From: Melioribacteraceae bacterium
GTDB taxonomy: Bacteria; Bacteroidota; Ignavibacteria; Ignavibacteriales; Melioribacteraceae
Length of the DNA: 41,060 bases
Direction: 5' to 3'
NCBI GenBank assembly: GCA_026983955.1
Contig: JALSTB010000133.1
Span: 1-41,060, forward strand
Each line of letters opens with the position of its first letter. Position 1 is the stretch's first letter. Shown piece after piece: positions 1-41,060 of the stretch. Both the position numbers and the translations under genes were made by a program. Under the pieces are notes generated by a model. It saw only the letters and a list, made by a program, of their open reading frames with translations, searched no databases and had not been told where the DNA came from.

Positions 1-58
1 AGATTAATAAAACATCACTTACAATAACCGTTTCAGCCCAATAAACTAAAGGTGACAC

Positions 59-2266
59 ATGTTAAACCTAAAAAAAACCGTTTTGTTATTTATTTTTTTT
101 ACAAGTATTTCAATCGCGCAAACCCAACTGAATATTTCGGGAAAAGTGGTTGATGAAAATAATCAACCATTGCCTTACGTGAATGTATATTTGGCAGGAA
201 CACAAAACGGTACAACAACAAACAAAAACGGTGAGTTTTCTTTTAAAATTGCAAAGGGAAAAGCCGGAACTCTTGTAGCAAGTATCGTCGGATATAAAAA
301 ATTCGAAAAGGAAATAAAATCAACAGCAAAAAATAATATTTATTTAAATATAAAGCTTTTTCCCTCGTCCATCAAACTTTCGGAGGCTGTTGTTATGGGA
401 AGCTCATTTGCCTCCGAGGAAGGAAAAGGGGTTGTAATAAAATCGATTGATGTTTTAACAACGCCCGGAGGGGCGGCAGATATTTTTCAATCGCTTAAAA
501 CGATGCCCGGTTTAACGCAGGTTTCCGAAAGCGCACAACTTTATGTGCGCGGAGGGGATCCGGCAGAAACCGTCACCTTAATCGATCAAGCGCCGGTTTA
601 TCATCCGTACACGTTGGAATCGGCTTACGGCGGACTTTTCTCAAACTTGAATACCGCTTTGGTAAGAAGTATGTTTTTTTCGAGCGGGGGCTTTTCCGTT
701 AAATATGGAAATGTTTTATCGGGGGTGCTTGATGTAGAAACAAAAGATTTGCCTGGTACACGAAATTTCAACATAGGGATTTCAATGGCTTCGGCGGAAA
801 TCAATGCGGAACTGCCGCTAAAGGAAAACAAAGCCGGAATGAGATTATCCGCACAGCAAAGCTTTACAAAACCGTTAATGTGGCTTAACGGTTCCCTCGA
901 TGAATTTACGGTCACGCCCGTCTCACGGAATCTAAATGCTTCTTTAATTTTTAAGTATTCCGGTACCGGAAAATTAAAACTCTCCGGTATGCTCGCCGGA
1001 GATAAACAAGGCGTTAAAGTTCAAAGGGCTGAATTAAATGGAACATTCAACGGTAACAGTGTAAACCGGTTTGTTAATCTTCAACAAACCGATATAATTT
1101 TTCACGATGTAATAATTAAAAACAGTGTTGCCTACAGTTCATTTAGAAATATTTGGCAATTGGGAATCCTCGATTTAACAAAAACGGACGATGTTTTTCA
1201 GTTCCGTACCGATTTGGAAAAAATCGTTACGAGCGAATTCAAAATTCTTACCGGCTTAGTTGTTCAACGAAGGACCGAAAGCTTTAACGGAATTATTCCG
1301 CAAGATGATTTCGATTTGAGAAAAGAAACAAACGGCAAGTTTTTGAACGAAAACATTTCGGCAACGAGAACCGGATTTTACGGGGAAATAAACAAATTAA
1401 ATCTGTCCGGCATAAAAAACCTATACTTAATTGCCGGCTTGCGCGGAGATTTCACTCCCAAATACGGACTTGCCACATTTGATCCGAGATTTGGAATAGG
1501 TTATAAATTAAATGAAAACTCAACACTCAAAGCAGGCTGGGGGGTTTTTCATCAAGTGCCGGATTCGAGATTGTTTGCCGAGAACGACGGGAATCCCGAC
1601 CTGAAATCAATGCGCGCAGTCCACTATGTAATTTCGTATGATTATAATTTCGGTGACGGAAACATGCTGCGGATAGAAGCATACCGAAAAAATTATAAAA
1701 ACCTGCCCCTTGAAGATGATAAAAAAAACTACAACAATAACGGTTACGGTTTTGCCGAAGGCGTGGATTTAATTGTAAAAGGCTCACTTCCCTCCGGGTT
1801 AAGCGGTTGGATTTCATACGGTTATATTAACACAAAAAGGTATTGGTTGAACTATAAAAAATTGAGCAGAAGTGAATTCGATATAACTCATAATTTTTCG
1901 CTCGTAGCCAAATATAATATTTCACCAATGTGGCAAGTGGGTTTGAATTTCAAGTATGCCACCGGCCGACCGTTCACGCCGGTTGTTGCTGCGGAATATT
2001 TGCCCGCCCGGAATATTTTCAAGCCGGTCTACGGTGAAACAAACTCCGGGCGTTACCCGGCTTACAAACGCCTCGATTTCCGTATAACCCACTTAAACCT
2101 TTTGTCCGGAAAATATTTTGCCGTTTTCTATGCCGAAATGTTAAATATATTAAACTTTAATAATCTATCAGGTTATTCATATAATGCGGATTACTCCGTG
2201 AAGAAAATAATTAACAGTTATTTCGGAAGAAGAACAATCGTTTTCGGTGTGAGCATAAATTTTTAA
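59..2266 (+). CDS. TonB-dependent outer-membrane receptor with N-terminal carboxypeptidase-regulatory-like domain
   Basis: Outer-membrane active-transport receptor of 735 residues; substrate unknown. The protein starts with a signal peptide (KK, then a hydrophobic stretch ending near ISIA at residue 20). A carboxypeptidase-regulatory-like beta-sandwich follows (about 24-105, with GKVVDENNQPLPYVNVYL and the TNKNGEFSF turn). The plug domain comes next (about 118-228; LKTMPGLTQ, LYVRGGDP, VTLIDQAPVYHP). The rest is the beta-barrel, ending in the terminal Phe (VSINF) typical of outer-membrane barrels. AAAGGTG six bases before the ATG supports the start. The barrel is shorter than in SusC-type proteins (about 1000 residues), and no SusD partner follows. 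The next gene is an unrelated lipoprotein 76 bases on. Family assignment is firm; the ligand (siderophore, vitamin, peptide or glycan) cannot be read from the sequence. Confidence 0.92.
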   Translation: MLNLKKTVLLFIFFTSISIAQTQLNISGKVVDENNQPLPYVNVYLAGTQNGTTTNKNGEFSFKIAKGKAGTLVASIVGYKKFEKEIKSTAKNNIYLNIKLFPSSIKLSEAVVMGSSFASEEGKGVVIKSIDVLTTPGGAADIFQSLKTMPGLTQVSESAQLYVRGGDPAETVTLIDQAPVYHPYTLESAYGGLFSNLNTALVRSMFFSSGGFSVKYGNVLSGVLDVETKDLPGTRNFNIGISMASAEINAELPLKENKAGMRLSAQQSFTKPLMWLNGSLDEFTVTPVSRNLNASLIFKYSGTGKLKLSGMLAGDKQGVKVQRAELNGTFNGNSVNRFVNLQQTDIIFHDVIIKNSVAYSSFRNIWQLGILDLTKTDDVFQFRTDLEKIVTSEFKILTGLVVQRRTESFNGIIPQDDFDLRKETNGKFLNENISATRTGFYGEINKLNLSGIKNLYLIAGLRGDFTPKYGLATFDPRFGIGYKLNENSTLKAGWGVFHQVPDSRLFAENDGNPDLKSMRAVHYVISYDYNFGDGNMLRIEAYRKNYKNLPLEDDKKNYNNNGYGFAEGVDLIVKGSLPSGLSGWISYGYINTKRYWLNYKKLSRSEFDITHNFSLVAKYNISPMWQVGLNFKYATGRPFTPVVAAEYLPARNIFKPVYGETNSGRYPAYKRLDFRITHLNLLSGKYFAVFYAEMLNILNFNNLSGYSYNADYSVKKIINSYFGRRTIVFGVSINF

Positions 2267-2342
2267 CTATGTTCGTAATAAATAACAATTTATTATTTGT
2301 TAATTTTAGATTAAAAGTAATTAGTTTCACCGGAATACTTAA

Positions 2343-3368
2343 ATGCCAAAACTCTTTTTATTGATGTTTTTAATTTTCGCCGGCTGCAAACAATACAATA
2401 TTCCCCCGAAAACGGGAAACGCCGGCATCGCACGGATGAAGAAAACGCCAGCCTCTACACCGGTAACTGCCGCTCCGGGAGTAAATCAAATCGGTGCGCC
2501 CTTCGATTCCAGCGGGAATAAAATCATTAGAAAATGGGAATTTGAGCGTTACGAATCAAAGAAAAACAAAGTAATCGGGTTTTGGCCGGAATGCTGCGGA
2601 AACGAAAAGTTTACAAACATAAAAGAATATAAAGAAAAATGGGGGTTTAATGCGATTGTTGTTTCCGCAAGTAAAAAATCCATCGGTTTGGCTTTGCGTA
2701 ACGGTTATGAATTGAAAAATATTTTAACTGCGGTTCACCAATATAAATCGGTACGGAAAATCATGAAAGTGATTGACGAGGTAAATTCATTGAATTATTA
2801 CATAGACGAACCTTTGGAGCGCGGAACTTTTTCTCCCGGTGAATTAATAAAGATTGCAAACCATATAAAATCGAAACGGCCGCATGCCAGATTAATTTTG
2901 GGAAGTTACCAGAAAACATGGTGGTTTTATGAATTCTTTCCTCCGGTTACTTACGGCTCGGCTTACAGCGAAGTTTTGGACAGCACAAACAACGTAATGA
3001 TTATGTGCGATAAATATGACGGTAACCAAATTTCCGATTGGAAAAGTTTTTACGAAACTTACGGTAAAAATAAAATTTACGGACATTTCATTCATTCGAA
3101 AATAGATTCTGCACAATACGAAATGCTTTTGGATACAACAAATTTCCCTCTTGATACAAAAAGAATATTTTATTTTCACGGTAAAAGCGGAGCCCCGGCT
3201 CTAACTCCCCGTTTTGCCGGAAGCGCATGGAAAAACGGCTGGTTAAAAAAGATTGAAAGAGAGTTTATTCAATATTTTAGATGTGTGGATAAAATACAAA
3301 ACGATTCATGTTCGAAATATCAAAAATTGAAAATTATAAAAACCAATAATTTTAGGATTGTGGAATAG
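2343..3368 (+). CDS. Lipoprotein of unknown function, possible TIM-barrel glycosidase-like fold
   Basis: I do not recognise this 341-residue protein. It begins with a short hydrophobic stretch and a lipobox (IFAGC), so it is predicted to be lipid-modified at Cys15 and exported. A Pro/Thr/Ala-rich linker follows to about residue 55. The remaining domain contains GFWPECCGNEKF, an alpha/beta alternating pattern, the acidic YYIDEP segment around residue 157, and an aromatic stretch (KTWWFYEFFPP). The pattern of strands ending in D/E (NYYIDEP, VMIMCDKYDG) resembles glycoside-hydrolase-like TIM barrels, but that is inference from pattern only. The Shine-Dalgarno is poor, as is common in Bacteroidota. 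It follows the TonB-dependent receptor by 76 bases, so co-transcription is possible. A weak AT-only hairpin (2277-2294) lies between them. Confidence 0.75.
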   Translation: MPKLFLLMFLIFAGCKQYNIPPKTGNAGIARMKKTPASTPVTAAPGVNQIGAPFDSSGNKIIRKWEFERYESKKNKVIGFWPECCGNEKFTNIKEYKEKWGFNAIVVSASKKSIGLALRNGYELKNILTAVHQYKSVRKIMKVIDEVNSLNYYIDEPLERGTFSPGELIKIANHIKSKRPHARLILGSYQKTWWFYEFFPPVTYGSAYSEVLDSTNNVMIMCDKYDGNQISDWKSFYETYGKNKIYGHFIHSKIDSAQYEMLLDTTNFPLDTKRIFYFHGKSGAPALTPRFAGSAWKNGWLKKIEREFIQYFRCVDKIQNDSCSKYQKLKIIKTNNFRIVE

Positions 3369-3417
3369 AGTCTTCCCTTTTTATAATTAACGAACAAGAA
3401 TAAAACACGGTTTCAAC

Positions 3418-3444
3418 GTGAATATTCCGGATAAGGATATTCAC
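3418..3444 (-). terminator. Hairpin between the convergent lipoprotein and valS genes, possible terminator
   Basis: GTGAATAT (3418-3425) pairs with ATATTCAC (3437-3444), and an extra CC/GG pair is possible past a bulged T. The hairpin directly abuts the valS stop codon. There is no U-run immediately after it on the minus strand; the first T-rich stretch is about 12 bases further on, after a small CACG/CGTG stem. Stem quality is clear, terminator function is a guess. Confidence 0.4.
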
Positions 3445-6066
3445 TTACTTCAACTCTTCCAAAATTTTCTTCAATTTAGTCAATTGCCCTTCCCAGTTTT
3501 CCTTTTTGTTTCTTTCCTTTTCAACAATCTCTTCCGGTGCGTTGTTTACAAATTTTTCATTCGAAAGTTTTTTCTCAACTCCCTTCAACGCATTTTCCAG
3601 CCGGTTAATTTCCTTTTCTATTCTGGCACGTTCCACATCCAAATCGATTACACCTCTGAGCGGAACGAAAACATCGCAATCTTTAACCACTGCCGATGCG
3701 CTTTGCGAAGGTTTCTGCAAATCTTCGCCAACAGTTAATTCATTAACTTTTGCAATAGATTTAATATAAACTTTATGCTCTTCTTTCACTCTGCCGGTTT
3801 TAAGCAAAACATCTATTTTCTTGGAAGGCGGAATGGAAAGCTCACCGCGAATATTTCTGATTGCCGTAATGATGCTTTGCACAAACTCCATTTCCTCTTC
3901 GGCACTTTGTGAGATTTTCGAGTCGTCAAAAACCGGAAACTCTTCTACGGATATACTTTCACCGTCTTTGCGTTCGGAAATCAACTGCCACAATTCTTCG
4001 GTGATGAACGGCATGAACGGATGTGCAAGTTTAAGTAATTCTTCAAATAAAACAAGCGCCCGGGTTAACGCAGCCGATTTCACTTCTTCGTTACCGGAGT
4101 AAAACTTAACTTTACTCAATTCAATATACCAATCGCAGAAGTCGTTCCAGATATACGAATAAATTACGCGCGCGGCACCGGTAATATCGAAACGTTCGAG
4201 CGCTGTTTCGAATTGCTTGACCGCATTTTGGAAACGTGATGTTATCCAATCGTCAATAAAATCAATATGTTTGTCAACAAGTGCGTCATCCGTTTCAATT
4301 TGTTGGGCGTTCATCAGCAGAAATCTTCCGGCATTCCAAATTTTGTTTGCAAAGTTGCGCCCGAGTTCGGTTTTACCGGTGCTGAACAAAACATCTTGAC
4401 CTAGCGGAGCAATATAATTGATTGTGAACCTCAAAGCATCTGCACCGTATTCTTTAATAACATCAAGAGGATCGGGGGAATTACCTAGCGATTTGCTCAT
4501 CTTTCTTCCTTGCACATCACGAATTATGCTGGTGAAGTAAACATCTTTAAATGGAATCTCGTGCATGAATTCCATTCCAGCCATAATCATGCGCGCAACC
4601 CAGAAGAAAATTATATCCGGACCCGTAACAAGCAAATCTGTCGGATAATAATATTCCTGATCTTCCTTTGTCGTAAAAACATCTTGCGCCCAGAGCCAGC
4701 TCGATGCCCATGTATCGAGAACGTCTTCATCTTGTCGCCAATTTTCAATATCTTCGGGCGGTTCCACCTCACAGTAAATTTCACCGGTTTCCTTGTGATA
4801 CCAAACGGGAATCCTGTGTCCCCACCAAAGCTGGCGCGATATACACCAATCTTTAATATTCGTCATCCAGTGTTCGTAGGTTTTAACCCAATGCTGCGGA
4901 TGGAATTTTATTTTACCTTGGCGTACAACTTCAAGCGCCGGTTGTGCAAGACTATCCATTTTCATAAACCACTGTTCGGAAAGGTATGGTTCAATCGGTA
5001 CTCCGCCACGTTCGGAATATCCAACGTTGGTTGTGTAATCTTCAATTTTTTCCAGCAATCCGAGTTCCTCGAATTTTTTTACCACGCGTTTTCTAACTTC
5101 GTAGCGGTCCAGTCCCCGCAAATCTTCCGGCACGTTTTCGTTCGTGGTAGCATCGGGATTGAAAATATTAATAATCTCCAAATTATGCCGTTGTCCCATT
5201 TCGTAATCGTTAACATCGTGAGCCGGAGTAACTTTAACGGCGCCGGTTCCGAATTCCATATCTACGTATTCATCCGCAAAAACCGGAATCTCGCGGTTAA
5301 CAATCGGTAAAATTACTTTCTTGCCGATTAAATGCTTATAACGCTCGTCAGCCGGATTAACCGCAACGCCGGTATCGCCAAGCATTGTTTCTGGCCGGGT
5401 TGTGGCAACCACCAAATATTCATCGCTGTCTTTAACCGGATATTTGAAATACCAGAGTTTGCCTTGAACGGTTTTGTAAATTACTTCTTCATCGGAAATG
5501 GCCGATTTGGAAGCCGGATCCCAATTCACCATTCTGTAACCGCGGTAAATCAATCCCTTTTTATATAACTTTACGAATGCTTCTATTACTTTGCGGTAAT
5601 AATGATCATCCATCGTAAAGCGCTCGCGTTTCCAATCGCAGCTAACACCAAGTTTACGGAGTTGTTTTGTTATGATGTTTCCGTACTTCTCTTTCCATTC
5701 CCAGCAATATTTCAGAAACTCTTCCCTGCCGATTTCATATTTATCTATTCCTTTTTCTTTTAGAAATTTAACCACTTTTGTTTCGGTTGCAATAGAAGCG
5801 TGATCCGTTCCCGGAACCCAAAGCGCATTGTATCCCTTCATCCTTTTGTAACGAATGTACAAATCCTGAATCGAATTGTTAAGAATGTGACCCATTGTGA
5901 GCATGCCGGTAATGTTTGGCGGCGGAATTACAATCGTGTAAGGGATTTTGGATTTATCCACTTCGGAATGATAAAGTTCGTGCTCTTCCCAATATTTATA
6001 CCACTTGTCTTCAACTGAAACCGGATCATACGATTTCGGAATTTCCGTAAGTTTTTTTACTTTCAT
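3445..6066 (-). CDS. valS: Valine--tRNA ligase
   Basis: Class I aminoacyl-tRNA synthetase charging tRNA-Val in the cytoplasm; 873 residues, normal full length. The HIGH-type motif is seen as TMGH at residues 57-60 within PPPNITGMLTMGHILNN. The KMSKS loop is present exactly (GRKMSKSLGN, Lys522 to Ser526). The inserted CP1 editing domain occupies roughly 180-340 (VATTRPETMLGDTGVAVNP and a GTGAVKVTPAHD segment). The anticodon-binding domain follows, then a C-terminal coiled coil (about 805-873, ARIEKEINRLENALKGVEKK), the tRNA-binding arm typical of ValRS. A TAnnTTTG-type promoter box lies about 30 bases upstream. The large open frames on the opposite strand here (for example 4510-5310) are shadows. 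Housekeeping gene; nothing unusual. Confidence 0.98.
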   Translation of the reverse strand: MKVKKLTEIPKSYDPVSVEDKWYKYWEEHELYHSEVDKSKIPYTIVIPPPNITGMLTMGHILNNSIQDLYIRYKRMKGYNALWVPGTDHASIATETKVVKFLKEKGIDKYEIGREEFLKYCWEWKEKYGNIITKQLRKLGVSCDWKRERFTMDDHYYRKVIEAFVKLYKKGLIYRGYRMVNWDPASKSAISDEEVIYKTVQGKLWYFKYPVKDSDEYLVVATTRPETMLGDTGVAVNPADERYKHLIGKKVILPIVNREIPVFADEYVDMEFGTGAVKVTPAHDVNDYEMGQRHNLEIINIFNPDATTNENVPEDLRGLDRYEVRKRVVKKFEELGLLEKIEDYTTNVGYSERGGVPIEPYLSEQWFMKMDSLAQPALEVVRQGKIKFHPQHWVKTYEHWMTNIKDWCISRQLWWGHRIPVWYHKETGEIYCEVEPPEDIENWRQDEDVLDTWASSWLWAQDVFTTKEDQEYYYPTDLLVTGPDIIFFWVARMIMAGMEFMHEIPFKDVYFTSIIRDVQGRKMSKSLGNSPDPLDVIKEYGADALRFTINYIAPLGQDVLFSTGKTELGRNFANKIWNAGRFLLMNAQQIETDDALVDKHIDFIDDWITSRFQNAVKQFETALERFDITGAARVIYSYIWNDFCDWYIELSKVKFYSGNEEVKSAALTRALVLFEELLKLAHPFMPFITEELWQLISERKDGESISVEEFPVFDDSKISQSAEEEMEFVQSIITAIRNIRGELSIPPSKKIDVLLKTGRVKEEHKVYIKSIAKVNELTVGEDLQKPSQSASAVVKDCDVFVPLRGVIDLDVERARIEKEINRLENALKGVEKKLSNEKFVNNAPEEIVEKERNKKENWEGQLTKLKKILEELK

Positions 6067-6097
6067 TTTTCAACTCAAAATTTTTCGAATGAATTTG

Positions 6098-6105
6098 CAA
6101 ATATA
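6098..6105 (-). promoter_or_regulatory. Bacteroidota-type -7 box upstream of valS
   Basis: The minus strand reads TATATTTG, matching the TAnnTTTG -7 consensus known from Bacteroidota primary-sigma promoters, about 30 bases before the valS start. No clean TTTG -33 box is visible at the usual spacing, so the call rests on one half of the promoter. Confidence 0.4.
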
Positions 6106-6178
6106 AAAAATTCGGCGGTTGTATGTTTAAATTCGGCAGTGGCGAAACGGATCAGTTTCGTAAGCCTCAAGTGTAAAG

Positions 6179-7066
6179 TTATTTTCGCGCAAATTCGCCC
6201 GCGTGCTGATATAAAATTCCACCAATGATAAATGCAAGTCCGATTACGGAAGAGGGCAAAATTGTTTCGTGAAGAATCAACCAAATAAAAACCAAAGAAA
6301 TAAACGGCGAAAGGTAAGCCAGCGTTGATGTTTTCGCTTTGTCTTTACTTAACTGCAATCCTTTCATCCAAAGAAAAAATGTAATTCCCATTTCAAAAAG
6401 TCCAACGTAAACGGCACCGAGGAGGTAAACCGTTCCTTTAATTTCGAACGAATCGAAAAACAAAATATAAATTCCGCTTAAAATACAACCTGTAAAAAAT
6501 GCGGCGAACAGTTTTACCGCGCTTTCCCTTTTGTCTTTCAAATTCAATATCCAAAAGGTTGCCCAAATTAAAGAGCTGCCGGTTGCCAGAACCACACCGT
6601 AAATATTGTGGAATTCGAACGAGAAAATTTTTCCACGGGTTGAGATTATTACTACGCCAATAAAAGAAACCACCAGACCCGTTAAAGTCCTTAGGCTCAA
6701 TTTATGTTTTAAAAAGATGGAAGCAAAAACCGCAATGGCAATTGGCCAAGTATAATTTAAAGCCTGAGCTTCTTGTGCGGGAAGCAACGAATATGCTTTG
6801 AACAAAACCATGTAATAAAGAAAAGGATTTATAAACCCGAGGAGCAAATTTCTCTTTAAGTTTTTACCTTTAAATATTAATGCTATTTCATTCTTGGAAT
6901 TTTTCAAAGCGACAAACAAAAGAACAACCGAGCTTGTAAGCGAAGCAAAAAACAAAAGCTGTACGTAATTCATTCCGTGCAAGGAAAGTTTAAACGCCGT
7001 TGCTACGGTTGACCAAAGCAAAACCGCACCCAACGCATACAGAAATGATTTCGTGTTTTCAGTCAT
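6179..7066 (-). CDS. EamA/DMT-family membrane transporter
   Basis: Inner-membrane protein of 295 residues with about ten hydrophobic helices arranged as two EamA repeats, the drug/metabolite transporter fold. The first repeat begins at YALGAVLLWSTVATAFKLSL, where the Trp-Ser segment is the usual EamA signature. The second repeat begins near GVVLATGSSLIWATFWIL. Such proteins export amino acids, nucleobases or other metabolites; the substrate cannot be predicted. The ATG at 7066 follows AAGCGGGTTGA, an acceptable ribosome site. It is downstream of nothing on its strand (aat is divergent) and is followed by valS 112 bases on, which has its own promoter-like box. Confidence 0.9.
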   Translation of the reverse strand: MTENTKSFLYALGAVLLWSTVATAFKLSLHGMNYVQLLFFASLTSSVVLLFVALKNSKNEIALIFKGKNLKRNLLLGFINPFLYYMVLFKAYSLLPAQEAQALNYTWPIAIAVFASIFLKHKLSLRTLTGLVVSFIGVVIISTRGKIFSFEFHNIYGVVLATGSSLIWATFWILNLKDKRESAVKLFAAFFTGCILSGIYILFFDSFEIKGTVYLLGAVYVGLFEMGITFFLWMKGLQLSKDKAKTSTLAYLSPFISLVFIWLILHETILPSSVIGLAFIIGGILYQHAGEFARK

Positions 7067-7181
7067 TCAACCCGCTTCAATGTTTTATTATAAACGGTTT
7101 TCAATAATAACGAAATAGTAAACAAATTTGTACAGCGGCAAAATTTTCAAACGGTTGCAAATTGAATTATTTAACAAACGA

Positions 7182-7198
7182 TATATTTGCTAAATTTG
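7182..7198 (+). promoter_or_regulatory. Two overlapping TAnnTTTG promoter boxes upstream of aat
   Basis: TATATTTG (7182-7189) and TAAATTTG (7191-7198) both match the Bacteroidota -7 consensus and lie 44-60 bases before the aat start. TTG-containing candidates for the -33 box exist (7154-7157 and 7161-7164), but neither has the ideal 19-21 base spacing. Confidence 0.4.
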
Positions 7199-7241
7199 GT
7201 TATCTAAATAACCGGGCTATCAATTAACAAATTATTTCATT

Positions 7242-7832
7242 ATGGAATTTATAGAACCGGACAAAATGCTTGAACCGCAGAATATGCTCAAGCTTTATTC
7301 AATCGGGGCATTTCCGATGGCGGATGAAGACGGCTACATAAATTGGTATTTACCGCGGGTCAGAACAATTATTCCGCTCGATGATTATAATGTACCGCGC
7401 TCGCTCCGCAAGTTTATGGAAAAATCGGATTTCCGGTACGAATACGATAAAAACATTTTAACGGTAATAAAAGAATGTGCGAACAGAAATCCCACATGGA
7501 TTTCCGGTGAACTTATCGAAGCATACAAAGGATTAATAAAAATAAACCACATACACTCGGTTGAGGTTTATCAAGGCAATAAACTGGTCGGCGGGTTGTA
7601 CGGCGTTACTTACCGCGGCGCTTTTTTCGGTGAATCGATGTTCTCAAAAGTCTCGCAAGCTTCAAAATCGGCTTTGGTAAAACTGCTGGAGCGATTGAAT
7701 GAAAAAGGATTTGTATTGCTCGATGTTCAATTCCAAACAGGTCATCTTAAAATGTTCGGAGCGAAAGAAATCCGTTTTAAAGAATATGAAGATCTGCTGG
7801 CAAAGGCATATAAGAGGGTGGTTGAGTTTTAA
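7242..7832 (+). CDS. aat: Leucyl/phenylalanyl-tRNA--protein transferase
   Basis: Transfers Leu or Phe from aminoacyl-tRNA to proteins with N-terminal Lys/Arg, marking them for ClpAP/ClpS degradation (bacterial N-end rule). The 196-residue protein shows the family hallmarks: YSIGAFPMADEDGYINWYLP near the N-terminus, GGLYGVTYRGAFFGESMFS (117-135) and LDVQFQTGHLKMFGA (160-174). It is shorter than the E. coli enzyme (about 234 residues) and has FPM where many homologues have FPW; short forms are common in this phylum. Divergent from the EamA gene, with promoter-like boxes upstream. No clp gene is visible in the window. Confidence 0.95.
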   Translation: MEFIEPDKMLEPQNMLKLYSIGAFPMADEDGYINWYLPRVRTIIPLDDYNVPRSLRKFMEKSDFRYEYDKNILTVIKECANRNPTWISGELIEAYKGLIKINHIHSVEVYQGNKLVGGLYGVTYRGAFFGESMFSKVSQASKSALVKLLERLNEKGFVLLDVQFQTGHLKMFGAKEIRFKEYEDLLAKAYKRVVEF

Positions 7833-8082
7833 TGTTAAACCGTAGTACTGAATATATTGTTGTTTGATTATCCCGTTAATACCTGTTGGGTTTTATCAAA
7901 ACGAGTATTTGTTGAACAAAGTCCTAACTTCATCCATTGCTTTCTTAATCACAAAAGCTTTGAAATAATGTCCGGAATATTTTTTATCCGGTTAAAAGAA
8001 CTTCTTCATAAATTTAGCAACTTTACTTTCCAAATTTACACAAACTTTATTTTTGTTTGTTCGTTACGGGATTTTAAAACAA
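7833..8082. other. Intergenic stretch between aat and dps with no recognisable gene
   Basis: About 310 bases lie between the two convergent genes. A 79-codon open frame (7857-8096) is rich in Phe, Ile and Cys, has no ribosome site, and runs into the dps terminator hairpin, so I regard it as non-coding. No clear terminator for aat is visible; the only defined element is the hairpin at 8083-8111. Confidence 0.6.
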
Positions 8083-8111
8083 AAAACCCAATATAAAATA
8101 TATTGGGTTTT
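8083..8111 (-). terminator. Rho-independent terminator of dps
   Basis: A perfect 12-bp stem (8083-8094 with 8100-8111, core CCCAATAT/ATATTGGG) encloses a 5-base loop. On the minus strand it is followed by a run of T (TTTTTTGTTTT). It lies 32 bases after the dps stop codon. Confidence 0.85.
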
Positions 8112-8142
8112 ATGATTTTGAAGCATTTACAAGTCACGGTTT

Positions 8143-8583
8143 TCAATAATTGCTTTTCAACATCCAGATTGCTTTTTCCAGCCATTGGACAAAATCATCC
8201 GCCATATTAACCGTGGTATTATCTTTTTCAATTCCCGCCAAATCCGATGTATGCCGGAATTCATTAGCCAAATATTCAAAATCCTTAATCAATCCGTTTA
8301 CAACATCTTCCGTTGTGAAATTGTTTTTTTCTTCTTCGTTAATCCGGGAATTTTCCAAATACTGTTTCATCGTGTTGAACGGTTTACCACCCAACTGCAA
8401 AATTCTTTCGGCAATATCGTCATACTGAAGTGCGAAAAAATTGTAATATTCTTCCGTTACCCTGTGGATTTCGAAAAATTGCGGACCTTGAATATTCCAG
8501 TGGTAATTGTGAAGTTTAACATACATCACTTGTACATCGGATAAATTTTTGTTTAACTGAGCAATTAATTTGTTTTCACCCAT
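8143..8583 (-). CDS. dps: Dps-family ferritin-like DNA-protection protein
   Basis: Dodecameric mini-ferritin that oxidises Fe(II) with hydrogen peroxide and shields DNA. The 146-residue protein carries the Dps ferroxidase ligands, which sit between subunits: His28 (NYHWNIQGP), His40 (EIHR), Glu44, Asp55 and Glu59 (DDIAERILQLGG). These align with His31, His43, Asp47, Asp58 and Glu62 of the Listeria protein at a constant offset of three; Asp47 is replaced by Glu. An excellent ribosome site (AGGAGATGACAAA) fixes the start. Its own strong terminator follows. It lies just downstream of the peroxiredoxin and perR on the same strand, but separated by a tandem-hairpin terminator and preceded by its own PerR-box-like palindrome. 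Induction by peroxide is therefore likely. Confidence 0.95.
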   Translation of the reverse strand: MGENKLIAQLNKNLSDVQVMYVKLHNYHWNIQGPQFFEIHRVTEEYYNFFALQYDDIAERILQLGGKPFNTMKQYLENSRINEEEKNNFTTEDVVNGLIKDFEYLANEFRHTSDLAGIEKDNTTVNMADDFVQWLEKAIWMLKSNY

Positions 8584-8633
8584 TTTGTCATCTCCTATTT
8601 TGTATTAGTTATTATATTTGATTTTCTATTAAG

Positions 8634-8648
8634 TAATAATTATTATCC
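8634..8648 (-). promoter_or_regulatory. PerR-box-like operator upstream of dps
   Basis: The 15-mer TAATAATTATTATCC matches the published PerR box TTATAATNATTATAA at 11 of 14 defined positions, with the central ATAAT-T-ATTAT perfect. It lies about 50 bases before dps. Nearly the same sequence (15 of 16 bases over the longer motif ending CCA) occurs before perR at 9882-9897. Confidence 0.6.
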
Positions 8649-8664
8649 ATTAAGTTCAAAAAAA

Positions 8665-8707
8665 TCCCAATTCACAAGGAATTGGGAAGCCGCGTTTTAC
8701 ACGCGGC
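8665..8707 (-). terminator. Tandem-hairpin terminator after the peroxiredoxin gene
   Basis: Reading the minus strand, the first stem is GCCGCG/CGCGGC (8689-8694 with 8702-8707). It is followed at once by a second, perfect 8-bp stem TCCCAATT/AATTGGGA (8665-8672 with 8680-8687) and then seven T residues (8658-8664). This is a strong intrinsic terminator that separates the peroxiredoxin transcript from dps. Confidence 0.85.
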
Positions 8708-8717
8708 AGTTCATAAA

Positions 8718-9365
8718 TTAAAGACTCTTTTTACTGAAATACCAATCGACGTAATCGTATCCTTCGCTTGCACGTTTTTCGGCTTCTTCTTGGGTTGCCG
8801 GCGGAGGAACAATAACTTTATCGCCGGGTTTCCAATTTTCCGGAGTTGCTACGCCGAATTTGTCGCTTGTTTGTAATGCTTCCACAAGTCTGAGAATTTC
8901 ATCGATACTTCTTCCGTTGGTTAACGGATAATAAATCATCGCACGCAATATTCCCTTATCGTCAATTACGAAAACAGCTCTTACCGCAGAAGTATCTGCG
9001 GCACCGGGATGAATCATTCCGTAAAGCTTGGCTACCTTCATATCCAAATCGGCTATTACGGGGAAAGGAATTTCAACATCGAATTTCTCTTTAATGTTTC
9101 TCACCCAAGCTAAATGCGAATAAATACTGTCGATACTCAAACCGATTACTTGCGTGTTCAGTTTTTTGAAATCCTCGAACCTTTTGGCAAAAGCCATGAA
9201 CTCAGTTGTGCAAACAGGCGTAAAATCTGCCGGATGCGAAAACAATACAACCCATTGACCCTTGTAATCCGATAATTTGATATCTCCGTGGGTTGTTTTA
9301 GCCGTAAAATCCGGCGCCGGCTCATTTAATCTTGGCAATGATACAACTTGAGCTTGTTCTTCCAT
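8718..9365 (-). CDS. 1-Cys peroxiredoxin (Prx6-type)
   Basis: Cytoplasmic thiol peroxidase that reduces hydrogen peroxide and organic peroxides. The 215-residue protein has the peroxidatic motif [12 protein letters not shown] with the catalytic Cys52. It contains no other cysteine, so it must be a 1-Cys enzyme that uses an external thiol for recycling. The extended C-terminal region after about residue 150 ([15 protein letters not shown], then [13 protein letters not shown]) is typical of the Prx6/archaeal-type subfamily rather than AhpC. AAGGAGAG upstream supports the start. It follows perR by 57 bases on the same strand and is likely co-transcribed with it. A tandem-hairpin terminator follows. 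The reductant is not encoded nearby. Confidence 0.95.
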
Positions 9366-9422
9366 ATTTCTTACTCTCCTTATTTTAGTTTTTTTGTTAG
9401 TGAATCGATATATATAGTGAAA

Positions 9423-9863
9423 CTAATTCGTTTCCTTCAACCTACACTCCGAACATATTACATTGAAATGGATGCTGTATCCCAAAAGTTCGTTCCCTTG
9501 CAAAATGTGCTCGGGAACTTTAATGGTATTCAACGAGGGATCAATCACATCAATAATTTTGTTACACTTAACGCACACAACATGATGATGCGGCTCGGTA
9601 ATAGGATCGTAACGCACGGTGTTGTGTAAATGTGTAACCACGGAAACTATTCCGTGCTTTTCAAAAGTTTCCAATGTTTTATAAATTGTAGCCAAAGAAA
9701 TTGTTGGATGTTCGGCTTTTATTTTTTTATATATGTCTTCCGGTCTGGGATGACTGTGATCGTCGATCAACGCCTTAAATATGGCAAGTCTTTGAGGTGT
9801 AACACTCAATCCCAAAGTCCGGCATCTGTTTACAAAATTATCTATTGCTGTTTGTGTAGTCAT
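9423..9863 (-). CDS. perR: Fur-family peroxide sensor, PerR type
   Basis: Metal-dependent winged-helix repressor of 146 residues. The N-terminal DNA-binding domain contains LSVTPQRLAIFKAL and ISLATIYKTLETFEKHG. The C-terminal dimerisation domain has the structural zinc site in two CxxC motifs (Cys97/Cys100 and Cys137/Cys140). The regulatory metal ligands of Bacillus PerR (His37, Asp85, His91, His93, Asp104) are all present at a constant offset of one: His38, Asp86, His92, His94, Asp105. Asp in the KIIDV segment, where Fur normally has Glu, is the usual PerR indicator. It heads a probable perR-peroxiredoxin operon, with PerR-box-like palindromes before it (autoregulation) and before dps. In PerR, His37 and His91 are oxidised by peroxide in the Fe form; that this holds here is inference. 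Confidence 0.92.
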   Translation of the reverse strand: MTTQTAIDNFVNRCRTLGLSVTPQRLAIFKALIDDHSHPRPEDIYKKIKAEHPTISLATIYKTLETFEKHGIVSVVTHLHNTVRYDPITEPHHHVVCVKCNKIIDVIDPSLNTIKVPEHILQGNELLGYSIHFNVICSECRLKETN

Positions 9864-9872
9864 GTTACAACC

Positions 9873-9897
9873 ATTATTAATTAATAATTGTTATCCA
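9873..9897 (-). promoter_or_regulatory. Overlapping PerR-box-like palindromes upstream of perR
   Basis: ATTATTAATTAATAAT (9873-9888) is a perfect 16-base palindrome. It overlaps TAATAATTGTTATCC (9882-9896), which matches the PerR box at 10 of 14 defined positions and is nearly identical to the site before dps. They lie 10-34 bases upstream of the perR start, a good place for autorepression. More AT-rich half-sites continue to about 9913. Confidence 0.55.
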
Positions 9898-9987
9898 ATA
9901 ATAATGATAATTAAAGAAAAAAGCAAGTTTAAAGCAACTTTTTTATCGTTTCTTCATCTATAATAACACATCAAAGAACAGGCGGGT

Positions 9988-10542
9988 TTGGATAGTTATT
10001 CCGAAAAAATAGTTCGTTTCACAATTGTTTATAATAAATATAAACGAAAGGTATACAATTATATTCTCAGAATGGTTTCCGATGAAAATTTGACAGAAGA
10101 CCTCATGCAAACGGTTTTTCTAAAACTTTTTGAAAATATGGACTTGATAAAAAACAAAAACGGTATCGGAAGCTGGCTTTTTACCACCACCAGAAATGAA
10201 ATTTACGGATTTTTCCGGGCTAAAAAAATTAAAATTGATCAATTCCGGAGCGAAACTCTTGAAGATGCCCACACAGTTTCTTACTCGGACGTTCAGAAAA
10301 ATTATGACCTGAAAGAACTGAAAGAGATAATTTTCGAAGAATTGGAGAAGATGCCAATCGAACAAAAAGATGTTTATTTGTTAAAAGAATACGGCGGATT
10401 CTCATATAAAGAAATTGCCGATATTTTGGAAATTGATGTAAAAACAGTTAAAAGCCGGCTTTACAAAGTCCGGCAAAAACTTATCGGCAGAATTGGGAAA
10501 ATTTTACTTAAAGATTTTACAAGGGTTAAAAATGGACAATGA
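9988..10542 (+). CDS. ECF-type RNA polymerase sigma factor
   Basis: Alternative sigma-70 family factor of 184 residues. Region 2 is seen at about 8-75 (FTIVYNKYKRKVYNYILRMV, then LTEDLMQTVFLKLFEN and GSWLFTTTRNEI). Region 4 is at about 125-175 (MPIEQKDVYLLKEYGGFSY, then EIADILEIDVKTVKSRLYK, the -35-binding helix-turn-helix). The start must be the TTG at 9988: a TAA stop lies at 9964-9966 in frame, no ATG or GTG lies between, and the next Met (residue 29) is inside region 2. CAGGCGG just upstream can serve as ribosome site. Its end overlaps the following membrane protein by 11 bases, the classic translational coupling of sigma and anti-sigma genes. The regulon is unknown. Confidence 0.92.
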   Translation: MDSYSEKIVRFTIVYNKYKRKVYNYILRMVSDENLTEDLMQTVFLKLFENMDLIKNKNGIGSWLFTTTRNEIYGFFRAKKIKIDQFRSETLEDAHTVSYSDVQKNYDLKELKEIIFEELEKMPIEQKDVYLLKEYGGFSYKEIADILEIDVKTVKSRLYKVRQKLIGRIGKILLKDFTRVKNGQ

Positions 10543-10993
10543 AAAATTAATCGAAATGATTGAGCGGTACTTCGATAACGAATTGAAAAAGGAAGAAGAA
10601 GCGTTTTTATTTGGCGAATTATCAACAAACGATGAAGCCCGGCGTCAATTCAAAATCAGAAATGTTTTGAAAACCGCCGTTCAATTTTCTTACGAAGAAT
10701 TTCCCGGGAATTTGGATGAAAGAATTTTAAGCTCACTTCCTGTGGGAACCGCAAACAAACGGAAAATGCAAATTGATCTTCCCGCTGCAATTTCCGCTTT
10801 CCTTACAATCATTTTGTTGATTGTTTCGCTGTTTATGTTTAACGAAACCAAACATTATAAGTCGGAACTCGAATTAACTATTTCAAAAATCAATCAACAA
10901 CAACAGTTGATTCAGCTTCTGATGAATACTTTACCTGCAACGGAAGTTACAGGTTATTTGAAAAACCAAGTTGTTGTTACACCTGAAATGTGA
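10532..10993 (+). CDS. Probable membrane-bound anti-sigma factor
   Basis: Predicted 153-residue single-pass inner-membrane protein. I place the start at the ATG at 10532, because AAGGGTTAAAA precedes it and MDNEKLIEMIERYFDNEL is the usual anti-sigma N-terminal helix. The longer open frame (from 10493) would overlap the sigma gene by 50 bases. Residues about 1-70 form a helical cytoplasmic domain (FDNELKKEEEAFLFGELSTN, then ARRQFKIRNVL), which looks like the sigma-binding anti-sigma fold, although the zinc-binding HxxxCxxC motif is absent. One transmembrane helix follows (about 85-105, ISAFLTIILLIVSLFMF), then a short periplasmic tail with a Gln-rich coil. The role is inferred from gene order and layout; sequence similarity alone would be weak. 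Confidence 0.75.
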   Translation: MDNEKLIEMIERYFDNELKKEEEAFLFGELSTNDEARRQFKIRNVLKTAVQFSYEEFPGNLDERILSSLPVGTANKRKMQIDLPAAISAFLTIILLIVSLFMFNETKHYKSELELTISKINQQQQLIQLLMNTLPATEVTGYLKNQVVVTPEM

Positions 10994-11002
10994 GGTAAAA
11001 CT

Positions 11003-11824
11003 ATGAAAAAAATAATTTTAATCTTGGTTGCTTCGTTTGTTCTCTTCTCGTGTGGTAAAGAGAAAAACGGAGTGAAAATTATAGAACCCGTGAAAGAAAA
11101 GTATCTTACAATTCAAATATTGAATTTTGCGGACGAGAGTCAAGCCGGATTGTTGGATTCCCTGAATAACCGGATTGCCAAGATGTTGAACGACAAAAAA
11201 TACGTTAATCCGGTCAATCCCCAAAAGCCCGTCGATTTCGATTATATTATTTACATTAATGAAAACGGAAAAGTAGACAAGTTGGTTGTTTTGGAAAGTC
11301 CCTTACCCGAAATTGACCGTTTTGTAGCAAACCAAATTAAAGACTGGAATTTAGATGTATTATTTGAAGGGGAACCGGTAAAATCAAAATTCAACATGAA
11401 ATTTTCGTATTTCAAAACCGGGAAGGGATATACACCGTTTCCAAGAACGAATTTAAAAGTATCAACACCGATACCCGACAGAACAGGAAGCCCGTATTTC
11501 ATTGCCGCTGATAAAATGCCCCAACCGGTGGGCGGAATTGCGGCCATTCAAAAGAAAATAGTTTATCCCGAAGAGGCGAAAAGTTCGGGAGTTGAAGGCA
11601 GGGTATTCGTAAAAGCGTATATAAACGAAAAAGGAGAAGTCGATAGAGTGAAATTAATCAAAGGAATCGGAGGAGGCTGTGATGAAGCGGCAATGCAAGC
11701 AGTTAAAGAAACAAAATTTACACCGGCTTTGCAAAAAGGCAAACCGGTAAAAGTGCAAGTTTCGGTGCCTATTATTTTTAAGCTCGCTTCCAACGGAAAT
11801 ACCGGAAGTCAATCAAAGAAATAA
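11003..11824 (+). CDS. Lipoprotein with a TonB C-terminal domain
   Basis: 273-residue protein with a lipoprotein signal (lipobox LFSC, Cys17) instead of the usual TonB transmembrane helix. The middle (about 30-150) contains a first alpha/beta segment (NENGKVDKLVVLESP and FVANQIKDWNL) that resembles a degenerate TonB-C repeat. The clear TonB_C domain is at about 180-265: MPQPVGGIAAIQKKIVYPEE, SGVEGRVFVKAYINEKGEVD and AAMQAVKETKFTPALQKGKP. TonB-C domains contact TonB-dependent receptors or, in lipoprotein form, have unknown partners. GAGGTAAAACT precedes the ATG. It is 9 bases after the anti-sigma gene and so the third gene of the operon. A strong hairpin follows. An envelope-signalling role is inference. 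Confidence 0.88.
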   Translation: MKKIILILVASFVLFSCGKEKNGVKIIEPVKEKYLTIQILNFADESQAGLLDSLNNRIAKMLNDKKYVNPVNPQKPVDFDYIIYINENGKVDKLVVLESPLPEIDRFVANQIKDWNLDVLFEGEPVKSKFNMKFSYFKTGKGYTPFPRTNLKVSTPIPDRTGSPYFIAADKMPQPVGGIAAIQKKIVYPEEAKSSGVEGRVFVKAYINEKGEVDRVKLIKGIGGGCDEAAMQAVKETKFTPALQKGKPVKVQVSVPIIFKLASNGNTGSQSKK

Positions 11825-11834
11825 GCCGGATAAA

Positions 11835-12449
11835 TTAACCGCTGCCCCGTGGCGGCGGTTTTATTCCCACATACCGTACAACACAAGCCTTACCACTGTG
11901 ATGACGGCTTTCGTTCAATTCTATAATTTCTTTGCTGAATTTCTCTATTTCCAAATCTTGAAAATCGGTGTAAACATCTTCCAAGGAATAAAGCAACTCG
12001 ATATTGGGCGGTCCGCCGCTGCGGTATTTTAATTGATCTTTATCGAATACTTCTAGGATTATCCTGCCACCCGGTTTTAATGCAGCAATTGCTTTTGCAT
12101 GCACTTCTTTTCTCAATTCTTCATGTAAATGTAAAAATATGATAACTACCAAATCGTAAGAACTTTCGGGCGGAGTGAAATCTTTCAGGTCGGCAACCGT
12201 GTAATTAATTTCAGCATTTTTCCGTTTTGCCAATGCAAGCGCTTTATGTTTTCCTGCGCGACTAAAATCGACCGCATCAACTTTCCAACCGAGCGTAGCG
12301 GCATAAACGGAGTTTCTCCCTTCGCCTTCGCCCAAAAACAAAGCCCGTCCCGGTTCAAGTTTATCTATTTCGGTCTTAAAAAATTCATTCGGTTCCGTGC
12401 CGTAGATATATTCATCTCCGGAAAACCGTTCATCCCAAAAATTTCCCAT
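11835..12449 (-). CDS. Class I SAM-dependent methyltransferase, substrate unknown
   Basis: 204-residue Rossmann-fold methyltransferase. Motif I is seen as ALFLGEGEGRNSVYAA (about 36-51), motif II as VDAVDFS, motif III around YTVADLKDF, and motif IV as YDLVVIIFLHLH. The post-motif LKPGGRIILEVF is also present. The short single domain and the GEGEGRN form of motif I resemble TehB/thiopurine-type small-molecule methyltransferases; the substrate cannot be predicted. The C-terminal KPPPRGSG is encoded by the terminator hairpin of the convergent operon. It lies 70 bases after parA on the same strand. Confidence 0.88.
   Translation of the reverse strand: MGNFWDERFSGDEYIYGTEPNEFFKTEIDKLEPGRALFLGEGEGRNSVYAATLGWKVDAVDFSRAGKHKALALAKRKNAEINYTVADLKDFTPPESSYDLVVIIFLHLHEELRKEVHAKAIAALKPGGRIILEVFDKDQLKYRSGGPPNIELLYSLEDVYTDFQDLEIEKFSKEIIELNESRHHSGKACVVRYVGIKPPPRGSG
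11837..11866 (+). terminator. Terminator of the sigma/anti-sigma/TonB-like operon, inside the end of the methyltransferase gene
   Basis: AACCGCTGCC (11837-11846) pairs with GGCGGCGGTT (11851-11860), ten pairs including one G-U, around a 4-base loop, and is followed by TTATT. The left arm begins in the stop codon of the convergent methyltransferase, so the hairpin DNA also encodes that protein's last residues. Confidence 0.8.
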
Positions 12450-12519
12450 AGCAGTATGATTTGTTTAACTATAATTTTAAGATATGTAAAGAAAAGCAAC
12501 AAAACAAAACGTAAAAAAA

Positions 12520-13353
12520 TCAGTAACCGAATCCTTCACCGATAATTTCTTCTTCGTTAAAATCGCTAAGCAAATCTTCACGCATCAAGTTGTTATTTTC
12601 TATAATCTCCAAAGCAAGTTGTTTGTACGCCAAAGATATTTTGGCAGCCGGATATTTTAATATAACCGGAGTTTGGTAAAATGTCGAATCCTCGGCGGCT
12701 GTGTTTTTGGGAATTGCAGTTGTCAACATGTGATGTGGAAATAATTTGTAAAGCTGTTTTTTTACTTTTAAGGAAGCACGGGTATTAAATTCGTGCATGG
12801 TAAGCAAAATTCCTTCAACTTTTAATTTTTTGTTCGATGTTTCAGAAATTTTAGTAATGTGTTCAATCATTCTGGTTGCGGCATCAACGGAATATAAACT
12901 GGATTTAACGGGAATTAAAACCGAATCCGCCAAATTCAATACGTTGGCGGTCAACCCGGTTAAGTTAGGTGCACAATCGATTATTACAAAATCATAATCC
13001 GGAAACTTTGCCGGAAACAAATTCCGTAACAGAAACTGATCGAAGCTGATATCAGCCAAAAACAATTCCTCTTCAAACGAAATTTTTTTAAAAGGAATTA
13101 TATCCAGGTTTTCAATTTCGGTGGAGTTTACGGATTCTTCAAATTTTGAAATGTAGTTTAGAATATCGTAAAGCGTACCTACGTTATCAAACCCGGTAAT
13201 TCCGCAAGTAAGTGCAATTTGGTTCGATGTATCTGTATCGATAAGAAGAGTTCTTTTATTATTTTGTGCAAGGGCAAAAGCCAAATTTACGGCAGTAGTA
13301 GTTTTTCCCACACCGCCTTTGGGTGAGGAAACAGCAATAATTTTTCCCATCAA
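12520..13353 (-). CDS. ParA/Soj-family partition-type ATPase (orphan)
   Basis: 277-residue deviant-Walker ATPase. The Walker A motif is SPKGGVGKTTT (about residues 10-20), with the signature Lys after the first Gly-rich turn; A' is LLIDTDTSNQ; Walker B is FVIIDCAPNLTG. In this family ATP-dependent dimers bind DNA non-specifically and position cargo such as chromosome, plasmid or protein clusters. No parB gene or parS-like cluster is visible nearby; the neighbours are a methyltransferase and, divergently, a GroES-like gene. It may therefore be a cargo-positioning orphan rather than the chromosomal ParA. Two adjacent ATG codons begin the frame; AAGGTG lies ten bases before the first. The C-terminus is acidic (DFNEEEIIGEGFGY). 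Confidence 0.9.
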   Translation of the reverse strand: MMGKIIAVSSPKGGVGKTTTAVNLAFALAQNNKRTLLIDTDTSNQIALTCGITGFDNVGTLYDILNYISKFEESVNSTEIENLDIIPFKKISFEEELFLADISFDQFLLRNLFPAKFPDYDFVIIDCAPNLTGLTANVLNLADSVLIPVKSSLYSVDAATRMIEHITKISETSNKKLKVEGILLTMHEFNTRASLKVKKQLYKLFPHHMLTTAIPKNTAAEDSTFYQTPVILKYPAAKISLAYKQLALEIIENNNLMREDLLSDFNEEEIIGEGFGY

Positions 13354-13546
13354 AAAACACCTTAGTGAACAAAATTCAGAAAATTAAACCGCAATTTAGT
13401 AAAATTTATCCACTTTTATACTGTATTTATAAAATTTTCCGTTCGAAATAAAATTCCAACGAAAAGCAAAAAGGAACAGAAATGTTTTAAGTTTGTTGAA
13501 ATGTTGCGTATTTTTATTTATTGGATTTTCTTTTTCGGGAAATATA

Positions 13547-13912
13547 ATGATTGATACTTCAAAAATAGTAGTAATCGGCGACCGCGTACTAATAAAACCG
13601 GAAGAGGATTTGGAAAAAACCAACAGCGGCTTATACTTGCCTCCCGGTGTAAAAGAGCGTGAAAAAGTTCAAGGTGGATACGTGATAAAAGTAGGACCCG
13701 GTTACCCGATTGCCAATCCGGTTGATGAAGACGAACCGTGGAAAGAAGATTCATCCCACAAATTCATCCCGCTCCAAGTTCAAGAAGGAGATTTTGCCCT
13801 TTACCTCAAACGTGAAGCAGTTGAAATAGAATTGGAGAATAACAAACTTGTCATTGTCCCCCAATCAGCCATATTAATGGTTCTGCGCGACGAAGATTTA
13901 TTGAACTTCTAA
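13547..13912 (+). CDS. Divergent GroES/Cpn10-family protein, no groEL neighbour
   Basis: 121-residue protein with the Cpn10 fold: VVIGDRVLIKPEE at the N-terminus, a mobile-loop equivalent (KTNSGLYLPPGVKEREKVQG), VIKVGPGY, and GDFALYLKREAVEIE near the end. I start it at 13547 (MIDTSKIVVIGDR) because the family begins here. The longer frame from 13493 adds a Phe/Cys-rich stretch without ribosome site. Compared with normal GroES (about 95 residues), it has an acidic insertion after GPG (about 54-78, NPVDEDEPWKED) and an altered loop tip (LYL for the usual IVL). No groEL is present on either side. It could be a second Cpn10 with a specialised role, or a structural relative that no longer binds GroEL. 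Confidence 0.85.
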   Translation: MIDTSKIVVIGDRVLIKPEEDLEKTNSGLYLPPGVKEREKVQGGYVIKVGPGYPIANPVDEDEPWKEDSSHKFIPLQVQEGDFALYLKREAVEIELENNKLVIVPQSAILMVLRDEDLLNF

Positions 13913-13947
13913 TCTTTTCAATTCTATAATTTTTAATAAATTATTTT

Positions 13948-13955
13948 TATATTTG
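13948..13955 (+). promoter_or_regulatory. TAnnTTTG promoter box upstream of the M3/M2-like peptidase
   Basis: TATATTTG matches the Bacteroidota -7 consensus and lies 30 bases before the peptidase ATG. No TTTG is visible at the expected -33 position. Confidence 0.35.
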
Positions 13956-13984
13956 CCACAATAATTTTTAACAACAAGGAAAAG

Positions 13985-15604
13985 ATGGAAGAAAAATTCG
14001 AACAGTTTTTGCATGAAATTACTGAGAAGATTATACCGCTTACGAGAGATGCCCACATTGCATATTTCGATGCTTCGATAAGCGGTAAACCGGAAGATTA
14101 CAAAAAAGCTTCCGATTTGGAATTGAAGCTGAGTAAAGTTTATTCAGATAGACACGCTTTCAATGAGCTTAAAAAATTCAAAGAAAAAAACGAAATAAAC
14201 GACCTTTTTCTGAAGCGGCAACTCGATTTGCTTTACAATACTTTTCTTTCCCACCAAATGAACGAAGATTTGCTTGAAGAGATAATTAAACTTTCCACCA
14301 AGGTTGAAGAAAAATTCGCCACTTACCGCGCACCGTTAAACGGTGATACTTTAACCGAAAATCAAATCGATGAAATTCTGGAAAACTCGACCGATTCCAA
14401 ACAACTTGAAGAAACTTGGCTTGCAAGCAAAAAAATAGGAGAAGAAATTTTTAATGATGTTTTGACTTTGGTGAAATTGCGCAACCGCGGTGCGCAAGAA
14501 CTCGGGTTCCCAAATTATTTTGAAATGAGTCTGGAATTAAATGAACAAAACTCCGCCGGTATATTAAAAATTTTCGATTTACTCGATTCAAAAATCAGCG
14601 CCGAGTTTGAAAAAATAAAATCCACAATAGACGAGCATCTCTCGGCAAAATACAATGTGCCGGAAGAAAAATTAATGCCGTGGCATTATCAAGACAAGTT
14701 TTTTCAACTCGGACCCAAAATATACAATGTCGATTTGGATAAATTTTTTGAAGATAAAGATATCGTTGAACTTTCCAGGCAATATTTTAACGGATTGGAT
14801 TTAAACATTGACGACATTTTAGCCAGAAGCGATTTGTATGAAAAAGAAGGAAAGTACCAACACGCATATTGCACCGATATTGACCGGAGCGGTGACGTGC
14901 GGATTTTATGTAACATAAAACCCAATTATAAATGGATGGGAACAATGCTGCATGAATTGGGTCACGCCGTGTACGATAAATATATTAATCCCGATTTACC
15001 ATGGCTGCTCCGGACTCATTCACACATCTTCACCACCGAGGCAATTGCAATGTTGTTCGGAAGATTTGCGTCGAATCCCGAATGGTTAAAAGATATGTCG
15101 ATTGTAACGGAAGATGAAATTGCACCTTTTGCCGATGATTGCATTGAATCACTAAGAACAGAACAAATCATCTTTTCACGTTGGGTACAGGTTGTTTTCC
15201 GGTTCGAACGGGAAATGTATGCCCGTCCGGATCAAGACCTGAATAAATTATGGTGGGAACTTGTAAGCAAATATCAGAAATTGCAAAAACCTGAAGGACG
15301 GAACAAACCGGATTGGGCTGCGAAAATTCATATATCGCTTTATCCGGCATATTATCATAATTATATGCTTGGTGAACTACTTGCCTCACAACTTTATTAT
15401 TACATAAAAGATAAAGTATTAAATCAAACAGGTAAGAAAACCGTTAGTTTCGTTGGAGAAAAAGAAGTGGGGAACTACCTCAAAAACCTGTTCTTCAATT
15501 ACGGCGCGGTTTATCCGTGGAACGAAATGATAAAAAAATCAACAGGGGAAGGATTGAATCCGGCTTATTACGCTACCCAGTTTGTTGAAAACGGTAAAGA
15601 GTGA
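13985..15604 (+). CDS. Zinc metallopeptidase, M3/M2-like (gluzincin)
   Basis: 539-residue helical peptidase, probably cytoplasmic since no signal peptide is seen. The HExxH zinc motif is HELGH with His323, Glu324 and His327. The third ligand is Glu352 in TTEAIAMLFG, about 25 residues downstream, the gluzincin arrangement of oligopeptidases. The segment DLPWLLRTHSHIFTTEAIAM resembles the M2 (angiotensin-converting-enzyme-like) family, while the overall layout is near the M3 oligoendopeptidases; I cannot decide which from sequence alone. The likely role is to cut short peptides into di-, tri- or amino acids, fitting the S46 peptidase and gamma-glutamyltransferase elsewhere in the window. AAGGAAAAG directly before the ATG is a good ribosome site. 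It ends at a hairpin shared with the convergent lpd. Confidence 0.88.
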   Translation: MEEKFEQFLHEITEKIIPLTRDAHIAYFDASISGKPEDYKKASDLELKLSKVYSDRHAFNELKKFKEKNEINDLFLKRQLDLLYNTFLSHQMNEDLLEEIIKLSTKVEEKFATYRAPLNGDTLTENQIDEILENSTDSKQLEETWLASKKIGEEIFNDVLTLVKLRNRGAQELGFPNYFEMSLELNEQNSAGILKIFDLLDSKISAEFEKIKSTIDEHLSAKYNVPEEKLMPWHYQDKFFQLGPKIYNVDLDKFFEDKDIVELSRQYFNGLDLNIDDILARSDLYEKEGKYQHAYCTDIDRSGDVRILCNIKPNYKWMGTMLHELGHAVYDKYINPDLPWLLRTHSHIFTTEAIAMLFGRFASNPEWLKDMSIVTEDEIAPFADDCIESLRTEQIIFSRWVQVVFRFEREMYARPDQDLNKLWWELVSKYQKLQKPEGRNKPDWAAKIHISLYPAYYHNYMLGELLASQLYYYIKDKVLNQTGKKTVSFVGEKEVGNYLKNLFFNYGAVYPWNEMIKKSTGEGLNPAYYATQFVENGKE

Positions 15605-15642
15605 ACAAACTTCACTTTATTGTCTCCAAGCAAGAAGTTTGT
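15605..15642. terminator. Hairpin between convergent peptidase and lpd genes
   Basis: ACAAACTTC (15605-15613) pairs perfectly with GAAGTTTGT (15634-15642) across a 20-base loop. It occupies nearly the whole gap between the two stop codons. U-runs are poor on both sides, so bidirectional terminator function is tentative. Confidence 0.4.
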
Positions 15643-15646
15643 CTTA

Positions 15647-17062
15647 TTAATTCCTTTTCGGTTTGTACAAATGCGTTGTGTGTCCGAAAAACAATTCCGC
15701 CGATTCCATAACCGTTTCCGACAATGTCGGGTGAGGATGAATTGAAAGAGCAACATCTTTTGCCAAGGCAGCCATTTCCACGGCCAAAGTTCCTTCTGCA
15801 ATTAACTCTCCGGCTCCGGGTCCAACAATGCCCATTCCCAAAACCCTGCCGCTGGCGGCATCAAAAATAAGTTTGGTCAGTCCGTCGTATCTGTCTAAAG
15901 TTGTAGCGCGCCCACTAGCCGCCCAAGGAAATTTGGTTACTTTATAATTAATTCCGCGTTCTTTGGCTTCGTTTTCGGTTACGCCTGTCCACGCAAGTTC
16001 CGGATCCGTAAAAACCACAGCGGGAATTGCCGCAGGTTCGAAAGCCACTTTTCTACCTAAAATTGCTTCAACTGCAACTTTACCCTCGGCGGATGCTTTA
16101 TGAGCAAGCATAGCTCCACCCACAATATCACCGATTGCAAATACGGAGGGCTCATCCGTTTGTTGTTTTTCATCAACCACAACGAAACCGCGTTCATCGG
16201 TTTTTATTTTCGTATTTTCCAATCCCAAGCCGGCGGTAACCGTTCTTCTACCGACCGCAATAAGAACTTTATCGAATTTCTGTTCGGGTTCTTTTACATT
16301 CTCACCTTCGAAGTTTACCGAAACGCCGGTTTTTGTTTCGGTCATGTTTACAACTTTGGTATTAAGAAGAATTGTTTTGAATTTTTTTTGCAAGGATTTA
16401 GTTAGAACTTCAACCAAATCCGCGTCGGCACCGGGAAGTAGTTGCGGCATCATTTCCACAACCGTAATTTCACTGCCCAAAGCGGAATAGACCGAACCCA
16501 TTTCAAGTCCGATGTAACCGCCACCCAAAATGAGCAATTTTTCCGGTATATTTTCCAATTCCAATGCTTCCCGTGAAGACATAATTTTACTTGAATTGAC
16601 GGGAAATCCGGGAATTGTTGAAGGAACCGAGCCGGTTGCAAGTATTGCTTTTTCAAATTCAAGTTCTTCCGTTCCACCGGTAGCAAGTTCAATTGAAAGG
16701 GTATTGCCGTTTAAAAATGATGCTTTGCCTTGAATGTAATTTATCTTACGTTGTTTTACAAGCTGACCGAGTCCGCCGGTAAGTTTAGTAACAACCTTTT
16801 TTTTGAACTTTCTTAATTTATCCAAATTGATTTCCGGCTTACCGAAATCGACCCCCCATTTTTTAGCTTCTTGAGTTTCGTAAATCAATTTGGCAACATG
16901 CAACAATGCTTTCGAAGGAATACATCCTCGGTAAAGGCAAACTCCGCCCGGATTTTTTTCCATGTCGATCAATGTAACTTCCAATCCCAAATCCGCCGCA
17001 TGGAACGCAGCTGCATATCCTCCGGGTCCGCCGCCAATTACAGCCAGCTGAACTTTTTTCAT
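15647..17062 (-). CDS. lpd: Dihydrolipoyl dehydrogenase (E3)
   Basis: Flavoprotein that reoxidises the dihydrolipoyl groups of 2-oxoacid dehydrogenase E2 and makes NADH. 471 residues, normal length. The FAD-binding GGGPGGYAAA is at 10-19. The redox-active disulfide is Cys42/Cys47 in GGVCLYRGCIPSK. The NAD-binding segment is LILGGGYIGLEMGSVYSALG. The C-terminal catalytic His/Glu pair is His444 and Glu449 in HPHPTLSE. CLYRGC replaces the more common CLNVGC, as in a known E3 subgroup. It is the third gene of the PDH operon, 166 bases after E2, with AACGGAGAATAAA before the ATG. The unusually long gap could carry an internal promoter, but I see no clear one. Confidence 0.97.
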   Translation of the reverse strand: MKKVQLAVIGGGPGGYAAAFHAADLGLEVTLIDMEKNPGGVCLYRGCIPSKALLHVAKLIYETQEAKKWGVDFGKPEINLDKLRKFKKKVVTKLTGGLGQLVKQRKINYIQGKASFLNGNTLSIELATGGTEELEFEKAILATGSVPSTIPGFPVNSSKIMSSREALELENIPEKLLILGGGYIGLEMGSVYSALGSEITVVEMMPQLLPGADADLVEVLTKSLQKKFKTILLNTKVVNMTETKTGVSVNFEGENVKEPEQKFDKVLIAVGRRTVTAGLGLENTKIKTDERGFVVVDEKQQTDEPSVFAIGDIVGGAMLAHKASAEGKVAVEAILGRKVAFEPAAIPAVVFTDPELAWTGVTENEAKERGINYKVTKFPWAASGRATTLDRYDGLTKLIFDAASGRVLGMGIVGPGAGELIAEGTLAVEMAALAKDVALSIHPHPTLSETVMESAELFFGHTTHLYKPKRN

Positions 17063-17228
17063 TTATTCTCCGTTAAAAATTACTTTTTATTTTCCAAAAT
17101 ATTTCACTTTCGGTTTTCCTTTTCACTTGCCGATACGCTTTTTATCACAAACACTTTTTGTATTCAAATTAACATTGTTATTAAAAATAGTTTTGAGCAA
17201 GAGTATGGCTATGAATAATGTTAAAATT

Positions 17229-18884
17229 TCAATCCAAAATCAGTAAAAACGGCTGTTCCAGGGCTTGAGCCACCCAACGTAAAAACCTTGCCGCATCGGC
17301 TCCGTCAATAATTCTGTGGTCGTACGACAAAGAAACAGGTAACATGAGTCGCGGAACAAATTCACCGTCTTTGAATACAGGTTCCATTTGTCCGCGCGAA
17401 ACACCGAGAATAGCAACTTCGGGTGAATTAACAATCGGGGTAAAACCTGTACCGCCAATTCCGCCCAGGTTGCTGATTGTGAAGTTTCCGCCTTGCATGT
17501 CTTCAATTGTAATTTTTTTATCCCTTGCTTTTGCGGAAATCTCACTTAACTCAACGGAAAGTTCGATTACGCTTTTCTTATCCACATCTCTAATTACCGG
17601 AACAATCAATCCCCGGTCGGTATCCACAGCCACCCCGATGTTATAATATTTTTTATAAATAATTTCATTTTTGTGCATATCGATACTGGCGTTGAATTGA
17701 GGAAATTTTTTCAACGCGTAAGCGATAACTTTCAGAAGAATGGCTGTAACGGTAAGCTTTCCGCCTTTAGCTTCGGCGGTTTTGGCATATTGTTTTCTCA
17801 ATTTTTCCAATCCGGTTATATCCGCTTTGTCGAACTGTGTAACATGCGGAATTGTAGCCCATGCATACGAAAGGTGTTCCGCTGTTTTCTTCCGTATGTT
17901 GCTCATTGGTTGAATATCGATTTCACCCCACTTGGAAAAATCGGGTAACGGTTCATGTTTAATTCCAACCGGGGCTCCGGTGCCTTGGGTTAAACTTTGG
18001 TTAATTCTTTTTGCGAATTTCTTTACATCATCAATGGAAATTCTTCCGCCGGGACCGGATCCAGGCACTTGGTTAATGTCAATTCCTATTTCACGGGCAA
18101 ATCTTCTTACCGAAGGTGCTGCCGGAGCAATTTTTTCCGGCATTCCGGTACGTTTGGTAACAACCGGCGGAACGGATTTATTTTCTTCACCGCTTTGTAC
18201 GGCAGGTTCTTCTTCAATTACCTTTCGGGATGTTTGTGTTTCCGGGGTTTGCATTGTTGTTTCCGGTTGTTCAACAGCTTTTTGCGTTTCCGTGGTTTCT
18301 ATTAACATAATCACGTCGCCAATTTTAACCGTATCGCCGTCTTTTGCTTTAACTTCTTTCACTATTCCCGAAACTTCCGACGGAACTTCGATAGTGGCTT
18401 TATCGGTTTCAAGCTCGAATAAAACATCCCCTTCGTTTATTTTATCGCCGACTTTAACAAGAAATTTTACTATTTGCGCAGATTCGATATTCTCTCCCAA
18501 ATCCGGAAGTTTGAATTCAATAATTCCACTTTGTACATGGGACTGAACTTTGGGTTTCTGCTCAACCGGTCCGGTTTCTTCCTTTGGTTCAGGTTTTGCC
18601 GGTATTTGTTTTTCTCCGGGTTCACTTTTATCCGCCGGAGATTCATCCCCAGCTTCGAGGGTAAAGATAACTTGACCGACTTTAGCGGTTTCACCTTCCT
18701 TGACAAGAACTTCCTTCACCACACCACTGTATTCCGACGGAACTTCAATAGTAGCTTTATCGGTTTCAATTTCGAGCACTATTTGATCAACTTCAACTTT
18801 ATCTCCTGGTGAAACCGTGATTTTTACAATATCGGCGGTTTCTATATTTTCGCCCAATTCGGGCAATTTAAATTCTTTTATCAT
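17229..18884 (-). CDS. aceF: Pyruvate dehydrogenase E2, dihydrolipoamide acetyltransferase with two lipoyl domains
   Basis: Core subunit of the PDH complex: carries acetyl groups on lipoyl-lysine and transfers them to CoA. 551 residues. Two lipoyl domains (about 1-77 and 121-197) each show the ETDKATIEVPSE loop, with the lipoylated Lys43 and Lys162. Both are followed by Pro/Glu/Thr-rich flexible linkers. The peripheral E3/E1-binding domain is at about 253-290 (APSVRRFAREIGIDI, then VPGSGPGGRISIDDV). The catalytic domain ends with SYDHRIIDGADAARFL, giving catalytic His523 and Asp527. It is 20 bases after aceE, so clearly co-transcribed. Everything needed for activity appears intact; the gene symbol follows the E. 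coli naming. Confidence 0.97.
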   Translation of the reverse strand: MIKEFKLPELGENIETADIVKITVSPGDKVEVDQIVLEIETDKATIEVPSEYSGVVKEVLVKEGETAKVGQVIFTLEAGDESPADKSEPGEKQIPAKPEPKEETGPVEQKPKVQSHVQSGIIEFKLPDLGENIESAQIVKFLVKVGDKINEGDVLFELETDKATIEVPSEVSGIVKEVKAKDGDTVKIGDVIMLIETTETQKAVEQPETTMQTPETQTSRKVIEEEPAVQSGEENKSVPPVVTKRTGMPEKIAPAAPSVRRFAREIGIDINQVPGSGPGGRISIDDVKKFAKRINQSLTQGTGAPVGIKHEPLPDFSKWGEIDIQPMSNIRKKTAEHLSYAWATIPHVTQFDKADITGLEKLRKQYAKTAEAKGGKLTVTAILLKVIAYALKKFPQFNASIDMHKNEIIYKKYYNIGVAVDTDRGLIVPVIRDVDKKSVIELSVELSEISAKARDKKITIEDMQGGNFTISNLGGIGGTGFTPIVNSPEVAILGVSRGQMEPVFKDGEFVPRLMLPVSLSYDHRIIDGADAARFLRWVAQALEQPFLLILD

Positions 18885-18904
18885 AATTTTTTCAATTCCT
18901 TATT

Positions 18905-21583
18905 TTACGAATTTAACGGATTCGGTTTTCCGGGATTGATTTTCAATTCTTTAATTGCTTTTTTCAAAGTTTCAGGTTTAAGTTTCTTCTCCTTAACCAA
19001 CGAATACAAAGAAGCATAAGCAATATGTTTGGCATCCACTTCGAAGAAATCCCTCAAAGCTTCCCTGCTTTCACTTCTGCCGAAACCAAGCGTACCAAGT
19101 GTGTGCAGAGGTCCGGGCAACCATTTTGAAATAGCATCACCCAAAATTTGGACGTAATCGAGTGCCGCAACGAAAACGCCTCCTTCTCCTTTCGTTGCTT
19201 CGGCTATGAAGGGTGTTTTGGGTTTTGCACCGGGATTTAACATATTCCACCGTTCGGTATCAATTGCATCGTAGTGTAAATTTTTGTAACTGGTAACACT
19301 CCACACATCAACCGGAATGTTGAACTTTTCTTCCAAAATCTCACCGGCTTTTATAGCTTCGTTAAGAATTGCACCGCTTCCGAAGAGATGTACTTTGTTT
19401 TTGGTTGTTTTCTTCTTAGTCTTTTTGAATTTATAAATTCCTTTAAGTATGCCTTCTTTAACACCTTTCGGCATTTTTGGCATCGGATAGTTTTCGTTCA
19501 TCACGGTTATGTAGTAGAAAAGGTCTTCTTGTTTTTCATACATTCTGTAAATTCCTTCGCGAACAATCACTGCCAATTCATACGCAAAAGCAGGATCGTA
19601 TGCTTTAAGTGTTGGGATTGCATAAGCGTAGAGATGGCTTTGTCCGTCTTGATGTTGCAATCCTTCGCCGGCAAGTGTTGTTCTGCCTGCGGTTGCTCCG
19701 ATTAAAAATCCTTTCACACGCATATCGGCAGCCGCCCATGCAAGGTCGCCTATTCTTTGAAATCCGAACATAGAATAAAAAGTGAAAAACGGAATTGTAT
19801 TGATTCCACGTGTGGCGTATGCCGTTCCGGCTGCAATAAAAGAAGACATTGAACCGGCTTCGGTTATTCCTTCTTCCAAAATCTGACCGTCTTTAGCTTC
19901 GCGGTAATAGAGCAAGCTGTCTCTATCAACCGGTTCGTAAAGTTGTCCGCGGCTCGAATAAATTCCAACTTGTCTGAACAATGCTTCCATTCCGAATGTT
20001 CTGGCTTCATCGGGAACAATGGGAACAATTAATTTTCCAATATCCCTGTCTTTCAAAAGTTTTGTTAGCATTCTAACGTAAACCATTGTAGTTGAAACTC
20101 CCCGTTCGCCGGTACCTTCGTAAAATTCTTTAAATAAATCTTCCGAAGGTGTGTGAACCGGTTGCGCCGCAACATGTCTTTTGGGAATGTAGCCGCCAAG
20201 TTCTTTTCGGCGCTTTTTAAGATAAATTATTTCTGGACTGTCTTCGGCGGGGCGGTAGAAAGGAGCTTTGGCAATTTCATCATCGGAAATAGGAATTCCA
20301 AATCTTGTTCTGAATTCCCTTAATTCTTCTTCGTTCAGTTTTTTCTGGGAGTGAGTAATATTTTTTCCTTCCCCGGCTTCACCCAAGCCGTAGCCTTTAA
20401 CGGTTTTGGCAATAATAACGGTCGGTTTGCCTTTTGTTTCCATTGCGGCTTTGAATGCGGCGTAAACTTTTTCGGGGTCGTGCCCGCCGCGTTTCATTTT
20501 TTCGAGGGTTTCATCGCTGTAATTTTCGACCAATTTAAGCAGTTCGGGATATTTACCGAAGAAATGTTTTCTGATGTAAGCGCCGTCTTCAACAATATAT
20601 TTTTGCGATTCACCGTCAACAATTTCGTTCATCCGTTTAACCAGCAATCCGGTTTTGTCTTGTTCCAAAAGAGGGTCCCAATCGCTTCCCCAAATCACTT
20701 TGATTACATTCCATCCGGCGCCACGGAAAACCGCTTCGAGTTCTTGAATTATTTTTCCGTTTCCTCTTACGGGTCCATCCAAACGTTGCAGGTTGGCATT
20801 AATTACAAAAATCAAATTATCCAAGTTTTCCCGCGCTGCCAACGAAATTGCACCGAGTGTTTCGGGTTCGTCGGTTTCACCATCGCCCAAGAAAGCCCAG
20901 ACTTTGGCATCGCTGGGTTTTTTTAAACCACGGTTTTCCAAATACCTGTTGAACCGTGCTTGGTATATTGCCATTATTGGTCCCAATCCCATTGACACGG
21001 TAGGAAACTCCCAAAAATTAGGCATCAACCAAGGGTGGGGATATGAGGAAAGTCCTCCGCCTTTTCTTAATTCCCTTCTGAAATTTCTAAGCTGTTCAAC
21101 GGAAATTCTACCTTCGAGGAATGCTCGGGCGTAAATTCCCGGTGCAGCGTGACCTTGGAAATAAACTATATCACCTTCAAAGTTATGGTCTTTGCCTCTG
21201 AAAAAGTGATTAAACCCGATTTCGTACAAAGTTGCAGCAGAGGCAAAAGTTGAAATGTGCCCGCCGATTCCCGGTTCTTCTTTGTTTGCCCTTACCACCA
21301 TTGCCATTGCGTTCCATCTTACCAAACTCTTTATTCTCCGCTCGATTTCGCGCCCGCCGGGAAATTTCGGTTGTTTTTCTTTCGGAATTGTGTTAATGTA
21401 TGGTGTATTTGCAGTAAACGGAAGTTCGACGCCTGCTTCGTATGCGTAATTATCCAGTTCATGCAATAGTTCTCTTACTCTCCCGGGTCCTCCGGTTCTC
21501 AAAACGTATTCAAGAGACTCGAGCCATTCCCGGGTTTCTTGTTCTTTTATTTCTTCCGCTTCGTTTTTTAATGTATCGCTCAT
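18905..21583 (-). CDS. aceE: Pyruvate dehydrogenase E1, homodimeric type
   Basis: Thiamine-diphosphate enzyme that decarboxylates pyruvate and acetylates the lipoyl group of E2; feeds acetyl-CoA to the TCA cycle. 892 residues, the single-chain type (as in gamma-proteobacteria) rather than the alpha/beta heterotetramer. The N-terminal part shows KSLVRWNAMAMVVRANK and GGHISTFASAATLYEIGFNH. The ThDP motif is GDGETDEPETLGAISLAARE followed by NLIFVINANLQRLDGPVRGN. The transketolase-like pyrimidine-binding part shows TYSMFGFQRIGDLAWAA-type residues and AGRTTLAGEGLQHQDGQS. It is the first gene of the aceE-aceF-lpd operon, with AAGGGAAATAA upstream. A compact hairpin (21678-21695) lies about 95 bases before the start. 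Confidence 0.97.
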   Translation of the reverse strand: MSDTLKNEAEEIKEQETREWLESLEYVLRTGGPGRVRELLHELDNYAYEAGVELPFTANTPYINTIPKEKQPKFPGGREIERRIKSLVRWNAMAMVVRANKEEPGIGGHISTFASAATLYEIGFNHFFRGKDHNFEGDIVYFQGHAAPGIYARAFLEGRISVEQLRNFRRELRKGGGLSSYPHPWLMPNFWEFPTVSMGLGPIMAIYQARFNRYLENRGLKKPSDAKVWAFLGDGETDEPETLGAISLAARENLDNLIFVINANLQRLDGPVRGNGKIIQELEAVFRGAGWNVIKVIWGSDWDPLLEQDKTGLLVKRMNEIVDGESQKYIVEDGAYIRKHFFGKYPELLKLVENYSDETLEKMKRGGHDPEKVYAAFKAAMETKGKPTVIIAKTVKGYGLGEAGEGKNITHSQKKLNEEELREFRTRFGIPISDDEIAKAPFYRPAEDSPEIIYLKKRRKELGGYIPKRHVAAQPVHTPSEDLFKEFYEGTGERGVSTTMVYVRMLTKLLKDRDIGKLIVPIVPDEARTFGMEALFRQVGIYSSRGQLYEPVDRDSLLYYREAKDGQILEEGITEAGSMSSFIAAGTAYATRGINTIPFFTFYSMFGFQRIGDLAWAAADMRVKGFLIGATAGRTTLAGEGLQHQDGQSHLYAYAIPTLKAYDPAFAYELAVIVREGIYRMYEKQEDLFYYITVMNENYPMPKMPKGVKEGILKGIYKFKKTKKKTTKNKVHLFGSGAILNEAIKAGEILEEKFNIPVDVWSVTSYKNLHYDAIDTERWNMLNPGAKPKTPFIAEATKGEGGVFVAALDYVQILGDAISKWLPGPLHTLGTLGFGRSESREALRDFFEVDAKHIAYASLYSLVKEKKLKPETLKKAIKELKINPGKPNPLNS

Positions 21584-21677
21584 AAAAATTATTTCCCTTA
21601 TTATGTTTTAATAAGATGCCATGTACTTTTTATTTCGAATAGCAAAGTTACGAAATTTAGTGCAAAAAAGTTCAACG

Positions 21678-21695
21678 GAGGTATTCCCATACCTC
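21678..21695. repeat. Perfect 7-bp stem-loop between the S46 peptidase and aceE
   Basis: GAGGTAT (21678-21684) and ATACCTC (21689-21695) flank TCCC. It is downstream of the S46 peptidase stop and upstream of aceE, both read on the minus strand. A T6 run follows on the minus strand only after a nine-base spacer, so it is not a textbook terminator. It could be a weak terminator, a leader structure for aceE, or an operator. Confidence 0.5.
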
Positions 21696-21733
21696 AAAAT
21701 ACAAGAACATTCTCGCAATGTTTATCATTTACT

Positions 21734-23899
21734 TTACAGTGCACCGAGTTCTTTCAACAAATTTTTTGCACCGCTAACTTTTTGGGTTACCCATAAAATA
21801 TAGCGGATATCAACTCCAATCGACCGGCTGTAATCGTCGTTCCATGCGAAATCGTTTATAGTAGCTTCAAATGCCCTGTCGAAGTTCAATCCGATAAGTT
21901 CTCCGTAAGCGTTCATAATCGGACTTCCGGAATTTCCACCGGTTGTATCTGTGTTATACAGAATATTTACCGGAACACCTTCTACCGTTCTGTTATAAAA
22001 TTTACCGAAATCTTTTGAATCGAACAGTTCGCGGATTTTCTGTGGGATTGTATATTCCCCGCCCAAATAACTTTTCTCAATTATTCCTTTGATTGTTGTA
22101 ACCGGCGAATAATACACGGCATCGGCAGGGGAATAGCCTTTTATTCTACCGTAAGTTAAACGCAAGGTTCCGTTTGCATCGGGAATAAAGCTTTTCTTTT
22201 TCCAAATTCTTTTTATTTCAATTAACTTTGCCGAAAGCGGTGTAAGCGCACCGTTTGTTTTTTCCCTTTCATTATTAATTTTTTTACTTTGAATTTTTAA
22301 TTCTTTAAAAAAGGCGTACGGTTGCACGGAAAAATCAATTTCTCCCGCATCATTCAATAACTTTAAATACCTTTCTTTATCAAAAATTCCCTGTTTCATT
22401 ATTACATTATCCACAAATGCCGGTATTGCGGAAATATTTTTACCGCCCCCGGTTAATTTTTCCACAGCATCAATTTTGGAGGTGGACTTAAAGCTCAATG
22501 CGTCGGTAAACATTTTGATGAGAAACCGTCGTTCAAATTCTTTGTTTAACCCGGAAAACAATCCGTCAATTTTTTTCATCAGTTTGTCTTTGTTTTCTTC
22601 TTTGTATGTTTCTTTTTTCTCTTCTTCCGGCTTTTTACTCTCTTCGGAATATTCGAAAATCATGTTTATCAAATTTCTTGTAACCGAAAACCTGTTGAAT
22701 ACCCTGAACCATAAATCGGCTTGGGCTATTTGAAACATTTTGTTATAAACAATATCTATGTCGTATAGAATACTGCCGTACTGTGCTTTGAGCCCGGGAT
22801 TCGAATCGATAAATTTTTGCAAGCCGGTTTCTTCCTTTTTCTTGTTGGCAATTATGGGAATTCTTTTTAAGCCGAGCAATTTTCCTTTGTAATTTTTCAT
22901 AGTGTTGGACAGCCGTTTAACCGGAGTGGCGAACTTCAGTTCCAACTCAGGGTTGCCCGCGCCGATTTCTTCCATTTGTTTAATCATCCATTCAAATATT
23001 TGCGCAATGTATGGCAATTGGTAATTGTTTTGATATTCAAGAAATTGGGAGGGACGGTTCCTGTAGGTTCTGCCTGGGTAACCGAGAATAAAAACGAAAT
23101 CACCCTCTTTCACTCCGTTCGGATTAATTTTCAGAAACCGTTTCGGTTTATACGGAACATTTTCAGCGGAATATCCGGCTGCACTGCCATCCGGTGCAAC
23201 GTAAGCACGTAAAAAAGCAAAATCGCCGCTATGACGCGGCCATATCCAATTATCCGTTTCGCCGCCAAACTCCCCGATTGTTCTGGGCGGCGCAAAAACC
23301 AAACGTACGTCTTTAATCACCCGGTACTTAAACAAAACATAGGTTTTGCCTTTGAACATTTCGGAAACTTGACCGATTATCGATTCATCCCCGGAAGAGG
23401 CTGCCTTACCTATTTCTTCCATCTTTTCCGATATGATCTTCGAACGTTCCGCCAAATCGTCAACGCCTTCTATTGCCGAGAGAATTTGATCCGACACATC
23501 TTCGTATGATTCAGTAATTCTGCAGGTGTAACCTTCGGCAGGAATCTCATCTTCCCGCTTGTCGGCCAGAAATCCGTTTTCCAAGTAGTTGTTTCCGGGA
23601 GTACTTGCTTTATTTAATGCACGAAAAGCACAATGATGATTTGTTAAGATTAATCCCTCTTCCGAAACAAATGAACCGGTACAACCACCGACTTTAACCA
23701 AAGCATCAACCAAACTTACTCCGTCCGGATTGTAAATTTCCTTTTTATCTATCTTGAGTCCTGCTTCTTTCAACCTTAATTTATGAATTTCACTCAGCGG
23801 ATACATTCCTTCTTCCGGAGAAGAAGGCAACATTCCAAGCGACAAAACAAGAAATAAAAACGAAACAATTATAAAATTTAACTTTTTATTAAACTGCAT
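21734..23899 (-). CDS. S46-family dipeptidyl-peptidase, DPP11-like
   Basis: Exported serine exopeptidase that removes dipeptides from oligopeptide N-termini, likely periplasmic; 721 residues. I start at 23899 because AAGGAGATTAAA lies directly before this ATG and a signal peptide begins here; the frame reaches 12 codons further without ribosome site. The chymotrypsin-like catalytic His is in GLILTNHHCAF (His88/His89 region) and the nucleophile is Ser657 in TTGGNSGSPIM. Arg675 (LNFDRAFEA) lies exactly 18 residues after the Ser, as Arg673 does after Ser655 in Porphyromonas DPP11. DPP7 has Gly there. This predicts cleavage after Asp/Glu. The family is characteristic of Bacteroidota and relatives. 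It is followed by aceE after 150 bases, probably separately transcribed. Confidence 0.93.
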   Translation of the reverse strand: MQFNKKLNFIIVSFLFLVLSLGMLPSSPEEGMYPLSEIHKLRLKEAGLKIDKKEIYNPDGVSLVDALVKVGGCTGSFVSEEGLILTNHHCAFRALNKASTPGNNYLENGFLADKREDEIPAEGYTCRITESYEDVSDQILSAIEGVDDLAERSKIISEKMEEIGKAASSGDESIIGQVSEMFKGKTYVLFKYRVIKDVRLVFAPPRTIGEFGGETDNWIWPRHSGDFAFLRAYVAPDGSAAGYSAENVPYKPKRFLKINPNGVKEGDFVFILGYPGRTYRNRPSQFLEYQNNYQLPYIAQIFEWMIKQMEEIGAGNPELELKFATPVKRLSNTMKNYKGKLLGLKRIPIIANKKKEETGLQKFIDSNPGLKAQYGSILYDIDIVYNKMFQIAQADLWFRVFNRFSVTRNLINMIFEYSEESKKPEEEKKETYKEENKDKLMKKIDGLFSGLNKEFERRFLIKMFTDALSFKSTSKIDAVEKLTGGGKNISAIPAFVDNVIMKQGIFDKERYLKLLNDAGEIDFSVQPYAFFKELKIQSKKINNEREKTNGALTPLSAKLIEIKRIWKKKSFIPDANGTLRLTYGRIKGYSPADAVYYSPVTTIKGIIEKSYLGGEYTIPQKIRELFDSKDFGKFYNRTVEGVPVNILYNTDTTGGNSGSPIMNAYGELIGLNFDRAFEATINDFAWNDDYSRSIGVDIRYILWVTQKVSGAKNLLKELGAL

Positions 23900-24013
23900 T
23901 TTAATCTCCTTAAAATTAAATTTTGAGCTTGACATTCCGACAATTTCCTATTGTTTTGTAAAAATTAAATATACAAAATGAAGCACAAGTAGTAAACTAA
24001 GCCGAATTATTGC

Positions 24014-24021
24014 TAAATTTG
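24014..24021 (+). promoter_or_regulatory. TAnnTTTG promoter box upstream of the GlmU-like gene
   Basis: TAAATTTG matches the Bacteroidota -7 consensus, 42 bases before the start. The preceding TTGC is shared with the aat promoter (TTGCTAAATTTG in both). No good -33 box is seen. Confidence 0.35.
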
Positions 24022-24063
24022 TATAGTTGGCAAAAATTTAATCTTAAAGATTACGGAGTTTGA

Positions 24064-25602
24064 ATGAAAACAAACAATAATAACGTTAAAGAAATTAACA
24101 AATTAATTAAGGAATACTCGACCGGATTCGATTACAACGTAAAGGAAACCGCCATAATTTTAGCTGCCGGTCACGGAAAGCGAATAAAATCCCAAACATC
24201 AAAAATGCTCCATAAAATTTGGGAAGTCCCAACCGTGGAGCGGGTTGTGAATGCATGCAGCAAAGGCTTAAAAAAATTAAACACAATCATTGTTGTGGGA
24301 ATTAAAGCGGAAGATGTAATTAAAGTTATCGGAAAAAGAAAAAACACGGTTTTTGCATATCAACAAGTACAAAACGGAACCGGTCATGCCGTTCAAGAAG
24401 CGTTAAAAAACATCAGGAAAAAATATGATGGCAATATCTATGTTCTTCCGGGCGACATGGGATTGATTAACGATAAAACTATGCGAATGTTCAAAAACAA
24501 ATTTGTTAAATCGAACGCCGATTTGATGGTGTTGACCGGCTTGTACAGCGGAAATCCGGAAAACAATTATTACGGGAGAATAATCAGAGTAAAAAAAGAA
24601 GATATAAACGGAAACCCTTCGGGAAAAGATTACGGTAAAGTAATTGAAATCAAAGAGTACAAAGACATTTTGTCGATTAAAGACAATGAATTATACACCG
24701 TTAATTTCAACGGCAAAAAATACGGGTTTACAAAAGAAGAGCTAATAAACAACAACGAGTTCAACTCCGGTGTTTTTGCATTTAAATACAAACCGTTAAA
24801 AAGATTAATAAATAAACTAGAAAATAAAAATGTTCAAAAAGAAATTTATATTACAGACTTGATTAGTGTTTTCAACAAAAACGGTTTAACCGTAAGAGCT
24901 GTGAGTCCGGAACAACAATATGTTATTATGGGCTTCAACAACAAATCCGTTTTAAAGCAAATGGAAAACATTGCCCGCAAAATGATGTATGACAGAATTA
25001 AAGATATAGTACAGATTGACGATCCGGATGATTTTTTTATTGACGAATCGGTAATTGACGAAATAATAAAAGCCGATAAGAAAGGTAAACCCCTCGATTT
25101 GAAAGTGGGAAAAGGCGTATACATTGGAAAAGGAGTTAAGCTGAATTACAATTTAACTCTGAAAAAAAACGTTTGTGTTCAGGGAAATGTGATATTCGGT
25201 AAAAATGTTACCGTTTGGGAAAATGCCCATTTGTCCTGCTTTCCCAATCAAAAATTTATAATCGGCGATAATGTGGAAATTTTATGGGGTGATATAATTA
25301 AAGGAAATATTGTAATTGGAGAAAATTCCCGCATCGAATCTAGTGTAAATATGACGGGTTCGGACGAATTCCCGCTAAGAATTGGCAAGAACGTAACGAT
25401 AAAAGGCACCAGTTATTTATTCGGTACAATAGTTGACGACGATATTTTTATTGAACACAGCGTTTTAATAAAGAAAAAAGTGGATAAGTTGATTAAGAAA
25501 AACGGGGAGATTCAGGAAATCAGATTTTTCCTTCCGATGCCTGCCGGAATTGATGCGATAGAAAGTTTGGAAGATTGCAACAAAAAAAACGGAGCAAAAT
25601 AA
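24064..25602 (+). CDS. GlmU-like nucleotidyltransferase with left-handed beta-helix C-terminal domain
   Basis: 512-residue two-domain sugar-phosphate nucleotidyltransferase. The N-terminal pyrophosphorylase domain (about 27-290) has the signature LAAGHGKRIKSQTSKML, QNGTGHAVQEA (103-113), the metal-site loop LPGDMGL (128-134), NYYGRI and FNSGVFAF. This pattern is close to the uridyltransferase half of GlmU. The C-terminal part (about 347-490) consists of hexapeptide repeats (VGKGVYIGKGVKL, FGKNVTVWENAHL, IGENSRIESSVNM). The acetyltransferase signature of true GlmU is not visible, and the chain exceeds GlmU (about 456 residues). It may make a UDP- or other NDP-sugar for cell-envelope synthesis. 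ACGGAGTTTGA precedes the ATG. Its end carries the rpsT terminator hairpin. Confidence 0.85.
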   Translation: MKTNNNNVKEINKLIKEYSTGFDYNVKETAIILAAGHGKRIKSQTSKMLHKIWEVPTVERVVNACSKGLKKLNTIIVVGIKAEDVIKVIGKRKNTVFAYQQVQNGTGHAVQEALKNIRKKYDGNIYVLPGDMGLINDKTMRMFKNKFVKSNADLMVLTGLYSGNPENNYYGRIIRVKKEDINGNPSGKDYGKVIEIKEYKDILSIKDNELYTVNFNGKKYGFTKEELINNNEFNSGVFAFKYKPLKRLINKLENKNVQKEIYITDLISVFNKNGLTVRAVSPEQQYVIMGFNNKSVLKQMENIARKMMYDRIKDIVQIDDPDDFFIDESVIDEIIKADKKGKPLDLKVGKGVYIGKGVKLNYNLTLKKNVCVQGNVIFGKNVTVWENAHLSCFPNQKFIIGDNVEILWGDIIKGNIVIGENSRIESSVNMTGSDEFPLRIGKNVTIKGTSYLFGTIVDDDIFIEHSVLIKKKVDKLIKKNGEIQEIRFFLPMPAGIDAIESLEDCNKKNGAK

Positions 25603-25616
25603 TTTTGCCCCGTTTT
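25586..25616 (-). terminator. Terminator of rpsT, overlapping the stop codon of the GlmU-like gene
   Basis: AAAACGGAGCAAAA (25586-25599) pairs with TTTTGCCCCGTTTT (25603-25616) with one A/C mismatch around a 3-base loop. On the minus strand the hairpin runs into eight consecutive T residues, which suits rpsT; on the plus strand it ends in TTTT and may also terminate the GlmU-like gene. The plus-strand left arm encodes that gene's last codons (NGAK-stop). Confidence 0.75.
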
Positions 25617-25641
25617 AATCTGACGTAAAATTTAATTCGAA

Positions 25642-25905
25642 TTAGTTTTTGGCAGCAAGCGAATTAACATATTTTGTTAATCTCGCTTTTTTTCTTGCGG
25701 CAGTATTTTTGTGTAACCTGCCTTTGCTAACGGCTTTATCGATAACGGAAACAGCCGTTTTCAAATTTTTTTCGGCTTCTTCGATTTTTTCCGTCGTTAA
25801 AACTTTTTTCATTTCCGTTTTAATTCTGGAAAGTGTCGCTTTATTTCGCAGTCTTCTTTTCTCGCTTGTTCTAATTCTTTTTTTTGCCGATGCGTGATTC
25901 GCCAT
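25642..25905 (-). CDS. rpsT: 30S ribosomal protein S20
   Basis: Small-subunit ribosomal protein of 87 residues that binds 16S rRNA near the bottom of the 30S body. The sequence begins MANHASAKKRIRTSEKRRLRN and has the expected three-helix, Lys/Arg-rich composition, with AVSVIDKAVSKGRLHKNTAA and a typical end (KARLTKYVNSLAAKN). GAAGGAATAATA precedes the ATG. It has the clearest promoter of the window (25933-25964) and a strong hairpin terminator, so it is probably a single-gene transcript. Confidence 0.98.
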   Translation of the reverse strand: MANHASAKKRIRTSEKRRLRNKATLSRIKTEMKKVLTTEKIEEAEKNLKTAVSVIDKAVSKGRLHKNTAARKKARLTKYVNSLAAKN

Positions 25906-25932
25906 TATTATTCCTTCTTTTTTTTAGAACCA

Positions 25933-25964
25933 CAAATTTAACATCATTTTCCTAATATTTCAAA
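25933..25964 (-). promoter_or_regulatory. Bacteroidota-type promoter of rpsT
   Basis: The minus strand reads TTTG (25961-25964), exactly 20 bases of spacer, then TAAATTTG (25933-25940). This is a full match to the TTTG-N19/21-TAnnTTTG consensus of Bacteroidota primary-sigma promoters. It ends 27 bases before the rpsT ATG. Confidence 0.7.
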
Positions 25965-25993
25965 TAAAATTTTATACCCGCCGTAAAGATTTA

Positions 25994-26578
25994 CTACACT
26001 TTTTTCAGTTCGGTGTTAATATTTATTCGAACGGTATCTCCAACAACTGCGCCACCTAATTCCATTAATTTATTCCACTTTAAACCGAAATCGAAGCGGT
26101 TAATTGCACCCGTAATTTTAAAACCGGCTCTTGTATTTCCCCACGGATCTTTAATAGTACCGTTGTGAATTACATCGAGAGTAACTTCTTTGGTTATGCC
26201 GCGAATAGTTAAATCGCCAACCATTTTATATTTGTTTTCGCCTGTTTTGGTAAACGACTTGCTTTTGAATGTAAGTTTGGGAAATTTCTCCGCATTGAAA
26301 AAGTCATCCGACCTAAGATGTTTATCTCTTTTTTTGTTTTCGGTATTTATGCTGTTAACGTCAGCCCAAAATTCAACTTGTGCATTTTCAAAATCGTCCC
26401 CGTTTGTAATAATTTTTCCGCCGAACTTTTTGAAATTTCCTTCCACTTCGGTAATTACCAAATGTGTTACACTGAAGCCGATGTTTGTGTGGGCTTTATC
26501 GAATTTCCACTTTGTTTGTGCCGAAACAATTGACAGAGTTAATAAAAAAACAATTAATACAAGTTTTATGTTTTTCAT
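25994..26578 (-). CDS. YceI-family periplasmic lipocalin-like protein
   Basis: 194-residue exported protein of the YceI family, which has an eight-stranded lipocalin-like barrel and binds polyisoprenoid or similar lipids in characterised members. I start at 26578 (MKNIKLVLIVF) because AAGGAGATAATCAAA stands directly before it and a clean signal peptide ending in IVSAQ begins here; the frame could start seven codons earlier only at a TTG. Family motifs are WKFDKAHTNIGFSVTHLVIT near the mature N-terminus, KRDKHLRSDDFFNAEKFP, GDLTIRGITKEVTLDV, and ITGAINRFDFGLKWN. The physiological ligand is unknown. It has no obvious partner gene (often a cytochrome b561); the neighbours are rpsT and a TonB-dependent receptor. 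Confidence 0.93.
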   Translation of the reverse strand: MKNIKLVLIVFLLTLSIVSAQTKWKFDKAHTNIGFSVTHLVITEVEGNFKKFGGKIITNGDDFENAQVEFWADVNSINTENKKRDKHLRSDDFFNAEKFPKLTFKSKSFTKTGENKYKMVGDLTIRGITKEVTLDVIHNGTIKDPWGNTRAGFKITGAINRFDFGLKWNKLMELGGAVVGDTVRININTELKKV

Positions 26579-26692
26579 TTTGATTATCTCCTTTTTCAAC
26601 TTGGGGTAAACCTTTCTATTTCTCTGTAATTTTTGAAAATAAGTTTACAGTAGAGCAAAACTACAGGTAAGATAACCAAAATAATATAAAAA

Positions 26693-26716
26693 AATGGGGG
26701 CAAAAATGCCCCCATT
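26693..26716 (-). terminator. Rho-independent terminator of the large TonB-dependent receptor
   Basis: A perfect 10-bp stem AATGGGGGCA/TGCCCCCATT (26693-26702 with 26707-26716) with a 4-base loop is followed on the minus strand by a T-run (TTTTTTT). It lies 15 bases after the receptor stop codon and is one of the strongest terminators in the window. Confidence 0.9.
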
Positions 26717-26731
26717 CCGTTTGAATTAATT

Positions 26732-29530
26732 TTAGAGGTTTAGTTTCAAGCGTGTGTAAATATATCTTCCGTTATATCCGGATGGTGTAAAGTTGCTATA
26801 AGGGAAAATCCCGTTAAAACTGTTTCTCTTAAGATTTTTGTCGGGATAAGCATCAAAAATATTGTTAACACCAACGGCTAATGTTAATTGTTGCATTAAC
26901 TCATATGCAAAATCGATATTTGCATGCCAAACCGTTCCGAAAGTTTGATCCCTTGCAGGATCTTGATTATATGAAGTAAATTCTCCGTATCTATGAACCC
27001 TGAGAGTTGTGTTAAACTTATCGTAAGCATAACTGACTGCAAAATCCCAAGAAGAGAGAGGTTGCCCTTTTTCGATTCTGCCTTGCTCAACTCTTCCCAA
27101 CAAAGGAATATCGGTAATTTGTTTGAGTTCTTGCGGAGTTTGAATTTCGTCTTTATTTGTAATTTCGGTTTTATTGAAATTCATAGCAACAATGAATTTC
27201 AAACTTGATTTTTGATTCAGGCGGATACCGTATTTAGCCGTGACATCCAGTCCCAAAGTTTTTGTATCAACGGCATTGGTAAAATATCTACCGCCGGTTG
27301 CATTAATTCCGCGTGCTTGCAAGAAATTCGGGATGTCGCCGCCTCTGAAGTTTTCGGAAAGAACGATGCGGTCGGCCAAAGTTATCATGTATCCGTCAAC
27401 AGTTAAATCGAAATTTTCTTGCGAGACGGTAAAACCGGCACTAATGTTAACCGAAGTTTCGGCTTTCAGCGGTTTTGCTCCCAATGCTTTTGCTACGTCG
27501 GTGTTTACCGGGAAAGTTCCCACTTCGAATGGAACGCCGCCAATAAAGTTTGTAGCAATGGAAGAGAAAAACGCTTGGGATAAAGACGGCGCTCTGAAAC
27601 CGTTACTTACGGCGCCTCTGAATGCGAACCCTTTTGCAAATTCGTAACGGGTTGCAAACTTACCTGCAAAAGCCGAGCCGAAATCGCTGTAGTTTTCATA
27701 TCTTCCGGCAACGCTTACCGTCCAGTTTTTAACAACATTGTTTTCCAAGTCAACGTAAAAACCGAAATTGGTTCTGCTTTCGTTCTGTTCGTTCTTCGGG
27801 GAAAATCCCGGGAACACTTGTGAGCCGACCGGAGCGGGTTGACCGGCATTCGGTCCGTCTAAAATAGGAACTCCTCCGTTTTCGTACGACATCGGTTCGC
27901 CGGCAACTATTTGATAATTTTCCCAACGGAATTCGGCACCAACAGCAACCGTTAGCGGTTCCGCCGTTCCGATATCGTAAGTTCTTAAAAAGTCTGCCGT
28001 GGTTACAGCTTGAGATGCTTTAAGGCTGCCATCGTCGAAACTTGTTTTGCTTTGTGTACCGAACGAAGCGTTAAGTGTGTTGAAAGTGTTAAAATTAAAT
28101 GTGTTTGTGCCGAATGTTTGTGCAAAATCGTAAGACCACTTACCGAAATTTCCTTTTAATCCGGCAACGATAGAACCGTCGTAAATTTTCGGTGAAATTT
28201 TTGGCAGGAAACCATCGGGATAAATTGCCCGGACGTTTCTGTTATCGAGCGATCTTCTGTAATACCCGCCGGCAAAACCGGTTCTGTAAGTATATCCACC
28301 GAATGCGTAAAAATTAAGATTTTCCTTAATCGGAATATCGGTGTTCAAAAATACGCCCATATCAATCGTACGGGAATCGCCCCAATGATGATTCAATCTG
28401 TTAAAAGTTGCTTCTCTCGGATCGGGTGTGTTGTTTGTGGTTGCCCAATCGATATTAAAATATTGCTGTCTCGGATCCAATCCGGCTCTATTTGTACCGT
28501 TGTGGTTAACATAAACACCGCTAACGTATAAAATACCGCCGTTGCCAACATTCAAACCGTAACCGACATTTACATCGGTGGAAAAGCCGTCGGTAATGTT
28601 TACATCTTCAACTTTGCCGTCCCAACTGTAAGAGGAAGCATCTTCACCGGCAATGTTATATTCATCTTCGCCATATCCTCTTTTTTGAGTTGTAACATAT
28701 TCGCCGGCTGTTACCGAAACATCCAAGCCTACTTTCTTTTTCAATATAATGTTAATTACTCCTGCGATGGCATCGGAACCGTATTGAGCGGAGGCTCCGT
28801 CTCTCAGCACTTCAATTTTTTCAATTGCACCTACCGGAATTGCGTTCAAATCGACTCCAGAAGAACCTCGGCCTATTGAACCGTTAACGTGGATAAGAGC
28901 ACTTTGGTGTCTTCTTTTACCGTTAATAAGAACCAAAACGTGATCGGGGTTCATTCCTCTGATTGCCGCTGGGCGTACTTCATCGGAACCGTCGGTAATT
29001 GTATTTTGCGGTTGATTGAAAGAAGGAACTAACATTTTTAACAATTGTGTGGTTTGTGTTGCGCCGGTTTGCTCAATTGCTTTTTCGGTTAAAACATCAA
29101 CTGGTACGGGTGAATTAACCACGGTTCTGTTTGTACGTCTTGTACCCAAAACAACAACTTCACCTGTTCCTATTAAATCGGATTCCAATTTGAAGTCAAG
29201 TACAACGGTTTTCCCCGGTGTAACCGTTACTTGCTCGGTGGCGGCTTTGTAACTTACAAAGCTTGCTTGAATAGTATACTTTCCGGGTTTTAATTTTAAA
29301 GAATATTCTCCGGAAGTATTTGTTGCCGCACCTATTTGAGTTCCGACTACCGTAACATTTGCTCCTAGCAGCGGCTCTCCTGTGCTTGCATCGGTAACGG
29401 TACCTTTGATTTTTCCCATGTTTTGTGAAAGCACGGGTGAATTTACCGTTAGAAAAACAAGTAGAAGTAAGGTAAATGTAATCGTATTAATTTTGGAAAT
29501 ACGATTTAGAAATAGATCGGTTTTACTCAT
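26732..29530 (-). CDS. TonB-dependent outer-membrane receptor (large)
   Basis: 932-residue outer-membrane receptor. The signal segment ends near PVLSQ (about 36). A carboxypeptidase-regulatory-like domain follows (about 40-120; GKIKGTVTDASTGEPLLGAN and the TNTSGEYSLKL turn). The plug domain (about 130-270) shows PAAIRGMNPDHVLVLINGKR, IPVGAIEKIEVLRDGASAQYG and DAIAGVINIILKK. The barrel has several canonical segments (FAFRGAVSNGFRAPSLSQAFF, close to siderophore-type receptors) and a terminal aromatic-poor strand ending KLNL. AGAGGGACCC precedes the ATG. It is a single-gene unit with a strong terminator; no SusD, transporter or regulator gene is adjacent. Its substrate may be a metal chelate or peptide; sequence does not decide. 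Confidence 0.93.
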   Translation of the reverse strand: MSKTDLFLNRISKINTITFTLLLLVFLTVNSPVLSQNMGKIKGTVTDASTGEPLLGANVTVVGTQIGAATNTSGEYSLKLKPGKYTIQASFVSYKAATEQVTVTPGKTVVLDFKLESDLIGTGEVVVLGTRRTNRTVVNSPVPVDVLTEKAIEQTGATQTTQLLKMLVPSFNQPQNTITDGSDEVRPAAIRGMNPDHVLVLINGKRRHQSALIHVNGSIGRGSSGVDLNAIPVGAIEKIEVLRDGASAQYGSDAIAGVINIILKKKVGLDVSVTAGEYVTTQKRGYGEDEYNIAGEDASSYSWDGKVEDVNITDGFSTDVNVGYGLNVGNGGILYVSGVYVNHNGTNRAGLDPRQQYFNIDWATTNNTPDPREATFNRLNHHWGDSRTIDMGVFLNTDIPIKENLNFYAFGGYTYRTGFAGGYYRRSLDNRNVRAIYPDGFLPKISPKIYDGSIVAGLKGNFGKWSYDFAQTFGTNTFNFNTFNTLNASFGTQSKTSFDDGSLKASQAVTTADFLRTYDIGTAEPLTVAVGAEFRWENYQIVAGEPMSYENGGVPILDGPNAGQPAPVGSQVFPGFSPKNEQNESRTNFGFYVDLENNVVKNWTVSVAGRYENYSDFGSAFAGKFATRYEFAKGFAFRGAVSNGFRAPSLSQAFFSSIATNFIGGVPFEVGTFPVNTDVAKALGAKPLKAETSVNISAGFTVSQENFDLTVDGYMITLADRIVLSENFRGGDIPNFLQARGINATGGRYFTNAVDTKTLGLDVTAKYGIRLNQKSSLKFIVAMNFNKTEITNKDEIQTPQELKQITDIPLLGRVEQGRIEKGQPLSSWDFAVSYAYDKFNTTLRVHRYGEFTSYNQDPARDQTFGTVWHANIDFAYELMQQLTLAVGVNNIFDAYPDKNLKRNSFNGIFPYSNFTPSGYNGRYIYTRLKLNL

Positions 29531-29745
29531 GGGTCCCTCTTTTTTTGTGAATGATTTATGTGAGTTATAAAATTCTTATTATGGACCGGATTTCCGTAAA
29601 AATGAAAGCGGATAGAGCGTCTATTTTTTCCAAAATAACATTTTTTATATAATAAATCAATCGGATAACTCTTAAATGATCTTTTGAGGAATCCGTAAAA
29701 AAAGGTGATAAATCCGAAAAAAAATTAAACGGAAACGGTTAAGAT

Positions 29746-29766
29746 TTAATTTATATCATAAATTAA
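29746..29766 (-). terminator. AT-only 9-bp hairpin at the end of the gamma-glutamyltransferase gene
   Basis: TTAATTTAT (29746-29754) pairs perfectly with ATAAATTAA (29758-29766) around three bases and overlaps the stop codon. It has no U-run, so its function as a terminator is uncertain. Confidence 0.35.
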
Positions 29767-31475
29767 TAACCAGCGGCTTTGCCTCTACCCCGCGGATCGG
29801 TTGCGCCATATACTACCCCGGTATCCGTATCAATCAGTATTCCCTGCGCCCTGCCGATGATGCGGAAAGAAGGATACATTTCAGCAAATTTGTATCCCAT
29901 TTTTTCCAGATTCGCTTTAACATCATCCACAACGGCAAAGCGTTCCGTAAAAATTTTATCGGGGAACCATTGGTGATGAATTCTGGGCGCACTGATAGCT
30001 TCTTGAATATCCATCCCGAAATCAATAACGTTCATTATTACCTGCAATACCACTGTAATTATTGTTGAACCTCCGGGTGAGCCGACAATAATGAACGGTT
30101 TGTTATCTTTTAAAACAATTGTGGGAGTCATCGAGCTAAGCATTCTTTTTTCCGGTTGAATTGAATTGGCTTCGCTTCCAAGTAAACCGAATTGGTTGGG
30201 AACTCCAGGTTTTGCACTGAAATCATCCATTTCATTATTTAAAAGAAAGCCGGCGCCCGCTACAACCACTTTCGAACCGTATGCCGAATTTATGGTTGTT
30301 GTTACACTTACAGCATTCCCGCACTTATCGTAAACGGAGTAGTGTGTTGTTTCCGTGCTCTCAATAAATTCAGCAGGATTGCCGTGCTTTATTTGTTTCG
30401 ACGGTGTTGCGGTATCCGCAATAGAATTGTATATCTTTTTAGCGTAATCTTTGGAAAGAAGCATTTTCCGGGGCACCGGATAAAAATCTTCATCGCCCAA
30501 ATGGACGGTTCTATCGGCGTATGTGTATTTCATTGCTTCAACCAGCCTGTGAATATGTTTGCTGCTTCCCCAGTCGTTACGCTCAATTTTATAATTTTCC
30601 AAAATATTTAATAATTCAACCAGGGCAATTCCACCGGAGCTTGGCGGAGGCATGGAAACAATTTCATATCCGCGGTAAGTGCCGGTTATGGGCTTCCTTT
30701 CCACGGGTTTATATTTCAGCAAATCTTCTTTGGTGATGTATCCGCCCATTTCTTTCATTTGTTTGATTAATAATTCGGCTACTTTGCCCTTGTAAAATCC
30801 GTTGCGACCATGATCACGTATTTGTTCTAACGTCCAAGCCAAATCGGGCTGTTTGAATAAATCACCCGCTTCGTAAGGCACACCGTCTTTTGTAAATTTT
30901 TTGAAAGACGACGGATATTTTTTAAAATCATTCAAATGATTTTTGAATGATTCCGCCATACTTTCATCCAACACAAAACCGTTTTTCGCCAAATCTATTG
31001 CAGGCTGAATTACCCTTGCCAAAGGTAAACTACCGTATTTTTCAAGCGCGTAAATCAGTCCGGCAACACTTCCCGGTACTCCGGCAGATGTTACGCCTTC
31101 TTGACTAAGTTCCGGTACAAAATTTCCATTCTCATCCAAATACATATCGCGGAATGCTTTTAACGGCGCTTTTTCCCGGTAATCTATCGTTATGTTTTTT
31201 CCGTCTTTTAAGTGAATAACCATAAATCCACCGCCGCCCAAATTACCTGCATACGGATACGTAACCGCAAGCGCAAACCCAACGGCAACTGCCGCATCAA
31301 CAGAATTTCCGCCGTCTTTCAATATCTTTACGCCAACATCCGACGCCAAAGGACTTGCGGTTACAACCATTCCGTTTTTAGCTTTAACGGGTTGAAATGA
31401 TTTCCCGGTGATATTAATTGATATAATTGAAATTATAATTATTATAGTCTTGATTTGATATAAATATTTGTTCAT
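29763..31475 (-). CDS. ggt: Gamma-glutamyltransferase
   Basis: Periplasmic N-terminal-nucleophile hydrolase that cleaves or transfers gamma-glutamyl groups (glutathione and gamma-glutamyl peptides). The 570-residue precursor has a signal segment (IIIIISIISINITGKS), then the large subunit (NGMVVTASPLASDVGVKIL, SVDAAVAVGFALAVTYPYAG, GGGGFMVIH). The autocleavage/nucleophile Thr376 begins TTHYSVYDKCG. The small subunit has INSAYGSKVVVAGAGFLLNN, MDDFS and the oxyanion segment VGSPGGSTII. All hallmark residues are present, so it should be active. It may recover amino acids from glutathione-like compounds or peptides. It lies upstream of the large receptor on the same strand, after a 232-base gap with no clear promoter match. 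Confidence 0.96.
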   Translation of the reverse strand: MNKYLYQIKTIIIIISIISINITGKSFQPVKAKNGMVVTASPLASDVGVKILKDGGNSVDAAVAVGFALAVTYPYAGNLGGGGFMVIHLKDGKNITIDYREKAPLKAFRDMYLDENGNFVPELSQEGVTSAGVPGSVAGLIYALEKYGSLPLARVIQPAIDLAKNGFVLDESMAESFKNHLNDFKKYPSSFKKFTKDGVPYEAGDLFKQPDLAWTLEQIRDHGRNGFYKGKVAELLIKQMKEMGGYITKEDLLKYKPVERKPITGTYRGYEIVSMPPPSSGGIALVELLNILENYKIERNDWGSSKHIHRLVEAMKYTYADRTVHLGDEDFYPVPRKMLLSKDYAKKIYNSIADTATPSKQIKHGNPAEFIESTETTHYSVYDKCGNAVSVTTTINSAYGSKVVVAGAGFLLNNEMDDFSAKPGVPNQFGLLGSEANSIQPEKRMLSSMTPTIVLKDNKPFIIVGSPGGSTIITVVLQVIMNVIDFGMDIQEAISAPRIHHQWFPDKIFTERFAVVDDVKANLEKMGYKFAEMYPSFRIIGRAQGILIDTDTGVVYGATDPRGRGKAAGY

Positions 31476-31628
31476 AATTCTAAAATATTATTTTTAGTAA
31501 AAAATTAAATATTTCTAAGTGATTCAAAAAATATTGGAATTATAAAAAGTCTCTGTAATTCCGATAATATATATATGTAAATTTAGGGTCAAATAAATTA
31601 TAACGGAAAAAAACGAATATCATCTAAA

Positions 31629-34064
31629 ATGAAAAGTAAAGAGAACCGTATTATTCGCTCCAGACTAAATGAGATTAACTTTACTACCATTAAAAAATTA
31701 GTCGGAAACCTCAATATACCCGTTATAATTTTTTCCTCCTCACACCAAATTATTTATGTTAATCCTGTTTTTACAAAAACCTTTGGTTACAAGCTTTCGG
31801 ATATTTCTAATTTAAGTAATTTTTTAACAAAATCCATTAACAATTCCAAGTTAAGTAAAAAGATCGAGAAAGAATGGAAAGAAAGCTTAAAAGTAGCCGG
31901 AAAGAAAAAAAAGACCATCGGTAATTTCCCCTTTATCTTAAAAAACGGAAATGTTTTTGAGTTTGCAGCAAAAGTGCTGGCAGCTACGCCCGATTTTTAC
32001 ATCATCGCTTTTGAGAAAAAAGACAAGAAGGCAAAAAATAGCTACAAAAATAATACTTTGAGCCTGGAAAAATACCGTGAATTTTTTCATTCCGCCGGTG
32101 ATGCCTTGTTTCTTTTAAAAGATAACAAATTCATCGAATGCAATTCTAAAACATTGCAACTCTTCAAGTGTAAAAAAGAACAAATTTTAAATCATACACC
32201 CTATGAATTTTCGCCGCCTTTTCAACCCGGCGGAGAAAGCTCGAAAGAAAAAGCCGAAAAACTAATCGCGTTGGCATATAAAAAGAAAGGAATTATTTTT
32301 GAGTGGGTTCACCAAACTGCCAACGGTGAATCTTTTTTCGCCGAAGTAAATTTATCACCGATTAAATTCGATTCCGGCGAACTTTTGCAAGCAATAGTCC
32401 GGGATATTTCAAGCAGAAAAAAAGCTGAAGCACAACTCAAAAAAAGAATAGAGCTGGAAAATCTATTAACATCCATTTCTGCCGGATTCGTTAATGTAAA
32501 ACGGGAAAACTTTGATAACGAAATATTAAAATCGTTTGAAAAAATAGGAAGTTCCCTCAATTTCGATGCATGTTTTTTATTTGAGTTTTCCGGAGATTAT
32601 TCATCCTTTTCCTGCAAAATCCATTGGAACAGATTCGGAATTAAAGGTTTGGAAAAACAACTGCAAAATGTTTCGATTAAATACAGAAAATGGTGGTGGC
32701 GAAGAATCAAAAAATTGGAACCTGTGGTACTTCACTCGCTGGATCAAATACCGCCATCGGAAAAAGCCTGGCGCGAAGAGTTGGAAAGTCTTAATATTAA
32801 ATCCCTTATTAATATTCCCATCGTAAGGGAAAACCAACTTACCGGTTTTATGGGATTCGTTACCCGGGATAAAATTTTACAAATGGAAGAAAACATTCTA
32901 CCGGCTCTTAAAATTTTCGGGGAAACAATAGCAAATTCCCTTCAAAGGCATAAAATTGAAGAAGAACTAAGGGAAAGCGAAGAGCGCTTCAGAAGTCTGT
33001 ACGAAAATGCAAAGGTGGGAATTTACCGCAGCACGATGGACGGCAAATTTATAATGGCAAATCCCGCCCTCGTTAAAATGTTCGGATGTGATTCATTCGA
33101 GGAAATATCAAAGTATAATATTCCCGAAGTTTTCTATGTAAGTGCAAAGGACAGAAACAAACTTATTAAATTGGCAAAAGAAAAAGGTGAAATCGACGGT
33201 TTTGAAACTTTAATTAGAACCCGCAAAGGCAATATAATTAACGTTCGCGTGTACGGGCGTATTTTAGAAGACAAATCAACACAAAAAAAATATTTGGAAG
33301 GAATTGTTGAAGACATAACCGAAAAAAAAGAAGCGGAGAAAGCATTAATAGATGCAAAAGAAAGAGCCGAAAAATCCGATAAATTAAAATCCGAATTCCT
33401 CGCCCAAATGAGTCATGAAATCAGAACTCCAATTAATACAATTTTAAGTTTTTCCAGTCTTCTTAAAAGCGAATTATACAATTTGGTTTCCGATGATTTG
33501 AAACAATCTTTCTCTTTAATGGAAAGAGCCGGTAAACGAATTACAAGAACAATCGACTTGATATTGAACATGTCGGAACTGCAAACCGGTACATACGAAC
33601 CAAACAAGAATACGTTCAATTTATTTTCCCGTGTAATTAAACCTCTGTTTTTAGAATACAGGGCTATGGCGAAAGCAAAAGGCGTGGATATAATACTGAA
33701 AAAATCGAACGGTTCATACAATATTTATGCAGATGAATATACCGTTAGCCAAATTATTAATAACCTGCTCGATAATGCGGTAAAGTATACCGAAAAAGGA
33801 AAAATTACAATCAAACTTGGAAAAAACAGAGCCAAGGATATTTTTGTGGAAATAATTGACACGGGTATTGGCATTTCAAAAGAATATTTACCTAACTTAT
33901 TTACGCCTTTCTCTCAAGAGGAACAGGGTTATACAAGAAAATTCGAAGGGAACGGCTTGGGCTTGGCGCTTGTAAAAAAATACTGTGAAATCAATAATGC
34001 GGAAATAAAAGTTCAAAGCTTTAAAGGTAAAGGAACAAAATTCAAAATAGTTTTTGCACGTTAA
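31629..34064 (+). CDS. Multi-sensor histidine kinase (PAS-PAS-GAF-PAS-HisKA-HATPase)
   Basis: 811-residue soluble sensor kinase without transmembrane segments, thus probably cytoplasmic. Domains in order: PAS (about 20-130, NIPVIIFSSSHQIIYVNPVF), PAS (about 145-275, FHSAGDALFLLKDNKFIECN), GAF-like (about 275-430, FDACFLFEFSGDYSSF and LINIPIVRENQLTGFMGFV), PAS (about 440-565, LYENAKVGIYRSTMDGKFIM), and HisKA with phospho-acceptor His596 in AQMSHEIRTPINTIL. The HATPase domain follows, with N box NNLLDNAVKYTEKG, G1 IIDTGIGIS, and GNGLGLALVKKY. No response-regulator gene is adjacent, so it is an orphan kinase; the signal and partner are unknown. A Met start with weak ribosome site follows a divergent 153-base gap to ggt. 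Confidence 0.95.
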   Translation: MKSKENRIIRSRLNEINFTTIKKLVGNLNIPVIIFSSSHQIIYVNPVFTKTFGYKLSDISNLSNFLTKSINNSKLSKKIEKEWKESLKVAGKKKKTIGNFPFILKNGNVFEFAAKVLAATPDFYIIAFEKKDKKAKNSYKNNTLSLEKYREFFHSAGDALFLLKDNKFIECNSKTLQLFKCKKEQILNHTPYEFSPPFQPGGESSKEKAEKLIALAYKKKGIIFEWVHQTANGESFFAEVNLSPIKFDSGELLQAIVRDISSRKKAEAQLKKRIELENLLTSISAGFVNVKRENFDNEILKSFEKIGSSLNFDACFLFEFSGDYSSFSCKIHWNRFGIKGLEKQLQNVSIKYRKWWWRRIKKLEPVVLHSLDQIPPSEKAWREELESLNIKSLINIPIVRENQLTGFMGFVTRDKILQMEENILPALKIFGETIANSLQRHKIEEELRESEERFRSLYENAKVGIYRSTMDGKFIMANPALVKMFGCDSFEEISKYNIPEVFYVSAKDRNKLIKLAKEKGEIDGFETLIRTRKGNIINVRVYGRILEDKSTQKKYLEGIVEDITEKKEAEKALIDAKERAEKSDKLKSEFLAQMSHEIRTPINTILSFSSLLKSELYNLVSDDLKQSFSLMERAGKRITRTIDLILNMSELQTGTYEPNKNTFNLFSRVIKPLFLEYRAMAKAKGVDIILKKSNGSYNIYADEYTVSQIINNLLDNAVKYTEKGKITIKLGKNRAKDIFVEIIDTGIGISKEYLPNLFTPFSQEEQGYTRKFEGNGLGLALVKKYCEINNAEIKVQSFKGKGTKFKIVFAR

Positions 34065-34146
34065 ACATTTTTGTGAAGTCACCGACTTTTCCGAAACTCG
34101 ATAATATTTGTTATTTTTCCACCTCATAAAATAATTCAGGTTAAAA

Positions 34147-34407
34147 ATGAAAGTAGTAATAGTTGCAATTTTAGTATATATGATAAATATCCCGTTCGGA
34201 ATATGGCGGGCTAAACAAGAAAAGAAATCCCCGAAATGGTTTTTGGCCATACACCTTCCCATACCGGTTGTAATTTTCCTTAGAATTTATTCGGGAATGG
34301 GTTTTCAATTGTGGACTTATCCCGTTTTAGTCGGAGCGTTTTTTTTAGGGCAATATACAGGCGGAAAGATTGGTGCCCGCAAAGGCTCCACTGTAAAATC
34401 CGGATAA
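34147..34407 (+). CDS. Small membrane protein of unknown function
   Basis: I do not recognise this 86-residue protein. It has about three hydrophobic segments (VVIVAILVYMINIPFG at the N-terminus, FLAIHLPIPVVIFLRIY, and YPVLVGAFFLGQYTGGKIG), a cytoplasmic-type basic loop (RAKQEKKSPK) and a basic tail, so it is likely an inner-membrane protein. A modest ribosome site (CAGGTTAAAA) precedes the ATG. Its stop is separated from the convergent heavy-metal permease stop by a single base. Membrane-protein composition, the spacing and the ribosome site argue for a real gene; function is unknown. Confidence 0.7.
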   Translation: MKVVIVAILVYMINIPFGIWRAKQEKKSPKWFLAIHLPIPVVIFLRIYSGMGFQLWTYPVLVGAFFLGQYTGGKIGARKGSTVKSG

Positions 34408-34420
34408 TCTAAAATCCGGA
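34399..34420. terminator. Small hairpin across two convergent stop codons
   Basis: TCCGGAT (34399-34405) pairs with ATCCGGA (34414-34420). There is no U-run on either strand. Possible weak bidirectional terminator between the 86-residue gene and the permease. Confidence 0.35.
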
Positions 34421-35437
34421 CAGATATCCCAAAAACCCGAGCACCAAACCGGCAATTACGTTAATTAATTTCAGAACCACAAAACTCTTTTTGGAAACGG
34501 CAAGCAAAGGAAGTGTTCCGTGTCCGTCTTGAACAATGGAACTTGCCAAAAGAATACTGAATGGAATCGAACCGTTTGCAAACAGAGTAACAAAAATCAA
34601 ATGTGGGCCTGATTCCGGTATAATTCCAATCAATACGGCTAAAAGCAAAACCGTTATGTAATTCGCTTGAATCCAGGCTTCCAAATCGAGAAAAGATTCC
34701 AAAATGTGAATTACCAATAACGCACCGAAAGTCCACAGAAATATTCTCAGCAAATGTTTTTTTAACACATGTTGCCAAAGATGTTTTTCCAAAAAATGAT
34801 CGGGTACGGTTACAACTATAAACAAAGCAAGCAGGTTCGAAACGAGAAGTGTAATTTTAACCCAGTTCCAGCCGCCGTGTTCGGCTGTGTTGCTAAACAA
34901 AATAAACAGAAAAATAACAAGAACCCCCATTAACAATGCGCGCGGGAAAGACATATTTTTCAATTGATGAATAATTCTGTTACCGGGATAACATTCACAA
35001 TATTCTTCATTGTGAATTTCAAAACCGTGAACCTCGCTAGTTAAAAGTTTTGTGCCACCTTTGTAAAATTTGTCGGTCAACACACCCGCAACAAATCCCA
35101 CTGCGGAAATGATTACGGTTAAATAAGCCGCCTTTAACGGAAACATTGAAAACATAACATAAGCTTCATCGCCGCTAGTGGCAATCATTGTGGCAACCAA
35201 CGCTCCGAAAGAAACAACCTCGTGAGAATAAAGCGAAACAACTGTAAACGACCCCAAACAACCAGGCACCGCTCCCAATATTACACCCAACAAATACTGT
35301 CCGTACTTACTTTCACTCAATTCCTTTTGCCATTTGCCGTGTGTTAAAACATTAACGTATTCTACCAGCAACATCATGGCAAAAACAAAACCGGTGATCG
35401 TTAAAGCATGGGCGAGTATTTCAATAATACTTTTCAT
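34409..35437 (-). CDS. Putative 10-TM heavy-metal exporter-like permease (ArsP_2 type)
   Basis: 342-residue integral membrane protein with about ten helices arranged as two related halves. The first half has GAVPGCLGSFTVV and ATMIATSGDEAYVMF; the second has GIIPESGPHLIFVTLF and ASSIVQDGHGTLPLL. This matches my recollection of the family listed as putative 10TM heavy-metal exporter, often annotated as arsenic or manganese transporter; the substrate is not proven. A central cytoplasmic loop (about 123-160) is rich in possible metal ligands (His137, His142, Cys147, Cys149 in NEEYCECYPG). No yybP-ykoY-type riboswitch signature is recognisable in the 144-base leader. A Yip1-family gene lies upstream on the same strand. 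Confidence 0.8.
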   Translation of the reverse strand: MKSIIEILAHALTITGFVFAMMLLVEYVNVLTHGKWQKELSESKYGQYLLGVILGAVPGCLGSFTVVSLYSHEVVSFGALVATMIATSGDEAYVMFSMFPLKAAYLTVIISAVGFVAGVLTDKFYKGGTKLLTSEVHGFEIHNEEYCECYPGNRIIHQLKNMSFPRALLMGVLVIFLFILFSNTAEHGGWNWVKITLLVSNLLALFIVVTVPDHFLEKHLWQHVLKKHLLRIFLWTFGALLVIHILESFLDLEAWIQANYITVLLLAVLIGIIPESGPHLIFVTLFANGSIPFSILLASSIVQDGHGTLPLLAVSKKSFVVLKLINVIAGLVLGFLGYLSGF

Positions 35438-35581
35438 AAACGCAAATTAATAAATTTTTTTACATTAGATGTGATTTCCCGTGTGCGGATTCCGGTTTTT
35501 GCAAAAACAAAATGATTCCCCAACCTTTACACGGCAAGGTTACCACCGCTTAATCACGCGCTGAAAAGTTGTTTTGGAATT

Positions 35582-36175
35582 TTACATCCCTTGCTGCATC
35601 ATGTGGGAACCGATAAAAACGGAACTCGTAATAGCACCGATAACCATATAAACAACAATGGTCACAACAATTATGGCAATGAAATATCCAATCATTCTGT
35701 CTTGCGGAACTTCCTTAACGGTTCTCAAACCGGTGTATAAAAGATACAATCCGTAAATTCCGGCAAGCATTGTAATAAAACCGAGCACAGGAATAATTTT
35801 GAATATTCCACCGACCCAAGAAGCCGTAGAGGAATAAACCGCAACCTTCATGGATTGAACAAGGTCTTTTTGTGTTCCGAAGGTAGGAGCAAGCCAATCG
35901 ATGATATAACCCACCAAATAAACGCCTGCCAAACCCAAAATATAAGAGAGAACGGCATGACCAATTCCCGGTCCAACAGGCATTCTGAATGAACCGAGCC
36001 CTATATTCATTCCGAATACACTGAAACCGATAAACCCGGCTACGGCAGGAATAGCGGCTAAGATAACCGCATATTTCGTGAACAACTCCTGGACGGTTGC
36101 CGATTCGTTTTTTACCGTTTCCCATTCGGACTTCGGATTTAACAAAATCCCTTTCGCACGTGAAATTATATCCAT
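35582..36175 (-). CDS. Yip1-family membrane protein
   Basis: 197-residue inner-membrane protein. The N-terminal signature IISRAKGILLNPKSEWETVKNE is typical of bacterial Yip1/DUF1282 proteins. About five hydrophobic segments follow (AVILAAIPAVAGFIGFSVFG, AVLSYILGLAGVYLVGYIID, WVGGIFKIIPVLGFITML, YGLYLLYTGL, and AIIVVTIVVYMVIGAI). Members have no settled biochemical function in bacteria; they occur in many membrane and stress contexts. GGGGTTACAA before the ATG is a reasonable ribosome site. It is 144 bases upstream of the permease on the same strand and divergent from the OB-fold lipoprotein. Confidence 0.88.
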   Translation of the reverse strand: MDIISRAKGILLNPKSEWETVKNESATVQELFTKYAVILAAIPAVAGFIGFSVFGMNIGLGSFRMPVGPGIGHAVLSYILGLAGVYLVGYIIDWLAPTFGTQKDLVQSMKVAVYSSTASWVGGIFKIIPVLGFITMLAGIYGLYLLYTGLRTVKEVPQDRMIGYFIAIIVVTIVVYMVIGAITSSVFIGSHMMQQGM

Positions 36176-36350
36176 TTGTAACCCCGCTGGTTTGTTGACA
36201 AGAATATTTGTTTATGCTGATTAATCAACCGGATAGAAATCAAAACGAATATATTAAAATCTTCTCCAATTTGTCAAAAAGTTTCCCGTTTTTTTGCACA
36301 ATACTTTTATATGTTTACAATATAGTTTTAATTAATCGAAGGAAATGAAC

Positions 36351-37067
36351 ATGAAAAAATATTTTGCATTTTTGCTTCTTCCCATGCTGCTTTTATTCTC
36401 TTGTGGAAAAAGTAAATCACAAGAAGCTAATATTCCAAACGGAACCCATAAAATTAAAGTAGTTGAGTTTACGAATGCCGCCGGCTATACTTACATCCTC
36501 GGTTCCGAAAACGGAAAAGAATATTGGATTGCAACAAGAGAAACTCCCGTTGAAAAAGGAGAAGTGCTTTATTTTACCGAAGCAATGGAAATGAAAAATT
36601 TCAAAAGTAAATCGCTCAACAAAACATTCGATAAAATCCTGTTTGTTAATGAAGTTTCTTCTTCTCCAAGTGCAGCCGGTAGATCGAAGAAAGATGTATT
36701 AAGCTCCGCCCACACGGTTATCAAATCCGGCACGAATGCCGGTGTTAGCGTTGAACCGCTTCCCGGCGGGATGACGGTGAAAGAAATTTATGAAAAATTA
36801 AAAGAATTAAACGGTAAAAAAATAAAGATAAAAGGAATTGTTACCCGCTACAATCCGAATATTATGGGAAGAAACTGGATTCATATTCAAGACGGCACTT
36901 CGTTTAACAATCACGCCGATATAACGGTAACAAGTAAAAATGAAACACGTAAAGGAGAAACAATAATTGTGGAAGGCGTTTTGGCTACGGACAAAGATTT
37001 CGGAGCCGGTTACCGCTACGATGCCATAATCGAAAACGCAACAATTACAACCGAAAAGAAAAGTTAA
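36351..37067 (+). CDS. Lipoprotein with C-terminal OB-fold domain (NrfJ-like)
   Basis: 238-residue exported lipoprotein. I choose the ATG at 36351 because AAGGA then sits seven bases upstream; the ATG six bases earlier is too close to it. The signal ends in a lipobox (LLFSC, Cys18). An N-terminal small domain (about 25-90, GYTYILGSENGKEYWIATRE) is followed by a Ser-rich linker. A C-terminal OB-fold (about 145-235) then shows ELNGKKIKIKGIVTRYNPNI, NWIHIQDGTSFNN, and GETIIVEGVLATDKDFGAGY. This two-part layout resembles proteins annotated as NrfJ-related in cytochrome nitrite-reductase clusters. No nrf or cytochrome genes are present here, so I do not assign that function. A good terminator follows. 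Confidence 0.82.
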   Translation: MKKYFAFLLLPMLLLFSCGKSKSQEANIPNGTHKIKVVEFTNAAGYTYILGSENGKEYWIATRETPVEKGEVLYFTEAMEMKNFKSKSLNKTFDKILFVNEVSSSPSAAGRSKKDVLSSAHTVIKSGTNAGVSVEPLPGGMTVKEIYEKLKELNGKKIKIKGIVTRYNPNIMGRNWIHIQDGTSFNNHADITVTSKNETRKGETIIVEGVLATDKDFGAGYRYDAIIENATITTEKKS

Positions 37068-37072
37068 TTACG

Positions 37073-37096
37073 GCCCGGGTTCAACCGGGCTTTTTA
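37073..37096 (+). terminator. Rho-independent terminator of the OB-fold lipoprotein
   Basis: GCCCGG (37073-37078) and CCGGGC (37085-37090) form a GC-rich stem with a six-base loop, followed by TTTTTATT. It lies five bases after the stop codon. Confidence 0.85.
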
Positions 37097-37198
37097 TTCT
37101 TTTTTGCCAAATAGTTTAGTTTTGTAAACTTTCTCACATCTTGTCCGTCTAATTTTGTAAATTGTAACATCGCAAAACCGGTTGGATTTGTAACCGAA

Positions 37199-37555
37199 AT
37201 GATGAGTTTTATTAAATCAACATATAACAAGTTACAGCACCCCGGAACCGAAGCGGTTTTATGGATTGCCGGTTTGCTCTACCTTTATATGGTAAACCCG
37301 TATGAAACACAACATTACACATTTTGTGCATTTAAACTTATGGGCATCGACGATTGCCCGGGTTGCGGTTTGGGAAATTCCATATCAATGATTCTCCACG
37401 GTGATCCGAGCTCTTCTTTTCACTCTCATCCGCTTGGAATTTTTGCACTTACCGTTATAAGCTTCAGAATTTTCACACTCCTCTTGAATTCATCCCCGTT
37501 CATTAAATTAAAAAGGAGAATTAAAAATGGCAGACGTGTTAAGACTGTTACCTGA
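37199..37555 (+). CDS. DUF2752 membrane protein
   Basis: 118-residue protein of the DUF2752 family. Its key segment is CAFKLMGIDDCPGCGLGNS, where the CPxCG motif (about 62-66) and a later HPLG are the family signature. There are about two to three hydrophobic segments (TEAVLWIAGLLYLYMV, GIFALTVISFRIFTLLL) and a basic tail. Its function is unknown. The two ATG codons at 37199 and 37202 are equivalent candidates, with no clear ribosome site. It overlaps the TM2 gene by 29 bases in a different frame, which implies translational coupling; DUF2752 and TM2 genes are commonly neighbours in Bacteroidota. Confidence 0.85.
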   Translation: MMSFIKSTYNKLQHPGTEAVLWIAGLLYLYMVNPYETQHYTFCAFKLMGIDDCPGCGLGNSISMILHGDPSSSFHSHPLGIFALTVISFRIFTLLLNSSPFIKLKRRIKNGRRVKTVT

Positions 37556-37880
37556 AATTACCGGTGACGAGCAAGCTTACATTGCCGGATTGATTAAAGA
37601 CATGGACGAAACCACTGCTCAAACTTTTGCGAACGTGTACCGCTCAAGAAGAAAAGACCCGCAAACCATTCTCTTGCTGACTTTGGTGGGTTTCCTTGGT
37701 ATTGCCGGCATCCAAAGGTTTGTGGTTGAGCAAATAGGAATGGGAATCTTATATCTTCTTACCGGCGGCATTTGCATGATCGGAACAATAATCGATTTAA
37801 TTAATCACAGAAGCATTGCATTCGAATATAATCAAAAACAAGCACAACAAATTGTTGCCATGATTCAATCAAACGGCTAA
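37527..37880 (+). CDS. TM2-domain membrane protein
   Basis: 117-residue protein with an N-terminal helical part (about 1-40, TGDEQAYIAGLIKDMDE) and a TM2 domain (about 48-95): two transmembrane helices joined by a short turn (LLLTLVGFLGIAGIQRF, IGMGILYLLTGGICMIGTII) followed by DL. A further C-terminal helix carries several Gln residues. AAGGAGAATTAAAA before the ATG is strong and lies inside the DUF2752 gene, so the start is secure. TM2 proteins have no general assigned function; pairing with DUF2752 suggests a joint membrane role, which is inference. Confidence 0.92.
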   Translation: MADVLRLLPEITGDEQAYIAGLIKDMDETTAQTFANVYRSRRKDPQTILLLTLVGFLGIAGIQRFVVEQIGMGILYLLTGGICMIGTIIDLINHRSIAFEYNQKQAQQIVAMIQSNG

Positions 37881-37915
37881 ATAAAAATTTTGGTTGTAAT
37901 TTATTATAATGTTTT

Positions 37916-38464
37916 ATGCCGGTATTAAAATTTTGTTTGATTCTTTTGTTATTTTTTTCAGTTGAATCATTTTCGCAAACAACCGCTCCGGAAAGAGCGA
38001 ATGATAACCATGCCACCTCGCCGGATTATCTAAACCGGCTTGAACTATCCATAGATGCTTGGATAGTGAACAAACAACATTACTCCAATTCCGCTCCTTT
38101 GCTATCATTCGGTTTTCATAGAAGTTTGTACAAATTCGGACACTTAAACTCAACACCGCTTTTTCTTGTTTCTTTCCACGCCGGAGTTATGACTCCCTTC
38201 GGCAAAACATTACTGGGTGAGATTTCCGCCGGTCCGGAAATTTACTTTAACAATATTTATTTAAATCTTCATGCGGGATATACGGATTTTATTCTCGAAG
38301 CTGGTTCGGCGGATTTTGGCTTCAATATAAAAAGTAAAGCGGGGATTATAAATAAAATAGGTAAACAGCTTGGAATAAATTTTGGGGGCGGAACAATTTG
38401 GTTCCCCAATAAAGCTGAATACATGTTATTTTATCTTTTTCTCGGAATCACATACTCATTGTGA
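37916..38464 (+). CDS. Secreted protein of unknown function, possible outer-membrane beta-barrel
   Basis: I do not recognise this 182-residue protein. It starts with a signal peptide (KFCLILLLFFSVESFSQ), and the mature part is rich in Gly, aromatic residues and alternating hydrophobics (PLLSFGFHRSLYKFG, LFLVSFHAGVMTP, ISAGPEIYFNNIYLNLHAGY, GINFGGGTIWFPN). It ends LFLGITYSL. This is the look of a small eight-stranded outer-membrane barrel. There is no clear ribosome site; the start is chosen because the signal peptide begins here. It follows the TM2 gene by 35 bases, so it may be in the same transcript. Confidence 0.72.
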   Translation: MPVLKFCLILLLFFSVESFSQTTAPERANDNHATSPDYLNRLELSIDAWIVNKQHYSNSAPLLSFGFHRSLYKFGHLNSTPLFLVSFHAGVMTPFGKTLLGEISAGPEIYFNNIYLNLHAGYTDFILEAGSADFGFNIKSKAGIINKIGKQLGINFGGGTIWFPNKAEYMLFYLFLGITYSL

Positions 38465-38540
38465 TAATCCCATCAGTTTTATCTTAATTCCTCAGAAATA
38501 ATTATATTAATTTCATCGATTATTCAAAATAACATGCTTT

Positions 38541-39095
38541 ATGAAAATATTGGTCGGTTCCACAAATCCGGTTAAAATAAACGCCACGCGTGAAGCCTTC
38601 GAACGTTTCTACAATAACGTTGAAGTAATTGGTTTCCCCGTGTCATCCGGAGTATCCGAACAACCTGTTGAAGAAGAAGTTTTAGCCGGCGCCAAAAACA
38701 GAGCGCTGGAATTAATCGACTTAAATAAAAAAGAAAACTTGAATGCCGGTCTTTTCGTCGGTATTGAAGGTGGAATCGGGAAACTTGCCGGAAGATGGTT
38801 TTCGTTCGGCGGCGTTTGTATAATTGATGAAGAGGGAAACGAAGGATACGGAACTTCCGCTTTGTTCGAACTTCCGGAATTCATAATTAACCGGCTTTTA
38901 AATGGTGAGGAATTGGGACCGGTAATGGATGAACTTCAAAACCAGACAAATACAAAACAAAAACACGGTGCAATCGGATTTTTAACAAACGGTGCAATGG
39001 ACAGGAAAGAACTTTATGTTTCCGGAATAATACCGGCAATGATTCCTCTTATAAAAAAAGAATTGTTTCTAAAGAAAAATCACAACAACGGATAA
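38541..39095 (+). CDS. yjjX: Inosine/xanthosine triphosphatase, YjjX/DUF84 family
   Basis: Cytoplasmic house-cleaning nucleoside triphosphatase that hydrolyses ITP and XTP in characterised homologues. 184 residues. The N-terminal signature is VGSTNPVKINATREAF. Other motifs are SGVSEQPVEEEVLAGAKNRA, the FVGIEGGI loop, WFSFGGVCIIDEEGN and the C-terminal HGAIGFLTNGAMDRKELY. All family hallmarks are present, so activity is likely. No strong ribosome site is seen, as for several genes in this phylum. A GNAT acetyltransferase follows after four bases, so the two are co-transcribed. The gene symbol follows the E. coli orthologue. Confidence 0.9.
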   Translation: MKILVGSTNPVKINATREAFERFYNNVEVIGFPVSSGVSEQPVEEEVLAGAKNRALELIDLNKKENLNAGLFVGIEGGIGKLAGRWFSFGGVCIIDEEGNEGYGTSALFELPEFIINRLLNGEELGPVMDELQNQTNTKQKHGAIGFLTNGAMDRKELYVSGIIPAMIPLIKKELFLKKNHNNG

Positions 39096-39099
39096 AACA

Positions 39100-39591
39100 A
39101 TGAAAATAGAAACTTCAAAAGGGGTATTGCGACTTGTTAATAACAACGATGCCGGTTTGCAAAAAATCATAGAAGATTCGGAGGATTGGAACAATTTATC
39201 GGAGACAAAATTATATCCGGAAAACATGCCAACCGAAATGACATTTACAATTGAGGCAGAAGGTGAAATTATCGGTGAGGTTGTATTTTCAAGAATCCGC
39301 TGGTTCAATAGAAAATCGGAAATTACAATTATTATTAAGAAAGATTTTCAAGGTAAAGGATACGGAAAAGAAAGCTTAAAAGCGGCAATGGATTTCGCTT
39401 TCAACAAAATGAATTTACACAGGTTGGAAGCGGAAATATACGAATTCAATAAAGTATCAATAAAATTAATGGAATCCCTCGGCTTCAAAAAAGAAGGTGT
39501 ACTCCGCGAAGCCCAATTTTCAAACGGGAAATATTGGGATATTATCCGTTACGGAATATTACGGAGCGAATTTAACGGTTTACATTCGTAA
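39100..39591 (+). CDS. GNAT-family N-acetyltransferase, RimJ/RimL-like
   Basis: 163-residue acetyl-CoA-dependent transferase. The acetyl-CoA-binding P-loop is seen in IIIKKDFQGKGYGKESLK (the QGKGYG form of the R/Q-x-x-G-x-G/A motif). The following segment NLHRLEAEIYEFNKVSIKLM and the C-terminal ESLGFKKEGVLREAQ are typical of RimJ/RimL-type enzymes that acetylate protein N-termini or small substrates. The exact substrate is unknown. It begins four bases after yjjX, and the following asnA is convergent with only six bases between the stops. Confidence 0.92.
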   Translation: MKIETSKGVLRLVNNNDAGLQKIIEDSEDWNNLSETKLYPENMPTEMTFTIEAEGEIIGEVVFSRIRWFNRKSEITIIIKKDFQGKGYGKESLKAAMDFAFNKMNLHRLEAEIYEFNKVSIKLMESLGFKKEGVLREAQFSNGKYWDIIRYGILRSEFNGLHS

Positions 39592-39597
39592 AATTTT

Positions 39598-40728
39598 TTA
39601 CTCCAATACGAAAATATTCTTCTCCGCACAAATATCTTTTAAAATTTGAGGCCAAACCGTAACGCTGACCTCGCCCAAATGAGCCTTGCGTAATAAATAC
39701 ATCATCGTTCTGGATTGACCGATACCACCGCCGATGCTCAGAGGAATTTCATCGTTCAAAATTGCCTGATGATACGGCATTTTAAGAAAATCGAGCTGCC
39801 CCGTAATTTCCAATTGTTTTACCAAAGTCTCTTTCGTTACACGGATTCCCATTGAAGTAAGTTCGTGTCTTCGCTTGGTAACGGGATTCCATACCAAAAT
39901 ATCGCCGTTTAATCCGTGCATCGGTCGCCCGTCTTCCGAAACGGTTTCGGTTACCCAATCGTCGTAATCGGCAGCGCGCAGTTCATGCGGATAGCCGTCT
40001 TTCAATATCCAACCGATTCCGATAATAAAAATAGCCGGGTATTTTTGAAGAATTGCCGTTTCCCTTTGCTTGCGCGGCAAACCGGGATACATATCCAACA
40101 AATCCTCGGCGTGAATAAAAGTAAGTTCTTCGGGGAAACCGGGATACTTATCCGTTTTTAATGCAGGAAATAATTCCTGTGCATATTTTCCGGCATTAAC
40201 AATTACTTTCCAAATCCTTTGAACTATGTCTTTCAGAAAATCAAGATTCCGTTGCTCGTAGGTTATCACCCGTTCCCAATCCCACTGGTCAACATAAGCG
40301 CTGTGGTCGTGATCGAGAAAGTAATCTTTTCTTACGGCACGCATATCCGTTAATATTCCCTCGTCAACTTTGCAATCGAATTGTTTAAGCGCCATGCGTT
40401 TCCATTTTGTTGCCGCTTGAACAATTTGAGCTTCAACCGGATGCCGATCGTTATCGTTCGAAATATGAAACTCGACCGGTGTACGCGAACCGTCCCTGTC
40501 GAGATAATCGTTAACGCCGCTGTACTTGTCCACAATTAACGGTACTTGCACCCTGAACAGGTTCAGCTCTTTACACAAATTTTCTTCGATGTAGTCTTTG
40601 ACTTTGTAAAGTGCAATCATCGTTTCGCGCGGTGTTAACAGAGATTTGTATCCGGTTGGTAAAATCTTTTTTATTTCCTCGTAATTTCCGATGCCCGGAC
40701 CGGCAAGATCGGCTGTTTTATCGTACAT
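39598..40728 (-). CDS. asnA: Aspartate--ammonia ligase (asparagine synthetase A)
   Basis: Makes asparagine from aspartate, ammonia and ATP; class II tRNA-synthetase-like fold, cytoplasmic. 376 residues. Recognisable segments are LNLFRVQVPLIVDKYSGVND near the N-terminus, EAQIVQAATKWKRMALK, TDMRAVRKDYFLDHDHSAYV, and GGGIGQSRTMMYLLRK near the C-terminus (the ATP-site arginine). The chain is about 45 residues longer than E. coli AsnA (330), part of it an N-terminal extension before LTPRETMIALYKVKDYI; such longer forms are known in Bacteroidota and lower Firmicutes. GGGGGGAATT precedes the ATG. Convergent with the GNAT gene. Confidence 0.96.
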   Translation of the reverse strand: MYDKTADLAGPGIGNYEEIKKILPTGYKSLLTPRETMIALYKVKDYIEENLCKELNLFRVQVPLIVDKYSGVNDYLDRDGSRTPVEFHISNDNDRHPVEAQIVQAATKWKRMALKQFDCKVDEGILTDMRAVRKDYFLDHDHSAYVDQWDWERVITYEQRNLDFLKDIVQRIWKVIVNAGKYAQELFPALKTDKYPGFPEELTFIHAEDLLDMYPGLPRKQRETAILQKYPAIFIIGIGWILKDGYPHELRAADYDDWVTETVSEDGRPMHGLNGDILVWNPVTKRRHELTSMGIRVTKETLVKQLEITGQLDFLKMPYHQAILNDEIPLSIGGGIGQSRTMMYLLRKAHLGEVSVTVWPQILKDICAEKNIFVLE

Positions 40729-40740
40729 AATTCCCCCCGA

Positions 40741-41060
40741 ATTTGTGAAGCAAACATTTTATATTAAGATACGATTATCTTATATAATTTTCAATAAAAA
40801 ATTAATCTCCGGTTCGACGAATGTAAATCCGGTATTGGTTAAAAAGTAAATTTTAAAGTTGTTTTGCCGCAAATTTACGAATAAATTTCTTAGTTCTTGG
40901 GGCTCTTCAGGTCGAACCGGAATTTGACGGTTTAATTAAATCTTTAGGTATCATACCTAACCCGTCATTCCCGCAAAAGCCGGTACCACCCCGATTATTC
41001 GCAAAGTTTTAACACTTAACACTTTCAAATTTTTCCGGTTAACTTTCTGTTCCGGACCCG
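40741..41060. other. Non-coding stretch at the window end with palindromes and an inverted-repeat pair
   Basis: No open frame or RNA gene is visible. It holds an 11-base inverted pair (TCCGGTTCGAC at 40808-40818 and GTCGAACCGGA at 40911-40921, 92 bases apart), a 17-base palindrome (40944-40960), and directly after it CCCGTCATTCCCGCAAAAGC (40961-40980), which resembles a dispersed intergenic repeat arm known from many bacterial genomes. The window ends before the next gene, so the role (promoter region of that gene or a degenerate small repeat element) is open. Confidence 0.6.
40944..40960. promoter_or_regulatory. 17-base palindrome resembling a DtxR/MntR-family operator
   Basis: TTAGGTATCATACCTAA is perfectly symmetric around a central C, with arms of eight bases. 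The TTAGG...CCTAA ends equal those of the known DtxR/IdeR box, although the spacing is two bases shorter. It is 216 bases upstream of asnA and about 100 bases from the window end, so the target gene may lie outside. Symmetry is certain; regulator identity is a guess. Confidence 0.4.

Follow-up and report, generated by a model that had tools for sequence, protein, structure and literature searches.

In the Sigma-E/RseA/RseB system, the envelope protein RseB is proposed to hold the tail of the anti-sigma factor. The nearest known system found for the operon analysed here is PUMA3 (VreA-VreI-VreR) of Pseudomonas aeruginosa, and Fox is also among the closest. PUMA3 comprises an ECF sigma factor and an anti-sigma factor encoded together with a barrel-less periplasmic protein whose C-terminal domain is TolA/TonB-like (PMC2729926). 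A second source reports that a PUMA3 regulon promoter drives exbB2D2 and tonB4, and that under phosphate starvation the regulon stayed at its wild-type level when vreA was deleted (PMC4971064). In cell-surface signalling of the Fec and Fox kind, a Ton-linked periplasmic domain controls an anti-sigma factor; in the case of FoxA and FoxR, the receptor signalling domain binds the anti-sigma factor by an AlphaFold-modelled strand addition and shields it from proteolysis (PMC11637429). TonB itself takes the TonB box of a receptor as an added strand beside the third strand of its C-terminal domain (CTD), and local structure weighs more in TonB-box activity than side chains do, according to a review (PMC11658791).

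The operon lies on the plus strand of a 41,060-nucleotide stretch, hereafter the window, which is contig 133 of a draft Melioribacteraceae genome (3.1 Mb, 190 contigs). It encodes an ECF sigma factor, a one-pass anti-sigma factor and a predicted lipoprotein with two TonB-C domains, D1 and D2. As in PUMA3, an ECF sigma factor and an anti-sigma factor are combined with a barrel-less TonB-domain protein. However, of the VreA architecture (STN plus TolA/TonB C-terminal domain) only the TonB part was recovered, with D1 aligning to TonB-C and no Pfam match to STN. The STN signalling domain of VreA is proposed to meet VreR, whereas the third protein here has a second, degenerate TonB-C domain instead; the gene order there is vreA-vreI-vreR rather than sigma, anti-sigma, TonB-C; and the PUMA3 operon is not under PUMA3 control, whereas the promoter here suggests self-control. 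Fec and Fox differ in that the present operon contains no receptor, the periplasmic part of its anti-sigma factor spans only about 50 residues, and neither the anti-sigma factor nor the TonB-C protein had a Pfam match to a FecR-type or STN domain at E values up to 1. The Sigma-E/RseA/RseB operon likewise has a further gene for an envelope protein, but TonB-C domains stand here in place of those of RseB, whose family gave no match in Pfam or NCBIfam at E values up to 1. With TonB and HasB, the lipoprotein shares a TonB_C domain and, in the model of D2, the TonB C-terminal fold. It differs from them in its predicted lipobox, or in some relatives a plain export signal, in place of an inner-membrane anchor with a cytoplasmic lead, in the absence of a Pro-rich periplasmic spacer, and, for 40 of 62 relatives, in a second or third TonB-C domain. 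Judged by the tested features, the system belongs neither to the PUMA3 family nor to FecR-type signalling, and its third protein is not a TonB transducer. No description of this ECF module was found in the literature searched, with subscription papers and preprints outside the scope.

Operon layout and conservation of the trio

The sigma gene (9988..10542, TTG start) encodes 184 amino acids with Pfam matches to Sigma70_r2 (E 2.5e-12) and Sigma70_r4_2 (E 3.9e-16), both over the cut-offs, and a TIGR02937 score of 87.7 bits against a cut-off of 42.9; it has regions 2 and 4 only, as expected of an ECF factor. It overlaps the anti-sigma gene (10532..10993, 153 amino acids, assigned by family alignment) by 11 bases (10532-10542), and 9 bases (10994-11002) separate the latter from the TonB-C gene (11003..11824, 273 amino acids), in which PF03544 matched two stretches (E 6.5e-25). 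An earlier sequence-only reading had given the same coordinates, overlap and gap, all exact on recheck, and its statement that the operon contains no TonB-dependent receptor holds, the two Plug-domain receptors of the window being located at 59-2266 and 26732-29530. A terminator-like hairpin follows the operon at 11839..11855 (plus strand) and is rated weak because 4 such sites were found in the region against 3.4 expected. Divergent from the operon, three adjacent genes on the minus strand (8143-9863) resemble, by eye, those of a Fur/PerR-type regulator (9423-9863), a peroxiredoxin (8718-9365) and a Dps-like protein (8143-8583). The AT-rich stretch between the regulator and the operon is very similar in genome G008 (L057).

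Comparative genomics of the three-gene order had been proposed in the sequence-only reading, with loss of the trio in relatives as the outcome that would tell against it; instead, the trio proved strongly conserved. Among 20 loci fetched for full-length relatives of the lipoprotein, the anti-sigma gene was present in all 20 and the sigma gene in 19, the remaining locus being cut at that place by the contig end. At E <= 0.001, a profile of the anti-sigma factor matched in 64 of the 79 family genomes, and 67 matches with E < 1e-15 were spread over 56 of the 79. The loci fetched for 66 of these 67 strong matches yielded 64 anti-sigma ORFs, not all independent of one another given the relatedness of the genomes; a sigma gene lay upstream of 59 and a TonB-C gene came next after 62, and the other five and two, respectively, were at contig ends. 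The trio is therefore complete wherever the contig continues. With mechanically called starts, the distance between the anti-sigma and TonB-C genes in relatives lay between -38 and 50 bases. A survey of the phylum, in which 395 genomes were drawn and at most nine candidates were scored per genome, placed strong anti-sigma matches only in Melioribacteraceae and two other families of the same order. Five loci from other families of the order all contained the trio; a terminal tail motif, described below, was clear only in L201, and these loci stand outside the tail-motif counts. In one genome of a further family of the same class (L219), sigma, anti-sigma and TonB-C proteins were present and the tail motif was absent. 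At L180:3449-3920, the anti-sigma factor of G036 is split in two ORFs, by a natural break or an assembly error.

The TonB-C lipoprotein and the anti-sigma tail

The N-terminus of the TonB-C protein, MKKIILILVASFVLFSC, reads in the alignment as a signal peptide with a lipobox, LFSC, ending in Cys17 (11003..11053, plus strand). This cysteine, pointed out in the sequence-only reading, was invariant in 21 aligned sequences; predicted lipoprotein status rests on the lipobox pattern and its conservation. Together with the lack of a cytoplasmic lead and Pro-rich spacer, the invariant cysteine argues against an uncleaved inner-membrane anchor, the other finding that was to count against that reading. 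Across 62 partners of anti-sigma factors, 47 matched the lipobox pattern, 3 had a cysteine in less typical surroundings, and the remaining 12 had no lipobox cysteine; these 12 look soluble from their sequences, and the lipid anchor is therefore not universal.

The possible second TonB-C repeat of the sequence-only reading turned out to be real. In addition to the two Pfam stretches, a family-built profile recognized the core of the degenerate domain D1 (residues 83-130, 11249..11392, E 2e-4) and the canonical D2 (residues 166-261, 11498..11785, E 3e-44), both on the plus strand, and a profile-profile comparison of the two with hhalign gave a probability of 96%. In the AlphaFold2 (AF2) model, D2 has the fold of a TonB C-terminal domain, superimposing on the TonB CTD 9ddz (Z 10.7, rmsd 1.8, 81 aligned) and on 6i97_D, a TonB fragment bound to FoxA (Z 9.6, rmsd 2.3, 89 aligned). 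D1 was modelled as strand-helix-strand-strand-helix at low to moderate confidence, with a mean pLDDT per ten-residue block of 65-79 over most of it in the first run and 48-72 in the second; no D1 match at Z >=4 was among the structure-library matches listed, a list filled by D2 and uninformative on the fold of D1. D2 shares 65%, 63% and 53% sequence identity with the corresponding domains of three TonBs encoded in this genome and plausibly reads the same ligand as these TonBs, given the 65% and 63% shared with two of them. By profile, one TonB-C domain was detectable in 22 of the 62 partners, two in 35 and three in 5, counts that undetected degenerate copies would raise and that include two partners cut by contig ends. 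Extra domains among the Pfam-scanned partners were CarboxypepD_reg in one and CARDB in another.

The anti-sigma factor consists of a cytoplasmic N-terminal half, one membrane helix recognized by eye (about residues 83-102, 10778-10837) and the short periplasmic part, and no Pfam family matched it. The hallmark of zinc anti-sigma (ZAS) factors is a His-Cys-Cys zinc motif; no cysteine occurs in this protein, and the RsrA model matched it only at E 0.079, far under its cut-off. Its last nine residues, NQVVVTPEM (145-153, 10964..10990, plus strand), form a tail that is conserved at the C-terminus of relatives, including anti-sigma factors only 30-50% identical to that of the window, in variants such as NQIIVTPKM, NEIIITSEL, NEIIIEARM and NPIIIRPTM. 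The sequence of this tail resembles the apparent TonB boxes of the 24 Plug-domain receptors of this genome, for example NEVVVTAGK, KEIVVTANK and NEVVVEAEQ. Against a BLOSUM-based matrix built solely from 22 receptor boxes of this genome, which were aligned by eye with two of the 24 receptors (L086, L087) left out, NQVVVTPEM scored 8.5, compared with a null 99th percentile of 6.5.

The tail motif tracks the type of TonB-C partner. With a motif pattern that was fixed after the first tails had been seen, it was found in 41 of 52 anti-sigma factors with a canonical TonB-C partner and in 1 of 10 with a weak D2 match (L164, whose partner is cut by a contig end). It was absent from the one strong anti-sigma factor whose partner is cut off and from all 17 generic anti-sigma factors without a TonB-C neighbour, and among 338 other mechanically called ORFs it occurred at the C-terminus of one. 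Scored with the receptor-box matrix, 25 of the 52 canonical-partner tails exceeded the 99th null percentile and 40 the 95th, whereas at either level the counts were 0/10, 0/1 and 0/17 for the weak-partner, cut-off and generic classes; none of 200 column-permuted matrices reached the real median. An initial matrix, later replaced, used composition-only pseudocounts and punished isoleucine; with it, scores above 7 were reached by 10 of 63 trio tails and 1 of 338 nulls, and by none of the 18 tails lacking a TonB-C neighbour. Eight of the 11 canonical-partner tails failing the motif are near misses by eye, as is the weak-partner tail NKIVIRTNL of L179. One subgroup of trios (L175, L176, L177, L178, L181, L182 and L179:4425-5684) has partners with diverged TonB-C domains; these seven form one clade, the motif is present in none of their anti-sigma factors, and L175, the only one scanned with Pfam, is the CARDB-containing partner.

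The tails also have features of their own. The residue after the hydrophobic triplet was R or K in 27 of the 42 motif-bearing tails, and neither was seen at this place in the receptor boxes read (24 in this genome; 29 legible of 30); the residues at this position in boxes of this genome and three others include T, S, E, V and N, and one box had K inside the triplet. The final residue was L, M or I in 36 of the 42, and proline was third from the end in 19. The tails thus often place L, M or I at the terminal carboxylate, something that a TonB box does not need.

Docking of the tail was not seen in the structure prediction that the sequence-only reading had called for: in two AlphaFold2 runs on chains read through the TGA of the anti-sigma gene, the tail remained undocked at low confidence, with block means of about 36-56. 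This outcome weighs little either way, because the runs lacked anti-sigma homologues.

A shared promoter and a small putative regulon

A predicted ECF promoter of the operon, GCAACTTT (-35 part), N13, CATCT (-10 part), occupies 9934..9959 on the plus strand and ends 28 bases ahead of the sigma start codon. GCAAC-N17-ATCT was found in 42 of 59 sigma upstream regions of the family. The longer pattern GCAACWTT-N13-CATCT had the promoter of the operon as its sole exact match in this genome, and GCAACWTT-N13-CATCTNT occurred at 64 sites in 45 of the 79 genomes, compared with 2 sites for the reversed pattern. These sequence patterns suggest that the operon is probably autoregulated, and we infer that the motif is used by this sigma factor.

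With one mismatch allowed, this genome contained 13 promoter sites against 4 for the reversed pattern. Eleven of the 12 sites outside the operon fell inside ORFs of >=120 amino acids, some of which are perhaps not real genes, and the only one lying intergenically ahead of a gene preceded an exported TPR protein of 432 residues (G000:C18:17864-19159). Orthologues of the TPR gene were identified in 21 of 79 genomes, and 16 of the 19 checked had the promoter in front (<=2 mismatches, shuffle frequency <=0.01). The site in one of these 16, G045, is 50 bases within the called ORF, and the start was therefore probably mis-called. The three orthologues without a promoter belong to G030, G034 and G032, and in G032 the TPR gene is directly behind the trio. 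At seven loci (L073, L152, L153, L161, L163, L164 and L167), a more distant relative of the TPR protein is encoded between sigma and anti-sigma genes, or beside the anti-sigma gene where the contig is cut before sigma. The motif also stands ahead of a TonB gene in G043 (L277), and no receptor gene was found behind the promoter in this genome. Regions were fetched for 20 of the 64 exact family sites; some of these sites lay inside ORFs or had no clear target and were left out of the regulon. The shared promoter thus defines a small putative regulon, in which the TPR protein may help to place or sense the TonB-C protein.

Two further loci involve TPR genes. In G041 (C31:10275-11534, L291), a TPR gene with a one-mismatch promoter occurs in a genome with no strong anti-sigma match; either the sigma module was missed or the gene is under another sigma factor. 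Near the TPR gene of G060, L306:328-2108 on the minus strand contains, by eye, an ECF sigma/anti-sigma pair followed by a gene for a 202-residue exported protein.

A possible tail clamp and competing explanations

These observations are best explained by a model, tentative as a whole, in which the TonB-C protein clamps the anti-sigma tail as if it were a TonB box and thereby gates the release of sigma. The one-pass anti-sigma factor would keep sigma at the inner membrane. Its periplasmic C-terminal strand would mimic a TonB box, and one of the lipoprotein's TonB-C domains would take up this strand as an added edge strand, as TonB does with receptors. So clamped, the anti-sigma factor would be protected or kept in a sensing state. 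The tail would be freed when the TonB-C protein is drawn off, for example by TonB boxes on loaded or jammed receptors, or alternatively when it fails to reach its place. Regulated proteolysis of the freed anti-sigma factor would then release sigma, which would transcribe its own operon and the gene for the exported TPR protein. An RseP homologue and four MotA/ExbB-family genes are present in the genome. We infer four points here: that the tail is bound, that receptors compete, that the anti-sigma factor is proteolysed, and which way the switch works; of these, competition from receptor TonB boxes is the most daring. The sequence-only reading had suggested an envelope-signalling module in which a lipid-anchored TonB-C domain touches receptors, the anti-sigma factor or both; contact with the anti-sigma factor has gained circumstantial support from the TonB-box-like tail, and the emphasis on the lipid anchor was only partly right, considering the 12 of 62 partners without the cysteine.

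A somewhat doubtful alternative regards the TonB-C lipoprotein as an output of the sigma factor, made with the TPR protein and sometimes TonB, that binds receptors or the cell wall during envelope stress and never the anti-sigma factor. Probable autoregulation and the promoter common to the TPR gene and the TonB gene of G043 would fit such a role, as would the freedom with which relatives vary the TonB-C gene in domain number (1-3), additional domains (CarboxypepD_reg or CARDB) and lipobox. Nevertheless, the TonB-C gene directly follows the anti-sigma gene in 62 of 62 uncut cases, whereas the TPR gene moves about, and the tail motif goes with the type of TonB-C partner.

This last association also bears on the unlikely possibility that the conserved tail is a protease or PDZ docking signal (degron), or else a strand for dimerisation, and has nothing to do with the TonB-C protein. 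Proteolysis is a common means of controlling ECF anti-sigma factors, and the frequent terminal L, M or I would suit a degron. However, proline third from the C-terminus, as in 19 of the 42 tails, is awkward for classical PDZ strand pairing, and the motif is missing from the 17 generic anti-sigma factors of this bacterial family, which would be expected to encounter the same proteases. It is very improbable that the product of the third gene is a standard TonB energy transducer with its N-terminus kept in the inner membrane: despite the PF03544 domain and strong identity to true TonBs, it has the invariant Cys17 and lacks the Pro-rich spacer and cytoplasmic lead that the TonBs of the group both have, and some relatives carry plain export signals and no lipobox cysteine.

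If the tail-clamp model is true, TonB boxes would be signalling codes as well as transport handles, a single switch could report on the combined state of many receptors (this genome has 24 Plug proteins), and TonB-C domains that cannot be energy transducers would have a role. A general form of the model, which we regard as quite doubtful, would have a class of anti-sigma factors carry a C-terminal TonB box of their own. The reader of this box would be a dedicated TonB-C protein, lipid-anchored or soluble and often tandem, for which free receptor boxes would compete, such that the switch would count engaged transporters rather than sense one ligand. Even on a conservative reading, the locus represents a Melioribacteraceae ECF module with a defined promoter and a small putative regulon.

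TonB-C domains are also found in other exported proteins around the trio. In several relatives, additional genes for exported single-TonB-C proteins, or a TonB gene, follow just downstream, and small exported proteins with one TonB-C domain each, about 114-131 residues long, are encoded 3' of the trio at L060:8124-8492, L061:7388-7780, L065:7134-7529, L066:7573-7962 and L075:5326-5697. Exported proteins of 381-575 residues, each with three tandem TonB-C domains detected, adjoin the anti-sigma gene at L162:2615-4342 (minus strand), L159:3639-5024, L163:3661-5094, L167:2211-3605 (minus strand) and L161:128-1273 (minus strand). A tree of 110 TonB-C domains was poorly resolved, with 7 label changes, at least 3 of them forced by starred branches; 14 of the 16 rows for small single-TonB-C proteins grouped in one supported clade. 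Neither a single origin nor gene conversion is claimed, since trio domains intermix with TonB in the tree. Elsewhere in this genome, a 399-residue exported protein with two TonB-C matches (L005/L006; G000:C120, about 34656-35402) has an N-terminus, PDGKVYSRESF, that resembles a MORN-type repeat by eye.
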